Shown one piece after another: positions 1 to 64,000 of a DNA stretch of 64,000 bases. The position numbers and the translations under genes were made by a program. How positions within the stretch are numbered: position 1 is the first letter of the stretch; every line of letters starts with the position of its first letter. The stretch is taken from the NCBI GenBank assembly GCA_016191345.1, contig JACPOU010000051.1:17485-81484 (forward strand). Reading direction: 5' to 3'. The DNA comes from Chloroflexota bacterium. Lineage in GTDB: Bacteria > Chloroflexota > Limnocylindria > Limnocylindrales > CSP1-4. The notes under the pieces are model-generated. The model had not been told where the DNA came from. It saw only the letters and a list, made by a program, of their open reading frames with translations, and made no database searches.

Positions 1-2
1 TC

Positions 3-662
3 CTCTCGCACGAGCTCCGGACGCCCGTCACGACGATCTATGCCGGGGCCAAGGTCCTTGCCCGGAGCGAGAGCCAGATGGAGCCCGAGGCGCGACGCGA
101 GATCTTCGACGACATCCACATCGAGGCGGAGCGCCTCCACCGGCTCGTCGAGGACGTGGTCGCCCTGACCCGCTTCGGGGAGGGCGCCCTCGAGATCGGC
201 AACGAGCCGGTGCTCCTCCAGCGCGTCGTGCCGACCGTCGTCCGGTCCGAGCAGGCCCGCTGGCCGCAGGGCCGCTTCGAGGTGGACCTCTCCCCGGACC
301 TGCCACCGGTCTCGGGCGACCGGACGTACCTGGAGCAGGTCATCCGCAACCTGCTCGCCAACGCGGTGAAGTACGGCGGCGTCGGGGCGCCGATCCGCCT
401 CGTCACGAGGACCGAGGGCGACGAGGTCAGCGTCCGGGTCCTCGACGAGGGGCCGGGCTTCCCCGAGCAGGAGGGCGACCGCCTCTTCGAGCTCTACTAC
501 CGCTCGCCGACCACGTCGTCGCAGGCGAGTGGCTCGGGGATCGGCCTCTTCGTCTGCGCCCGCCTGATCGACGCGATGGGCGGCCGGATCTGGGCGAGCA
601 ACCGGCCCGCGGGCGGCGCGGAGTTCGGCTTCGCCCTCAAGGTCATGTCCGAGGACACCTGA
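3..662 (+). CDS. Sensor histidine kinase, C-terminal part (5' truncated by window edge)
   Basis: Frame open from window start: SHELRTPVTTIY (H-box), N-box VIRNLLANAVKYG, G-boxes DEGPGFP and GSGIGLFVC. Confidence 0.9.
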   Translation, partial: LSHELRTPVTTIYAGAKVLARSESQMEPEARREIFDDIHIEAERLHRLVEDVVALTRFGEGALEIGNEPVLLQRVVPTVVRSEQARWPQGRFEVDLSPDLPPVSGDRTYLEQVIRNLLANAVKYGGVGAPIRLVTRTEGDEVSVRVLDEGPGFPEQEGDRLFELYYRSPTTSSQASGSGIGLFVCARLIDAMGGRIWASNRPAGGAEFGFALKVMSEDT

Positions 663-675
663 CGCCGGCGAATCG

Positions 676-1647
676 TCAGAGCCAGCCCCGGAGCCGCGAG
701 ACGCCGAGCGTCGCGGTGGCCATGAGCAGCATCGCCCCGATGACGAGCCAGAAGTTGCTCGTGGTGTCGAAGAACTCGAGCCCGAAGTTCATGCCCATGA
801 TCCCGGCCAGAACGACGGCAGGGAGCAGGACCGCGTTGAGGATCGTGAGGCGCTTCACCACCTCGTTGACCCGCTGCCCGGTGCTGCTCTGGTGGAGCGC
901 GACGGACCCGACGAGCAGCTCCCGGACGGCCTCGATGGCGGAGATCGTGGACTCCAGGCGATCCACGAGGCCGGGCCACGGCCGGCCGAGGGCGGCGATC
1001 TCGAAGTCGGGCCGGGCGAGCGGCCCGAAGACCTCGCGATGGGGCGCCAGCAATCGGCGGAGCATCGCTCCTCGCCGGCGGAGGGTCACCACCTCGTTGA
1101 GGTAGGCCTCTGCCGCATTGCCCCGGATCGCGAGCTCGTCGAGAACGTCGACGCGGCGTTCGATGGCCTCCACGTGACGCAGGTAGCAGGAGAGGATCTC
1201 GTCGGCGATCACCGCCAGGAGCGCCGCCGCGTCGAGCACGCCGAGCCCGAGCTCGCCGCGGAGCTGCCGGATCGCGGCGTCGACCGCATCGAGGCGCCCG
1301 TCGTGGATGGTGACGACGACGTTCGAGCCGGCGATGAGGTCGAGGGTTCCGGATTCGACCGCCTGGGACCCCGGAGCTCCATCGTCCGGGGCAGCCACCG
1401 CGGTGACGCGGATTCTGACCCAGCCATCGTGCCGGGAGAGACTGGGACGATCGGCCTCGGCGGCCCGCGGCCGGACGTGGACCGGCGCCGCGACCGCGTC
1501 GAGCGCCGCCCGGAGCTCCTCCTCGCCGCTGCCGTCGATGTCCACCCAGAGGAGCCGGCTCCGGCCGAGGGACCGGAGGACCTTCCGCTCCAGCTCGACC
1601 TCACGCTCGGCGCTGTGCGCCTCGAACAGGACGGCTCGAACGGTCAC
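676..1647 (-). CDS. CorA-like divalent cation transporter
   Basis: C-terminal two-TM region with GMN motif (VVLAGIMGMNFGLEFF), long helical N-terminal domain. Confidence 0.85.
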   Translation of the reverse strand: MTVRAVLFEAHSAEREVELERKVLRSLGRSRLLWVDIDGSGEEELRAALDAVAAPVHVRPRAAEADRPSLSRHDGWVRIRVTAVAAPDDGAPGSQAVESGTLDLIAGSNVVVTIHDGRLDAVDAAIRQLRGELGLGVLDAAALLAVIADEILSCYLRHVEAIERRVDVLDELAIRGNAAEAYLNEVVTLRRRGAMLRRLLAPHREVFGPLARPDFEIAALGRPWPGLVDRLESTISAIEAVRELLVGSVALHQSSTGQRVNEVVKRLTILNAVLLPAVVLAGIMGMNFGLEFFDTTSNFWLVIGAMLLMATATLGVSRLRGWL

Positions 1648-1668
1648 GCGTCGATGGAGAGGCGCGCG

Positions 1669-1797
1669 TCAGCGCGCCAGGTTGAGCAGGAGCGCAGCCA
1701 CGAACGCGAGACCCGACAGGACGTACTCGACGACGCGCATCGACATCTCGGGCCTGGGCTGGACCACGGTCTGATCGATCACATTCGGCTGGTCCAC
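1669..1797 (-). CDS. Small single-TM protein (42 aa), GTG start
   Basis: Reads VDQPNVIDQTVVQPRPEMSMRVVEYVLSGLAFVAALLLNLAR*; GGAGG-like SD upstream of GTG on the minus strand. Confidence 0.45.
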   Translation of the reverse strand: MDQPNVIDQTVVQPRPEMSMRVVEYVLSGLAFVAALLLNLAR

Positions 1798-2189
1798 GGT
1801 CTGCCTCCGCCGGGCGGTCGGCTGGCGCGACCTGCGCCATCGCCTCGGTCTGTTCGAAGGTTCGCGAACCCGCCATCCCCGGCGCGACGCATCGCGATCG
1901 AGGGTTGTGACAGGGCGATTGCAGCCCATCGCGACCGCGGGTCGCGACGCGCCGGCGGCACGCCGGGCCTGCCTCCCCGGCGCCTGCGCCGCGGATGCCG
2001 CTGGTCGAGGTGCCGCCGGGTGCGATGCCCGTGACAGGGGACTGCAACGGCTCGGCCGCGTTCGTTCGCCTGCCCGGGTCCTCCCGCCGGATACGGTCCT
2101 GGATGTCCCCGGCAACGCCGCGGACCCTGGGGATGGACGACCTGCGGGCGCCTCCCCGGAGCCACCCTGAACCCTCGAGAGGTGTCTGC

Positions 2190-2405
2190 ATGAACCGACG
2201 ACTAGCCTTGCTTGCCGTGGTCCTGGTGGCCGCGGCCTGCACCCCGGCCAGCTCGCCGTCCGGTGGTCTGGAGACCACCCCCCCGCTCTCGACTCCGGGC
2301 CCGACGCTCGAGAGCTCGATGCCCTCGTCGACGCCCTCCATGGAGGCGTCGTCCTCGCCCGAGCTGTCCCCCGGGTCCTCCGCATCCCCCCTCACCTCGC
2401 CGTAG
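2190..2405 (+). CDS. Small Ser/Pro-rich putative lipoprotein
   Basis: MNRRLALLAVVLVAAACTPASS lipobox-like signal, followed by a strong terminator. Confidence 0.6.
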   Translation: MNRRLALLAVVLVAAACTPASSPSGGLETTPPLSTPGPTLESSMPSSTPSMEASSSPELSPGSSASPLTSP

Positions 2406-2423
2406 CCCCGACGGCGAGCTCAC

Positions 2424-2462
2424 GAGCCCCGAGGTCGACCTCCCCGACCTCGGGGCTCTTTT
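2424..2462 (+). terminator. Rho-independent terminator
   Basis: gagccccgaggtc / gacctcggggctc stem followed by TTTT. Confidence 0.85.
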
Positions 2463-2562
2463 CGTGCCCGGCAGAGCCGGAGCGGCCGCGCTGCTCGCGC
2501 CCAACGGGATCCGCGCGAGGCCGGGCAGACGCCCGACGCCGGGCAGACGCCGGGCAGAACGA

Positions 2563-2588
2563 GACCCAAAGCCACGTGGCTTTGGGTC
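2563..2588. repeat. 26-bp perfect palindrome
   Basis: gacccaaagccac|gtggctttgggtc, exact self-complement. Confidence 0.9.
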
Positions 2589-2776
2589 ATCGTGTCGGCG
2601 AGGTCCCCGGACCCTCGTTCGCCGATTCCCAGCATCGGCGTGATCGAGTCGGAGCCGAGTGGCAGTGTCCGCCCCGGAGGCCCTGGTCCGGATGCCGGAT
2701 CGGCGGAGTTCCATTCCATTCGCATTGCAGGGCGAATCCGGGCCCGGGCCATGCCCGGGCCCCGGTCAGCGCGAGG

Positions 2777-3007
2777 TCAGTGGGGGTGGTCCTCGTCGGG
2801 ATCGTGCCGGCGCCCGCAGCTCGCGCAGACGGGGATTCCGTAGAACTTCCCGGCTCGTGCCTCGAGCTCCCGCTCCCTGGCCAGCTTCTCCAGCCGGCAG
2901 TGGCCGCACTGTGCGCACGTGCCCACGGGCAGGAAGCACAGGCCGACGGCCACCAGGAACAGGGCGATCGAGAGCAGCCCGACGAGGTCCATCGCGGACA
3001 GGGACAT
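2777..3007 (-). CDS. Small membrane protein with C-terminal zinc-ribbon-like CxxC pairs
   Basis: MSLSAMDLVGLLSIALFLVAVGLCFLPVGTCAQCGHC...CASCGRRHDPDEDHPH. Confidence 0.6.
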   Translation of the reverse strand: MSLSAMDLVGLLSIALFLVAVGLCFLPVGTCAQCGHCRLEKLARERELEARAGKFYGIPVCASCGRRHDPDEDHPH

Positions 3008-3009
3008 CG

Positions 3010-3474
3010 TCAGACGTCCCGACCCTCGGAGGGGTCGTAGCTCAGGAGGGAGCCCTCGGCGGCCGAGATTCCCGTGGTGATGGTGGTCCCAGTTCCGGCG
3101 AACTCGGTCCCCGCGTCGACCGCGGAGTTCGATTCGCTCATCCGGTCGAAGCCCTCGAGCCCGTCCTCGGGCCAGGTCTCGCTCCGGTTCCGCGACCAGC
3201 TCTGGAGGACGAACGCCGTCGCGACGCCGGCGATGGCGACCACGCCGATGCCGGCGAGGATCCAGGGCCACGCCGTGCGGCGCTGGCGTCCGCGCATGCG
3301 GTCCACGGCCTCGTCGGCGCTGCGTCCGAGCGTCTCGAGGGACGGAAGGTCCACCCGCGACAGGTCGGGCAGGTGGTGCATCAGGTCGATCTTCGAGAGG
3401 TCGGGGAGCCGGTCGATCCGATCGCGGATTTCCTCGATGGCGGGATCGATCGAGCGAAGAGCGGTAGCGGTCAT
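3010..3474 (-). CDS. Single-TM hypothetical protein
   Basis: MTATALRSIDPAIEEIRDRIDRL...WPWILAGIGVVAIAGVATAFVL; AAGGAGG SD upstream of ATG. Confidence 0.65.
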   Translation of the reverse strand: MTATALRSIDPAIEEIRDRIDRLPDLSKIDLMHHLPDLSRVDLPSLETLGRSADEAVDRMRGRQRRTAWPWILAGIGVVAIAGVATAFVLQSWSRNRSETWPEDGLEGFDRMSESNSAVDAGTEFAGTGTTITTGISAAEGSLLSYDPSEGRDV

Positions 3475-3693
3475 GTGGTTCCTCCTTGGTGACCCGATCC
3501 TGACCCCGCGCGCGACGCACCCGGACCCACGGGAGCGGCCGTGCCATTGCAGCCGTGTGTCGCTCGCGGGCGCGGCGCGGTCCGGGCGGGCGCGGACGCA
3601 AGACCACTGCAAGTGCGCCCGCCTCCCCGGAGGTGGGCCGGCAAGGCAGGCAGGCGCAGGCTGCCCTGGCACGCCGCACGAGGAGCACGAACC

Positions 3694-3969
3694 ATGACCG
3701 ATATCGAACGACCGACCCCGGGCACGGCCCCCACGGAGGGTCGCAACGACCTCCCGCTCCCCGGCGCCGGCACGCCCAGCGACGCGATCGATACGCCGAT
3801 CCCGGGACCGGCCGGTCCGCTCCGCGACATCGGCGACCAGCCGGAGGATCGGGAGACGCAGCGACGGGATGAGCTCGCCGACCGCGTCGGCGTCGGAATG
3901 CCCACCCCGGCGGGATCGGTCCGCCCGGACGTCCTGCCCGACGTGGACCCGCCCGACCGGCCGATGTAG
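3694..3969 (+). CDS. Small Pro/Asp-rich hypothetical protein
   Basis: ORF MTDIERPTPGTAPTEG... preceded by GAGGAG-like SD. Confidence 0.5.
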   Translation: MTDIERPTPGTAPTEGRNDLPLPGAGTPSDAIDTPIPGPAGPLRDIGDQPEDRETQRRDELADRVGVGMPTPAGSVRPDVLPDVDPPDRPM

Positions 3970-4157
3970 CCCTGGCCCTCGCGGTTCAAGGCCATCCCGG
4001 CCCCGGACGGCCGAAGCGCTGCCTCGCACCTGACGCGCGGATGCAAGACCCGGGCGGTCGGGGCGGGTCAGCCTGAATCCGCCTCGGGCCGACCCTCGAA
4101 CGCGGGCGCTCCGGGACCGAGCCTCGGCCCGGGAGGGTCGCCCAGGAGGAATCCACG

Positions 4158-4574
4158 ATGACCTATGAAGAGCGCGTCGTCCGTCGATCGGACGACCGGA
4201 TCGTCAGCCCGGCCCCCGGCGTCGTCGAACCGGTCCACCAGACCGTCGTCGACCGGCAGACCGTTGTCAGCCCGAGTGGTGGCGAGGTCGGCCGGCGGAT
4301 CGTCGTCCTCGTCTTCGGGATCATCCAGGCCCTCATCGTGCTCAGGATCGTCCTGCTGCTCCTGAACGCGCGCGAGGGCAACGACCTCGTCGCGTTCATC
4401 CTCAACACGAGCCAGGTCTTCGTCGCCCCGTTCGTCGGGATCTTCAACAACGACGCCCTGAAGTCCGGCGGCTCCGTGCTGGACATCGCCGCGATCGCCG
4501 CGCTCGTCGGCTGGACGATCCTCGAGGCGATCGTGCTCTGGATCGTCAACGTCTTCCGACGCGAGACGGTCTGA
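4158..4574 (+). CDS. YggT-like membrane protein
   Basis: Hydrophobic helices IVVLVFGIIQALIVLRIVLLLLNA and DIAAIAALVGWTILEAIVLWIV; AGGAGG SD. Confidence 0.65.
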   Translation: MTYEERVVRRSDDRIVSPAPGVVEPVHQTVVDRQTVVSPSGGEVGRRIVVLVFGIIQALIVLRIVLLLLNAREGNDLVAFILNTSQVFVAPFVGIFNNDALKSGGSVLDIAAIAALVGWTILEAIVLWIVNVFRRETV

Positions 4575-4740
4575 CCTGACGCGCGCCCCGGACGCGGGTT
4601 CGCCCGCCGTCCGGGGCACCGTCCAGCCGGGCATGGAAACCGACCCGGCTCACCCCCTGGTGCCGGCCACGGCGGGCCTCGGCGAGCGACCCGCCGACCT
4701 CGTCGCTGGTCGGCGCCGCCATCCCCGAAAGGAGTCTCCG

Positions 4741-4908
4741 ATGCCGTCGAGCTGGTCGAGCAAGCGTGAGCGCCAGTACGAGCACATCAAGGACTCGTAC
4801 GAGGACCGCGGCGTGTCCGAGAAGGAATCGGAGGAGCGCGCCGCCCGGACCGTGAACAAGGAGCGTGCGGAGCACGGCGAGACCAAGGGCCCCCGCAAGC
4901 CGGCCTGA
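4741..4908 (+). CDS. Small protein of the so-called plasmid-stabilisation-like family
   Basis: MPSSWSSKRERQYEHIKDSYEDRGVSEKESEERAARTVNKERAEHGETKGP pattern. Confidence 0.65.
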   Translation: MPSSWSSKRERQYEHIKDSYEDRGVSEKESEERAARTVNKERAEHGETKGPRKPA

Positions 4909-5068
4909 CGGCCGGCGCCCCGTTTGGGGGGGTCTCCCGCGTCCGCCGCCCCGCCGCCCGACGGGCCATCAGCGGACCCTCATCTCTGGTTCGCGGGATC
5001 CAATTCCGTGCGGCCGCCGTACTGTGCCTGAGACGCCCGTCCGGTCGGCGCCACTGGAGACAAACCGC

Positions 5069-5488
5069 ATGTTCCCCCGCGTTCGCGCCCTCGCTCTCCT
5101 CGCCGCCTTGGCGGTCACTGCCTGTGGGGGCGGCTCCACAGGCTCCTCCGCCGCGACCCAGCGCGAGCCGGATCGGAGCGCCCCGGCGTCCGCTTCCGAG
5201 CTGCCGCCCGCGACGCCGGCCGGGAATCCCGCGGGAGCCGCCGCCGTGGCGATCGTCGACTACGGCTTCAACCCCGCCGACCTGACCGTCACTGTCGGAA
5301 CGACCGTCACGTGGACGAACACCGGAGGACGCCCACACACGGTCACGAGCATCGACGGGGGCTTCACGAGCAGTGGCACGCTGTCGAGCGGGAACACGTA
5401 CGCGCAGACCTTTGCCACCGCCGGGACCTTTGCCTACATTTGCGGCATCCACAACTCGATGAAGGGCACGATCACGGTCACGCCCTGA
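5069..5488 (+). CDS. Cupredoxin/plastocyanin-like lipoprotein
   Basis: Lipobox LAVTACGGG; copper-site pattern GRPHTVTSIDG...YICGIHNSMKGTITV. Confidence 0.88.
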   Translation: MFPRVRALALLAALAVTACGGGSTGSSAATQREPDRSAPASASELPPATPAGNPAGAAAVAIVDYGFNPADLTVTVGTTVTWTNTGGRPHTVTSIDGGFTSSGTLSSGNTYAQTFATAGTFAYICGIHNSMKGTITVTP

Positions 5489-5528
5489 CCCGCTCGACAA
5501 CGGCGACGGACGGGCCCACGATCCCCCT

Positions 5529-6233
5529 ATGCGCGAATCGCAGGCGGGAGCGCCCGCCGACGACGATGGCAGCGTCCCAGGGGACGGGGCGCTTCTGGAG
5601 CGCCTCGCCCGCGGCGATGAGGCAGCGTTCATGACGGTCTACGATCGGTATGCCGACGCGCTGTTCGGGACGGCGTTTCGGTTCCTGCACGATCGCGAGG
5701 CCGCGGCCGAGGTCGTCCAGGAGAGCTTTCTCGCCCTGTGGCGCCGCGCCCGCCAGTTCGATGCCGCGGCCGGCTCGCTCGCCGGTTGGCTGCTGGGGAT
5801 CGGCCGGAACCAGGCCATCGATCGGCTCCGCGCCGAGGCCAGGCGGCCGCAGCTGCTTCAACCCACGCAATCGGGTCATGCCGCGCTCGACCGCGCTGGC
5901 GGGGAGAACGGACTGGATTGGGCGAGCGCCCGACTGGCCGCCCCGAGGGCGGATGAGCCGCCCGAGGAGACCGATCGGCGATGGCTGCGAGCGCTTCTGC
6001 GCACCACCCTCTCCGAGATGCGGCCCGAAGAGAGAGAGGTCCTGGTGCTGGCCTACGACCAGGGGCTCAGCCAGTCAGATATCGCGGCGCGGCTGGGCGT
6101 TCCGATCGGGACGGTGAAGTCGCGAACGCGGCGCGCGCTGCTGCATCTTCGTGACCGCCTCGGCAGCGTTCCCGGCATCCGTCCGGCAGGGGCCCTCACC
6201 GAGGCGCGCGGCGAGCCCGAGGGTGTCCGATGA
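5529..6233 (+). CDS. ECF-type RNA polymerase sigma factor
   Basis: Sigma-70 region 2 (AAAEVVQESFLALWRRA) and region 4 (REVLVLAYDQGLSQSDIAARLGVPIGTVKSRTRRALLHLR). Confidence 0.93.
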   Translation: MRESQAGAPADDDGSVPGDGALLERLARGDEAAFMTVYDRYADALFGTAFRFLHDREAAAEVVQESFLALWRRARQFDAAAGSLAGWLLGIGRNQAIDRLRAEARRPQLLQPTQSGHAALDRAGGENGLDWASARLAAPRADEPPEETDRRWLRALLRTTLSEMRPEEREVLVLAYDQGLSQSDIAARLGVPIGTVKSRTRRALLHLRDRLGSVPGIRPAGALTEARGEPEGVR

Positions 6234-7084
6234 TCAACCGGACCCATGGCGAGGCGCAGGAACTGCTGGCGGATCTCGTGCTCGACGCCGGCGCCGTGGA
6301 CAAGCTGGCGGATACGTCGCTCGCTGCCCACGTCGAGTCATGCGCGGAGTGCGGCCGGGACCTGCGGGCCGGGCAGCGAACGCGCGCGGCGGTACGCGCC
6401 GCCCTCGTGGGCCCGTATGATCCGGCGCACCCGCTGCGGCTCGCCGAACTGGCGCATGACGAACCGATCCCTGCGCCAGCGGCGCTGCGTTCCGTGGTGA
6501 AGAACAGGGCGCGCATCGGGATCATGGAGCCGTCAGCCGGCGTCGAGCCCCTCGGCGCGGAGGCTCCCAGGGTCGGAGTCGGGGTCGGGCGGCGTTTCCT
6601 GCCAGGCGGCCGATTCCTGCCACTCGTCGCCGCCCTCGCGCTGCTCGTCGCCTCCGGCGGGCTGTTGCTGGAGCAGGGCGCGCGGCTCGACGAAGCCCGG
6701 GCCGAGACGGCCGCCCTGCAGGCCGTGACGGCCACCCTCGATCGCATCCTCGCCGATCCTGCCCATCGCCTCGTGGACCTTCGGACAGCTGATGGCAGCG
6801 TCAACGGCTCATTGTCCTGGTCGAGCCGCGACATCGCGGTCCTGACCTTGGCTCTCGACCCGCCATCGCGAGACCAGGTCTACCTCTGCTGGATCGAGCG
6901 TGACGGCGTTCGGTCGCCCGTAGGAAGGATGCGGTTCGCGGGACGTGCGGCCTTCTGGACCGGTTCGCTCGATGAATGGGCGACGACGACGTTCGATGCC
7001 GGCGGAACGTTCGGGATCAGCCTTGAGCCCGTCTCCGGTCCGGTCGGCAACCCGGCAATCCTCGTCGCCGATCTCGGCGGGTGA
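6230..7084 (+). CDS. Anti-sigma factor, RskA-like
   Basis: CAECGRDL zinc-finger-like motif, one TM, C-terminal domain (VYLCWIERDGVRSPVG); 4-nt overlap with sigma gene. Confidence 0.88.
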   Translation: MINRTHGEAQELLADLVLDAGAVDKLADTSLAAHVESCAECGRDLRAGQRTRAAVRAALVGPYDPAHPLRLAELAHDEPIPAPAALRSVVKNRARIGIMEPSAGVEPLGAEAPRVGVGVGRRFLPGGRFLPLVAALALLVASGGLLLEQGARLDEARAETAALQAVTATLDRILADPAHRLVDLRTADGSVNGSLSWSSRDIAVLTLALDPPSRDQVYLCWIERDGVRSPVGRMRFAGRAAFWTGSLDEWATTTFDAGGTFGISLEPVSGPVGNPAILVADLGG

Positions 7085-7087
7085 GCC

Positions 7088-8611
7088 TCAGTCGCCTCGA
7101 CGGCGGTTGTGGCGACGCGCGTCGGCCGCGTTGACGAGGGCCACCGGATCAGGGGCCGGCGGCACGTAGGGCAGCTCCACCTGGTCGCGGAGACCGCTCC
7201 GGATGATCCGCTCCAGCTCCGCGACGGCGACCGGATCCGTGTCCACGGGCTGGTAGGCCGCCAGCCGACGGTCCACCTCGGCGATGCAGCGGGCGTTCGT
7301 GTCCGCGGCGCCTGACTTCTCCCAGTTCTCGCGGTTGTCCCGCTCCCAGACCCGGCTCGGCAGGTAGAGCTCCGTCGGCCAGTGGGCGGACGTGTGCTCG
7401 GCCATGATCAGGTGCTGGTCGGCGAGCAGCTGCGCGACGATCCCGTCGACCGGCAGGTCGTCCACCGGCCGGACCTCCCGGACGAAGTGCAGGGCCTGGC
7501 CGCAGACCTCGTCGTCGAAGACGAGCTTCGGCAGGCTGAACACGAGCAGGAAGTCCAGCATCCCCGGCCCGGACACGCTGTTCACGCCGGCGAGCGCGGC
7601 GAGCAGCGCGGACGCGAACGTCTCGGCGCCGGCCTGCGCATCGAGGAGCTTTGCGTCCGTCAGCGCCATGTAGGACTGGCAGGGCAGGTTGAGCCGCTTC
7701 GCGACCGCCACGTAGGCGACGTCCAGCTGGAGCGCCTCGATCGCCGCCATCGGCGAGCTCGCGATCTTCATGTGGAAGGTCGCCGGTGCGCCGCCGAACA
7801 GGACCGGCGCGCCCGGCCGGATGAGCTGGGCCATCGTGATCCCGGCCAGGACGTCGATCGTGTGGAAGACCGTGGCCCCGACCGTCGTCACCGGGGCGAT
7901 GAGCCCCTGGAGGGTGACCGGCACGATCTCGACCGGGATGCCGGCCTCCACGCAGTCGATGAGGTTCTGACAGGAGTCCTCGCTGTACCGGAAGTTGCCG
8001 CTCGCGGTGATCGTGAAGATCGACATCGGCCGCGCGATGAGGTCGGCTCGATCCCGCCGGAAGAGCTGCATCATCTCGACCATCCGCTCGACGCCATGCT
8101 CGGTGAAGGCGCCCGAGACGACCGGCCGCTTCGAGTTCGTCAGCGTCAGGTAGAGGCGCCACGCATCGGCGACCGTGACCTCGATGTCGTCGTTGGTCGA
8201 GAAGGCGGTCGCGAGGTAGGCGATGTGCCGCATGCCGTCGGCGAGCCGGACGTATTCCACGAAATCCGTCGTCCCGGCGAGCCGGACCTCGCCGGTCCGG
8301 TGGTCCGCGACCTTGAGCCCGGACGAGCCCGGAACGAAATGGACCCGGTCGCCGCCGAGGTCGGCATGCGCGGCGCCGTCCCGGTCGAAGAGCACGAACG
8401 ATGACGGCGCCGTGGCGAGCGCCCGCTTGACGACATCGCGCGGGAAGAGGACGCGCTGGCCGCTCGCGTCCATGGGCAGGCCGGCCGCCTGCAGTCGCCG
8501 CCGCATCTCGGCGCCGCGGACCTCCATGCCGGTCGTCGCGAGGACCCGCATCGCCTCGTCGAGGATCCGCTCGATGAGCGCGGGCTCCAGGATGCCGATC
8601 GAGGGACGCAT
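7088..8611 (-). CDS. MttB family (trimethylamine methyltransferase-like) protein without pyrrolysine
   Basis: [31 protein letters not shown]...; full length without in-frame UAG; residues typical of MttB/MtgB superfamily. Confidence 0.82.
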
Positions 8612-8731
8612 CCGACCATGGTGGGCCCCGTGGCAGCGTGCCGCACGGGCTCGTTGCACGTGATGGATCGTCTCGTCCTGCCAGGCGCAACGACGTCGGG
8701 CGCCGGGCGCCGGGCAGGCGGCCGGCCGATG

Positions 8732-10465
8732 TCAGGACGGGGTCAGCTCGGCCTCCTGACCGTGCACGAACCGGGCGGCATGCACGCGCGCGTGGGCGAT
8801 CGCCTCGGGCGTCGACGGGAAGACGTGGGCCGGATCGGCGAGGCGATCGAAGACCCCGAGCCGGCGAAGGATCCCGGCGTGCTCCGGGCGCGTTCCCGAC
8901 AGCAGGACCGACACGTGGCGGTGCTCCAGCCGGGCGATCGTGTCGGCCAGCACGGTCGCCCCGGTCGCGTCGATCGTGGCCAGTCGCGAGAGGCGCAGCA
9001 CGACGACCCGGACGTCGCTCACCTCCGAGAGCTCCAGCAGGAACGCATGCGCGGCACCGAAGAAGAGCGGGCCGTCGAGGCGAAAGGCGACGATGTGGGC
9101 GTCGAGGAGGGCCGCCTCCTCCGCGTCGTGATCGCCCGCATCGAGCGGAATCTCGTCGAGGCGCGCGGAACTCGCGACCTGCTGGAGCGCGAAGGCACCG
9201 GCGACGACGAGGCCCAGGATCACCGCGGTCACGAGGTCGAGGGCGATCGTGGACACCGCGACGAGGACGAGGACGACGGCATCGCCGCGCGTCGATCGCA
9301 GGATCGCCGCGAGGCTGGAGACCTCGATCATCTGGATCGCGGTGGCGATCAGGACCCCGGCCAGGGCCGCGAGCGGGATCCGGCCCACCCACGGAGCGGC
9401 GACGACGACGACGCCGAGGAGCGCCAGCGACTGGGTGATCGCGGCGAGCCTCGAGCGGGCACCGGACCGGACATTCACGGCGGTGCGGGCGATCGCCGCC
9501 GTCGCCGGCACGCCGCCGAACAACGGGACGACGAGGTTGGCGATCCCCTGCCCGAAGAGCTCCCGGTCGGAGTCGTGGCGCTCGCCGATGCGCATTCCGT
9601 CGGCGACCGTCGCCGAGAGCAGGCTCTCGAGCCCGGCGAGGGCGGCGACCGCGACGGCGGGCAGGATGAGCCGGGACACGTCGATCCCCGCTGTGTCCGG
9701 GATCGCGGGCAGTCCGAGGCCCGCCGGGATTGCCCCGATCGTGGCGACCGGGAGCCCGGTGGCGCCGACCACGATCGTGGCCACGACCACGGACCCGAGG
9801 GAGACGGGTAGGCCGGGCCGGAGGCGAGCGGCGACCAGCATCGCGGCCGCGATGCCGCCGGCGATCAGGAGCGATGGCCAGGCCGGTGCCGCGCTCCACG
9901 TCCCGATCGCGTCAGCGGCGGCGAGGAGGACCGTGCGCTGACCAGGCTGGGCAGCGACGCCCAACGCGCTCGGCACCTGCTGCAGGGCGATGATGATCGC
10001 GATCCCGATCGTGAATCCCTCGACCACGGGGACCGGTACGTACCGCATCGCCCGACCCGCGCCGGCATACGCAAGGCCGATGAGGAAGACCCCGGCCAGG
10101 AGGCCGACGACGAGGATCGCCTCGACCCCGAACTGGGCCACGATCGGGACGAGGACGACCGTCATCGCGCCGGTCGGCCCGCTGACCTGGAGGTGGCTGC
10201 CGCCGAAGAGGGCGGCCAGGATCCCTGCCACGATCGCCGTGACGATGCCAGCCTCCGCCCCCCGACCCGAGGAGATCCCGAACGCGAGCGCGAGGGGGAG
10301 TGCGACGACCGCGACGGTGAGTCCGGCGATGACGTCGCGCCGCGGATGGCGGGCCATCGCCCGGAGGTCGCCGCTCCGGGGCAGGAGCGCCCGGACCCGG
10401 TCGCGCCCCGTGGCGAGCGTGGCGTCCGCACCCGCGGAGACACGGGCGGCGGCCTCGGAGATCAC
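8732..10465 (-). CDS. SulP family anion transporter with STAS domain
   Basis: RHPRRDVIAGLTVAVVALPLALAFGISSGRGAEAGI...; C-terminal STAS-like region VVVLRLSRLATIDATGATVLADTI. Confidence 0.92.
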   Translation of the reverse strand: MISEAAARVSAGADATLATGRDRVRALLPRSGDLRAMARHPRRDVIAGLTVAVVALPLALAFGISSGRGAEAGIVTAIVAGILAALFGGSHLQVSGPTGAMTVVLVPIVAQFGVEAILVVGLLAGVFLIGLAYAGAGRAMRYVPVPVVEGFTIGIAIIIALQQVPSALGVAAQPGQRTVLLAAADAIGTWSAAPAWPSLLIAGGIAAAMLVAARLRPGLPVSLGSVVVATIVVGATGLPVATIGAIPAGLGLPAIPDTAGIDVSRLILPAVAVAALAGLESLLSATVADGMRIGERHDSDRELFGQGIANLVVPLFGGVPATAAIARTAVNVRSGARSRLAAITQSLALLGVVVVAAPWVGRIPLAALAGVLIATAIQMIEVSSLAAILRSTRGDAVVLVLVAVSTIALDLVTAVILGLVVAGAFALQQVASSARLDEIPLDAGDHDAEEAALLDAHIVAFRLDGPLFFGAAHAFLLELSEVSDVRVVVLRLSRLATIDATGATVLADTIARLEHRHVSVLLSGTRPEHAGILRRLGVFDRLADPAHVFPSTPEAIAHARVHAARFVHGQEAELTPS

Positions 10466-10875
10466 CCTGGAACGGGGCTGGACGCGTCGGAGGACTCCAA
10501 CCCGGGAGCGCTGGAGGTCTCGGCGGCCGCTGCGCCTCCGAGCTCCGGCTTCAGGAGGTCCCGGTCCTCGATGAGGCCGAGCAGGATCCGCCGCGCGGCG
10601 AGAAGCAGGTCACGGACCTCCTCCACGCCGACCGAGTAGAGGACCTCGCCCCCATGCCGGCGCTGGCTCACGAGGCCGGCGCGGCGAAGCACGGCGAGCT
10701 GCTGGCTCAGGTTGCTCGGCTCGATGTCCATCCGGTCGAGCAGGTCGTGGACCGCATGCTCCCGCTCGGAGAGCAGCTCGAGGATCCGGATCCGCCCGGG
10801 ATGACCGAGCGTCCGGAAGAACTCCGCCTTGGCCTGGTAGAGGGGGACAGACATCGAGAGGCTAGTTTTGCACAT
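10462..10875 (-). CDS. ArsR family transcriptional regulator
   Basis: FFRTLGHPGRIRILELLSEREHAVHDLLDRMDIEPSNLSQQLAVLRRAGLVSQRRHGGEVLYSV; start may be 10875 or 10854; overlaps SulP gene by 4 nt. Confidence 0.88.
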   Translation of the reverse strand: MCKTSLSMSVPLYQAKAEFFRTLGHPGRIRILELLSEREHAVHDLLDRMDIEPSNLSQQLAVLRRAGLVSQRRHGGEVLYSVGVEEVRDLLLAARRILLGLIEDRDLLKPELGGAAAAETSSAPGLESSDASSPVPG

Positions 10876-11261
10876 GAATGGATCTTCACGTTGAGAGCCT
10901 GGATCGATACCGTCGATTCGGCGAGCCGATCCGCCCCCGGGCCCAGGGCCCCACGCTGATCCCGCCGCACGTCGCCCCGCCGCCCCGTCGCGCGTCGCGC
11001 GTATCGCGAGAACGCTTAGCAGCGCGCCAAACGCCGCCGAATCGCGGTCCAACGTCTCCCGGACGGCGGATTCGATGGCGCAATACGCGTCCTCGCAATC
11101 TTCGGGACGCCAGAGCGCCCCAATGGAGCTCCGGGAGCCTGCCAAGCGTGCCCGCTAAGCCTTCTTGCGATAGCAGCGTGACGACGGCGGCGAGATGGCG
11201 CGGCTGGGCTGAGGAGCGGCACGGCGAACCGTGCCCCGCTCGCGACTACGCTAGGCCTAGA

Positions 11262-11426
11262 CTCGTCTTCCAGCCGCTCGAGGTGGTTCCGGTCGGTGCT
11301 GCGGTCGGAATCAGCGCGCTGATCGCTCTCGACGGCGAGTCGAACTGGCGCGAGGGCGCCCTGCTGACGATCGGGTACGTCATCCTCGCGGTGTCGTTCT
11401 TCGAGTTCGGACGTCCGGTCGGCTGA
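11262..11426 (+). pseudogene. C-terminal fragment of a Ca2+/H+ antiporter (Cax/ChaA-like)
   Basis: LVFQPLEVVPVGAAVGISALIALDGESNWREGALLTIGYVILAVSFFEF matches the terminal helix pattern PLEVV...DGESNW.EGA; upstream body of gene absent. Confidence 0.6.
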
Positions 11427-11686
11427 CGAGGCCGTCGTCCGCGGCCTGCCGGCCGCCGAGGCGCTGGAGGCACGCGGCCCCGATACCACGTCCGCGGAGG
11501 TCGCCGGCGAATTGTCCACTCCACCCCTCCTGCACGTCCGATTTGCCACGCGGATGACCAGTTCCGCGCTGGCGCGCCTCGCCGTCAGCCGCCACCGTCA
11601 GCTTTACCCGAGGAAGCGAGGGCCTCGGGTTCCCCGCCGGCATGTTTCGGCGGCAGACCCGACCTCGAGACCGTGGAGGACAAGAG

Positions 11687-12253
11687 ATGTCTCCTCATCG
11701 CCGTGTCCGGGCAGGGTCGCTCGGAGTATCCCTGGCGATCTTGATGCTCGTCGCGTCGGCCCTGGTTGCGACAGCTTCGGCCGCAGGCAGGGGCGCCACG
11801 ACCGTCCGCGGCACGCAGTCTGCCGCCGGCACCTGCCGTGATGGCGGCTATGCCATGACCGGCTCGCTTACAGGTTGCTGGTGGGTCCTCACGTTCGAGT
11901 CGACGTCCGACCCGGACAAATCGCATTACCGGGCAACCGGCGAGGAACTTTTCGAGGGCTGCCTGGGTGATGTCTGCGGGACGTTCTCGACGACCTACTC
12001 GTTCACGGCGAAGACCGACGGTCCGTGGGCCGATGGAGCCCCCGAGATCCACGGCCGTTGCCACCATCCGGTGACGGGCGGCACCGGCGGCTTTGCCGGG
12101 GTGAGCGGTGAGCTCAGCTTCCGCGACATCGTCGACGTGTCACCGCCCTATTACCCCTATTGGGGCAACCTCCGTCTTGGCGGGAGCGTCGAAGGGGCCA
12201 CACTGGCGGCCGCGCGGACACTGTCCGACGGCGGAACGGCCGACGCCTGCTGA
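11687..12253 (+). CDS. Secreted protein of unknown function
   Basis: Signal peptide VSLAILMLVASALVATASAAG, four Cys, GG-rich C-terminal region. Confidence 0.65.
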   Translation: MSPHRRVRAGSLGVSLAILMLVASALVATASAAGRGATTVRGTQSAAGTCRDGGYAMTGSLTGCWWVLTFESTSDPDKSHYRATGEELFEGCLGDVCGTFSTTYSFTAKTDGPWADGAPEIHGRCHHPVTGGTGGFAGVSGELSFRDIVDVSPPYYPYWGNLRLGGSVEGATLAAARTLSDGGTADAC

Positions 12254-12276
12254 GCGCTGCCAGACCGCGAGCACGT

Positions 12277-12309
12277 CTGAGGCGCCGTAGCGGCCATGCG
12301 GCGCCTCAG
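12277..12309 (+). terminator. Strong hairpin downstream of secreted-protein gene
   Basis: ctgaggcgccg / cggcgcctcag perfect 11-bp stem; no U tract. Confidence 0.45.
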
Positions 12310-12368
12310 AGCCTCGGACCGAAGCGTGCGATGCTGGTCGCGTTCCGATCCACGTATCGAGGGTGATA

Positions 12369-13415
12369 ATGGCAGCGGATCGACCAAGAATCGCACTGTT
12401 TGCGTCCCCCGAGACGTCGGCATCGGTGCTCTACGGCCTGTTTGACGTGCTCATGTCAGTCGGCGCGGTTTACCCCGACATGACCACGGGCGAACCGGGC
12501 GACGCGCTGCTCGACGTCTCGATCGTGGCGGCGAGCCATGAGCCATTTCGCTGCTTCGGAAACATCCCGGTCGAGCCGCATTTCGCGATCGACGAGGTCG
12601 ATGCGGTCGACGCAGTCGTCGTATGTGACCTTTATACCTCCATCCACGAGGCGCCCCGCGGCCGGTACGGAGCCGTGATCGAATGGTTGCGGCGGCTGCA
12701 CAAGCAGGGCGCACTGATCTCGTCCGTTTGCACGGGTTCCCTTCTGCTCGCCGAATCAGGACTGCTCGACGGTCGTTCCTGCGCTGGTCACTGGGCCTAC
12801 GCCGATCTGTTCCGGACGTCCTACCCGCAGATCGGGTTCGACTCCAGCCTGGTGCTCGACCTCGCTTCCGAGGCCGATGGGGTCGTCACCGCCGGCGGCG
12901 TCACCGCGTGGCAGGACCTGACGCTCCACCTGATTACGCGCCTGTGCGGCGCCGAGCACGCGATCCGGACCGCGAAGGTCTATCTCCTTGGAGGCCATGA
13001 GGACGGTCAATTGCCGTTTGCGGCGATCGGACACTCGCGACGCAACGCCGATGCCGCAATCGGGCGATCGCTGAGCTGGATCGACGACAACATTGCCGCG
13101 GCGAACCCGGTCACGGCGATGGCCGATTCATCAGGCCTGACCAGGCGCACCTTCGCCCGCAGGTTCCGGACGGCGACCGGTAAGCGACCCATCGAATACG
13201 TCCACTCGCTCCGGATCGAACGCGCGAGGGAGTTCATCGAGTCAGGGGTCGGCCCGATCGAGGATATCGGCTACCGGGTGGGCTACGAGGATCTGACGTT
13301 CTTTCGGCGCTTGTTCCGTCGGTCGACGGGACTCACTCCAGCCGCCTACAGGCGCAGGTACGCCACGATCACTCCCCTGCGCGTCGGCGCACCGCCGATG
13401 GCGGCGAGCGCATAG
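12369..13415 (+). CDS. GlxA-like AraC family regulator (DJ-1/PfpI-like N-terminal domain)
   Basis: VCTGSLLLAESGLLDGRSCAGHWAYADLF and AraC HTH (MADSSGLTRRTFARRFRTATGKRPIEYVHSLRIERAREFIE...GYEDLTFFRRLFRRSTGLTPAAYRRR). Confidence 0.9.
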   Translation: MAADRPRIALFASPETSASVLYGLFDVLMSVGAVYPDMTTGEPGDALLDVSIVAASHEPFRCFGNIPVEPHFAIDEVDAVDAVVVCDLYTSIHEAPRGRYGAVIEWLRRLHKQGALISSVCTGSLLLAESGLLDGRSCAGHWAYADLFRTSYPQIGFDSSLVLDLASEADGVVTAGGVTAWQDLTLHLITRLCGAEHAIRTAKVYLLGGHEDGQLPFAAIGHSRRNADAAIGRSLSWIDDNIAAANPVTAMADSSGLTRRTFARRFRTATGKRPIEYVHSLRIERAREFIESGVGPIEDIGYRVGYEDLTFFRRLFRRSTGLTPAAYRRRYATITPLRVGAPPMAASA

Positions 13416-13460
13416 GCGCGTCACACGCGGCCTCGCCCGAATTCTCAGGAGGCGTTCCCG

Positions 13461-14846
13461 ATGGTGACCGAATCCGTCATCACGACCGGGCTCCGCGACA
13501 CGATCCGGGGACGCCTCATCACACCGGCCGAACCGGACTACGACACCGCTCGCCGGGTGTGGAACGGCATGATCGACCGCCGACCGAGCCACATCGTCGA
13601 GGCGGCGAATGTCGGCGACATCGCTCCCGTGATCGAGATCTCGCGGAGCAGCGGGCGGCCGCTGGCAATTCGCGGCGGCGGTCACAATGTCGCCGGCAAC
13701 GGCACCGTCGATGACGGTATCGTCCTCGACCTCGGCCGTCTCAATGGGATCGACGTGGATCCGGAAGCCCGCCTGGTCCGTGTCGGAGCAGGCGCGAGGC
13801 TCGCGGATGTCGACGCCGCGACGGAGCCGTTCGGACTGGCTGTGCCGATCGGCACCGTCTCTGGGACCGGGATCGCCGGCCTGACGCTCGGTGGCGGCGT
13901 CGGCTGGCTCACGCGCCGGTACGGACTGACGATCGACAACCTCGTCTCGGCCGAGGTCGTTCTCGCGACGGGGGATCGTGTGATCGCGAGCCCGACCGAG
14001 CACCCGGACCTGTTTTGGGGCCTGAGGGGCGGCGGCGGAAACTTCGGCGTCGTCAGCTCGTTCACGTTCCGGGCCCACCCGCTCAACCCCGACGTGTTCG
14101 CCGGCACCCTGATCTATGAGCTCCCGCGGTGGACCGAGGCACTCATGTCCTTCGCCAATCTCGCTCCCGACCTGCCCGACGATCTGACCTGCATGATCAC
14201 GTTCATGGTGCCGCCGCCTGTCTCGGAGCTCGGCGACCGCGTGCTCATGTTCCTGGGCTTCGCGTGGGCCGGCACCGACCGGATCGAGGGTGAGGCCGTA
14301 GTCGGGCGGATCCAGGCTGCGTGCCTCCCCGACGTCGCGGTTCTCGAACCCACCCGCTGGATCGCCTTCCAGTCAGCGCTTGATCCGATGCTCTCGAAAG
14401 GCGTTCGCGCCTACTGGCGGAACGCGTCGTTCGAGCGGGTCGACGCGCCGATGATCGACACGTTGGTCGAGTGGTGCGGGTCACAGACGTGGTTCGGGAC
14501 CGCCGCCGACCTTCACCACATGGGCGGCGTCTACGGCCGCGTCGGCGAGGACGACACTGCCTTTCCGACCCGATCTGCGCAGTACTGGCTCAATATCTAT
14601 GGTTACTGGCCGGCTCCTGCCGATGACGATTCGATGTCCGGCTGGGTACGCGGGCTTTCGGACGCCATGGCTCCTTACGCCATCGCCGGCCAATACATCA
14701 ATTTCCTCGGGCAGGACGCCGCGAACGCAGGGGTGAAGGCCATCGCGGCGTATGGTCCCGCGAAGCTCGAGCGTTTGACGCTCATCAAGCGCCGCTACGA
14801 TCCCGAGAACGTTTTCCGGATCAACCACAACATCCCGCCCGGGTAG
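13461..14846 (+). CDS. FAD-binding (PCMH/BBE-type) oxidoreductase
   Basis: PLAIRGGGHNVAGNGTVDDGIVLDL, GTVSGTGIAGLTLGGGVGWLTRRYGLTIDNL, C-terminal NVFRINHNIPP. Confidence 0.92.
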   Translation: MVTESVITTGLRDTIRGRLITPAEPDYDTARRVWNGMIDRRPSHIVEAANVGDIAPVIEISRSSGRPLAIRGGGHNVAGNGTVDDGIVLDLGRLNGIDVDPEARLVRVGAGARLADVDAATEPFGLAVPIGTVSGTGIAGLTLGGGVGWLTRRYGLTIDNLVSAEVVLATGDRVIASPTEHPDLFWGLRGGGGNFGVVSSFTFRAHPLNPDVFAGTLIYELPRWTEALMSFANLAPDLPDDLTCMITFMVPPPVSELGDRVLMFLGFAWAGTDRIEGEAVVGRIQAACLPDVAVLEPTRWIAFQSALDPMLSKGVRAYWRNASFERVDAPMIDTLVEWCGSQTWFGTAADLHHMGGVYGRVGEDDTAFPTRSAQYWLNIYGYWPAPADDDSMSGWVRGLSDAMAPYAIAGQYINFLGQDAANAGVKAIAAYGPAKLERLTLIKRRYDPENVFRINHNIPPG

Positions 14847-14939
14847 GTTGAAGGGGCCGGTGGCACGCCCTGGCCCAGACCGTTCCCGCGGCGCCGGAGG
14901 GGGGAGTCGACGCCACCGGACCGGTTGGGGGAGGAGGAC

Positions 14940-15185
14940 TCAGGCTGCGGCCGCCTCGGCCTCGGCGATCGGCTCGCTCGCGGGGATGGGCGTTCCATCG
15001 GTCGATTCGCCCGCACCGACCTGGACGGCCAGCGCGCCCGCAGCGGATTCCGCCTCGAAATCGTTCTTGCGCCGGCCGCTCAGCATCTCGACGTGACCGG
15101 CGACGATCTCGGTCTTCCAGTGCCGGTTGCCCTGGTCGTCGTCCCAGGAGCGGGTCTGGATCCTGCCCTCGATCGCGACCTGCAA
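14940..15185 (-). pseudogene. Single-stranded DNA-binding protein (ssb) C-terminal fragment
   Basis: VAIEGRIQTRSWDDDQGNRHWKTEIVAGHVEMLSGRRK matches the SSB beta4/5 region; N-terminal half missing, adjacent to transposase remnant. Confidence 0.7.
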
Positions 15186-15188
15186 GCG

Positions 15189-15717
15189 CTAGTGTCGCGA
15201 TTCGCTGATCGCCCGATCCTTGCGGACGGCCTTGGCGAGGATCTCGTCGGCGGTCTGGTCCACATGAATGGGGTCGAGCCGGTGTTCCAGTTGACGGTGA
15301 ACGTGTCGATCATCGAGATCAGCTCCTTCACCGAGCCGAAGCTGCCCCGCCGGATGGCCTGGCGCGTGAGGATGCCAAACCACGTCTCGATCTGGTTCAT
15401 CCAGGACGCGCTGGTCGGGGTGAAGTGGAAGGTGATCCGCGGATGACGCCTCGAGCCAGGTCTGGACATCCGGGGTCTTGTGGGTGGACGCGTTGTCGAG
15501 CACCACGTGCAGGTCGCCCTCGCGGGTGATCGCCCTGACCCAGGTTCACGCTGACCTCCGCCGCGATCCGCTTGTTCGCGACGCCATCGGCAGCGCGGAT
15601 CACGATCCGGGCCCGCTGCGCGAGCCACTGCTCGCTCGTCCGGGCGCGGACCAGACGGTCGAGAACCGCCCGTTCATCAGGACTCACGATCAACTGGGGC
15701 GCGGGAGGATGGGCCAT
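15189..15717 (-). pseudogene. IS630-type transposase remnant (internal deletion plus frameshifts)
   Basis: N-terminal MAHPPAPQLIVSPDERAVLDRLVRARTSEQWLAQRARIVIRAADGVANKRIAAEVSV; then VLDNASTHKTPDVQTW; then in another frame HPRITFHFTPTSASWMNQIETWFGILTRQAIRRGSF; then ADEILAKAVRKDRAISESRH. Confidence 0.85.
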
Positions 15718-15912
15718 GCGACGAAGCGTAGCTGCGATCATCACAATGGTCTGGTCACTTCGGTGCTGGGACACCAGGCCCTGCAGCGACGGCTCGGGGA
15801 GCGAGCCCGAGCGTGACCGGCCCGGGGCCGCGGTCATAGCCCGATCGGGTTGGTGCGGAGTGGCCATGTTGGGTCGTGGCGGGACCCGGCCGGACCGGGG
15901 AGGCTGTCCGGG

Positions 15913-17976
15913 ATGGCCGACCACGACCGCTTCGCATCAGGACCCGCCGCGCCCGCATCCGGTCGGCGGCGCCGCTGGGGTGCGCCGATCCTCGGGCTCC
16001 TCCTCGCGGCCGCGCTGGCGCTGGCCCCGACGGCCGCAGCCGCGGGCTCCATGGCTCCCGCGTGCGATGGCGTGAATCTCCGGACGAGCGCATCGACCAG
16101 TGCGACCGTCAAGGTCAGGCTGGGCCTGGCGAACACGGTGACCGTCGGCGCGACCGTGGCCGGCGGCAGCTGGAGCACGATCTGCCCGACCTCCAAGGCG
16201 GGATCGACCTGGTTCCAGGTCACCCAGGTCAACGGGACGAGCGTGACGACGCTGTATGGCGTCACGTACCTCTTTGCCGCGACCGGCGTCCTCGCCGTCA
16301 CCACACCATCGGCGCCCGCGCCGGACGCAACCGCATCGCCGTCGCCGACCCCGGCCGTCGCCCCCGTCGAGACGCCGCAACCGGCGACGACCCCCGTCCC
16401 GACCGCTGCCCCGACCGCGCCCCCGACCGCTGCCCCGACCGCCGCCCCGATCGCCGCCCCGACTGCTGCCCCGACCGCCGTCGTGGGCAGCGGCCAGAGC
16501 ATGGTGCCCGCCTGCGACGGCGCGAACCTGCGGACCAGTGCCTCGACGAGCGGAACCCTGAAGGTCAGGCTCGGCATCAACGGCAACAGCGTCGTCGTGA
16601 GCGGGACCGTGAGTGGCGGCAGCTGGAGCACCATCTGCCCGACCGCCAAGTCCGGCTCGAGCTGGTATCGCGTGACGAGCATCAACGGCGCGAGCGTCGC
16701 GACCCTCTACGGCGTATCCGCGCTCTACGCGGCGAGCGGCGTCCTGAGCTCGGGCGTCACCGCCACGACGCCGGGCGTCACCATCCTCGGGGCCAGCACG
16801 ACGTTCTTCGGCCGTGGCTACGGCCATGGCGTCGGCCTCTCCCAGTACGGGGCCCGGGGACGGGCGCTCGCCGGCCAGTCCGCGACGGAGATCCTCGCCC
16901 AGTACTTCGCCGGGACGACGGTCGGGACGATCGCCGCCGGCCAGGCCATCCGCGTCCTCGTCCTCGACGACTTCACGGCCTCGGCCGCGGCCCCGCTGCT
17001 GATCTACGGCCGCGGCGGAGACTGGGAGATCGCCGGCATCGGCACCAGCTTCCCCGCCGACGCCCGGCTCCGGATGATCCCGACGACCAGCGGCACCACC
17101 ACGACCTGGCGGGCAATCGTCGACACGACGGCCGGTGCCGTGCTCTACAGCGGTCCCGTCCCGTCCGACAGCCGGATCCGCTCGAAGGTCGCGGGGGGCA
17201 GCATCCAGCTCTACTCGAAGCCCTCCACCTACGACCGCTATCGCGGCACGCTGCGCGTCCTCGCGACGGGCGCCCGCGTCGACGTCATCAACGAGCTGGA
17301 CCTCGAGACGTACCTGCGCGGCGTCGTCCCGGCGGAGATGCCCTCGACGTGGCCGGCCGAGGCCCGGGCGGCCCAGACGATCGTGGCCCGGTCATATGCC
17401 GCCGTGCGCCTCCGTCCGGCAACCGGCACGTTCGACGTCTACGACGACACGCGGTCCCAGGTCTACGGCGGCATGATGCGGGAGACCCTCGCCGCCGACG
17501 CCACGGTGCTCGCGACCGCGAACCAGGTCGTGAAGGCCGGCGCCGCCGTCGCGAACACGTACTTCCACTCGACCGGCGGCGGCGCGACGGAGAACAACGA
17601 GTATGTCTTCAACGCGTCGAGCGGCGCGGTCACGTCCACGCCGCTCGCGTACCTCCGCGGCTCGCCGGACCGGGACCAGGCCGGCGTCCCGTATGACGCC
17701 GGCGCGCCCGTTGCCACGTGGCAGACGAAGGCGTACTCCGTCGCGGCACTCTCGGCGATCTTCGGCGCCGATGCGCGAACGAGCGTCGGCACGCTCGTGG
17801 GCTTCGACTTCCGGAACCGCGGCGTCTCGGGGCGCCTCATCAGCGTCACGGTGATCGGCTCCACGGCGACGAAGACCGTGTCGGGCAACGTGTTCATCGC
17901 CGTGTTCAACGCTCGCAGGCCGCTCGCCGACCCGCCGCTCCGGAGCACGCTCCTCGCGGTCACGCCGATCCCGTAG
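15913..17976 (+). CDS. SpoIID/LytB domain secreted protein with two SH3-like repeats
   Basis: Two repeats MxPACDGxNLRTSASTS...GSWSTICPT; GRGYGHGVGLSQYGARGRAL; LDLETYLRGVVPAEMPSTWPAEARAAQTIVARSYA. Confidence 0.9.
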   Translation: MADHDRFASGPAAPASGRRRRWGAPILGLLLAAALALAPTAAAAGSMAPACDGVNLRTSASTSATVKVRLGLANTVTVGATVAGGSWSTICPTSKAGSTWFQVTQVNGTSVTTLYGVTYLFAATGVLAVTTPSAPAPDATASPSPTPAVAPVETPQPATTPVPTAAPTAPPTAAPTAAPIAAPTAAPTAVVGSGQSMVPACDGANLRTSASTSGTLKVRLGINGNSVVVSGTVSGGSWSTICPTAKSGSSWYRVTSINGASVATLYGVSALYAASGVLSSGVTATTPGVTILGASTTFFGRGYGHGVGLSQYGARGRALAGQSATEILAQYFAGTTVGTIAAGQAIRVLVLDDFTASAAAPLLIYGRGGDWEIAGIGTSFPADARLRMIPTTSGTTTTWRAIVDTTAGAVLYSGPVPSDSRIRSKVAGGSIQLYSKPSTYDRYRGTLRVLATGARVDVINELDLETYLRGVVPAEMPSTWPAEARAAQTIVARSYAAVRLRPATGTFDVYDDTRSQVYGGMMRETLAADATVLATANQVVKAGAAVANTYFHSTGGGATENNEYVFNASSGAVTSTPLAYLRGSPDRDQAGVPYDAGAPVATWQTKAYSVAALSAIFGADARTSVGTLVGFDFRNRGVSGRLISVTVIGSTATKTVSGNVFIAVFNARRPLADPPLRSTLLAVTPIP
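16402..16482 (+). repeat. 12-nt degenerate tandem repeat encoding PTAA(P) linker
   Basis: Repeated gaccgctgcccc units encode PTAAPTAPPTAAPTAAPIAAPTAAPTA. Confidence 0.8.
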
Positions 17977-18125
17977 CGCCTGGGCGGGGGCCCGTCGGGA
18001 TCCGTGGTATGGTGCCTTCGCAACGGCGCCACCTGGGCGCCATCAGACGCGGCAAGACGATCACTCCCTCTCAACGGTTCACGGCGAGACAGGTTCGCTG
18101 GGCCGCATGAGAAGGAGTTTTTTCT

Positions 18126-18500
18126 TTGTTCACGAATGACAAGACGCTGATCTGTGCCGACTGCGGCCAGGAGTTCGTCTTCACGGCGAGCGAGCAGCAG
18201 TTCTACACGGATCGCGGCTTCAGCGAGCCGCGGCGGTGTGCGTCGTGCCGGGCCATCAAGAAGGCCCAGCGCGGTGATTCCGGCGGCAGCTCGTACAGCT
18301 CCGGCGGCGGCTACTCGTCCGGCGGCAGCGGCTACGGCAACGGCGGCGGCTACGGCGGCGGCGAGAGCCGCGGCGCGCGCGAGATGTTCTCGGCGACCTG
18401 CTCCAGCTGCGGCAAGGAAGCGCGGGTCCCGTTCCGCCCGAACGGCTCCAAGCCCGTCTACTGCTCGGACTGCTTCAGCACCCAGCGCGCGACGTACTGA
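18126..18500 (+). CDS. Zinc-ribbon (CxxC ... CxxC) protein with Gly/Ser/Tyr-rich linker, TTG start
   Basis: LICADCGQEFVFTASEQQFYTDRGFSEPRRCASCR ... SATCSSCGKEARVPFRPNGSKPVYCSDCF; SD GAAGGAG. Confidence 0.85.
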   Translation: MFTNDKTLICADCGQEFVFTASEQQFYTDRGFSEPRRCASCRAIKKAQRGDSGGSSYSSGGGYSSGGSGYGNGGGYGGGESRGAREMFSATCSSCGKEARVPFRPNGSKPVYCSDCFSTQRATY

Positions 18501-18536
18501 GCCACGGCCCGCCCTTGGGCCGGCCCGTATCCCAGG

Positions 18537-18567
18537 CCGCGCCCGGCGACATCGCCGGGCGCGGTTT
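18537..18567 (+). terminator. Rho-independent terminator
   Basis: ccgcgcccggcg / cgccgggcgcgg 12-bp stem then TTT. Confidence 0.8.
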
Positions 18568-18727
18568 CCATTCCCAACTCGATCAACCCTCGATGAGCGG
18601 GTCCTTGACGACGTTCTCGGCGAGGAACCAGGCCAGCGTCTCGTGGCGCGCAGGACGTCGGCCCGCAGCGGCTGCGTCGGCCTCGCGCTCCATCGCCTCC
18701 CTCGGCCCCGCGCACATTACGAAGGAG

Positions 18728-18803
18728 TGGAGCGGGAGACGGGATTCGAACCCGCGACATTCTGCTTGGGAAGCAGACACTCTGCCAGCTGAGTTACTCC
18801 CGC
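18728..18803 (-). tRNA. tRNA-Gly (anticodon CCC), CCA encoded
   Basis: Reverse strand GCGGGAGTAACTCAGCTGGCAGAGTGTCTGCTTCCCAAGCAGAATGTCGCGGGTTCGAATCCCGTCTCCCGCTCCA; complete acceptor, anticodon and T arms. Confidence 0.96.
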
Positions 18804-18936
18804 TCGGGAGGCCGTTCAGTCTAGCGGGAGCGGCCGTTCGCGCCAAGGCTGGGCAACGGCCTGCCCGGGACTAGGATCTCCCGGTGCGCCGACCTTCGAC
18901 TTCACAGCCCGCGCCCACCCCTCGCCGAGCCGCCAC

Positions 18937-19968
18937 GTGACCCGGCAGCTGGAGCTGACTCGCGAGCAGGTCCTCGCGTTCCGCCGCTCGGTCCAGGCCC
19001 TCGACGAGCGGCTGCCAGCCGGTCCCGCGTCGCTCCGACGCGCGGCCTGGGCGGGACTCTCGGACAGCATGCCGCGCGGGGCGCTGCTTTCGATCCACGC
19101 CCGCGTCGAGGGGACGACCTCGGCCAGCTGGGAGGACCCCTCCCTCGCCCAGGTCTGGGGGCCGCGGTTCAGCGCCTACGTCGTGGCCCGCCAGGACGTC
19201 CCGGTCTTCACGCTCGGGCGGCATCCTGATTCTGCCGCCGGCCGGCGACGCGCCGAGGACGCGGCGACCCGGATCCGCGACCTCCTCGACGGCGCGACGA
19301 TGACGTACAGCGCAGCCGGCCGGGCGCTCGGCGTGCCGCCGAACTCGCTGCGCTACGCGACCACGACGGGCACCATCCTCATCCGCTGGGACGGTGCGCG
19401 AAGGCCAACGATCCAGACGATCCCGCCGCCGGGGGTCACCCCCGGGGCGGCCCGCCTCGAGCTTGCCCGGCGCTTCCTCCACGTCTTCGCCGTCGGGACC
19501 CCCACGTCGTTCAGCGCCTGGGCCGGCGTGAAGCCCGCCTCCGCCCAGCACGCCTTCGATGGCCTCCGACGCGAGCTCGTCGCCGCGCGGACGCCGGTCG
19601 GCGATGGCTGGATCCTCGCCGCCGACGAGCCGGCGATCGGTGCCGCGTCCGAAGCGGGATCGCGGGCCGCCGCGCCGGCCAGGCTCCTCCCGAGCGGCGA
19701 CACCTACCATCTCCTCCAGGGTGCGGATCGGGCGCTGCTCGTGCCGGAGGCGGAGCGTCGCGGCAGGCTCTGGACGCCGCGAGTCTGGCCGGGCGCCGTC
19801 CTGGCCGATGGCGAGGTCGTCGGCACATGGCGCAGGGCCGGTTCGAACGTCGCCGTCGAGGCCTGGCAGCCGCTCACGTCCGCCGTCCGCGACGCGATCG
19901 AGACGGAAGCCGCATCGTTGCCGCTGCCCGACCTTCGTTCGCCGATCCGCGTCCGCTGGGAGCCCTGA
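18937..19968 (+). CDS. Winged-helix DNA-binding domain protein (HTH_42/AlkZ-like)
   Basis: ARRFLHVFAVGTPTSFSAWAGVKPASAQHAFDGLRRELV...LLPSGDTYHLLQGADRALLVP...WPGAVLADGEVVGTWRR. Confidence 0.82.
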   Translation: MTRQLELTREQVLAFRRSVQALDERLPAGPASLRRAAWAGLSDSMPRGALLSIHARVEGTTSASWEDPSLAQVWGPRFSAYVVARQDVPVFTLGRHPDSAAGRRRAEDAATRIRDLLDGATMTYSAAGRALGVPPNSLRYATTTGTILIRWDGARRPTIQTIPPPGVTPGAARLELARRFLHVFAVGTPTSFSAWAGVKPASAQHAFDGLRRELVAARTPVGDGWILAADEPAIGAASEAGSRAAAPARLLPSGDTYHLLQGADRALLVPEAERRGRLWTPRVWPGAVLADGEVVGTWRRAGSNVAVEAWQPLTSAVRDAIETEAASLPLPDLRSPIRVRWEP

Positions 19969-19972
19969 GCCG

Positions 19973-21145
19973 ATGCTCGCCGCGCAGCCCGCCACGTTCC
20001 TGATCGCCGACATCTCGGGCTACACCGGCTACCTTGCCGACGTCGAGCTGGATCACGCCCAGGACATCCTCGCCGACCTCGTCGGCGCGGTCGTGTCGGC
20101 GCTCCGGCCGAACTTCCGGCTGGCCAAGCTGGAGGGCGATGCCGCCTTCACCTGGACGCCGGGGGCGGCCATCGACGGCTCGATGCTCCTCGACACGATC
20201 GAGCGCTGCTACTTCGGCTTCCGGCGCCGCCGCCGCGATGTCCGGCAGGCGACGTCGTGCGAGTGCAATGCCTGTGTGCGCATCCCGGACCTCGACCTGA
20301 AGTTCGTCGTCCACCACGGCACGACCATCGTCCAGAAGGTCGCCGGGCGGCAGGAGCTCCTCGGCTCCGACGTCATCGTCGTCCACCGGCTCCTGAAGAA
20401 CGACATCGTCGAGCGGGAGGGCATCGAGGCCTACGCCCTGCTGACGCAGGCCTGCATCGACGCCGGCGACATCGATCCTGCGGCGCTCGGCCTCCGGCCG
20501 CACGTCGAGACGTATGACCGGATCGGCGACGTGCCCGGCTGGGTGCTCGACCTCGAACGGCGGTGGCAGGAGGAGGAGGCTCGGGCACGTGTTCGCGTGG
20601 CCCCCGAGGACGCCGTCCTCGACCTGGCGATCACGACGACCGCGCCGCCGCAGGTCGCCTGGGAGTTCCTGACGAAGCCCGGCCAACGGATGTCCTGGCA
20701 GCCCTGGGTGACCGAGGTCACGATCGAGGGCGCGACCGGCGGCCGCCGCGGGCCCGGCTCCTCGAATCACTGCATGCATGGCAAGGACGCCGTCGTCGAG
20801 GAGATCCTCGACTGGCGGCCGTACGACTACGTCACCGACCGGACCATCCTTGACACGCCCGACGGGCCGGTGAAGGTCCTCCACACGATCGAGCTGGAGC
20901 CGGTCCCGGACGGGACGGTCATCCACCTCCGGTTCGGCGCGCCCCGGACCAAGCGCGAGCTGGCACAGATGACCCACATCGGCCCCGCCTATGGCGAGGC
21001 GCTCCAGTCCGCGTTCCCGACCCTGCTCGCGCTCCTCGACGCCGAGGTCGCCGGTCGGTCGGAGGGACGCCCACCGGAGCCCGAGCTCGTGACCCGCAAC
21101 CCGAAGGGTCCGCTCGCCGGCCTCCCGCCGGTCGCGACTGGCTGA
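19973..21145 (+). CDS. DUF2652-like (class III cyclase-fold) domain fused to SRPBCC domain
   Basis: ATFLIADISGYTGYLADVELDHAQDILADL...KLEGDAAFTW; CECNAC; C-terminal ITTTAPPQVAWEFLTKPGQRMSWQPWV. Confidence 0.8.
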   Translation: MLAAQPATFLIADISGYTGYLADVELDHAQDILADLVGAVVSALRPNFRLAKLEGDAAFTWTPGAAIDGSMLLDTIERCYFGFRRRRRDVRQATSCECNACVRIPDLDLKFVVHHGTTIVQKVAGRQELLGSDVIVVHRLLKNDIVEREGIEAYALLTQACIDAGDIDPAALGLRPHVETYDRIGDVPGWVLDLERRWQEEEARARVRVAPEDAVLDLAITTTAPPQVAWEFLTKPGQRMSWQPWVTEVTIEGATGGRRGPGSSNHCMHGKDAVVEEILDWRPYDYVTDRTILDTPDGPVKVLHTIELEPVPDGTVIHLRFGAPRTKRELAQMTHIGPAYGEALQSAFPTLLALLDAEVAGRSEGRPPEPELVTRNPKGPLAGLPPVATG

Positions 21146-21490
21146 CATCCGCGCCACGGCCGGCCGGCCCATCGACGGGAGTCGCGGTCCTCAACTGGCG
21201 CGGCAGTCCAGCCGTGAGCTGCAGCTACTCTCCCTGCCGGTCCGGGGGTCCAACCTTCCCGACCCGCGGCAGGCCCGACGGCCGCTCGAGTGGCCCGCGC
21301 TGGCTCCCGAGTCCTGCAGCCGACCCATAGCCCGGCCGGGGCTTGGCTACCAGTCCAGCGGTGGCAACGCGACGAGCCCACGCGACGAGTCCACGCGACG
21401 GGCCCTTCGCAGCGACTGGCCCTTCGCAGCGAGCGATGCCGCTGCTACCCTCAGCCACTCCGACACGCCAGAACCCTGAGGAACACCGAG

Positions 21491-22861
21491 ATGGCCGCTG
21501 ACCGGACGAAGTTCATCCTCGACGAGGACCGCATCCCCCGCAGCTGGTACAACATCGCGGCCGACCTGCCGACGCCGGCCCCGCCGGTCCTCCATCCCGG
21601 GACCGGCCAACCGATCGGGCCCGCGGACCTGGCTCCGCTCTTCCCGATGGAGCTCATCAAGCAGGTCGTCAGCCAGGATCGGGAGATCGAGATCCCGGGA
21701 CCGGTCAGAGATGCGTACCGCCTGTACCGGCCGAGCCCGCTCTTCCGGGCCCACCGCCTCGAGAAGGCCCTCGATACCCCCGCCCACATCTACTACAAGT
21801 ACGAGGGCGGCAGCCCGTCGGGCAGCCACAAGCCGAACACCGCGCTGGCCCAGGCCTTCTACAACAAGGAGGAGGGCATCACCCGGCTCGCGACCGAGAC
21901 CGGCGCCGGCCAGTGGGGCAGCGCCCTCGCCTTCGCGGGCGCGACCTTCGGGGTCGACGTGAAGGTCTACATGGTCCGCAGCAGCTATGACCAGAAGCCG
22001 TACCGACGCGTCCTCATGGAGACCTACGGGGCGTCCGTCAGGCCCAGCCCGAGCGAGGACACGAACTACGGCCGCAGTGTCCTGGCCGACCGGCCCGATC
22101 ACACCGGCTCGCTCGGGATCGCGATCAGCGAGGCGATCGAGGACACGGTCACGCATCCCGGAACGAGGTACTCCCTCGGCTCGGTCTTCGACTTCGTGCT
22201 GCTCCACCAGACGGTGATCGGCCAGGAGGCGATCGAGCAGATGGCGATGGCCGACGAGGAGCCCGACGTCGTGATCGGCTGTGCGGGCGGCGGCTCCAAC
22301 TTCGCGGGCCTGGCGTTCCCGTTCCTCGGGCGTGGCCTGCGCGGCGGCCCGAGGCCCCGGATCATCGCCGCCGAGCCGGAGGCCGCCCCGTCACTGACCA
22401 AGGGCGCTTACCGCTACGACTTCGGCGACACCGCCCGGATGACGCCGCTCGTGAAGATGCACACCCTCGGCCACGACTTCATCCCCGAGCCCATCCACGC
22501 CGGCGGCCTTCGCTATCACGGCATGTCACCGCTCGTATCGCTGCTCAAGGAGGAGGGCCTCATCGAGGCGCAGGCCGTTCACCAGCGAGCGTCGTTCGAG
22601 GTGGGCGTCCAGTTCGCCAGGGCAGAGGGCATCCTCCCTGCGCCCGAGCCGACCCATGCCCTCAAGGTCGCCGTCGACGAGGCCCTCGAGGCGCGCCGGT
22701 CGGGCCAGGCGAAGGTGATCCTGTTCAACCTTTGCGGGCACGGCCATTTCGACCTCTCGGCCTACGAGCGCTACCTTTCAGGGACGCTCGAGGACTACGA
22801 GTATCCGGCCGAGAAGGTCGCCGAAGCCCTCAGGGCGCTGGCGGGCCTGCCCGTCGGCTGA
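21491..22861 (+). CDS. TrpB-like PLP-dependent enzyme (TrpB2 type)
   Basis: [30 protein letters not shown] (PLP lysine), [30 protein letters not shown]. Confidence 0.93.
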
Positions 22862-22907
22862 TGCCCAACGCCGGCCGGATCTGCGAGGCCATCCCCACGG
22901 AGGTTCC

Positions 22908-23879
22908 ATGAAGCTCGGCGTCTTCACCGTCCTGTTCGGGTCGCAGCCACTGGAGTCCGCCCTCGACCGGATCGTCGAGGCCGGGATCGACCGCGTCGAG
23001 ATCGGGACGGGCAACTACCCGGGCGACGCCCACTGCCGGCCGGCGGAGCTGCTCGCGGACGGCGCGGCGCTTTCCGGCTTCCGGGGCGCGATCTCCTCGC
23101 GGAACCTGGAGATCAGCGCCCTGTCCTGCCATGGCAACCCGCTCCACCCGCAGGCGCACGTCGCGCGCGCCAGCCACGAGACGTTCGTCCGGACCGTGGA
23201 GCTCGCGGAGCGCCTCGACGTGAGCCGGGTCAACCTCTTCAGCGGCTGTCCCGGGGATTCCGATGCCGCCCGCTACCCGAACTGGGTGACCTGCGCCTGG
23301 CCGAATGAGTACGGCGAGCTCCTGGAGTGGCAGTGGCGGGAGAAGGTCATCCCGTACTGGCGGGAGCAGGCGGCCTTCGCGGCCGCCCATGGCGTGCGCC
23401 TGGGCTTCGAGATGCATCCCGGATTCGTGGTCTACAACCCGGCGACGCTCCTCCGCCTCCGCGATGCCTGCGGCGAGGCAATCGGGGCGAACCTGGACCC
23501 GAGCCACCTCTTCTGGCAGGGGATCGACATCGAGACGGCCATCGCCGAGCTGGGGCGGCACGGCGCGATCTTCCACACCCACGCCAAGGACACGGCGATC
23601 CACGCCGCGAACGCGGCGCTCAACGGCGTCCTCGACACGGTGCCGCTCGGCGAGGTCGGCCGCCGCTCGTGGGTTTTCCGGACCGTCGGCTTCGGCCACG
23701 GCGAGCTGGACTGGCGAAGGATCCTGAGCGCGCTCCGCCTCGCGGGCTACGAAGACGTCCTGTCGATCGAGCACGAGGACGCCCTCCTGTCGATCGACGA
23801 GGGATTCAGGAAGGCCGTCGCGTTCCTCCGCTCCGTGATGCCGTCCGAGCCGGCGATGTCCGAGGCCTGGTGGACGTGA
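22908..23879 (+). CDS. Sugar phosphate isomerase/epimerase (AP endonuclease 2-like TIM barrel)
   Basis: GIDRVEIGTGNYPGD, LGFEMHPGFVVYN, NLDPSHLFWQGID, HTHAKDT, DVLSIEHED. Confidence 0.9.
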   Translation: MKLGVFTVLFGSQPLESALDRIVEAGIDRVEIGTGNYPGDAHCRPAELLADGAALSGFRGAISSRNLEISALSCHGNPLHPQAHVARASHETFVRTVELAERLDVSRVNLFSGCPGDSDAARYPNWVTCAWPNEYGELLEWQWREKVIPYWREQAAFAAAHGVRLGFEMHPGFVVYNPATLLRLRDACGEAIGANLDPSHLFWQGIDIETAIAELGRHGAIFHTHAKDTAIHAANAALNGVLDTVPLGEVGRRSWVFRTVGFGHGELDWRRILSALRLAGYEDVLSIEHEDALLSIDEGFRKAVAFLRSVMPSEPAMSEAWWT

Positions 23880-25075
23880 TGGCGGAGCCTGATCGCGTGG
23901 ACGGCGAGCGCGCCGCCCGGCCGCCGCGGCTGCGGACCGCCGTGGTCGGGATGGGCTTCGTGGGGCCGTTCCACGTCGATGCCGTGCGGCGGGGCGGCTA
24001 CGCCGACGTCGTCGCGATCGTCGGGTCGGACGAGGCGCGCTCCCGGCAGCGGGCCGAAGCCCTCGGCGTCGCCCGCGGGACAGCCGAGTTCCGGTCCGTC
24101 CTCGACGACCCGACCATCGACGTCGTCCACGTCTGCACTCCGAACCGGACCCACGTGGAGCTCGCGACGGCCGTGCTCGAGGCCGGCAAGCACCTCGTCC
24201 TGGAGAAGCCCGCCGCGCTCGACTCGGCAACGGCGTTCGAGCTCGCCGCCCTCGCCCGGCGCCGGGGTCGGCACGCGCTCGTCGCCCTGACCTATCGGGG
24301 CTACCCGATGGTCCGCCGGGCCCGGGCGCTCATTGCCGCCGGGGCCGCCGGGGACCTCCGGCTCATCCACGGCGGGTACATCCAGGACTGGCTCGCGAAC
24401 GCCACGGACTACAACTGGCGCCTCGAGCCCGAGGCCGGGGGCGCGTCGCGCGCGGTCGCCGACATCGGGACGCACTGGTTCGACACCGCGGAGTTCATCT
24501 CCGGGCTGCGGGTCGAGGCGGTCTTCGCCGACCTGGCCACGTTCATCGATCGCCGGACCCGGCCGCTCGTCGCCGCGACTGCCTTCGGGACGGCGGACGG
24601 ACCGACCGAGGACGTGACCATCAGATCCGAGGACGCCGCGACGATCCTGTTCCGCTTCGAGGGCGGCGTCCGAGGCTCGGCCGTCATCAGCCAGGTGAGC
24701 CCCGGCCGGAAGAACGCGTTCCAGCTGGAGCTGGCGGGCGCCCGGGCGACCCTCGACTGGGCCCAGGAGGACCCGGAGCATCTCTGGGTCCGCAGCCGCG
24801 ACGAATCGACGCTCCTGACCCGCGGTCCCGACGACGGCCCCGCGGTGGAGGTGGGCGTCCCCTCGCTGCCGGCCGGCCATCCCGAGGGCTGGGCGGAGGC
24901 CCTCCGTGACCTGCTCCGCCCGTTCTACGCGGCCATCGCCGCGGGAGCGGCCCCGGACGAGGATCCCGCCGCCGCGCCATACCCGACGCTGGACGACGGC
25001 GCCCGGGACGTCGCGTTCGTGGAGGCCGTCCTCGAATCGTCGCGGACGTCCAGCTGGGTGCCGCTGGCTCGCTGA
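23879..25075 (+). CDS. Gfo/Idh/MocA family oxidoreductase
   Basis: VVGMGFVGPFHVDAVRRGG Rossmann motif; VHVCTPNRTHVELATAVLEAGKHLVLEKPAA. Confidence 0.93.
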   Translation: MAEPDRVDGERAARPPRLRTAVVGMGFVGPFHVDAVRRGGYADVVAIVGSDEARSRQRAEALGVARGTAEFRSVLDDPTIDVVHVCTPNRTHVELATAVLEAGKHLVLEKPAALDSATAFELAALARRRGRHALVALTYRGYPMVRRARALIAAGAAGDLRLIHGGYIQDWLANATDYNWRLEPEAGGASRAVADIGTHWFDTAEFISGLRVEAVFADLATFIDRRTRPLVAATAFGTADGPTEDVTIRSEDAATILFRFEGGVRGSAVISQVSPGRKNAFQLELAGARATLDWAQEDPEHLWVRSRDESTLLTRGPDDGPAVEVGVPSLPAGHPEGWAEALRDLLRPFYAAIAAGAAPDEDPAAAPYPTLDDGARDVAFVEAVLESSRTSSWVPLAR

Positions 25076-25141
25076 GGTTCGCCCGGGCCACCGTGGCCCC
25101 GTCCGAGGACGTGTTGTGCTAATGTGACGTGGTTGGCAAAT

Positions 25142-25153
25142 AATCTATAGATT
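25142..25153. promoter_or_regulatory. 12-bp perfect palindrome (AATCTATAGATT) in AT-rich promoter of the heme operon
   Basis: Exact palindrome in an otherwise GC-rich window, followed by TAGATTTAGGTAGATTT direct repeat, 11-22 nt before regulator start. Confidence 0.6.
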
Positions 25154-25163
25154 TAGGTAGATT

Positions 25164-25859
25164 TTGAAGCCTGCCGCGTCCCCCGCGATCGATTGGCTGA
25201 GTCTTTCCGAGGCCAGCCGGGTCCTCGGTGTCTCTCCCGCCACGGTTCGCCGCTGGGGCGATGCCGGTCGACTTCGAGTCTTCCTCACGCCCGGCGGTCA
25301 TCGTCGCTTCTCGCGGGCCGGCCTCGAGCGCCTGTTGCCGTCGGCTCGCCTCGGCCGGCCATCCCTCAGCAGCGCCGGGCTCACTCCTGCCCGGCTGTCG
25401 AGGTCCTATCGGCGGGTCAGCCGCGGCGTATCCGCCGAGCTCCCGTGGGTTCTCGCCCTGTCGGACGATCAACGGGAACTCTTTCGCGTTGAAGGTCACC
25501 TCCTGGCCGAACGGCTCCTGCAGCACCTCGAGGCCAGGGATCCGGAGATCGCGTCGGATCTGCTTCGAGACGCGGCCTCCAATGCCGCGAGGTACGGCCG
25601 GCTTGCGGTGTCGATCGGCCTGTCCCTGAGCCAGACCGTCGAAGGATTCCTCCGCTTCCGGGCGCCGTTCCATCGGGAACTCGCACTGGCGGCGCAGCGC
25701 CGAGGGTTCGACGCTCACGAAACGACATCGCTGCTCGCCTCGGCCGAGCGGGCGATGGACCAGCTCCTCGTCGCCACGATGACCGGACACAGCGTCGAGA
25801 CGGTGACGAACGGCCGTCGTGCCCGCCGGGTCGCGGGGGCACCCGGATCCCGACGGTGA
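25164..25859 (+). CDS. MerR/excisionase-type HTH regulator with C-terminal helical sensor-like domain, TTG start
   Basis: LSLSEASRVLGVSPATVRRWGDAGRLRVFLTPGGHRRFSRAGLERLL HTH; overlaps hemA by 4 nt. Confidence 0.8.
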   Translation: MKPAASPAIDWLSLSEASRVLGVSPATVRRWGDAGRLRVFLTPGGHRRFSRAGLERLLPSARLGRPSLSSAGLTPARLSRSYRRVSRGVSAELPWVLALSDDQRELFRVEGHLLAERLLQHLEARDPEIASDLLRDAASNAARYGRLAVSIGLSLSQTVEGFLRFRAPFHRELALAAQRRGFDAHETTSLLASAERAMDQLLVATMTGHSVETVTNGRRARRVAGAPGSRR

Positions 25860-27007
25860 GCGCGCCATCGGGTGAGATCATCGTCGTCGCGGCCCATGCG
25901 CGGCGCGTCCCAGCCCCGGCGCGTGCCGCCCTGGCCGAGGCGTTCCGGGCCGTGCGGGGCGACGGCCTCCTTCTCGAAACCTGCCACCGGGTGGAGCTCT
26001 ACCTTCCCTGGAGCCGGAGCGCGGAGGCCATCCCGGCCAACCTGCCGCCCGGCGTGGAGGTGTTGCGAGGTCCGGCCGCTGAACGGCATGCGTTGGAGGT
26101 CGCGGTCGGCCTCGATTCCGTCGTCCTCGGTGAGGACCAGATCCTCCACCAGCTCCGCACGGCACTCGCGAGCGCCCGGGCAGGCAGCCCCGTCGCCTCC
26201 GAGATCGATCGCCTCATGAGCCTGGCGCTGCGCGCCGGAAGGACCGCGCGCTCATGGCGCACCGGACCGGGGCGGACGCTGGCCGACGAAGCCCTCGATG
26301 CCTTCACGCGCCGGGGCATCCGGCTCGACGGCATGGACGTGCTGGTCGTCGGGACGGGCGAGATGGGCGAGCTGGCGGCGCTCCGTGCTCGTGCCGTCGG
26401 CGCACGGCCCGTCATCGCCAGTCGCTCGGCGGCCCACGCGGCCGCGAGCGCCGCCGCCCTGGGCGCGACAACAGTTGCCTTCGATCCGGGCGAGGCGGTC
26501 ACGCTGTTCGGCGCCATCGTCGTCGCCCTGGCCGGCCCGTGGCGACTGAGTCCCCCGACCATCGACAGGATCGCGAACGGGCCGGCGACGATCGTGGACC
26601 TTTCGATGCCGTCAGCCGTCCCGGACACATTGGTCCAAAGCCTCGGCGATCGCTACGTGTCCGTGGATGCGCTTGCCAGCGAGGCGGGCAACCCGGGCTC
26701 CTCGCGGGCCGGCGGGCGGGCCCGGGACCTGGTGGAGCGAACCCTTGTGGAGTTCGAGCGCTGGGCCGAGGGGTGGCAGCACCGAGCTGTCGCGCAGGCA
26801 CTCGTCGAGCGAGCCGAGGCGGAACGGAGCGCGCAGCTGGCACGGCTCTGGCTGGTCGCCCCCGAGATCGAGCCCGCGGCGCGCCTGGCAGTCGAACGCA
26901 TGAGTCGGCAGTTGACCGAGCGGCTCTTTCGGGAAGCGCTGGAGCGGCTCCGCCATGACCCGGAGGGCCGGCTCACATCGGCCGCGCGGGAGTTGTTCTC
27001 GCTATGA
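25856..27007 (+). CDS. hemA: Glutamyl-tRNA reductase
   Basis: LLLETCHRVELYLPW (catalytic Cys), GLDSVVLGEDQILHQLRTAL, DVLVVGTGEMGELAALRA. Confidence 0.92.
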   Translation: MSAPSGEIIVVAAHARRVPAPARAALAEAFRAVRGDGLLLETCHRVELYLPWSRSAEAIPANLPPGVEVLRGPAAERHALEVAVGLDSVVLGEDQILHQLRTALASARAGSPVASEIDRLMSLALRAGRTARSWRTGPGRTLADEALDAFTRRGIRLDGMDVLVVGTGEMGELAALRARAVGARPVIASRSAAHAAASAAALGATTVAFDPGEAVTLFGAIVVALAGPWRLSPPTIDRIANGPATIVDLSMPSAVPDTLVQSLGDRYVSVDALASEAGNPGSSRAGGRARDLVERTLVEFERWAEGWQHRAVAQALVERAEAERSAQLARLWLVAPEIEPAARLAVERMSRQLTERLFREALERLRHDPEGRLTSAARELFSL

Positions 27008-28713
27008 GTGGCGATGATGTCCGGGTCGGGACGCGCGGGAGTGCGCTGGCCATGGTCCAGGCCAACCTCGTGGCCGCGGCGCTCCTGCGCGTGGGGGCCC
27101 GGGCGAGCATCGTCGTCATCGAGACGGAGGGGGATCGCCGCCCGTCGGACCTGGCCTGGGGCGACGGCGTCTTCGTCGCCGCGATCGAGCGCGAGCTGCT
27201 CGCGGGCCGGATCGACGTCGGAGTGCACAGCGCGAAGGACCTGCCCACCGTGCTCGACCGCCGCCTCTCCATTGCGGCCTTCCTTCCGCGCGCCGATCCG
27301 AGGGACGCGCTCGTCGTCCGCGACGGAATGAACGGCCGTCTCGACGAGCTTCCGCCAGGGGCAAGCGTTGGAACCGACAGCCCGCGACGCACCGGCTTCC
27401 TGCTCGCGCATCGCCCGGACCTTGATGTCCGACCGATCCACGGCAACGTCGATACCCGACTGCGACGCATGGATGCGGGCGAAGTCGACGCGCTGGTCCT
27501 GGCCGCGGCCGGCCTGGACCGCCTTGGGCTCGCCAACCGCATTGGCGAGCGCCTCGATCCCGTGCTGGTTCCGCCTGCGCCGGGCCAGGGCGCGATCGCC
27601 GTGCAGGCACGCTCCGACGACCCGCTCGTCATGCTGCTCTCGAAGATCGACGACGCCGACACGCGACGCGCCGTCGAAGCTGAGCGGGACCTGCTGGCCG
27701 CGTGTGGCGGGGGCTGTCGATCGCCCATCGGCGCCCTCGCCCTGGCCGCCGGCGACCAGGTCGCCATCCAGGCCGGCCGAGTCGCGATCGACGGAACCGG
27801 CGCCCGCTCAGGGCGGCGCTCGGGACCGGCGGATGCGGTGCGGCAGATGGTCGCGGATCTCGCGGCGGTCGTATCGGCACCCGGCCCGTGGCGGCCCGAG
27901 GCGGCCGGCGCCGGACGGCCGAGACGCCCTCGCGTGATCGTCACGCGCCCCGAGGGCCAGGCCGGGGCGCTCATGGCTGCGTTGCGTGATGTCGCGCTGG
28001 ACCCGATCCCGACCCCGACGATCAAGGTTCACCTCGGTGCCCCTGACGGACCGCTCGACCGAGCGCTGCCGTGGATCGGAAGCTTCGCCTGGGTCGTCAT
28101 CACGAGCGCGAACGGCGCCCGAGCCCTGCTCGCGGCCGCGGAGCGGATCTTCACGCCGTTCGAGGCAACGCGCCTCGCGGCGGTCGGTCCTCAGACGAGG
28201 ATGGCCCTGGAAGCCGAGGGCGTCGACGTTGCGTTCCAGCCCACCGTCGCCACGGCCTCGGACCTCGGACGACAGTTGCCGATCACGGCGGGCGACGAAG
28301 TGCTGGTCGTGCGTGGTTCAACCGGTGGCGCGGAGCTGTCCGAGATGCTCGTTGCGCGCGGCGCGGTCGTCCACGAGGTTGTCGCCTACACGACCGAGGA
28401 GGCGCCACCTGAGTTCGGACGGCGTCTCCGGCAGGCCTTCGGCGAGGGTCCGGTGGCCGCCGCCGTCTTCACGAGCGGGTCCACCGTGCGAGGTCTCGTA
28501 CGGCTCGCCGCGACGGAATCGATCCGCGTGGGCGGCCTTCCCGCGATCTGCATCGGACCCGAGACCGCCGCGGCCGCCGCCGCCGCGGGGTTCGAGGTGG
28601 TTGGCGTGGCCGAGTCGACGGAACCAGCGGTTCTGGCCGAGACCGCGGCCCGGGCGATTCGGGTCCGATTGCCCGCCCCGCCGCTCGCGCCGGCCGGAGG
28701 TTCGCCACGATGA
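27004..28713 (+). CDS. hemC/hemD: Hydroxymethylbilane synthase / uroporphyrinogen-III synthase fusion
   Basis: VRVGTRGSALAMVQANLV, GVHSAKDLPT, CGGGCRSPIGA; then RPRVIVTRPEGQAGALMAAL...VVITSANGARALL...AVFTSGSTVRGLV. Confidence 0.93.
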   Translation: MSGDDVRVGTRGSALAMVQANLVAAALLRVGARASIVVIETEGDRRPSDLAWGDGVFVAAIERELLAGRIDVGVHSAKDLPTVLDRRLSIAAFLPRADPRDALVVRDGMNGRLDELPPGASVGTDSPRRTGFLLAHRPDLDVRPIHGNVDTRLRRMDAGEVDALVLAAAGLDRLGLANRIGERLDPVLVPPAPGQGAIAVQARSDDPLVMLLSKIDDADTRRAVEAERDLLAACGGGCRSPIGALALAAGDQVAIQAGRVAIDGTGARSGRRSGPADAVRQMVADLAAVVSAPGPWRPEAAGAGRPRRPRVIVTRPEGQAGALMAALRDVALDPIPTPTIKVHLGAPDGPLDRALPWIGSFAWVVITSANGARALLAAAERIFTPFEATRLAAVGPQTRMALEAEGVDVAFQPTVATASDLGRQLPITAGDEVLVVRGSTGGAELSEMLVARGAVVHEVVAYTTEEAPPEFGRRLRQAFGEGPVAAAVFTSGSTVRGLVRLAATESIRVGGLPAICIGPETAAAAAAAGFEVVGVAESTEPAVLAETAARAIRVRLPAPPLAPAGGSPR

Positions 28714-29747
28714 GCGTTGACCTGACGGGCATGCCCGCGAACGCGCCCTCCGGAGGCGACCTCCCCCTGCCCTCGATCCGGCTCCGCCGGTTACGGGGCA
28801 GTGAGCGAATCCGGCGACTCGTCCGGGAGACGCGGATCGACCCCGCGATGCTGGTGGCGCCGCTGTTCGTCTGCGCGGGGAGTGGCGTCCGCGAGCCGAT
28901 CGGGTCGATGCCCGGCGTGGCGCGTCTATCGCCGGATCTCGCCGCGATCGAGGCGGAGACGCTCGCGGCACTCGGGGTCGGGGGCCTCCTCCTGTTCGGC
29001 CTGCCTCGGGGCAAGGACCCGATGGGATCCGAGGCGTCGGCCGACGACGGTGTCGTCCAGGACGCGTTCTCGCGGATCCGCTCGCTCCAGCTTCCGATCG
29101 TGACGATCGCCGACACGTGCCTGTGCGAGTACACCGACCATGGCCACTGCGGGCCGCTCACGCGGTCGGGTGAGGTGGACAATGACGCGGCCCTCGAGCG
29201 TCTCGCCGCCACCGCCGTGAGCCAGGCCCGGGCCGGCGCCGACATCGTCGCCCCGAGCGCGATGATGGATGGCCAGGTGGCGGCGATCCGGGCGGCGCTC
29301 GACGGCGCGGGCTTCCAGGGCACGCCGATCATGGCCTACGCCGCAAAGCACGCCTCCGCGTTCTACGGGCCCTTTCGGGAAGCCGCCGGGAGCGCGCCGG
29401 CCCTCGGCGACCGGCGGGCCTACCAGATGGACCCGACGAATGGGCGCGAGGCGATGCGAGAGATGGCGCTCGACGTCGCGGAGGGCGCGGACCTGCTGCT
29501 CGTCAAGCCGGGCCTGCCGGGTCTCGACCTGATCGCCGCGGCGCGGCAGCGGTTCGACCTCCCGATTGCCGCATACCAGGTGAGCGGCGAGCACGCGATG
29601 ATCGCGGCCGCCGCCGAACGCGGCTGGATCGATCGTCGCAACGCGACGCTCGAGGCCGTCGGGGCCATGGTCCGGGCCGGCGCCGGGATCGTCGTCACGT
29701 ACGCTGCCGGCGATATCGCCCGGTGGCTGGCGGACGAGCGATCGTGA
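28710..29747 (+). CDS. hemB: Porphobilinogen synthase
   Basis: RRLRGSERIRRLVRETRIDPAMLVAPLFV, ADTCLCEYTDHGHCG, MAYAAKHASAFYGPFREAAGS, LLVKPGLPGLD. Confidence 0.96.
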   Translation: MSVDLTGMPANAPSGGDLPLPSIRLRRLRGSERIRRLVRETRIDPAMLVAPLFVCAGSGVREPIGSMPGVARLSPDLAAIEAETLAALGVGGLLLFGLPRGKDPMGSEASADDGVVQDAFSRIRSLQLPIVTIADTCLCEYTDHGHCGPLTRSGEVDNDAALERLAATAVSQARAGADIVAPSAMMDGQVAAIRAALDGAGFQGTPIMAYAAKHASAFYGPFREAAGSAPALGDRRAYQMDPTNGREAMREMALDVAEGADLLLVKPGLPGLDLIAAARQRFDLPIAAYQVSGEHAMIAAAAERGWIDRRNATLEAVGAMVRAGAGIVVTYAAGDIARWLADERS

Positions 29748-30433
29748 CGGACCCCGCCAGCACGTACGTCCAGGCCCTGGCACTCAGCCTCGATCCGGCC
29801 TGGCGTCGACGCTCCGATGACCGCCGCCGTCGCGAGGCCGCCTCGTTCTCGGATCTCCTGTCTCGCCCGGACGTGCCGCCGATGCGAACCATGGCCTACA
29901 GCTCCATCGGCATCGAGCCGGGCGTGGACCTGCTCCTGTGGCGCCGCGCCGACTCTGTCGATGCGCTCGAGGAGGCCGCCGCCGCCGTGCTCCGGACGGG
30001 CCTCGGGCGATGGCTCGAGGTCCGCCACTCCCTGCTCGGCCGGATCGGCCCGTCACAGTACGTCCGCAAGCCGACCGAACAGGAGCAGTCGCCGTTCGAC
30101 GGCGCGCGATCGCGCTACCTGATCGTCTATCCGTTCACGAAGAGCACGGACTGGTACCTGCTGCCCGCTGAGGCCCGGCAGGGGATCATGAACGAGCACA
30201 TGCGGGTGGGCCATCAGTACCCGATGGTCCGCCAGGCGTTGGCGTACTCCTTCGGGCTGGACGGGCAGGACTTCGTCGTGGCCTACGAAACCGACGATCT
30301 GCCCGCGTTCGGAGATCTCGTCCGGGCGCTGCGTGCCACCGAGAGCCGCCGCTCCACCGTCAACGACAATCCCATCCTTCTCGGAGTCCATCGCCCCGCC
30401 GGGGAGATCCTCCATCTCCTGGGTGCGCCGTGA
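29744..30433 (+). CDS. hemQ: Coproheme decarboxylase / chlorite dismutase-like (HemQ/ChdC), GTG start
   Basis: YPFTKSTDWYLLPAEARQGIMNEHMRVGHQYPMVRQALAYSFGLDGQDFVVAYETDD. Confidence 0.93.
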   Translation: MTDPASTYVQALALSLDPAWRRRSDDRRRREAASFSDLLSRPDVPPMRTMAYSSIGIEPGVDLLLWRRADSVDALEEAAAAVLRTGLGRWLEVRHSLLGRIGPSQYVRKPTEQEQSPFDGARSRYLIVYPFTKSTDWYLLPAEARQGIMNEHMRVGHQYPMVRQALAYSFGLDGQDFVVAYETDDLPAFGDLVRALRATESRRSTVNDNPILLGVHRPAGEILHLLGAP

Positions 30434-31722
30434 CGACCGCGCCAACGACAGCCGGCGTTTCGTCGGATCTCGTGCGTCGGGCCGAGAGCCTCTTTCCGGG
30501 CGGCGTGAACAGCCCCGTTCGCGCGTTCCGATCCGTGGCCCGGCCGCCCCTCCTCCTCCAGCGCGGCAAGGGGCCCCATGTCTGGGATGTGGACGGCCGC
30601 CGATACATCGACTACATCGGGTCGTGGGGCCCCGCCATCCTCGGTCATGCCGACGCCGGAGTGATGGCGGCCATGTCGTCGGCCCTGAGCGACGGCCTGG
30701 CGCTCGGAGCGACCCATCCGCTCGAGATCGAGCTCGGCGAGGCCATCCGCTTGGCGATGCCCTCGATGGAACGGCTGCGCTTCACGTCGTCCGGCACGGA
30801 AGCGGTCATGTCCGCCGTGCGCCTCGCCCGTGCCGCGACGGGCCGCGACCTCATCGTCAAGTTCGGGGGCGGGTACCACGGTCACGCGGACCATCTCCTC
30901 GTGAACGCCGGTTCGGGGATCGCGACGCACGGGATCCCGGGCAGCGCCGGCGTGCCCGACGGCGTGGCTGCGCTGACGGTCGTCCTGCCCTACAACGATC
31001 GGGGAGCCGTCGAGGCAGCATTCCGCATCCACCGCGGGCAGGTCGCGGCCGTGATCGTGGAGCCCGTGGCCGCCAACGTCGGCGTCATCCCGCCGGTGCC
31101 CGGATTCCTGGAGACGGTGCGGGCCGTGACCGCCGCGGACGGAGCGCTGCTCATCTTCGATGAGGTCATCACCGGCTTTCGCCTCGGTCGTGGCGGGGCC
31201 CAGGGTCTGATGGGCATCACGCCCGACCTCACGACGCTCGGCAAGATCATCGGCGGCGGCATGCCCATCGGAGCGTACGGCGGCCGGGCGGACCTGATGG
31301 CGATGATCGCGCCCTCGGGTCCCGTCTACCAGGCCGGCACCCTGTCAGGGCATCCGCTCGCGATGGCGGCCGGAATCGCCACGCTCGCCGCGTTGACGCC
31401 GGAGCGCTACGAGGCCCTGGAGGCGACGGCCGCCGGGCTCGAAGCGGGGCTCAGGAGCGTGGCCGCCGCACCCGGCGGTCGCATCGCCCTGGCGCGTGTC
31501 GGATCCCTCCTGACGGTCTTCTTCGCGGACGAGCCGCCGGTCAATGCCGGTCAGGCTCTGGCCGCCGACCGCTCGGCGTTCACGCGGTTCTTCGGACAGA
31601 TGCTGGACAGGGGAGTCCTCCTCCCGCCGTCGCCATTCGAAGCGTGGTTCGTCTCCATGGCCCACGGCCGTGACGAGATCGCCGCGACCATCACCGCCGT
31701 CACGGAGGCATTGACTGAATGA
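30430..31722 (+). CDS. hemL: Glutamate-1-semialdehyde 2,1-aminomutase
   Basis: AESLFPGGVNSPVRAFRSV, RFTSSGTEAVMSAVRLARAATGRD, FDEVITGFRLGRGGAQ, GGGMPIGAYGG. Confidence 0.96.
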   Translation: MTTAPTTAGVSSDLVRRAESLFPGGVNSPVRAFRSVARPPLLLQRGKGPHVWDVDGRRYIDYIGSWGPAILGHADAGVMAAMSSALSDGLALGATHPLEIELGEAIRLAMPSMERLRFTSSGTEAVMSAVRLARAATGRDLIVKFGGGYHGHADHLLVNAGSGIATHGIPGSAGVPDGVAALTVVLPYNDRGAVEAAFRIHRGQVAAVIVEPVAANVGVIPPVPGFLETVRAVTAADGALLIFDEVITGFRLGRGGAQGLMGITPDLTTLGKIIGGGMPIGAYGGRADLMAMIAPSGPVYQAGTLSGHPLAMAAGIATLAALTPERYEALEATAAGLEAGLRSVAAAPGGRIALARVGSLLTVFFADEPPVNAGQALAADRSAFTRFFGQMLDRGVLLPPSPFEAWFVSMAHGRDEIAATITAVTEALTE

Positions 31723-32762
31723 GTGACCGCTTTCTCCGAGCCTGCCGCCGCGAGGCAGTCGACGCGACACCTGTCTGGTTCATGCGCCAGGCCGGTCGGA
31801 CCTTTCCCGCCTATCGCGCCCTGCGCGAGCGCCATGGGATCCTCGAGCTCGCGAAGAATCCGGAGCTATGTGCCGAAGTGACCCTCATGCCGGTCCGCGA
31901 GCTCGGCGTGGACGCTGCGGTCATGTACGCCGACATCATGCTGCCGCTCGAGCCCATGGGCGTCGACCTGCACATCGAGCCCGAGGTCGGCCCGATCATC
32001 GAGCGACCGCTCCGGACCATGGCCGACATCGAGGCCCTCCGAAAGCTCGATCCAGCTGTCATCGAATCCACCCTCGAGGCGATCCGGCTCGTCCGAAGGG
32101 AGCTGGAGGGCAGGGCCGCCGTCATCGGCTTCAGCGGCGCACCGTTCACCCTCGCCTGCTACCTCATCGAGGGCCGGCCATCGCGTGACTATGCGATGGC
32201 CAAGGCGTTCATGTATGGACAACCGGCCGCATGGCACGCCCTGATGGATCGCCTGTCGGAAATGGCGATCGCGTACCTGCGGGCCCAGGTCGAGGCCGGT
32301 GCCCAGGTGGTCCAGCTGTTCGACAGCTGGGTCGGCGGGCTTGCCCCGGCCGACTACGAGGCCTTTGTCCAGCCGTACGTCCGGCGCATCGACGAGGCGC
32401 TGGCGGGCGTCCCGACGATCCTCTTCGGAACGGGTACCGCCTCCCTGCTCGAGCTGACCGCGGCGTGTGGCAGTGACCTCGTCGGGGTCGATCACCGGAT
32501 CTCGCTCGCCGATGCCTGGGCGAGGATCGGGTTCGACCGCGGCATCCAGGGGAACCTGGACGGCGCGCGCGTGCTCGCCGGCTGGGACGCCACCGAAGCG
32601 GGCGCCCGGCGCGTCCTCGACGAGGCAGCGGGCCGGCCCGGCCACGTGTTCAATCTCGGTCACGGCGTCCTCCCGGGCAGCGATCCGGCGATCCTTCGTC
32701 GGCTTGTCGACTTCGTGCACGAGACGACCGCTCGCGTGGACCTCGCGGCGGCCACGGCATGA
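31719..32762 (+). CDS. hemE: Uroporphyrinogen decarboxylase
   Basis: TPVWFMRQAGRTFPAYRALRERHGI, GFSGAPFTLACYLIEGRPSRDY, GHGVLPGSDP. Confidence 0.96.
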   Translation: MSDRFLRACRREAVDATPVWFMRQAGRTFPAYRALRERHGILELAKNPELCAEVTLMPVRELGVDAAVMYADIMLPLEPMGVDLHIEPEVGPIIERPLRTMADIEALRKLDPAVIESTLEAIRLVRRELEGRAAVIGFSGAPFTLACYLIEGRPSRDYAMAKAFMYGQPAAWHALMDRLSEMAIAYLRAQVEAGAQVVQLFDSWVGGLAPADYEAFVQPYVRRIDEALAGVPTILFGTGTASLLELTAACGSDLVGVDHRISLADAWARIGFDRGIQGNLDGARVLAGWDATEAGARRVLDEAAGRPGHVFNLGHGVLPGSDPAILRRLVDFVHETTARVDLAAATA

Positions 32763-33691
32763 GCGACCTGCCGGCTGATGCCGGCGTCCTCCTGATGACG
32801 TACGGCTCGCCGGACACGATGGAGGAAGCGGATGTCGCCGCGTACCTCGCGAAGGTCCGGGGAGGCCGAACGCCGAACGCCGAGCTCGTCACGGAGTTCG
32901 CCCGGCGCTACCAGGTCATCGGCGGGTCGCCGCTGGTCGAGATCACGGCTCGGCAGGCGGCCGCCCTCGCGGCGCACCTCCATCGGCCCGTCCGGGCGGC
33001 GATGCGGTTCTCCGAGCCGACCATCGAGCGAGCGCTCCGCGTCCTCGCGGCAGAGGGTGCCCGGCGGGTCGTCGGGATCGTGCTGTCACCGCAGTACTCC
33101 CCGATGCTGATGGGAGGCTATGGACGAGACATCGAGGCGGCGCGGGACCAGATCGGCCCCGGGGCCCCCGCCGTCCGGATGGCGGGGGAGTGGTGGGCGG
33201 AGCCGGAATTCATCCGGGCCCTCGCGATGCGCGTCCGGGCCGCGCTGGCGCGACTCGGCGAGACGGAGCGCCGCAGTGTGGCCGTGCTCATGACTGCCCA
33301 CAGCCTGCCGCGTCATGTCGCCGAGCAGGAGCCGGGGTACCTGGAGCAACTGCGCGGCACTGCCCTCGCCGTCGCGGCTGCCGCCGGGCTCCCGGACGAT
33401 GCCTGGCAGTTCTGCTGGCAGAGCGCAGGGCACGAGCCGGGCGAATGGATGCAGCCCGATCTCAAGGATCTCGTGGGTGACCTGGCAGCGACCGGCCGGA
33501 GCGCGATCCTGGTCGTCCCGGTCCAGTTCCTGGCCGACCACCTCGAGGTGCTGTACGACATCGATGTCGGCGCCAGGGAGCAGGCTGCCGTTGCCGGGAT
33601 CGGGTTTGCGCGCATCGGCTCCCTCAACGACGATCCGGCGCTCGTCGCGGCACTCGGAAACGTCGCTCGCCGGACCCTGATGCCTGCCTGA
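32759..33691 (+). CDS. hemH: Ferrochelatase (coproporphyrin type by context)
   Basis: VLLMTYGSPDTMEEADVAAYLAKVRGGR, VVGIVLSPQYSPMLMGGY, MTAHSLPRHV. Confidence 0.92.
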   Translation: MSDLPADAGVLLMTYGSPDTMEEADVAAYLAKVRGGRTPNAELVTEFARRYQVIGGSPLVEITARQAAALAAHLHRPVRAAMRFSEPTIERALRVLAAEGARRVVGIVLSPQYSPMLMGGYGRDIEAARDQIGPGAPAVRMAGEWWAEPEFIRALAMRVRAALARLGETERRSVAVLMTAHSLPRHVAEQEPGYLEQLRGTALAVAAAAGLPDDAWQFCWQSAGHEPGEWMQPDLKDLVGDLAATGRSAILVVPVQFLADHLEVLYDIDVGAREQAAVAGIGFARIGSLNDDPALVAALGNVARRTLMPA

Positions 33692-33727
33692 CAACCCTCT
33701 CGCAACCCGCCGTGGCCCCCAATCGCA

Positions 33728-33754
33728 GCGCCGCTGCCGCCCGCTGAGCGGCGC
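33728..33754 (+). terminator. GC-rich hairpin downstream of hemH
   Basis: gcgccgct / agcggcgc perfect 8-bp stem; no U tract. Confidence 0.35.
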
Positions 33755-33831
33755 GAGCGGCCGCCTTCGCCCCGACACTCGCAGGCAGGGTCCGCCACCG
33801 TTGCTCGGGCCCGCCTGGAGGACGACCCGCC

Positions 33832-35130
33832 ATGCGACGACTCGCGAGCGCATCCCTGGCAGCGGGCCTGCTGGCCGTGGCCGTGCCCGCGGCGGCCTTT
33901 GCGGCCGAGCCCGGCCAGATCGACACCGGCGACACGGCGTGGCTCCTGATCGCCACCGCCCTGGTGATGGTGATGCTGCCGGGACTCGCGCTCTTCTACG
34001 GCGGCCTCGTTCGCCGCAAGAACGTCCTCTCGACGATCATGCACAGCTTCTTCGGCCTGGCGATCGTCAGCGTCGTCTGGGTCGTCGTGGGCTTCTCGAT
34101 CGCCTTCGCGCCCGACGCCACCGGCACCGGCCTCTTCGGCGGCCTCGACTACCTGTTCTTCAACAACGTCGGCCTCGCGCCGCTCGGGACGAGCACGATC
34201 CCGTTCATCCTCTTCGCGGCCTTCCAGCTGATGTTCGCGGCCATCACCCCGGCCCTCATCACCGGCGCGTTCGCAGAACGGAAGCGCTTCGCGAGCTTCG
34301 TGATCTTCACCGTTCTCTGGTCGGTCGTCGTCTACTCACCGATCGCCCACTGGGTCTGGGCCTCCGACGGCTGGCTCTACAACCTCGGCGCCCTCGACTT
34401 CGCGGGCGGCACCGTGGTCCATGCCTCGTCCGGCGTGTCCGCCCTCGTCGTCGCCCTCCTCATCGGCCGCCGAGCGGTCAGCGCGGAGGGGATGGAGCCC
34501 CACGACATCCCGATGACCGTCCTCGGCGCCGGCCTGCTGTGGTTCGGCTGGTTCGGCTTCAACGCCGGCTCCGCGCTCGCCGCAAACGGCCTGGCGGCCA
34601 ATGCCCTCCTGGTGACGAACACGGCCGCGGCGGCGGCGACGATCACCTGGGTCCTCGCGAGCTACGTCCACAGGCGCAAGGTCAGCGTCCTCGGAGCGGC
34701 CTGTGGTGCCGTGGCCGGCCTCGTTGCGATCACGCCCGCCTCGGGCTTCGTGACGGCCGGCGGCGCGCTCGCGATCGGCCTCATCGTCGGCGGCCTGTGC
34801 TACAGCGCGACGCTCCTCCGCGAGCGCCTCAAGATCGACGACGCCCTCGACGTCTTCGCGGTCCACGGCGTGGGCGGCACGTTCGGCGCGATCGCCACGG
34901 GGGTCTTCGCAACGGTCGCGATCAATGCCTACCCGGGCCTGATCGACGGCAACCCCGGCCAGGTCGTCACCCAGCTCATCGCGGTCGGGGCGACGATCAC
35001 CTACGCGGTGGTCGCCACGTTCGTGATCGTGAAGCTGGTCGACGTCATCCTCGGGATCCGGATCTCGGCCCGCGAGGAGGAGCTCGGCCTCGACCTCTCG
35101 ACCCACGGCGAGGTCGCCTACCAGGCCTGA
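33832..35130 (+). CDS. amt: Ammonium transporter
   Basis: DTAWLLIATALVMVMLPGLALFYGGLVRRKNVLST, DFAGGTVVHASSGVSALV, FGWFGFNAGSALAANG, VHGVGGTFGAIATG. Confidence 0.96.
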   Translation: MRRLASASLAAGLLAVAVPAAAFAAEPGQIDTGDTAWLLIATALVMVMLPGLALFYGGLVRRKNVLSTIMHSFFGLAIVSVVWVVVGFSIAFAPDATGTGLFGGLDYLFFNNVGLAPLGTSTIPFILFAAFQLMFAAITPALITGAFAERKRFASFVIFTVLWSVVVYSPIAHWVWASDGWLYNLGALDFAGGTVVHASSGVSALVVALLIGRRAVSAEGMEPHDIPMTVLGAGLLWFGWFGFNAGSALAANGLAANALLVTNTAAAAATITWVLASYVHRRKVSVLGAACGAVAGLVAITPASGFVTAGGALAIGLIVGGLCYSATLLRERLKIDDALDVFAVHGVGGTFGAIATGVFATVAINAYPGLIDGNPGQVVTQLIAVGATITYAVVATFVIVKLVDVILGIRISAREEELGLDLSTHGEVAYQA

Positions 35131-35219
35131 CCGGCCGCCCCATCCGAAGCGCACCCCGGGACCTCCACCCGGGGTGCCGCCTCTCCGCCTCCGCCACCTC
35201 CCCTGTCGAGGCCGCCACG

Positions 35220-38200
35220 ATGCGACGCTCGCCCCAACCGCCACCGCTCTACGACCCGTCGACGGAGCACGACGCCTGCGGCGTCGGGTTCGTCGCCGAC
35301 GCGGGCGGTCGATCCGCCGACCGGGTGCTGTCCCTGGCGCTCGCGGGCCTCGGCTCGCTGGGCCACCGCGGCGCGTTCGGGGCGGATGGCCGTTCGAGTG
35401 ACGGCGCCGGCGTGGCGCTGCCGCTCGAGGCGGATCTGCTGGGGCTCATCTGTGGCAGCGTCGATGGTCAGGGGGGTGCCGCGAATGCCGCCGGCCGGCC
35501 GGCGGTCTTCCAGCTGTTCATGCCCCGCGGCCGAGCCCGTCGGGCCCGAGCCCGGTCGATCGTCGTCGCCGCGCTCGCCGAGGTCGCTCTCGAAGTCGGC
35601 GCCTGGCGCACGGTGCCCAGCGATTCCGAGGCCCTGGGACCTGCGGCGTTCGAGAGCCGTCCGGCGTTCGAGCAGGCGATCGTGCCGCGGCCGGGCCGTG
35701 CGGGCGGCAGCGGCGAGCGGCCGCTCGGCGATGCCGCCTTCGAGCGCCGGCTCCTCCTCGCCCGTCGTCGGATTGCGTCGGCCGCCATCGAGGGTGGCCT
35801 CGGCGAGCTGAGCGTCGCCTCGGGCTCCAGCCGGGTCATCGTCTACAAGGGCCTCGTCGCCGGGGACCGGCTTCCGCAGCTCTTCCCGGACCTCGCCCGG
35901 CCGCTCGCGACGACCCATGCGACCTTCCACCAGCGCTACGCGACGAACACGCATCCGACCTGGAACCTGGCCCAGCCGTTCTCCATCCTGGCCCACAACG
36001 GCGAGATCAACACCGTCCGCGGCAACCGCGAGGAGGTCCGCGGCCGGGCGGCCGATCCCGATCCGGGCGGGCTGCTGGAAGCGATCCGGGAGCGCGGCCC
36101 GATCCTCAGCCCCGGGGTCTCGGATTCCGCCTCGCTCGACGAGGCCGTGGAGCTGCTCGTCGCGTCCGGCTGGACGGCGGCGACCGCACTGGCGGCCCTG
36201 ATCCCGGATGCGCCGGCGCTCCGCACCGCCGGCGCCGCCACGGCCTCGCTCGGGATGGCCCGGTTGGCGGGTCTCCTCGCGCCCTGGGACGGGCCGGCGG
36301 CCCTGGTGTTCAGCGACGGCCGCTCCGTCGGCGCGCTGCTGGACCGCAACGGGCTCCGACCGCTCGCCGTGGCGACGACGTGCGACGGACTGGTCGTCGC
36401 CGCCTCGGAGGCCGGGGCGGTGCCGCTCGACCCGGCCGAGATCATCGCCCTCGACCGCCTCGGGCCGGGCGAGATGCTCGTCGTGGAACCCCGGAGCCGG
36501 CGGGTTGTCGGCCGGCCGGGGCTCCGGCCACGCCGCGCCCGGGCGGCCGCGCTCCGGCGCCCCGCCGCGTTCTTCGCCGACACGCTTCCCTCGCAGCGGG
36601 CCGACCTCCGGCAGCCGGATCCGAGCGCTGGAGCGCGGTATCTCGCGGGCCTCGACGCGGAGCGGCTTCGCCTCGACATCCGGACCATGGCCCTCGACGG
36701 CCGGGAGCCCCTCTGGAGCATGGGCGACGACACGCCCACCCCCGGCTTCGGGCGGACGCCGCGGCGGGCCGTCGACCACCTGAAGCAGGCCTTCGCCCAG
36801 GTCACGAACCCGCCGATCGACCCCGAGCGCGAGCGCCTGGTCGTGGACCTTCGCGTGACCGTGGGCCGCCGCCGGCCGCTCCTGGCCGGACCTCATGCGG
36901 CGCTGCCCCGAACGGTGCGCATCGAGCGGCCGGTCATCGCCGACCTCGAAGGGCTCGTGTCGGCGCTCCGCGCGCGCCGGGGCCGGGTCGCCGAGCTCGA
37001 TGCGACCTGGCCAGTCGAGGCGGGGCCCGACGCCCTCGCGGCGGGCGTGCGTCGGCTGGCGACCGAGGCGGTTGCCGCCGCCGCGTCGGGGGCCGTGGCG
37101 GTCCTCGTCACGGACCGGCGCCTGGGCCTCGACCGGCTGCCCGTCCCGTCCGTCCTCGCCGTCGGTGCCGTCCATGCGGCCCTCACCGGAGCCGGCCTCC
37201 GCGGTCGGACCGACGTCATCGCCGACGCGGCCGACGTCATGGACGTCCATGCCCTCGCGATGTGCGTCGCGGCCGGGGCGCGTGCCGTCCGCCCGTGGCT
37301 CGCCATCCGGCTTGCCGCCGAGCTCGCCGGTTCGCGCGGTGCCGAGGCGCTCGACGTGACCGCGCTGACCGGGCGGCTCCTCGACGCGCTCGAGACCGGG
37401 CTGCGCAAGACGCTCGCCCGGATGGGGATCAGCTCCGCGGCCTCGTACGTCGGCGGGGCGTTCTTCGAGACGATCGACCTCGCGAGCGAGGTCACCGAGG
37501 CCTGCGTCCCGGCAGCGCTCGGCTGGGAGGGCACGATCGGCTTCCGGGACCTCGCCGAGCGACAGCTCGGGCTGCTCCCGCTGGCGCGCAGCCTGGACGC
37601 GACGGTGGTGCCCGAGGGCCGCGAGGTCCGCTATCCGGATCCGGGACGGGCCCGGTTCCGGTCCGACGGGGAGCTCCACCTCTACGCGCCGAAGGTCGTC
37701 GCCGCGATCCAGGCGCTCGCCGGCACCGGCGACCCCGCGCTCCAGGCGCTCGCCGGCACCGGCGACCCCGCGCGTGTTCCCGATGTCGCGGCGAAGCCGG
37801 AGTCGGCAACGCCGGAGGCGGCGAAGCCGGCCGTGGGTGCAGGATCCGGCCCGTCCGCCCTCGACCGCGAGGCGCCCGCCCTCGTCCGCGACCGGTTCGC
37901 CTTCCGTGCCGCCGCGCGCCGGCAGCCGGTCCCGCTCGGGGAGGTGGAGCCCGCGCCCGCGATCATTCGCCGCCTCGTCGTGAGCGCGATGAGCGTCGGC
38001 GCCCTCTCGCCCGAGGCCCACCAGGCCCTGACGATCGGCATCCAGCGCGCGGGCGGCGCCGCGAACACGGGGGAGGGCGGGGAGGACCCCGCCTGGTACG
38101 AGCCCGGCGAGGACGGCCGGCGCCGCGACGCCTCGATCAAGCAGGTCGCGAGCGGCCGCTTCGGGGTCACCGCGACCTACCTCGCGCGCGCGGAGCAGCT

Positions 38201-39929
38201 CGAGATCAAGATCGCCCAGGGCTCCAAGCCCGGCGAGGGCGGCCAGCTCCCGGCCCGGAAGGCGACGGCCTACATCGCGGCGCTCCGGCGCGGCCAGCCG
38301 GGCCGGGCCTACATCAGCCCGCCGCCGCACCACGACATCTACTCGATCGAGGACCTCGCCCAGCTGATCGCCGACCTTCGGGCGATCAACCCGGCGGCCC
38401 GGATCGGCGTCAAGCTGGTCGCCTCGCGCGGCGTCGGGACGATCGCCGCCGGGGTCACGAAGGCCGGTGCCGACTACATCCACCTCGCCGGTGGCGCCGG
38501 CGGGACGGGTGCCTCGCCCCTCAGCTCGATCAAGCACGTCGGCGTGCCATGGGAGCTCGGCCTGTCCGAGGTCCACCAGGTCCTCCTCTGGAACGGGCTC
38601 CGGGACCGCGTCGCGCTGCGGACGGACGGTGGCCTCCAGCGCGGCCGCGACCTGCTCATCGCCGCGCTCCTCGGGGCCGAGGAGTTCGCGCTCGGGACCG
38701 CGGCCCTCGTCGCGATCGGCTGCGACATGGCCCGCCAGTGCCACCTCGACACCTGCCCGACGGGCATCGCCACCCAGCGCGACGACCTGCGGGCCAAGTT
38801 CACTGGCAGGCCCGAGCAGGTGGAACGGTATGCGACCGCTCTCGCCGAGGACCTGCGCGTCGAGCTCGCCGGCATCGGCGCCCGAAGCGTGGGGGAGATC
38901 ATCGGCCAGGCGGCCGAGGTCCTGCGGCCAGTGGTCGCGAGCGATCGCGGCCTCCGGCGCGTGCTGGCTGCGCCGCGCTGGACCGCCTCCCTCGAGCGCC
39001 GCGCCGCGCCCGCAAGCGCCGCCCGGGTCGTGGCACGGGCGCCGGCGTCGCCGCTCGAGACGCGCCTTGCGGCCGCGCTCGTCGGCCACGGCGCCGTCCG
39101 CCTCGACGGCCTCCGGATCACGACCGCGGAGCGGTCATTCGGCGCGGCGCTGACCGGGGCGGTGGAGCGAGGCTCGATCCGGATCCCGATCGACCTGGGC
39201 ATCCGCGGCGCCGCGGGCCAGTCCTTCGGCGCATTCCTCGGGACCGGGATCACGATCCGGCTGGCCGGCACGGCCAACGACTACGTCGGCAAGGGCCTGT
39301 CGGGTGGGACGGTCATCGTCGCCCCGGACCCGGATCTTCCCGCCGCTCACGGCACCCGGCCGCCGGCCGTCGCCGGCAACACCTGCCTCTACGGCGCGAC
39401 CGGCGGCCGGCTCCACGTCGTCGGGCGGGCCGGGATGCGGTTCGCGGTCCGGAACGCCGGTGCCGATGCCGTCGTCGAGGGGATCGGGCCGCACGGCGCC
39501 GAGTACATGACGGGCGGGACGCTGCTCGTGCTCGGGCCGATCGGGGCGAACTTCGGAGCGGGGATGACCGGCGGCCGCGCGTACCTCCTCGATCCCGAGG
39601 GGGCCGCGCGGGCCCGGATCGACGCGTCCAGCGTCACCGCCCGCCCGGTCCGAGCCGCAGCGGACCCCGAGGCCGAGCTGGAGATCGGGCGGCTCCTCCG
39701 GCTTCATCGGGATGCTGGGTCGCCGTTGGCGGCGCAGTTGCTCGCGGACGAGCCGGCGGCGATCGCCTCCTTCTGGGCCGTGGAGCCGCTCGCCGCCCCG
39801 GACGCCACGGCCGAGACGGCGTCCGTGCCCGTGGTCCGGGCCGCGCCACCGCGGCTGCCGGCCCGCACGATCGGCCTCGAGACGCTGACGACGGCTTCCG
39901 CCTCGGAGGCCAGCGCCGTCGCGTCATGA
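35220..39929 (+). CDS. gltB: Glutamate synthase large subunit
   Basis: [10 protein letters not shown] (GATase), [73 protein letters not shown], C-terminal glxGGTVIV repeats. Confidence 0.96.
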   Translation: [1569 protein letters not shown]

Positions 39930-40001
39930 CCTCCGGAGGCCATCCGTCCCGATCGTGATGCGGGCCGCGGCCGTTCGTCGTCCGGCTGCAACCCCGCATC
40001 G

Positions 40002-40370
40002 ATGGCGGCCCGCGACCCTCGGCAACCCGATCGTGCAGTCCGGATCCGCTCCGAGGACCCAAATGCCTCCCGGGCCTTCTACACGGAGCTCTTCGGCTGG
40101 ACGTACCCGGCCGGTGGGTTCCCGGGCTACACATACGTCGAGAGCGGCGTGCCCGCCGGCACGATCCCGGGCGGCATCAGCCCCCTCCAGGGCGGCAGCC
40201 CGCTGGTCACGGTGTTCGCGGGCGTCCCGAACGTCCAGGAGGCGCTGGACCGGGCGGTCGCCCTCGGCGGCCGGATCGTGCAGCCGGCGCAAAGCGTGCC
40301 GGGCGTCACGTTCGGGCTGTTCGCGGACCCGCAAGGGCACGTCGTCGGGGTTGCCTCGAACGACGAGTAG
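40002..40370 (+). CDS. VOC family (glyoxalase-like) protein
   Basis: RIRSEDPNASRAFYTELFGWTYP...GVTFGLFADPQGHVVGV. Confidence 0.85.
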   Translation: MAARDPRQPDRAVRIRSEDPNASRAFYTELFGWTYPAGGFPGYTYVESGVPAGTIPGGISPLQGGSPLVTVFAGVPNVQEALDRAVALGGRIVQPAQSVPGVTFGLFADPQGHVVGVASNDE

Positions 40371-40445
40371 CGGCCCCGGTCTCGCGGGCCCGTGCAGCGC
40401 CCCCGGCCGGGGCCGGGAGCACCACGCGGCGGGCAGCGCCGGCAG

Positions 40446-40608
40446 CTGGCCCGGCAGTCCAGATCGGGAGGGCAGGTGCCGTCCCAACTGGCCCGGGAGT
40501 CCAGTGGCCAAGGGGCGGCTCGATGGCGCCGGCCGCTGGCTCGGCCGGGCTGGCTCGCCGAGCCAGCGGCCGACCGATGACCCGCCCTGCTCTGGCCCGG
40601 GAGTCCAG
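40446..40608. repeat. Intergenic cluster: three copies of ctggcccggSagtccag plus a 15-bp perfect inverted repeat
   Basis: Copies at 40446-40462, 40488-40504, 40592-40608; inverted repeat cggccgctggctcgg 40530-40544 / ccgagccagcggccg 40558-40572. Confidence 0.85.
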
Positions 40609-40712
40609 CGCCCCGCGGCCGGCGACGGCGCGAGGGGCGACGATGCGGCGGGAGGCCCCGCGCCAGCCGGCGGCACCGTACGGCGGCCAGGCGTCCGGGG
40701 CATGATGCGACG

Positions 40713-41141
40713 GTGGAGCACCTGCCGCCCGAGGCGATCCTCGCCGACGCCCCGCCGCCGATGCGCGATGTCGCCGAGTGGCTGCGTGGCGTGATCGCGC
40801 GAGCCCTGCCCGGTGCCCTGGAACGCGTTCGGGCCGGCTGGCGGGTCATCGGCTACGACGTGCCGCTCACGCCGCGCCGTACGGTGTACGTCGCCTGGAT
40901 CATGGTCCAGCGCGAGCACGTCCACCTCGGATTCCCCCAGGGCGTCCTCATGGCCGACCCGCGGCGGATCCTGGAAGGCGCCGGGATCACCAAGCGTGCT
41001 CGATGGACCACCATGACGCCCGAAACCCCGATCCCGGAGGCCCACCTCGCTGCGCTGCTCCAGGAGGCGGCTCGCGTCGCGGGTCTGCCGACGGAGGAGC
41101 GACTGGCAATCGCCGCCGCCCGTGCCGGGGACGAGTCGTGA
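40713..41141 (+). CDS. DUF1801-like protein, GTG start
   Basis: VAEWLRGVIARALPGALERVRAGWRVIGYDVPLTPRRTVYVAWIMVQREHVHLGFPQGVLM. Confidence 0.7.
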   Translation: MEHLPPEAILADAPPPMRDVAEWLRGVIARALPGALERVRAGWRVIGYDVPLTPRRTVYVAWIMVQREHVHLGFPQGVLMADPRRILEGAGITKRARWTTMTPETPIPEAHLAALLQEAARVAGLPTEERLAIAAARAGDES

Positions 41142-41668
41142 CCGGCGAGCGTCTCTCCGACGGCGTGGTCACGCTCCGGCCATGGCGGCACGACGATGCG
41201 CCCGCCGTCTTCGAAGCCTGCCAGGACCCCGAGATCCCCCGTTTTGTGCCGATCCCCCAGCCGTACACGCTCGGCGACGCGCGCTGGTTCGTGGACCACG
41301 CGGCGGCCGGGGCGCGCACCGGCCCGAGTGCCCACTTCGCGATCACCGATCCGGCCACGGATGCGGTCCTCGGGGCGATCTCCCGGCACGGCCCCGTGGG
41401 CCATCGTGCCTCGATCGGCTATTGGCTCGCGCCCGCAGCCCGTGGCCGCGGGCTGGCGACGCGCGCGGTCCGGCTGCTCGTTGCGGTGACGTTCGGGACG
41501 ACCCCGACGGTCCGGCTCGAGATCTCCACCGACCTGGCGAACGAGCGTTCCGGTCGCGTCGCGCTCCGGGCCGGATTCCAGCCCGAGGGGATCCGACGCG
41601 CATGGGACATCGATCGCGTCGGCACGCCCACAGACGCGATGTTCTACGTGACCGTCCGACCCGCCTGA
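41138..41668 (+). CDS. GNAT family N-acetyltransferase (RimJ/RimL-like), GTG start
   Basis: VTLRPWRHDDAPAVFEACQDPEIPRF...IGYWLAPAARGRGLATRAVRLLV...NERSGRVALRAGFQPEG. Confidence 0.92.
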   Translation: MTGERLSDGVVTLRPWRHDDAPAVFEACQDPEIPRFVPIPQPYTLGDARWFVDHAAAGARTGPSAHFAITDPATDAVLGAISRHGPVGHRASIGYWLAPAARGRGLATRAVRLLVAVTFGTTPTVRLEISTDLANERSGRVALRAGFQPEGIRRAWDIDRVGTPTDAMFYVTVRPA

Positions 41669-41682
41669 TCCGACCAACCTTC

Positions 41683-41915
41683 ATGCCTCGGCGGCATCGA
41701 ATCGGTGGCGGGAACGCGGCCCCACGCCCGGGTGATGCCTCGGCGGCATCGAATCCGTGACGGGACGCGGCCCGACGCCCGGGTGATGCCTCGGCGGCAT
41801 CGAATCCGTGGCGGGAACGCGGCCCCACGCCCGGGTGATGCCTCGGCGGCATCGAATCCGTGGCGGGACGCGGCCCCACGCCCGCGCCGATGCCTCGGCG
41901 GCATCGGATCCGCCT
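41683..41915. repeat. 51-52 bp tandem repeat array, each unit carrying a gatgcctcggcggcatc hairpin
   Basis: Hairpin cores at 41682-41698 (first base differs), 41734-41750, 41785-41801, 41837-41853, 41889-41905; intervening sequence nearly identical. Confidence 0.95.
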
Positions 41916-42187
41916 CGATGACGGCCGACCGGCGCAGAACGATGTCCCCCACGCATCGCCTGGGCGCGGACGCGGCCCGGATCTGGCCCGCTCCCATGGG
42001 CGAGCGACCGGGCGACGCGCCGGAACACCGGATCGATGTCTCCGGGGCATCGGCATCCATGCAGGCCTGCGGCGCGACCGGCGACTCCGCGGATTCGATG
42101 CTTGGCGGCCATCACGGCGCAGGTTTCCGCGTGCGCCTGCACCCTGACCGGAACCGGCGGCGAAGCCGCCCCTGCTATCGTCCCCGC

Positions 42188-43003
42188 ATGGATGGCGGAA
42201 GCGGGCGGGCGGCGCCACACCGCGAGCAGCGCGCCGGGCGGCCCGGCCCGGTCGACGTGACGTGGCTCGGGCGGATCGCGTATCGCGACGCGTGGGCCCT
42301 CCAGAAGGCGCTCGTGGACGCGCGCGTCGCGGGCGACGTCGCCGACGCCCTGCTCCTCCTCGAGCACGACGCCGTCCTGACGCTCGGCCGCCAGGCGGAT
42401 GAGGCCCATGTCCTGGCCCGCCCGGGCGAGCTCCGGCGCCGCGCGATCGAGGTCCTCCGCGTGGAGCGGGGCGGCGAGGTGACGTACCACGGCCCGGGGC
42501 AGCTGGTCGCCTACCCGATCCTCCGCCTCGGGGATCGAGGGATCCTCCTGCGGCCCCTCGTCCGGGCGCTCGAGGACGCGATGATCGCGACCTGCGAAGC
42601 GCTGGGCGTGGCCACGGTCCGGCGTGACGGCCATCCCGGCTGCTGGGTCATGGAGGGGGGGCGTCCGGCGCGGAAGATCGGGGCGCTCGGAATCCGCGTG
42701 GAGCGCGGCGTCGCCTACCACGGCATCGCCGTCAACATCGACCCCGACCTCCGCGACTTCGAGCTCATCGACCCGTGCGGGATGCCCGGCCTCATCTCGA
42801 CCTCGATCGCCGACGAGCTGGGCCGGAGCGCGGAGCCGCCCTCGACCGAGGCCGTGGAGCGCGCCGCGACGATCTTCGCGGACGCATTCGCCGTCACCCT
42901 CGGCGTCGAGATCAACTGGGTCGCAGCGGAGCGGGTCCGCGCCCTGGCGGGGGAAGCCGTGACGCCGCGGGCCCCGCTTGCGGTCCCCGCCGGGGTGGCC
43001 TGA
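42188..43003 (+). CDS. lipB: Lipoyl(octanoyl) transferase
   Basis: LLLEHDAVLTLGRQAD, VERGGEVTYHGPGQLVAYPIL, RKIGALGIRVERGVAYHGIAVNI, GMPGLISTSI. Confidence 0.94.
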   Translation: MDGGSGRAAPHREQRAGRPGPVDVTWLGRIAYRDAWALQKALVDARVAGDVADALLLLEHDAVLTLGRQADEAHVLARPGELRRRAIEVLRVERGGEVTYHGPGQLVAYPILRLGDRGILLRPLVRALEDAMIATCEALGVATVRRDGHPGCWVMEGGRPARKIGALGIRVERGVAYHGIAVNIDPDLRDFELIDPCGMPGLISTSIADELGRSAEPPSTEAVERAATIFADAFAVTLGVEINWVAAERVRALAGEAVTPRAPLAVPAGVA

Positions 43004-43005
43004 CC

Positions 43006-44001
43006 GTGGCCGCCGGCCTCTTCGAGCTGCGCAAGGACCCGATCACGAGCTGGTGGGTCGCCACGATCGTGGATCGGGAGTTCCATCGCGACCGGTTCGC
43101 CCGCCACGCGAGCGACGTCGACGACGGCGGCGACTGCCAGAACTGCCGCCTCCCCGAAGGCGGCGGGGTTCGCCTGCGCGTCCTCAAGGACTACGCGTTC
43201 CACGTCGTCGGGACCGAGGACGAGGCCCGCGAGCTCGACCAGCGCTTCGCCCAGGTCGCGATGTCCGATGCTCGGGCTGCCGGGAGCTGGCGGGCGATCG
43301 TCGCGCCGCCGCAGGAGCACCGGCCGCTGCACCAGGTCGGCTCTGCGATCGTCGAGCGGCTCGTCACCGGGGCCCGCGACGCGATCGTGACGGCCCGGAC
43401 CGCGAACCAGACCGACTACCTCCAGGTCGTCCAGAACTGGGGCGACGAATCCGGCGCCCGGACCAACCACCTCTGCCTCGAGACATACGACCTGCCGCAG
43501 ATCCCGCACCGGATCGCCGAGGAGCTCGGCGGGGCCGCTCGATTCGTCATCCGGGAGGGAGAGTGCCCGTACTGCCGCCTCGTCCGGGAGGCGACGCGGA
43601 CCCGCGAGCGGCTCCTCTGGGAGGACGCCGACAGCGTCGCCTTCGCACCGTGGGCGTCGCGGTCCGCCTTCGAGCTCTGGATCGTGCCCCGCCGCCACGA
43701 CTCCGACTTCGGGCGGTCATCGGAGACGGACGTCCGCGCCACGGCCTCCGCCCTGCGGCACGTCCTCGCGATCCTCGCCCGGACCCTCGATGGGCCGCCG
43801 TACAACCTGATCCTCCACACGGCGCCGCTCCGGGAGCGCGTCGACGCCACGTACCACTGGCACTGGGAGATCCATCCGAGGCTGCGCGAGATCGCGGGGC
43901 TGGAGCTCGGGACGGGCCTCCCGGTCAACCCGGTCTCGCCGGAGGACGCCGTCGAGGAGCTCCTGGCGAGGGCGGCCGGCACAGTCGAGGCGCCCGGGTG
44001 A
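43006..44001 (+). CDS. Galactose-1-phosphate uridylyltransferase-like (HIT superfamily), GTG start
   Basis: LRKDPITSWWVATIV, CQNCRLPEGG, ECPYCRLVREATR, WHWEIHPRL. Confidence 0.82.
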   Translation: MAAGLFELRKDPITSWWVATIVDREFHRDRFARHASDVDDGGDCQNCRLPEGGGVRLRVLKDYAFHVVGTEDEARELDQRFAQVAMSDARAAGSWRAIVAPPQEHRPLHQVGSAIVERLVTGARDAIVTARTANQTDYLQVVQNWGDESGARTNHLCLETYDLPQIPHRIAEELGGAARFVIREGECPYCRLVREATRTRERLLWEDADSVAFAPWASRSAFELWIVPRRHDSDFGRSSETDVRATASALRHVLAILARTLDGPPYNLILHTAPLRERVDATYHWHWEIHPRLREIAGLELGTGLPVNPVSPEDAVEELLARAAGTVEAPG

Positions 44002-44098
44002 CGGACCCGCGTCACACGAATCCGGATCGCCACGTCCCTCGGTTCGACAGCGCGCGGGCGGTTCCCCGTGCCTCGACGTCTCAGGTGGAAGGGGCACC

Positions 44099-44758
44099 AT
44101 GTTCGGCACCAGCGGGCCGGGGGGCTACGCGGTCGGCAGCCAGGCGTTCGAACGCCCGGCCAGTGGTGCCCCGATGAGCGGGACCTGGGACCACGATACG
44201 GCCGGTGCGTTCGTCGAGACCATGTTCGCGAAGCACCATGGCGAGATCTACGCCTACCTCCTCCGGATGCTGCGTGACCCCGAGCTCGCGGCCGACCTGA
44301 CACAGGACGCGTTCGTGAAGGCCTACCGCGCCTACGACACCCTCGAGAAGGGCGAAAACGCGAGGGCGTGGCTCTACCAGATCGCCCATCGCGTCGCCCT
44401 CGACAATCTCCGTCGCCGGCGAATCGTCCGGTTCCTGCCGCTGACGGGCGATTCGAAGGGCTCTTCGCCGTCGGCCGAGCACCTCGCCATGGACCTCCGG
44501 TTGTCCGGTCCGCTCGAGCGAGCCCTGGCCCGCATTCCCGAGCGCCAGCGCGCGGCGCTCCTGCTCGCCGAGCTGCACGACCTGACCGGCCTCGAGCTCG
44601 CCGCGGCGCTTGGCGTCAGCCACGTCGCCGCGCGGGCCCTCCTGACCCGGGCCCGCCAGAGCCTCCGCGAGGCGCTGGCAGCCGAGAGGGCCGCGGAGGC
44701 CGCGACCGAGGCCGAGCGGGACGCGGCCTACGCCCGTGGCGAAGGCGCCGACCGATGA
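44099..44758 (+). CDS. ECF-type RNA polymerase sigma factor
   Basis: HHGEIYAYLLRMLRDPELAADLTQDAFVKAYRAYDTL...IPERQRAALLLAELHDLTGLELAAALGVSHVAARALLTRARQSLRE. Confidence 0.92.
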   Translation: MFGTSGPGGYAVGSQAFERPASGAPMSGTWDHDTAGAFVETMFAKHHGEIYAYLLRMLRDPELAADLTQDAFVKAYRAYDTLEKGENARAWLYQIAHRVALDNLRRRRIVRFLPLTGDSKGSSPSAEHLAMDLRLSGPLERALARIPERQRAALLLAELHDLTGLELAAALGVSHVAARALLTRARQSLREALAAERAAEAATEAERDAAYARGEGADR

Positions 44759-46734
44759 CCCTGCCGTTCCGTCGCCGCCACCACGACAACGAGGCCTCGC
44801 ACGACCGGGCCCGGGCCATCGCCGAGGCCGCGTTCGCGGCGGAGATGACCCCGGCCGACACGGCGTGGCTGGAGCAGCACCTGGCCGGCTGCACCGAGTG
44901 CGCCGCCGAGCAGGCCGCCTTCGCCGCCGACCGCGAGCTGCTGCGGACCCTCCGGGACGGGTCGCCGGCACCGCCCCGCGACCTCTGGGCCCGGACCGCC
45001 GCCGCGATCGAGCGGGACGCCGGGCATCGCCCGCCGGCCGGCCACCGGCCGTATGGCGGGCCCCGGATCGGCCGGCTCCCGATCGGCGTCCTGTCGGGCG
45101 TGCTCGTGATCCTGGTCGTCATCGGGACCTCCCTCGTCCCGCGGACCGCCCCGCTTCCGAGCCTCACGGACTCGTCCGCGACCTCGATCACCGGCCGGGC
45201 CTCCCCGCCGCCCGAGCCGACGCCCCTTGCCGTCACCGCGCGCGCGCTCACCTACGTCCAGAAGCTGAGCGACGGCTCGTTCGACCTCGTCGTCGCGCCG
45301 ATCGGCTACGTCTGCGCCGACGGCCCGGACGCCTGTGCGCCCCTCGACAACGAGTCCTCGACGCGCATCCGCCTCTCGGTCGAGCCCGAATCGGTGATCG
45401 TCTCGCCCAACGACGACCAGCTTGTCGTCACGACCGGCAGGGAGGGATCGACGTCGGGCGAGGTCATCGTCCTGCCCAAGCCAACGACCGGGCCCACCCC
45501 CGGGCCGACCGATCCGCCCAGCTCGCCGCCATCCGAGGCCCCGCCGACGGACGTCCCGCCGACGGACGCCCCGCCGCCCACCCCGACGCCGGATCCCGAC
45601 CTGACGCCCGTCCCCACCGACGCCGGACCAAGCCAGACGCCGGACCCGGCCGCCGGTCGGGCGATCGTGACCGGCGTCATCGTCGTCGGCGAGACCGCGT
45701 ACTCCGCGAACGGAGAGTGGCTGGCCTTCTCGGCCCGGCCCGTCGACGGAAGTGCGGGCCCGGATCTCTACGTCTGGCGTGTCGGTGACGCGCTCGCGAG
45801 ACCCGTGACGGCGGATCACGCGACGTTCTTCGCCGGCTGGCTCGGCGACCGCATCCTGGCCAGTCGCATCACGCCCGTCACGGAGCCCGTGCCGGGCGAG
45901 CCGGGAGCGTCCGCGGGGCCGTCCGCTTCGCCCGCCCCGACGACGAAGCCGGGCCGCAGCCCCAACCCGGGGTCCGGGAAGCCCAGCCCGTCGCCGAGCC
46001 TCGACGCCTCGGCCTCAGCCTCGGCCTCGGCCTCGCCCGAGCCCACGGCTCCCGTCGAGCGGCACCCCGTCTCGTTCCTGCTCGACCCGCTGTCGGGCGC
46101 GATGACGACGATCGACGGCGTCGACGTCTGGCAGCCCATGGTGGACCTCGAGAGCCGGACCGTGGTCTACTGGTCCGGGACGGTCCTGCCCGATGCCTCG
46201 GGTACGGGCTGGGTGCCGGCCACCGGGCAGCTCCTCCTCGACCGCTGGGTGACGCCCGACCCGGTCCAGCCCTCGCCGGGCCCCGGCGAACCGGGCGGCC
46301 CGGGCCTTCCGCCGAACCCGACGATCCCGGGCCCCTCGGTCGATCCGCTGGCCTCCCCGGATCCAACCTCGCGGCCCGGCCCGGCCGGCGACCCGGAGGT
46401 CCTCGCCGAGGGACCCGTCGGCGGCTTCGACGCCCGTTTCGACCCGGAGGGCATCCGGCTCGCGGTCTGGATCCCGGATCCGGAGAACAGCGACATCGGG
46501 ACCCTTCGCCTGGTCGTCATCGACGCGTCGACGGGCCGGATCGACCCGGCCCTGAATCCCCTCCCGGGCGTGCCCGCGGCCCGCGGCTTCTCGATCGCGG
46601 AGGGCCGCCTCGCGTGGATCACGCCGCCGGGCCAGGATGGCGAAGCGACCCATGTCGACGTTCTCGCCTGGGACGGCAGCGTGTTCGGCCAGGTCCGGAG
46701 CGTCGGGCTGGATCGCCTGCTCGTCGTCCGGTAG
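44755..46734 (+). CDS. Anti-sigma factor-like membrane protein (zf-HC2-like N-terminus, one TM, large Pro-rich/beta-propeller-like extracytoplasmic part)
   Basis: WLEQHLAGCTECAAEQAAF zinc finger; TM LPIGVLSGVLVILVVIGTSLV; TolB-like repeats (ANGEWLAFSARPVDG, DPEGIRLAVWIPD). Confidence 0.8.
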   Translation: MTLPFRRRHHDNEASHDRARAIAEAAFAAEMTPADTAWLEQHLAGCTECAAEQAAFAADRELLRTLRDGSPAPPRDLWARTAAAIERDAGHRPPAGHRPYGGPRIGRLPIGVLSGVLVILVVIGTSLVPRTAPLPSLTDSSATSITGRASPPPEPTPLAVTARALTYVQKLSDGSFDLVVAPIGYVCADGPDACAPLDNESSTRIRLSVEPESVIVSPNDDQLVVTTGREGSTSGEVIVLPKPTTGPTPGPTDPPSSPPSEAPPTDVPPTDAPPPTPTPDPDLTPVPTDAGPSQTPDPAAGRAIVTGVIVVGETAYSANGEWLAFSARPVDGSAGPDLYVWRVGDALARPVTADHATFFAGWLGDRILASRITPVTEPVPGEPGASAGPSASPAPTTKPGRSPNPGSGKPSPSPSLDASASASASASPEPTAPVERHPVSFLLDPLSGAMTTIDGVDVWQPMVDLESRTVVYWSGTVLPDASGTGWVPATGQLLLDRWVTPDPVQPSPGPGEPGGPGLPPNPTIPGPSVDPLASPDPTSRPGPAGDPEVLAEGPVGGFDARFDPEGIRLAVWIPDPENSDIGTLRLVVIDASTGRIDPALNPLPGVPAARGFSIAEGRLAWITPPGQDGEATHVDVLAWDGSVFGQVRSVGLDRLLVVR

Positions 46735-46851
46735 CTCGCCCGCCGAGCACCTCCCGTTCGCTGCCGGGTCCCGGTGCCGGGGCGCACCATTCCCCGTCCC
46801 GACGGCCGTGACGGATCCCCGCGATCGGTCCAGATGCCGTAAGGTCCGGGC

Positions 46852-47406
46852 GTGCGACCCAGCAGGACGGTCGCGATCGCGGCGCTCACCGCCGTGCTCG
46901 CGTTCGGGGCGCTGCCAGGCCTCGCGGGCTCCCGGGAACCGAGCCGCGAACAGCCGATCGATGCAGCGTCGTTCCGAGACGTCATCTTCGCGGCTGCCGG
47001 CGCCCGATCGATCGAGACGATCGCGGGGCCCGATTCGGCGAACGCCGCGGCCGGCCGCATCGATCCGGCGAGCTCGTTCCGGGACGCCCCGTCGGCGGAC
47101 GCCGCACCGGCTGAGCGAATCGCCGCGAAGCTGCCGAAGGTCCCGGTCGCCTGGGACTGGAAGCCGCCTCGCTACACGCTGAGCGGGTACGCGACGTTCT
47201 ACGACAACGGCACGACCGCGATGCGCCTGCCGCGCGGCACGATCGTCGTGGTCTGCGGCGCGGGCGGCTGCCTCGAGCGCGTCGTGAACGATTACGGCCC
47301 GATCAAGCAGACCCGCGTCGTGGACATGTACCGCCCCGACTTCTTCGCCATCTGCGGCTGCGGGTCGTGGGCGGGCACGACCTGGGTGACCGTCTCGGTC
47401 TACTGA
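46852..47406 (+). CDS. Secreted RlpA-like double-psi beta-barrel protein, GTG start
   Basis: LSGYATFYDNGTTAMRLPRGTIVVVCGAGGCLERVVNDYGPIKQTRVVDMYRPDFFAICGCGSWAGTTWVTV. Confidence 0.75.
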   Translation: MRPSRTVAIAALTAVLAFGALPGLAGSREPSREQPIDAASFRDVIFAAAGARSIETIAGPDSANAAAGRIDPASSFRDAPSADAAPAERIAAKLPKVPVAWDWKPPRYTLSGYATFYDNGTTAMRLPRGTIVVVCGAGGCLERVVNDYGPIKQTRVVDMYRPDFFAICGCGSWAGTTWVTVSVY

Positions 47407-47447
47407 TCGGGTAGACTCCACCCGACCTTCGAGACCGGCCACGAGAG

Positions 47448-47471
47448 CCGGAACGGGCCCCGAGAGGCCGG
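47448..47471 (+). promoter_or_regulatory. Candidate PyrR-binding RNA hairpin in the pyr leader
   Basis: CCGGAACGGGCCCCGAGAGGCCGG; core CCCGAGAGGC fits CCNGNGAGGY; GG/CC replaces AR/YU pairing of the consensus. Confidence 0.5.
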
Positions 47472-47490
47472 AAGGAGAGGAGCCACGCCC

Positions 47491-49172
<1,682 letters not shown>

Positions 49173-49176
<4 letters not shown>

Positions 49177-50633
49177 CCGCCGGCGTCGCGCCGGCTCGCG
49201 GCCTGGATCCGGCGGCCGCGGCCGACGTCCCGCTCGCCGATCTCGAGATCTCTCGGGCCTGGCTCGTCGATCCGGCCAGCGGCCGCGAGGGCCCGGGCGA
49301 GATCGTCGTCGAGCGCGGGATCCTCGAAGCCGTGACGTGGCTCCAGGGCGCCGAGGCCGAGGGCATCGATGCCTCCGGGGTCGTGATCGCGCCCGGGTTC
49401 ATCGACCTCCACGCCCATCTCCGCGAGCCGGGCAACGAGGATGCGGAGACCGTCGCCTCCGGACTCGCGGCCGCGGCCCATGGTGGCTTCACGACCGTCT
49501 GCGCGATGCCGAACACGACACCGGCGATCGACGATCCGTCCGTGCTCGCGCGGATCCGGGACGCCGCCGCGGCCAGCGGCTCGCCGGTGACGCTCGTCGC
49601 GTACGGGGCGGTGTCGGCCGGTCGGCGCGGGGAGCAGCTCGCCGCGCTCGGCGAGCTCGCGGACGCGGGGGTCGCGGGATTCAGCGACGACGGCGCGCCC
49701 ATCCACGGCGCGTCGCTGTTCCGGAATGCGCTCGCCTATGCCGGGATGCTCGGGCTGCCGATCGTCGACCACGCCGAGGACCCGGTGCTCACCGCCGGCG
49801 CCGAGGCGAACGAGGGCCTGGTCGCGACGGTCCTCGGGCTGCGTGGCTGGCCCGGTTCCGCCGAAGCGTCGGCCGTGGCCCGCGACATCGCGATCCTCGC
49901 CGAGGTGGTCCGCGACGTGCCCGGCGCGCGCCTCCACCTCACGCACCTCTCGACGTCGGCATCCCTGGAGCTCGTGCGGCGAGCGAAGGCGGCCGGCCTG
50001 CCGGTGACCTGCGACGTCACGCCCCATCACCTGGTCCTGACTGACGAATGGGTCGCCGGCTCGCGTCGCTGGAGCTGGGAGGCGCTGGATGCAGGCGGCG
50101 CCGCCCGTGACCCATGGCGGGACGGATCCATCACCGCCGGCGCGTTCGATCCGTCGCTCCGGGTGAACCCGCCCCTCCGCGGGCCGGTCGACGCCGCCGC
50201 CTGCCTGGCGGCGCTCCGCGACGGGACCGCCGACGCGATCGCGACGGATCACGCACCGCATACCGAGGTCGACAAGGCCGTCGAGTTCGGGCTCGCCGCG
50301 AACGGGATCTCGGGCATCGAGACAGCGCTCGGCACGGTCCTCGCGGCGGTGGACGCCGGGCGGCTCACCCTCGCGACCGCGATCGCGGCGCTCACGAGCG
50401 GCCCGGTTCGCGTCCTGCAGGGCCGGGGCTCGGGGTCGCCCGCCGCGCGCGGCCTGGCCGAGGGCGCCGTCGCCGACCTCGTCGTCTTCGACCGGTCAGC
50501 CGCCTGGACCGTGACCCCGGACAGCCTCGCCTCGCGCGGCCGGAACTCGCCCCTCCTCGGACGGTCGCTCACCGGCCGCGTCCTCCTGACCGTGGCCGCT
50601 GGCCGGGTGGCCTGGCAGGATCCCGAGGCCTGA
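49173..50633 (+). CDS. pyrC: Dihydroorotase, GTG start
   Basis: VIAPGFIDLHAHLREPGNEDAETVASGLAAAAHGGFTTVCAMPNT, IATDHAPHTEVDK. Confidence 0.95.
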
Positions 50634-50694
50634 CCTTCCCGCTCGGACGGGAACGAGGCCACCCGCGGCCCGCGCCGGCCGCTACGATGCGTCC

Positions 50695-52047
50695 ATGGCC
50701 ACCCCGAGGCTGAACCGCGACTACGAGCGCCGGCCGTACTGGCACGCGACGATGTCCCCGCTCCACGACCGGAGCGGGCGACAGCTGCCCGACAGCGTGG
50801 ACGTCGCCATCGTCGGCGGCGGCTACACCGGTGTCGCCGCCGCGCGCAAGCTCGCGATCCAGGGTGCGAAGGCCGTGCTCCTCGAGGCGCGGACCCTTGG
50901 CTGGGGCGCCTCGACCCGGAACGGCGGCATCGCCCACCCGGGCTTCAAGTGGGGGCCGCGCTCGCTCGAGAAGAAGTACGGCCCGGAGCTCGCCCGGCAG
51001 CTGTACGCCGAGAGCATGGAGGCCCTCGAGCTCGTCTTCGGGCTCATCCGCGACAACGGCATCGATGCCGAGCTCCGGCCGAACGGATGGCTGGAGCTCG
51101 CGTGGGCGCCCAGTCACTTCGAGGACTTCGAGGCGGAGGCTCGGGCGCTCGGGGCATTCCGGACGCAGGCCCGCGTCGTCCCGAAGGACCAGCTCCGGGC
51201 GGAGATCGGCACGGACGCCTACCACGGCGGCCTGGCCCTCGATCCGGGCGGCGTGCTGCATCCCGCGAAGTGGTTCGCCGGCCTCGTGGGCCTGGCGGAA
51301 CGCGCGGGCGCCGACCTCCACGAGGCCACGCCCGCGCTCGCGATCCGGCGCCAGCGCGATGGGCGCTTCGTGGTGGAGACGTCGCGTGGCGCGATCCTCG
51401 CGAAGGACGTCCTCGTCGCCACGAACGGCTACACGGACGGCGCCGCGCCGAACGTCCGCCGCCGGATCGTCCCGATCGGGAGCTACATCATCGCCACGGA
51501 GCCGCTGCCGGAGGACCTCGCCCACGAGCTCTCGCCGACCGGACGGGCCTACTTCGACACGAAGAACTTCCTCTCCTACTGGCACGTCTCCGCGGACCGC
51601 CGGATGGTGTTCGGCGGGCGGGTGAGCTTCCTGCCGACGACCACCGACCGGACGGCGCGGCTCCTCTTCCGGCGCATGCTCGAGGTCCACCCCCAGATCG
51701 CCGGCTATCGAGTCGAGTACTCGTGGGGCGGCAAGGTCGCCATGACGTTCGACCGGATGCCGCACATCGGGCGGCTCGGCGGGGTCATGCATGCCGTCGG
51801 CTATTCCGGGACCGGCGTCCTGATGTCGACGTACCTCGGAACGCGGGCCGCGGAGTGGCTCGGCGGTGGCGAGGCGCCGGCGCTCTCGAGGACGCGTTTT
51901 CCCATCGTGCCCGCCCCGTACGAGGGCCGGCCGTGGTTCCTGCCGGTCGTGGGGGAGTGGTTCCGGCTCCAGGACCGCCTCGCGGTCCGCGGCATCGACC
52001 AGGGGCGGGCCGCGGACCCGGAACAAGGGCCCGACCCGGGCGCCTGA
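50695..52047 (+). CDS. FAD-dependent oxidoreductase (DadA/OrdL-like)
   Basis: VDVAIVGGGYTGVAAARKLAIQGAKAVLLEARTLGWGASTRNGGIAHPGFKWG; GYSGTGVLMSTYLG. Confidence 0.92.
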   Translation: MATPRLNRDYERRPYWHATMSPLHDRSGRQLPDSVDVAIVGGGYTGVAAARKLAIQGAKAVLLEARTLGWGASTRNGGIAHPGFKWGPRSLEKKYGPELARQLYAESMEALELVFGLIRDNGIDAELRPNGWLELAWAPSHFEDFEAEARALGAFRTQARVVPKDQLRAEIGTDAYHGGLALDPGGVLHPAKWFAGLVGLAERAGADLHEATPALAIRRQRDGRFVVETSRGAILAKDVLVATNGYTDGAAPNVRRRIVPIGSYIIATEPLPEDLAHELSPTGRAYFDTKNFLSYWHVSADRRMVFGGRVSFLPTTTDRTARLLFRRMLEVHPQIAGYRVEYSWGGKVAMTFDRMPHIGRLGGVMHAVGYSGTGVLMSTYLGTRAAEWLGGGEAPALSRTRFPIVPAPYEGRPWFLPVVGEWFRLQDRLAVRGIDQGRAADPEQGPDPGA

Positions 52048-52083
52048 CGCCCTTACACGACCCGGGCGGCTGACGCCCTGCCC
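52032..52083. repeat. 26-bp imperfect tandem duplication at the junction of convergent genes
   Basis: cgacccgggcgcctgacgccctta / cgacccgggcggctgacgccctgc. Confidence 0.8.
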
Positions 52084-53660
52084 AGGCGGCGGAGCGTCGC
52101 GAGGAGGGCGTCGACGTCCTCGCGGGTGGCCTGGGTGTTGAGGATCCCGGCCCGGAGCCACGTGGCGCCGGCGAGCCGCGTGGTCGAGACCCAGCCCTCC
52201 CCGGAGACCTCGAGCGCGTGCTGGACGCGGTCCTGGTGCGCGTCGAGGGCGTCACCGGCGAGGCCCGGAGCGAGGTGCCGGAAGCAGACCACGGAGAGCG
52301 GCGGCACGCCCGGCAGCGCCTCGAACCCGGGATCGGCCGCGACCTCCGCCGCGAGATACGCGGCGAGGTCGTTGTTCGCCTCGACGAGCCGCCCGAAGCC
52401 CTCGGTGCCAACGTGCTTCCAGGACATCCACAACTTGAGCGCCCGCCAGCGGCGGGTCCCCTCGAAGCCCAGCTTCCAGAAGTTCAGCTGCGCACCGTCG
52501 TCGTGGCCGTGGTCGTCTCCCTCGTCCGATGGGAGCGAGCCGTGGCCGGCCCGGTAGTACTCCGGCCGGCGCTGCCCGAAGACGGCCTCGAGGTCGGCCC
52601 CGCGGCGGACCATGAGGCCGCCGATGTCGTAGGCCTGGAAGAACCACTTGTGGGGATCGACGGTCACCGAATCCGCCCGGTCCAGGTCGGCGACGCGACC
52701 GGCGTCGCGGACGCTGAGGCGTGCGGCGGCACCGTACGCGGCATCGACGTGGAGCCACAGTCCCTCGCGGGCGGCCACGTCGGCCAGCTCGCCGATCGCA
52801 TCCACGGACCCGGTGTTCGTGGCGCCGGCCACGGCCGAGATCGCGATCGGATTCAATCCGGCCGCCCGGTCCTCCTTGATCGCCCGGGCCACGTCCTCGC
52901 CCCGCAGCCGGAAGTCGTCGTCGGCCCGGACCAGCACCAGCGCCTCGGGCGGGAAGCCCAGCTCGTCGAGGGCGCGGCCGATGGAGAAGTGGGTCTGGCT
53001 GGACGTGTAGACGCGGAGGCCCTCGAGGGCGCGGCCACGGGGCGGGCCGCCGAGGCCGAGGATCCGCGGTGCGTGCAGGTCGCGGGCCAGCGTCATGCCG
53101 ATGAAGTTGGCCATCACGCCGCCGGAGGTCAGGAGCCCGAAGCTGCCCGGCCCGTAGCCCACGACGTCGCAGAGCCAGCGGACGACCTCCTCCTCGACAA
53201 AGGCCGCGACGGGCCCGGCGTGCCAGATGTCGACGCCCTGCTGGGTGACCTGGGCCAGGATCTCGCCGAGCACGGACGACACGAGTGGCGGCGGCGTGAA
53301 GTAGCCGAACGAGCGCCCGTGATAGGCGCTGACCGTGTGCGGCGCGATCCGGGTCCGGAACTCCTCGAGGATGGTGGCGAGGGGCGCGGGACCGGCCGGG
53401 GCAGGGGAGGGTCCGCCGCGCTCCCCGAAGTAGGCCGCGCGGAGGTCGCCGTAGTCGACGGGTTCGCCCATCCCCCGCCCGAAGGCGTGACCGTACAGGT
53501 AGTCGAGCGCGGCCTCCCATGTCGCGGCACCGGCGGCCCGGAGCGCGTCGCGGGACGCGGCCTCGTCGCGGATCCCGAGGAGCTCCGGCTCCGGGTGCCA
53601 GTCGAAGGCGTCCAGGAACCCGGCCGGGATCGGGGGTTCGGGGTCGGGGCGGTCGGGCAT
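52053..53660 (-). CDS. PLP-dependent decarboxylase (group II amino-acid decarboxylase family)
   Basis: GLLTSGGVMANFIGMTLARDL, WLHVDAAYGAAARLS, SVTVDPHKWFFQAYDIGGLMVRRG. Confidence 0.93.
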   Translation of the reverse strand: MPDRPDPEPPIPAGFLDAFDWHPEPELLGIRDEAASRDALRAAGAATWEAALDYLYGHAFGRGMGEPVDYGDLRAAYFGERGGPSPAPAGPAPLATILEEFRTRIAPHTVSAYHGRSFGYFTPPPLVSSVLGEILAQVTQQGVDIWHAGPVAAFVEEEVVRWLCDVVGYGPGSFGLLTSGGVMANFIGMTLARDLHAPRILGLGGPPRGRALEGLRVYTSSQTHFSIGRALDELGFPPEALVLVRADDDFRLRGEDVARAIKEDRAAGLNPIAISAVAGATNTGSVDAIGELADVAAREGLWLHVDAAYGAAARLSVRDAGRVADLDRADSVTVDPHKWFFQAYDIGGLMVRRGADLEAVFGQRRPEYYRAGHGSLPSDEGDDHGHDDGAQLNFWKLGFEGTRRWRALKLWMSWKHVGTEGFGRLVEANNDLAAYLAAEVAADPGFEALPGVPPLSVVCFRHLAPGLAGDALDAHQDRVQHALEVSGEGWVSTTRLAGATWLRAGILNTQATREDVDALLATLRRLGRASAARVV

Positions 53661-53775
53661 CTGCCGGATCGTACGGGACGGGACGGGGGACGCGTCGTGC
53701 GTTGCGGCCGGCGCGGGGTCGGGTGCGATCGGCATACTCGCAGGCGACCGGGCCGGTGCCCGGCGAGGAGGTGGC

Positions 53776-55089
53776 GTGTCGGATTCGCGGACCATCGTCT
53801 TCTTTCCCGAGGGCGCCTTCGGGCCGACGAACAACTGCGTCGGGATCGGCCAGGTCCTCCGGGCGCGCGGGCATCGGGTCGTCTTCATCGTCGAGGAGTC
53901 CTTCGCCGGCCGCCTCGAGGGCGAGGGGTTCGAGGAGCGGCGAATGCGCCTCGGGCCGCCGCCCGCGACGGAGGAGGTGGCCGGCCAGTTCTGGATCGAC
54001 TTCATCCGCGACACCGCGCCGATCTTCCGGAAGCCGACGATCGACCAGCTCGGCGAGTTCATCGCGCCGACCTGGCAGGCCCTCATCGACGGGGCGAAGT
54101 ACGTCGACGCCCGGCTGCGCGAGATCCTCGACGAGCTCCAGCCAGATGTCGTCGTCGAGGACAACGTCGTGGGCTTCCCGGCCCTCCCGGCGTCGGGCGT
54201 GCCGTGGGTCCGGATCGTGTCCTGCAACCCGGCCGAAGTCAAGGACGCGGCAGTGCCGCCGTTCTCCTCGGGCTACTCGAGCGCCGACCGCGGGGGGTGG
54301 CCGGCCTTCATCGACGAGATCGAGCGGACGCATCGGGAGCTCTGGTCCGACTTCGATGCCTTCATGCGGGACCACGGCGCGCCGGGGCTCACCTGGACGC
54401 CGACAGGCCCGGACTTCATCCACGCGTCGCCGTGGCTCAACCTGACGATGTACCCGGCCGAGGCTGACTACGCCCGGGACGTCCAGCTGGGGCCGACGTG
54501 GCATCGACTCGACTCTTCGGTCCGCGCGGCGACCGAGGCGTGGGAGCTGCCCGAGTCGCTGCGGGACGGTGCGGGCGGGCTCATCTACCTGTCGCTCGGG
54601 AGCCTGGGCTCGGCCGACGTCGGGCTGCTCCAGCGCCTCATCGATGTCATGGGCACGACGTGCCACCGGGTCATCGTCTCGAAGGGCCCCCTCGCCGACG
54701 AGATCCGCCTCCACGACAACATGACCGGTGCGGCGTTCCTCCCGCAGCCGGCGATCCTGCCGACCGTCGACCTCGTCATCACCCACGGCGGCAACAACAC
54801 CGTGACCGAGGCCTTCCACCACGGCAAGCCGATGGTCGTCCTGCCGCTGTTCTGGGACCAGGTCGACAACGCCCAGCGGGTGGAGGAGCTCGGCCTGGGG
54901 CGGCGGCTCCCCGCCTACGCCTTCGAGGACCGGGACCTGACGGGCGCCGTGGACCGGCTCCTCGCCGATGCCGAGCTCGGGGATCGCCTTGCGGCGATGG
55001 CCGCGCGGATCCAGGCGACACAGGGGACGGTCCGGGCAGCCGATCGGATCGAACAGGTGGCCCGGACCGGCCAGCCGGTCACGGGCTGA
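53776..55089 (+). CDS. MGT/UGT-type glycosyltransferase, GTG start
   Basis: IYLSLGSLGSADVGLLQRLIDVMG, VDLVITHGGNNTVTEAFHHGKPMVVLPLFWDQVDNAQRVEELGLGRRL. Confidence 0.92.
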   Translation: MSDSRTIVFFPEGAFGPTNNCVGIGQVLRARGHRVVFIVEESFAGRLEGEGFEERRMRLGPPPATEEVAGQFWIDFIRDTAPIFRKPTIDQLGEFIAPTWQALIDGAKYVDARLREILDELQPDVVVEDNVVGFPALPASGVPWVRIVSCNPAEVKDAAVPPFSSGYSSADRGGWPAFIDEIERTHRELWSDFDAFMRDHGAPGLTWTPTGPDFIHASPWLNLTMYPAEADYARDVQLGPTWHRLDSSVRAATEAWELPESLRDGAGGLIYLSLGSLGSADVGLLQRLIDVMGTTCHRVIVSKGPLADEIRLHDNMTGAAFLPQPAILPTVDLVITHGGNNTVTEAFHHGKPMVVLPLFWDQVDNAQRVEELGLGRRLPAYAFEDRDLTGAVDRLLADAELGDRLAAMAARIQATQGTVRAADRIEQVARTGQPVTG

Positions 55090-55185
55090 CGAGCGACGCG
55101 GCGCGCGTTCGGGCGCGCGAGCGCGCGCGCGCCCCTCGACGAGGCCCCGGACGCGGGTCGCGCCGCGCTCCGCTAGAGTCCGGGC

Positions 55186-55620
55186 GTGACCCGACCCGAG
55201 CCGTCGACCCTGCGCGACGTGGAGTACAAGGGCGCCCCGCTGGATTCCGGGAAGGGCCCCGGACTCGGCTGCTTCTGGTCCCAGGTCATCGTGCTCGTGG
55301 TCCTGCTCGCCCTCACGCCCCTGAGCGTCGCCTGGAACTGGCCGTTCTGGCTGAGTGCCACGCTCCTGCTGGCCGTCCTCGTGCTGCTCCTCGTCGCCGG
55401 CCAGACGGTGATCTTCCTGCTCCGCCTCGTGGCCGCGGACCGGCGTGCCGGCCGCCGACGCCCGCTCGCCTCGCGGACCCCGACCGTGGGCCAGCTCGAG
55501 GACGCCGCCATGACCGGGGATCCGGGAGCCGGGGATCCGGAAGCCGCGGATCCGGAGGCGGTCGAGGAACTCCCGGCCGACGGATCGCCCGGGGCCCGCG
55601 GCGACGGCATGCGAGAATAG
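55186..55620 (+). CDS. Two-TM hypothetical membrane protein, GTG start
   Basis: SQVIVLVVLLALTPLSVAW and FWLSATLLLAVLVLLLVAGQTVIFLL. Confidence 0.65.
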   Translation: MTRPEPSTLRDVEYKGAPLDSGKGPGLGCFWSQVIVLVVLLALTPLSVAWNWPFWLSATLLLAVLVLLLVAGQTVIFLLRLVAADRRAGRRRPLASRTPTVGQLEDAAMTGDPGAGDPEAADPEAVEELPADGSPGARGDGMRE

Positions 55621-55671
55621 CCGCCGCGTCGACGCGTCCCGCTCGACACCGACCAGGAGGCCTCCCGCCCC

Positions 55672-55998
55672 GTGCCCGTCCTCGCGACCTACTTCTCGGT
55701 CCGCCGTGGCCGCGACCCGTTCTTCAAGTTCTTCATGAAGACGCTCTTTGCGCGCCAGGTCCGGCAGTACGAGGAGAAGTACGGGATCAAGTTCGTGGGC
55801 TGGTACAACATCGCCCATGGCTGGGACTTCGACAACGTGATCTACCTCGAGCTGCCCGACTATGCCACCCTCGACAGGCTGGAGCGGGACGAGGAGGCGA
55901 GCGCGCTCGCCCACCGGGCAGCGGAATGGATCTTCGAGCGCCATCATTCGATGTTCCTCCGGGAGCGCATGGGCCCGGATCTCGAGTACCACGGGTAG
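55672..55998 (+). CDS. Small conserved-looking protein of unknown function, GTG start
   Basis: MPVLATYFSVRRGRDPFFKFFMKTLFARQVRQYEEKYGIKFVGWYNIAHGWDFDNVIYLELPDYATLDRLE. Confidence 0.65.
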   Translation: MPVLATYFSVRRGRDPFFKFFMKTLFARQVRQYEEKYGIKFVGWYNIAHGWDFDNVIYLELPDYATLDRLERDEEASALAHRAAEWIFERHHSMFLRERMGPDLEYHG

Positions 55999-56006
55999 GA
56001 GGACGC

Positions 56007-56894
56007 ATGGACAACCAGCGCAACGACCTGCTCGCCGAGATGGCCCGCGACGCCGCCCTGGAGCGCTCCGAGTTCCTCGCCCGCGCCGGCGAGCAGCTGG
56101 AGCGGTTCCTGGCCGAGCAGGCCGGCCACATCCGCGACCTCGGCGGGCTGACGCTCATCGACGACGATCCGGACTACCTCGCGATCGCGCCCGACGGCAC
56201 GTTCCGCAGTCGCAGCCGCGCCTTCGACGAGACGACGGGCGAGTGGCAGTCGGAGACCGAGATCATCGAGACGGGCGGCGAGCTCGTGGAGCTGTACAAC
56301 CCCGGCGACGTCTTCCAGGCCTTCGCCGACGCCGCGCGTGAGGGCGTCTGGAGCGCCGCCGACGACGAGGGCAACGCCGGCCTCGGGGTCCCCGGCGACG
56401 GCTTCGGTCAGCCGGCCGTTGGCCCCGACCCGTATGCCGGCGCGGCGGACCAGTGGGCCGCCGGCCAGCCCGAGGTCCGGCGGACGGATTCGCCCGAGGA
56501 CGCGGCCGCCGCCCTGTACGACCTGGCGCTCGACTTCCAGGAGCGGAGCCAGCGGTCCGAGGCCGGCCTCCTCGAGCAGTTCGAGGCCGCGGCATCGGCG
56601 CTCATGGGCAAGGTCGGCAGCATCGTCATCGTCGACGACCTCGACGAGCACCTCGAGTTTTCGCTCGGCGGGTTCCGGGGCAAGGTCATCCCCGAGGGCG
56701 AGGTGGACTGGCAGGTCCTCCGGAACCCCGACGACGTCGTCCGCTTCTACGACCCGACCGACGTGTTCGGGGACCTCGCGGACGCGGTCGCGGACGCCTG
56801 GCCCGCGGCGACCGGCGACGCGGAAGCCGACGGTGAGGACGACGCGGACGACGACGGCCCGGCGGCCGGCGACGAGGGCGACGGCCGAGCGTGA
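56007..56894 (+). CDS. Acidic protein of unknown function with internal domain duplication
   Basis: GGLTLIDDDPDYLAI...GELVELYNPGDVFQAFADAAREG versus GSIVIVDDLDEHLEF...DDVVRFYDPTDVFGDLADAVADA. Confidence 0.75.
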   Translation: MDNQRNDLLAEMARDAALERSEFLARAGEQLERFLAEQAGHIRDLGGLTLIDDDPDYLAIAPDGTFRSRSRAFDETTGEWQSETEIIETGGELVELYNPGDVFQAFADAAREGVWSAADDEGNAGLGVPGDGFGQPAVGPDPYAGAADQWAAGQPEVRRTDSPEDAAAALYDLALDFQERSQRSEAGLLEQFEAAASALMGKVGSIVIVDDLDEHLEFSLGGFRGKVIPEGEVDWQVLRNPDDVVRFYDPTDVFGDLADAVADAWPAATGDAEADGEDDADDDGPAAGDEGDGRA

Positions 56895-56929
56895 CGGCGG
56901 CGTGACCGGGCCGTCGATCGGCGCCTGAC

Positions 56930-57796
56930 ATGCGACAGGTCGGCGCCGAGCTCCTCGAGAGCCGGGAGATCCTGCCCGGCCAGTGGCTCCAGCGGTACCA
57001 CGCGCCGGCACTGGCGTCGGGCTCCCGGGCGGGGCAGTTCGTCCACGTCCGGACCGGCGACCTGTCCGGGATGGTCCTGCGGCGCCCGTTCTCGATCAAT
57101 ACCGCCGACATGACGTCGGGCACGATCACGATCCACTTCCGGACCGTGGGGCGGGGGACCGAGTGGTTCACCCACCTGCGGGCGGGTGACTCGATCGACA
57201 TGCTCGGCCCGCTGGGACGGCCGTTCGAGGTGGACCCCCGGAGCCGGCACCTTCTCCTCATCGCCGGCGGGCTCGGGATGGCCGGGGTCCGGGCGCTCGC
57301 CGACGAGGCGATCCGCGACGGCCGCCAGGTGACGCTGCTGTTCGGGGCGCAGCGAGCCCGTGACGTCTACCCGACCTCGCTGCTCCCGGACGAGATCGAG
57401 TACGTCGTCGCCACGGACGACGGCTCGATGGGTCACCACGGGTACGTGACGGACCTCGTTCCGCGGTACGAGGCCTGGGCCGACCAGGCCTTCGCCTGCG
57501 GACCGGAGCCCATGCTCCGGGGCCTCGCCCGGCTGGCGGCGGGTCGCCGTGAGCGCCTCGGCGTGGCGAAGCTGGGACGGAAGCGCGGCGCCGGCAGGGG
57601 CGATCCCGCGGGTTCGCCGGCCGCGCGCCGGAAGGCCTTTCTCCAGGTCTCGATGGAGCAGCGCATGGGCTGCGCCGTGGGCGCCTGCCTCGGCTGCGTC
57701 GTCATGGCCACGTCCGGCACCCCGCAGCGGGTCTGCCGCGAGGGCCCCGTGTTCGCCGCGGAGGAGATCGACTGGGAAGGCGGCTGGGGCCGATGA
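56930..57796 (+). CDS. pyrK: Dihydroorotate dehydrogenase electron transfer subunit
   Basis: GQFVHVRTGDLSGMVLRRPFSIN, GPLGRPFEV, LLIAGGLGMAGVRALADEA, MEQRMGCAVGACLGCVV. Confidence 0.92.
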   Translation: MRQVGAELLESREILPGQWLQRYHAPALASGSRAGQFVHVRTGDLSGMVLRRPFSINTADMTSGTITIHFRTVGRGTEWFTHLRAGDSIDMLGPLGRPFEVDPRSRHLLLIAGGLGMAGVRALADEAIRDGRQVTLLFGAQRARDVYPTSLLPDEIEYVVATDDGSMGHHGYVTDLVPRYEAWADQAFACGPEPMLRGLARLAAGRRERLGVAKLGRKRGAGRGDPAGSPAARRKAFLQVSMEQRMGCAVGACLGCVVMATSGTPQRVCREGPVFAAEEIDWEGGWGR

Positions 57797-58962
57797 AGGC
57801 GAAGCGCCGCGCCATCACGAGCCAGCCCTCGGGCCCGACGCCCAGGCGGACGCCAACCGTCCGTCGCGTCCGCTCGGCCATCGTGCCGGCGGGGCCGCGC
57901 AGCGCCGGCAGCCGCGTCGACGCCGCCGCCGGCATGCGAGCGGCCCAGGCACGGTCCGGGGCCGCGGAAGCGGAGCCGAACGGCGGCGCGGGTCCGCGGC
58001 GGACGATCGACCTCACGGTGGACCTGGGCCGCGGCCTCGTGCTCCGCAACCCGATCCTCGTCGCCTCGGGCACCTTCGGCTACGGGACGGAGTACAGCGA
58101 GGTCGTCGACGTCGACCGCCTCGGCGCGATCTGCTGCAAGGGCACCACGCTCAAGCCGCGAATCGGCAACCCGACGCCCCGTGTCACCGAGACGCCCGGC
58201 GGCATGCTGAACTCGATCGGGCTCCAGAATCCCGGCGTCGATGCCGTCGTCGAGAAGTACGCGGCGACGTGGGCCGGCTGGCGGGTGCCGGTCATCGTGA
58301 ACGTCGCAGGGGAGTCCGTGGCCGACTACGTCGAGGTCGTGCGGCGCCTGGACGGCGTGCCGGGGATCGCCGGCATCGAGCTCAATATCTCCTGCCCCAA
58401 CGTCGGGCGCGGCGGCCTCCAGTTCGCGATCGACGCCGACGCGGCGGCCGGTGTCACGGCCGCGGTTCGCCGGGCCACGGACCTGCCGCTCCTCGTCAAG
58501 CTCTCGCCCAATGTCGCGGACGTGCGCCCGATCGCCCGGGCCATCGCCGATGCCGGCGCGGACGCGCTGACGGCGGTGAACACGCTCTCGGGGATTGCCG
58601 TTGGCACGTCGCGCGACCGGCCGCTCCTCGGGAACATCTACGGCGGGCTGTCCGGGCCGGCCATCAAGCCGGTGGCCCTCCGGGTGGTGTACGAGGTCTG
58701 CCAGGTCGTCGACATCCCGGTCGTCGCCATCGGCGGTGTCGCCGAGCTCGCGGACGTCCTCGATTTCCTTGCCGTGGGCGCGGTCGCGGTCCAGGTCGGG
58801 ACGGCGATCTTCGCGGATCCGGGGCTGCCGGTCCGCCTCGTGGACGAGCTGGCCGATGCCGCGCGAGCTGCCGGCCACGACTCGTACCGGCCGTTCATCG
58901 GGACGGCCCTCCCGAGACGAGCGGGCGCCCCGTCCGCGAAGGGGGTCGAGTACCGGCCCTGA
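57793..58962 (+). CDS. pyrD: Dihydroorotate dehydrogenase (class 1B type)
   Basis: LRNPILVASGTFGYGTEY, GMLNSIGLQNPGVDAVV, NISCPNVGRGGLQF, LVKLSPNV, GGLSGPAIKPVALRVVYEV. Confidence 0.94.
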   Translation: MKAKRRAITSQPSGPTPRRTPTVRRVRSAIVPAGPRSAGSRVDAAAGMRAAQARSGAAEAEPNGGAGPRRTIDLTVDLGRGLVLRNPILVASGTFGYGTEYSEVVDVDRLGAICCKGTTLKPRIGNPTPRVTETPGGMLNSIGLQNPGVDAVVEKYAATWAGWRVPVIVNVAGESVADYVEVVRRLDGVPGIAGIELNISCPNVGRGGLQFAIDADAAAGVTAAVRRATDLPLLVKLSPNVADVRPIARAIADAGADALTAVNTLSGIAVGTSRDRPLLGNIYGGLSGPAIKPVALRVVYEVCQVVDIPVVAIGGVAELADVLDFLAVGAVAVQVGTAIFADPGLPVRLVDELADAARAAGHDSYRPFIGTALPRRAGAPSAKGVEYRP

Positions 58963-59019
58963 TGGACGGGAGCGCCGGGCTCCGCAGCCATGGGCTGATG
59001 GCCGATACACTCGGCCTCG

Positions 59020-59697
59020 ATGACGTCGATCAAGCCGGCCACCGACCTCGCCGCCTGCGCCGAGATCGCGCGGCGAACGGAGGCCCTCTTCCGGAGCTCC
59101 GGGGCGCTGCGGGAGGGCCACTTCCTCCTCAAGAGCGGCCGTCATTCCGATGCCTACCTCGAAAAGTTCGCGGTCCTCTCGGATCCGGCCGCGACGAGCG
59201 AGCTGTGCGGCTTCTGGACGGCCCGCCATCGTGATGCGGCGGGTGCCGCGACGGTCGACCTCGTCGCCGGCCCGACCACGGGCGGGGTGATCCTCGCCTT
59301 CGAGACGGGCCGCCAGCTGGGCACGCCGGCGATCTTCGCCGAGGAGGTCAAGGCCGCGGACGGGAAGATTCGTCGCGAGTTCCGGCGCGGTTTCCGGATC
59401 GAGCCCGGCGCCCGGGTCCTGCTGGTGGACGACATCCTCACGACCGGCGGCTCCCTCCTCGCGATGCTGCCCGCGGTGGAAGAAATGGGTGGCGAGGTCG
59501 TCGAGTGCGCGGTCATCGTGGATCGCTCCGGCGGCCTCTCGGTGCTGACGTCGCCGGCGACCGGGCGCCGCTACCCGCTCCGCTCGCTCTGGTCCCTGGA
59601 CCTGCCGACGTTCGAGGCGGGCGCGGCCTCCTGCCCGCAGTGCGCCGCGGATGCGCCGCTGTACGCCCCCGGCAGCACGGGCACGACGACCGTGTGA
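59020..59697 (+). CDS. pyrE: Orotate phosphoribosyltransferase
   Basis: GHFLLKSGRHSDAYLEKF, VAGPTTGGVILAFETGRQLG, ARVLLVDDILTTGGSLLAML. Confidence 0.94.
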   Translation: MTSIKPATDLAACAEIARRTEALFRSSGALREGHFLLKSGRHSDAYLEKFAVLSDPAATSELCGFWTARHRDAAGAATVDLVAGPTTGGVILAFETGRQLGTPAIFAEEVKAADGKIRREFRRGFRIEPGARVLLVDDILTTGGSLLAMLPAVEEMGGEVVECAVIVDRSGGLSVLTSPATGRRYPLRSLWSLDLPTFEAGAASCPQCAADAPLYAPGSTGTTTV

Positions 59698-59868
59698 CGC
59701 GGCCGCGCCGTTCGGTCTCCTCGGCGGCGGCGAGGGTTCCGACGGAGCACGCGCGGCTGCCCGCATGGCCGGGATGGTCCTCCGCGGGGCCCTTCCGGAC
59801 GCTCGCCGCAGCGGCGGTAGAATGCCCGGGTCATTCCGCGACCCGAACCCGTCCCTTCCAGGAGCCCC

Positions 59869-61779
59869 GTGACCCGCTTCCAGCGCCTCGCCGCGGCCAC
59901 CGTCGTGACGACGTTCGTGCTCGTGACCATCGGCGTGATCGTGCGGGCGACCGATGCCGGGCTCGGCTGCCCGGACTGGCCGTTCTGCTACGGCCAGCTG
60001 CTGCCGCCGGCGGGCGACGGCAAGGCCTGGATCGAGTGGCTCCATCGCGACGTCGCGGCCCTCGTCGGGATCCTGATCCTCGGCATGGCGGCATTCGCGG
60101 TGATCGACCACCGCGACCGGCCGTCGCTTCTCTGGCCCTCGATCTTCAGCGTCCTCCTCGTCGGGTTCCAGGCCTGGCTCGGCCGCGAGACGGTCCGCCT
60201 CGGCAACTCCGGCGAGAGCGTCACGGCTCACCTCGCGGCGGCGATGACCCTCGTCGGCGTGCTCGTCTTCCTCCTGGTCCGGTCGCGCTACCCCGCGCGA
60301 CTGCCCGAACCCGGGGGCAGCCAGCGCTTCACGCTCCTCGCCGCGTTCGCCGCGGCCGCGACCTTCGCCCTGCTGCTGTTCGGGTCCAACGTCACGGCCC
60401 GGAACGCGGGCCTCGTCTTCCTCGACTGGCCGCTCATGTCGGGGAGCCTCTTCCCGTTCGACCCGGCGCTTCCGGCCGACGTCTCGGTGTTCTACGCGAC
60501 CAACGCGCTCCATCGCTACGTCGCCGCGGTCGTCCTTCTCGTGCTCGTCGCCGTGGCCTGGGCGGTGAACCGGCACCGCCCGGCCCGGCCCGGACTGCGG
60601 CGCCTGGCCGTTGCGATCCTCGGGCTCTACCTCGTCCAGGTGGTCATCGGCGGCCTGCAGGTGCTCACCCGCCTCTCCGACTGGTCGCAGTCGCTCCACC
60701 TGGCGCTCGGGACGCTCATCTGGGGCGGCACGGTGGCGCTCGCCGTCGCCAGCTACTACGAGGCCCGGCTGGAGGGCGGCTCCGCGACGATGGGCGGTGG
60801 GAGTGGCTGGCGGCCGGTCGGGATCGCGGAATCGCCGCGGGACCTCTCGTCGCCGGCGCCGTCGGGCGCCAGGCGGGCCACGATCCGCGCCTACATCGCC
60901 CTGACCAAGCCCCGGATCATCGAGCTGCTGCTCGTCACGACGATCCCGGCCATGGTCCTCGCCATCCGCGAGGTTCCGGGCATGGCGACGCTGGACTGGT
61001 TCCGGCTGGCGTTCTGGACGCTCGTCAGCGGGACGCTGGCCGCGGGCTCCGCGAACGCGATCAATCAGTACCTCGACCGCGACCTCGACGAGCGGATGGT
61101 CCGGACGCGCCGCCGGCCGCTGCCCGCCGCGCAGGTCACGCCGGACGAGGCGATGCGCTTCGGGCTCGTCCTCGGGGTCGTGTCGGTGGCCCTCATGGCC
61201 TGGTTCGTGAACCTGCTCGCGGCGTTCCTGACGCTCCTCGCCATCGCCTTCTACGTGATCGTCTACACGATCCTCCTGAAGCGGACCACGACCCAGAACA
61301 TCGTCATCGGCGGGGCGGCCGGCGCGCTTCCGCCGGTCATCGGCTGGGCCGCGGTGACGGGCAACGTCGCCCTGCCGGCGGTCATGCTCTTCCTCCTCGT
61401 CTTCTACTGGACGCCGCCCCACTTCTGGGCGCTGGCCCTCCGCATCCGGGGCGATTACGCCGCCGCGGGCGTCCCGATGCTCCCGGTCGTCAAGGGCATC
61501 GCCGAGACGAGCCGCCAGATCGTCCTCTACACGATCCTCCTCGTCGCCATCTCGCTCGTCTTTGCGGTCGTCGCCCAGATGGGGGCGGTCTACTTCGCCG
61601 CTGCCGTCGTCCTCGGGGCGATCTTCCTGTACCGGGCGGCCCGGCTGTGGCGGGAGGGTTCCGCGCCCGAGGCGTCCACGGCCCAGGCAATCCGCCTCTA
61701 TCGATTCTCGATCACGTACCTGACGCTTCTCTTCGTGGCCGTCGCGGTCGACGCGCTCATCGCGCTGCCCTTCGGCTGA
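59869..61779 (+). CDS. ctaA/ctaB: Heme A synthase (CtaA) - protoheme IX farnesyltransferase (CtaB) fusion, GTG start
   Basis: N-half RATDAGLGCPDWPFCYGQLLPP...IEWLHRDVAALVG...ALHRYVAAVV; C-half ALTKPRIIELLLVTTIPAMVL...SANAINQYLDRDLDERMVRTRRRPLP. Confidence 0.94.
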   Translation: MTRFQRLAAATVVTTFVLVTIGVIVRATDAGLGCPDWPFCYGQLLPPAGDGKAWIEWLHRDVAALVGILILGMAAFAVIDHRDRPSLLWPSIFSVLLVGFQAWLGRETVRLGNSGESVTAHLAAAMTLVGVLVFLLVRSRYPARLPEPGGSQRFTLLAAFAAAATFALLLFGSNVTARNAGLVFLDWPLMSGSLFPFDPALPADVSVFYATNALHRYVAAVVLLVLVAVAWAVNRHRPARPGLRRLAVAILGLYLVQVVIGGLQVLTRLSDWSQSLHLALGTLIWGGTVALAVASYYEARLEGGSATMGGGSGWRPVGIAESPRDLSSPAPSGARRATIRAYIALTKPRIIELLLVTTIPAMVLAIREVPGMATLDWFRLAFWTLVSGTLAAGSANAINQYLDRDLDERMVRTRRRPLPAAQVTPDEAMRFGLVLGVVSVALMAWFVNLLAAFLTLLAIAFYVIVYTILLKRTTTQNIVIGGAAGALPPVIGWAAVTGNVALPAVMLFLLVFYWTPPHFWALALRIRGDYAAAGVPMLPVVKGIAETSRQIVLYTILLVAISLVFAVVAQMGAVYFAAAVVLGAIFLYRAARLWREGSAPEASTAQAIRLYRFSITYLTLLFVAVAVDALIALPFG

Positions 61780-61939
61780 TCCGTCCCGGGCCGATGCGCG
61801 CGTCAGGATGCGCCGGCCGAGACCAAGCGGTCGGGCGTGACACCTTGGGAATCGCGCGCCACCACAACCGATATGCGGCTGCGACGGGTGAGCGGGCGGC
61901 TGACCGGCGCCGTCGGCGGGGCAGTGCCACACTCTGCCG

Positions 61940-63850
61940 ATGGACATCCACTTCCTCGGCGGCGCGACCACCGTCACGGGTTCACGCTTCCTCCTCACGA
62001 CCTCCCGGGCAACGGTCCTCATCGACTGCGGGATGTTCCAGGGGAGCCCGAACGAGTCGATCCGGAACCGGATTCCGCTCGGTTTCGATCCATCGACCCT
62101 CCACGCGATCCTCATCACCCACGCCCACCTCGACCACTGCGGCCTGCTGCCCGTCGCCGTGCGGGAGGGATACGCGGGCCCCATCTACCTGACCGCGGCC
62201 ACGGCGGAGCTGGCGAATCTCGTCCTGCTCGACAGTGGCCGGCTCCACGAGGAGTTCGCCAAGCGAGAATCGCGCTGGGAAGCGCGCCACCCGGACCGGG
62301 CGATCGTCGAGGACCGCGAGAAGGCGGCCGGCTACGTGGCTGCCCTCGGCACCGCGCGCGCGGCGCACCTCCCCGCGGCGGCGGATCCCGCGACCCCCTC
62401 GGCGACCGGCGGTGGGGCGAGCGTCGCCGCTGACGGTGGGGCGAGCCCGGCGGCTACGCCGGCGACCGACGCTGGCGGCGCGAGCGTCGCTGCCAGTGGT
62501 GAGGCGGGCCCCGGCACCGGCGTGCCGCACGTTCCGCCCGCTGACGTGCCGAACGTGCCGGACGGCGGCGAACCGATTCAGCCGGCCGGCCCCGGCGATC
62601 CCAAGGCCGCCGGCATCGACGACCTGGGCGACCCCGAGGACCTTCAGTTCGCGGCCGGCTCGATCCGGAGCGGCGAGCACGTCGCGACGAGCATCGGCCC
62701 GGACGGTCGATGGATGGACCGCCCGATCCGCGACCCAGAGGCGGAGCTTCGAGCCCAGCGGCCGGAGCTGCTCATCGACCTCGATGCGCCGCTCTACACG
62801 GAGAAGCAGGCCGCGGCCGTCATGCCGCTGTTCCGGCCCATCCGCTACGAGCAGGAGCTCGAGGTCGCGCCCGGGGTCCACGCGACCTTCTTCGACGCCG
62901 GCCACATCCTCGGCTCCGCGATCATCCGGCTCCGCGTCGAGGATGCGGACGGCAGGGGCGAGCGGATCCTTGTCTTCTCGGGCGACCTCGGCCGCCCGGG
63001 GACGCCGATCCTCCGCGACCCGACCCCCATGACCGACGCCGATTACGTCTTCGTGGAATCGACCTACGGCGGCCGGGAGCACGATCCCGAGGTCGAGGCC
63101 GTCCGGGCGCTGGCCGAAGCGGTCCGGGAGGTCGACAAGGCCGGCGGCGTGCTGCTGATCCCGTCATTCGCGATCGGGCGGACGCAGGAGATCGTGTGGG
63201 AGCTGGACCGGCTCATCGATCGCGGCGAGATCCCGCTCCTGCCCCTCTACCTCGATTCACCGATGGCAAGCAAGGCCTCGGACATCTACCGGCGCCATCC
63301 GGAGACGTACGACGAGGAGACGGCGACGATCCTCGCCGCCGGCGGGACGCCGCTCGACTACCCGGACCAGCGGATCACGAACAAGCTGGACGATTCGAAG
63401 GCGATCGCCCGGTCGCCGCGGCCGTACATGATCGTGGCCTCGAACGGGATGCTGACGGGCGGGCGCGTGGTGTCGCACCTGCGTGAGCTCATCGACGATC
63501 CGTCGGCGACCATCCTGTTCGTGGGATACCAGGGCGTCGGCACGCTCGGCAGCCACCTCCAGGCCGGGGCGACGACGGTGAAGATCGACGGGCAGGCGCG
63601 CCAGGTCCGGTGCCGCATCCGCTCGATCAGCGGGTTCTCCGCGCACGCGGACGAGTCGGAGCTGCTCGACTGGTTGCGGGGCTTTGCGCAGGGCGGCACG
63701 GGCCGGCAGCGCGGGTCGGCGGGGTACCCGCGGCGAGTGTTCCTGGTGCACGGCGACCCGGAGGCGCAGATCGCGCTGGCCCCGAAGGTGACGGCGCTCG
63801 GTTTCGACGTCCACGTCCCGCGCTGGCACGAGCAGGTCCAGCTGGACTGA
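61940..63850 (+). CDS. Metallo-beta-lactamase/beta-CASP RNA-processing exonuclease with low-complexity insertion
   Basis: LITHAHLDHCGLLP, FDAGHILGSAIIRLRV, VFSGDLGRPGTPIL, FVESTYGGREHD, IPSFAIGRTQEIVWEL, ASNGMLTGGRVVSHL, ISGFSAHADESELLDW. Confidence 0.93.
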   Translation: MDIHFLGGATTVTGSRFLLTTSRATVLIDCGMFQGSPNESIRNRIPLGFDPSTLHAILITHAHLDHCGLLPVAVREGYAGPIYLTAATAELANLVLLDSGRLHEEFAKRESRWEARHPDRAIVEDREKAAGYVAALGTARAAHLPAAADPATPSATGGGASVAADGGASPAATPATDAGGASVAASGEAGPGTGVPHVPPADVPNVPDGGEPIQPAGPGDPKAAGIDDLGDPEDLQFAAGSIRSGEHVATSIGPDGRWMDRPIRDPEAELRAQRPELLIDLDAPLYTEKQAAAVMPLFRPIRYEQELEVAPGVHATFFDAGHILGSAIIRLRVEDADGRGERILVFSGDLGRPGTPILRDPTPMTDADYVFVESTYGGREHDPEVEAVRALAEAVREVDKAGGVLLIPSFAIGRTQEIVWELDRLIDRGEIPLLPLYLDSPMASKASDIYRRHPETYDEETATILAAGGTPLDYPDQRITNKLDDSKAIARSPRPYMIVASNGMLTGGRVVSHLRELIDDPSATILFVGYQGVGTLGSHLQAGATTVKIDGQARQVRCRIRSISGFSAHADESELLDWLRGFAQGGTGRQRGSAGYPRRVFLVHGDPEAQIALAPKVTALGFDVHVPRWHEQVQLD

Positions 63851-63910
63851 CGCCCGCCGCCCGCCCCGTCCTCAACCAGCCCGGGCCCCCGGCCGCCGGC
63901 CCCGCTGCCA

Positions 63911-64000
63911 CGCCGCCCGGCCCCGCCGCCGCCCCCCGGTCGCGAATCCCGCCGTCCCGCCGCCCCGCCGCCCGGCCCCGCCGCCGCCCCCCGGTCGCGA
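63911..64000. repeat. 35-bp exact direct repeat, 55-bp period, at window edge
   Basis: cgccgcccggccccgccgccgccccccggtcgcga at 63911-63945 and 63966-64000. Confidence 0.95.

Follow-up and report, generated by a model that had tools for sequence, protein, structure and literature searches.

A regulator with a BldC-type HTH and a putative heme-less-globin-like domain at the head of a heme operon in Chloroflexota: a candidate autogenous switch

The first gene of a heme-synthesis operon in a Chloroflexota bacterium encodes a protein in which a helix-turn-helix (HTH) is followed by about 150 residues that have no Pfam match. What does this protein control, through which DNA site, and what might it sense? 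We approached these questions in the window, i.e., the whole 64-kb stretch of DNA that was analyzed (72% GC), and by comparison with homologues throughout the phylum. The features are as follows:

25117-25125, + strand: predicted extended −10, TGCTAATGT (TGnTAnnnT), with a predicted transcription start at about 25132
25142-25153, no strand assigned: palindrome AATCTATAGATT, judged incidental
25148-25164, + strand: predicted operator, direct repeat TAGATTT-AGG-TAGATTT with a 10-bp period, conserved in relatives
25164-25859, + strand: regulator gene, 231 aa (open reading frame with a TTG start)
25194-25337, + strand: winged HTH of BldC/MerR type, residues 11-58 (HTH_17, HTH_BldC, BldC profile, Foldseek)
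25386-25811, + strand: all-helical C-terminal domain, residues 75-216, sensor-globin/RsbRD_N-like (AlphaFold, Foldseek, hhalign, conservation)
25856-27007, + strand: hemA, glutamyl-tRNA reductase (PF05201, 3.9e-20)
27004-28713, + strand: hemC-hemD fusion (PF01379, 4.4e-66; PF02602, 7.9e-43)
28710-29747, + strand: hemB (PF00490, 6.5e-129)
29723-30433, + strand: hemQ/chdC-like, chlorite dismutase family, Cld (PF06778, 7.6e-46)
30430-31722, + strand: hemL (PF00202, 4.5e-63)
31719-32762, + strand: hemE (PF01208, 4.3e-119)
32759-33691, + strand: hemH/cpfC, ferrochelatase family (PF00762, 2.7e-65)

The operon and the HTH of its first gene

The genes run in the order regulator, hemA, hemC-hemD fusion, hemB, hemQ, hemL, hemE and hemH, with every start overlapping the preceding stop; the overlap of 4 nt between the regulator gene and the start of hemA (25856) is as the original prediction had it. 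The same prediction spoke of a complete heme operon. The listed genes are indeed present in that order, but "complete" is too strong because a gene for coproporphyrinogen/protoporphyrinogen oxidase is lacking from the operon, and a genome search with a HemY-type model gives nothing above threshold, only weaker matches. The coproporphyrinogen oxidase gene is missing from the operon despite the presence of hemQ and ferrochelatase (31719-33691).

The excisionase/MerR-type HTH that had been proposed is found at residues 11-58, which match the Pfam models HTH_17 (1.4e-10) and MerR (1.2e-6). HTH_BldC is matched at 1.9e-12, with a score of 46.8 bits that lies below the NCBIfam cut-off of 77, and all 39 members of the protein family match this model (best 1.3e-13). 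The closest solved structures are those of BldC, both in a PDB profile search, where the family profile matches BldC 6ama (7e-11), and in Foldseek, where the regulator model matches BldC-DNA structures at the HTH with probability 1.0.

BldC of Streptomyces (6ama, 6amk) binds head to tail on AT-rich direct repeats that are one helical turn apart and variable in number (PMC5859096). The two proteins share the winged HTH with its GGHRR wing motif, and the predicted sites of the regulator resemble those of BldC in being direct repeats with one-turn spacing and variable repeat number. However, BldC is a developmental regulator of 68 residues without a sensor domain, and its consensus AATTxxxx(C) is unlike the TAGATTT repeats of the regulator promoter. 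The regulator, at 231 aa and with a conserved 150-aa C-terminal domain, thus departs from the stand-alone layout of BldC (~70 aa). It also departs from the classical MerR layout, which couples a dimerization coiled coil with a palindromic operator in a 19-20 bp spacer between −35 and −10, since inverted repeats are not enriched and the predicted operator sits downstream of the predicted −10. CarH and the other MerR-type photoreceptor repressors (5c8d; 8jbs) likewise carry a C-terminal sensor after a related HTH, and the ligand of the CarH family is of tetrapyrrole type (B12), but the regulator has no B12-binding domain, and its C-terminal domain is predicted to form just one bundle of helices.

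Distribution and gene neighborhoods

A search with the window protein gives matches at E ≤ 1e-8 in 75 of the 107 genomes of the same taxonomic family, some of the weakest being to the HTH only. With a profile of 39 sequences, 110 of 177 genomes in the class and 219 of 400 in the phylum yield relatives, most of which are full-length and which usually number one or two per genome. A scan of genome contigs yielded two loci only, including one in a Chloroflexia MAG (L001), and viral contigs gave HTH-level matches only.

The original prediction made the protein a regulator of the heme operon, and synteny across the phylum supports this. Leaving aside one separate clade (the P clade, below), almost every homologue in the window's own taxonomic family heads hem genes. 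Where the operon is split or has lost a gene, the regulator remains beside part of it: it precedes hemC where hemA is absent (L041, L053, L054), hemB-hemQ in L061 and hemH in L074, and at L062, L064 and L072 each half of the operon has its own copy, hemA following one and hemQ the other, in divergent orientation. An H-type regulator and ferrochelatase occur together in 52 genomes of the family, one without the other in 5 and 9, and neither in 41 (Fisher p = 3e-15, a nominal value given related and in some cases incomplete genomes). Of the 63 genomes outside the class where both hemA and the regulator can be located, 28 have the two no more than 6 kb apart, and 17 of 21 families hold at least one such genome; given a target of about 12 kb in several Mb, chance alone would be expected to produce well under one. 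Mapped on a tree of 142 homologues, hem linkage requires 14 changes, compared with 46.7 when labels are shuffled. Comparison thus establishes both the position at the head of the operon and the linkage throughout the phylum.

The partners are not always those of the window. Several distant loci have the order regulator-sirC-hemA(-ccsB)-hemC, L295 has regulator-ahbD, and L297 has regulator-ahbC-TIGR04053/ahbD-like radical SAM-hemA. The order in L303 is regulator-ahbC-ahbD-siroheme decarboxylase-hemA, where ahbC and ahbD were assigned by eye from their likeness to L295 and L297. In family f16 a PUCC-like transporter gene directly follows the regulator at all three loci examined (tested for L294, called by sequence likeness for L299 and L305), which suggests a role in bacteriochlorophyll or light-harvesting supply.

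A sizeable minority of members (P clade, f3-f5, f10, f16, f47 and f74) lies elsewhere, those other than f16 being mostly not beside hem genes, and so one observation that the original prediction named as telling against it, homologues mostly away from hem genes, is partly borne out. The P clade (G000:C1:16305-16910 = L117:7315-7959; L098, L101-L103, L105-L116) is a second clade with the same kind of direct repeat, in which the regulator is followed at many loci by a membrane protein of ~340-380 aa (the one tested had no Pfam match). In f4 (L232-L240 and related loci) many regulators have a GAGATTCGCCTAGATTT-like repeat and stand before a gene for an M20-family amidohydrolase/peptidase. P-clade genes are also present where the genome gives no match to ferrochelatase. 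Given this and the placement of some clades away from hem genes, a tetrapyrrole may not be what every member senses.

The C-terminal domain and its possible signal

The original prediction described a helical C-terminal region recalling RsbRD-N or globin-like sensors. In an AlphaFold model built from two sequences, though more than 140 homologues are known, residues 75-216 are all-helical, within a bundle of long helices (pLDDT 70 and pTM 0.59 overall; C-terminal domain mostly pLDDT about 75-90). For this part Foldseek finds the globin sensor AfGcHK (probability 1.0; TM 0.61, normalized to the target) as well as DosC, pXO1-118 and BpeGReg, all globin-sensor matches having E near 0.05-0.25; the domain folded alone gives weaker and mixed matches. 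Profile comparison with hhalign matches RsbRD_N at E = 1.5e-4 with a probability of 51% (0.15 and 0.4% for the reversed control) and gives no match to the heme globin-coupled sensors (PF11563). In a Pfam search 7 of the 39 family members hit RsbRD_N (PF14361) weakly (E of 1 or less, 0.0042 in the best case), and the source genome, the window protein included, has no match at the gathering score of 24.3 bits. A PDB search with the family profile returned HTH matches and nothing significant for the C-terminal domain. The hhalign and Foldseek results lend modest support to the predicted resemblance, and we tentatively place the domain closest to the heme-less sensor globins and RsbRD_N.

Like these domains (RsbR, pXO1-118, the N-terminal domain of MabR, photoglobins), which it resembles in profile and in a globin-like fold by Foldseek, the predicted sensor lacks the heme-ligand His. 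The known examples belong to stressosome, PucR or B12 proteins; the regulator instead carries the domain behind a BldC-type HTH. Nearly invariant in the domain of the regulator are R108, G111, R166 and D199 (the last in 97%).

What would such a domain report on? We find it plausible, if short of probable, that the cue reaching the regulator is a general one (oxygen, redox, stress, light or energy state) and that heme is merely an output of the operon under its control. The similarity to RsbRD_N fits this explanation, for which RsbR-type globins and Rex would be the models: heme-less globins with other roles are known, MabR being an example of one that acts as a sensor (PMC11617747), and in Streptomyces the autoregulatory repressor Rex heads hemA-C-D-B (PMC5355995). 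The family members beside non-tetrapyrrole genes point the same way. However, the partners that recur in distant families are tetrapyrrole genes whose routes differ in their chemistry (hem, sirC-hem, ahb, PUCC), and for this reason a pathway-specific signal fits better. The parallel with rex-hemACD(B) lies in an autogenous repressor gene placed first in a heme operon, repression being in our case an inference. The two differ in that Rex has an unrelated NADH-binding fold, a palindromic operator and many targets, whereas the sequences suggest essentially one target for the regulator.

Another reading is a classical heme-responsive repressor whose C-terminal domain binds heme directly. The content of the operon and the fold resemblance to heme globin sensors would suit it, as would two partly conserved positions, H209 (63%) and residue 121 (Y or H in 79%). 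It is nevertheless unlikely: Ala148, which aligns with the heme-ligand His of globins (YGRLAVSIGL against the globin motif IGEIHVRIGL, aligned by eye), is Ala in 61% and Leu in 19% of 141 homologues, so that the GxxHxxIG signature of globin-coupled heme sensors is absent from the regulator. No His outside the HTH is invariant among the homologues, and the profile comparison favors RsbRD_N over the heme-binding sensors. Because heme-less sensor globins exist and some of them, the photoglobins or photocobilins, bind linear tetrapyrroles (PMC10979010, PMC10151467), a tetrapyrrole ligand held without His ligation is possible by analogy.

A predicted direct-repeat operator and the proposed switch

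The regulator gene was originally predicted to have an autoregulatory operator in a rare AT-rich island, consisting of a palindrome and a repeated TAGATTT. The island is real: GC is 0.35 over 25135-25174, a value reached by only 0.04% of the 40-bp windows. TAGATTT occurs exactly twice in the window, both times in the direct repeat, and the second copy overlaps the TTG start codon by its first base (25164). The exact pattern TAGATTT-N3-TAGATTT is a single site in the whole source genome, where the paralogue is preceded by a site with two mismatches.

In a promoter alignment TAGATTT-N3-TAGATTT recurs in relatives. A weight matrix built from 15 close sites scores at p ≤ 0.005 against dinucleotide shuffles in 70 of 128 homologue promoters, and the best site of the entire locus falls in the region upstream of the regulator at 74 of 114 loci (1.1 expected). 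Counting half-sites without the matrix in 143 homologue promoters, which are related and therefore not independent, we find same-strand pairs at 10 bp in 99 cases against 0.2 expected, at 20 bp in 29 (0.4 expected) and at 30 bp in 8 (0.5 expected), and no peak of inverted half-sites in either arrangement. About a third of the promoters have chains of 3-4 repeats at a loose threshold. When up to one mismatch is allowed, the 107 genomes hold 13 copies of the pattern (control 0), and 12 of the 13 sites are directly upstream of a regulator-family gene, so that by comparison the conserved direct repeat is nearly exclusive to the promoters of this family. Since sites are confined in this way and the exact site is unique in its genome, the regulator's own operon is probably its one main target.

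Repeats of this kind also precede P-clade genes, the gene at L001 and, among the f4 genes examined, roughly one in two, so autoregulation appears ancestral. Some hem-linked clades have no recognizable repeat (e.g., L064 minus strand, L289, L308, L309). The 13th genome-wide site (L315, G082 C103:27475-27491) is a displaced promoter/operator copy before an unrelated gene, possibly a promoter capture. At L295 three TAGATTT-like repeats with a 10-bp period (TTTAGATTTTATTAGATTTTGACAGATTT) lie before ahbD, between it and the regulator, and not before the regulator. In the subclade L091, L092, L094, L095 and L073, GAGCGATTT-like repeats with a ~9-bp period, clearest in L094, replace the 10-bp TAGATTT repeat.

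TAGATT also matches TAnnnT and the sequence is AT-rich, and the repeats might on that account be −10 hexamers instead of a protein operator. This is improbable given arrays of 2-4 repeats at an exact 10-bp period, a separate extended −10 upstream in many relatives, and the restriction of the site to regulator-family promoters. In the window a strict scan for a sigma70 consensus finds no match, and the predicted extended −10, TGCTAATGT, stands 22 nt before the direct repeat. TGnTAnnnT is enriched in the 60 nt ahead of the repeat (26 of 82 homologue promoters, 1.7 expected), with 22 nt the commonest gap between TAnnnT and repeat. The predicted operator would lie at about +16 to +32 relative to the predicted transcription start. 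The palindrome AATCTATAGATT does exist at 25142-25153, but a symmetric dimer bound to it is very hard to credit: in the promoter alignment only the window has it, inverted half-sites show no enrichment, and with 64 perfect 12-bp palindromes in the window such sequences are common by chance. The predicted operator thus stands on the conserved direct repeat and not on the palindrome.

These comparisons give good support to autogenous control of the heme operon by this protein, and because the gene heads the operon in distant relatives with a conserved site in front, it is very probably the switch that sets tetrapyrrole (here heme) production in these bacteria. Our preferred reading, which we hold with fair confidence, is of a one-component regulator that binds the direct repeats of its own operon, senses supply and represses. 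The BldC-type winged HTH would bind head to tail on the 10-bp-spaced TAGATTT repeats, just downstream of the operon's promoter and overlapping the regulator start codon. The heme-less-globin-like domain would receive a signal, which most likely reports on tetrapyrrole supply and would alter how well the protein oligomerizes on the repeats. Bound regulator would block transcription, thereby holding itself and the pathway enzymes at a set level. Repression is likelier than activation because the predicted operator lies downstream of a conserved extended −10.

A bolder and more doubtful extension is that a phylum-wide family combining a BldC-type HTH with a heme-less globin senses porphyrin, siroheme or heme without His and autoregulates through a helical head-to-tail array. 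A literature search of incomplete coverage found no description of this regulator, and as far as the literature searched shows, control of heme synthesis in Chloroflexota is undescribed. The type of HTH and the kind of sensor fold are already known; the combination and the target would be new, and the family spans the phylum. The family is a candidate heme regulator with a precise, conserved and directly testable predicted operator. It would extend the direct-repeat binding mode of BldC to sensor-bearing proteins and provides a means of finding out which signals heme-less sensor globins respond to. If the bolder extension is true, this would be a general tetrapyrrole regulator of the phylum, serving heme, siroheme-dependent heme and perhaps bacteriochlorophyll branches.
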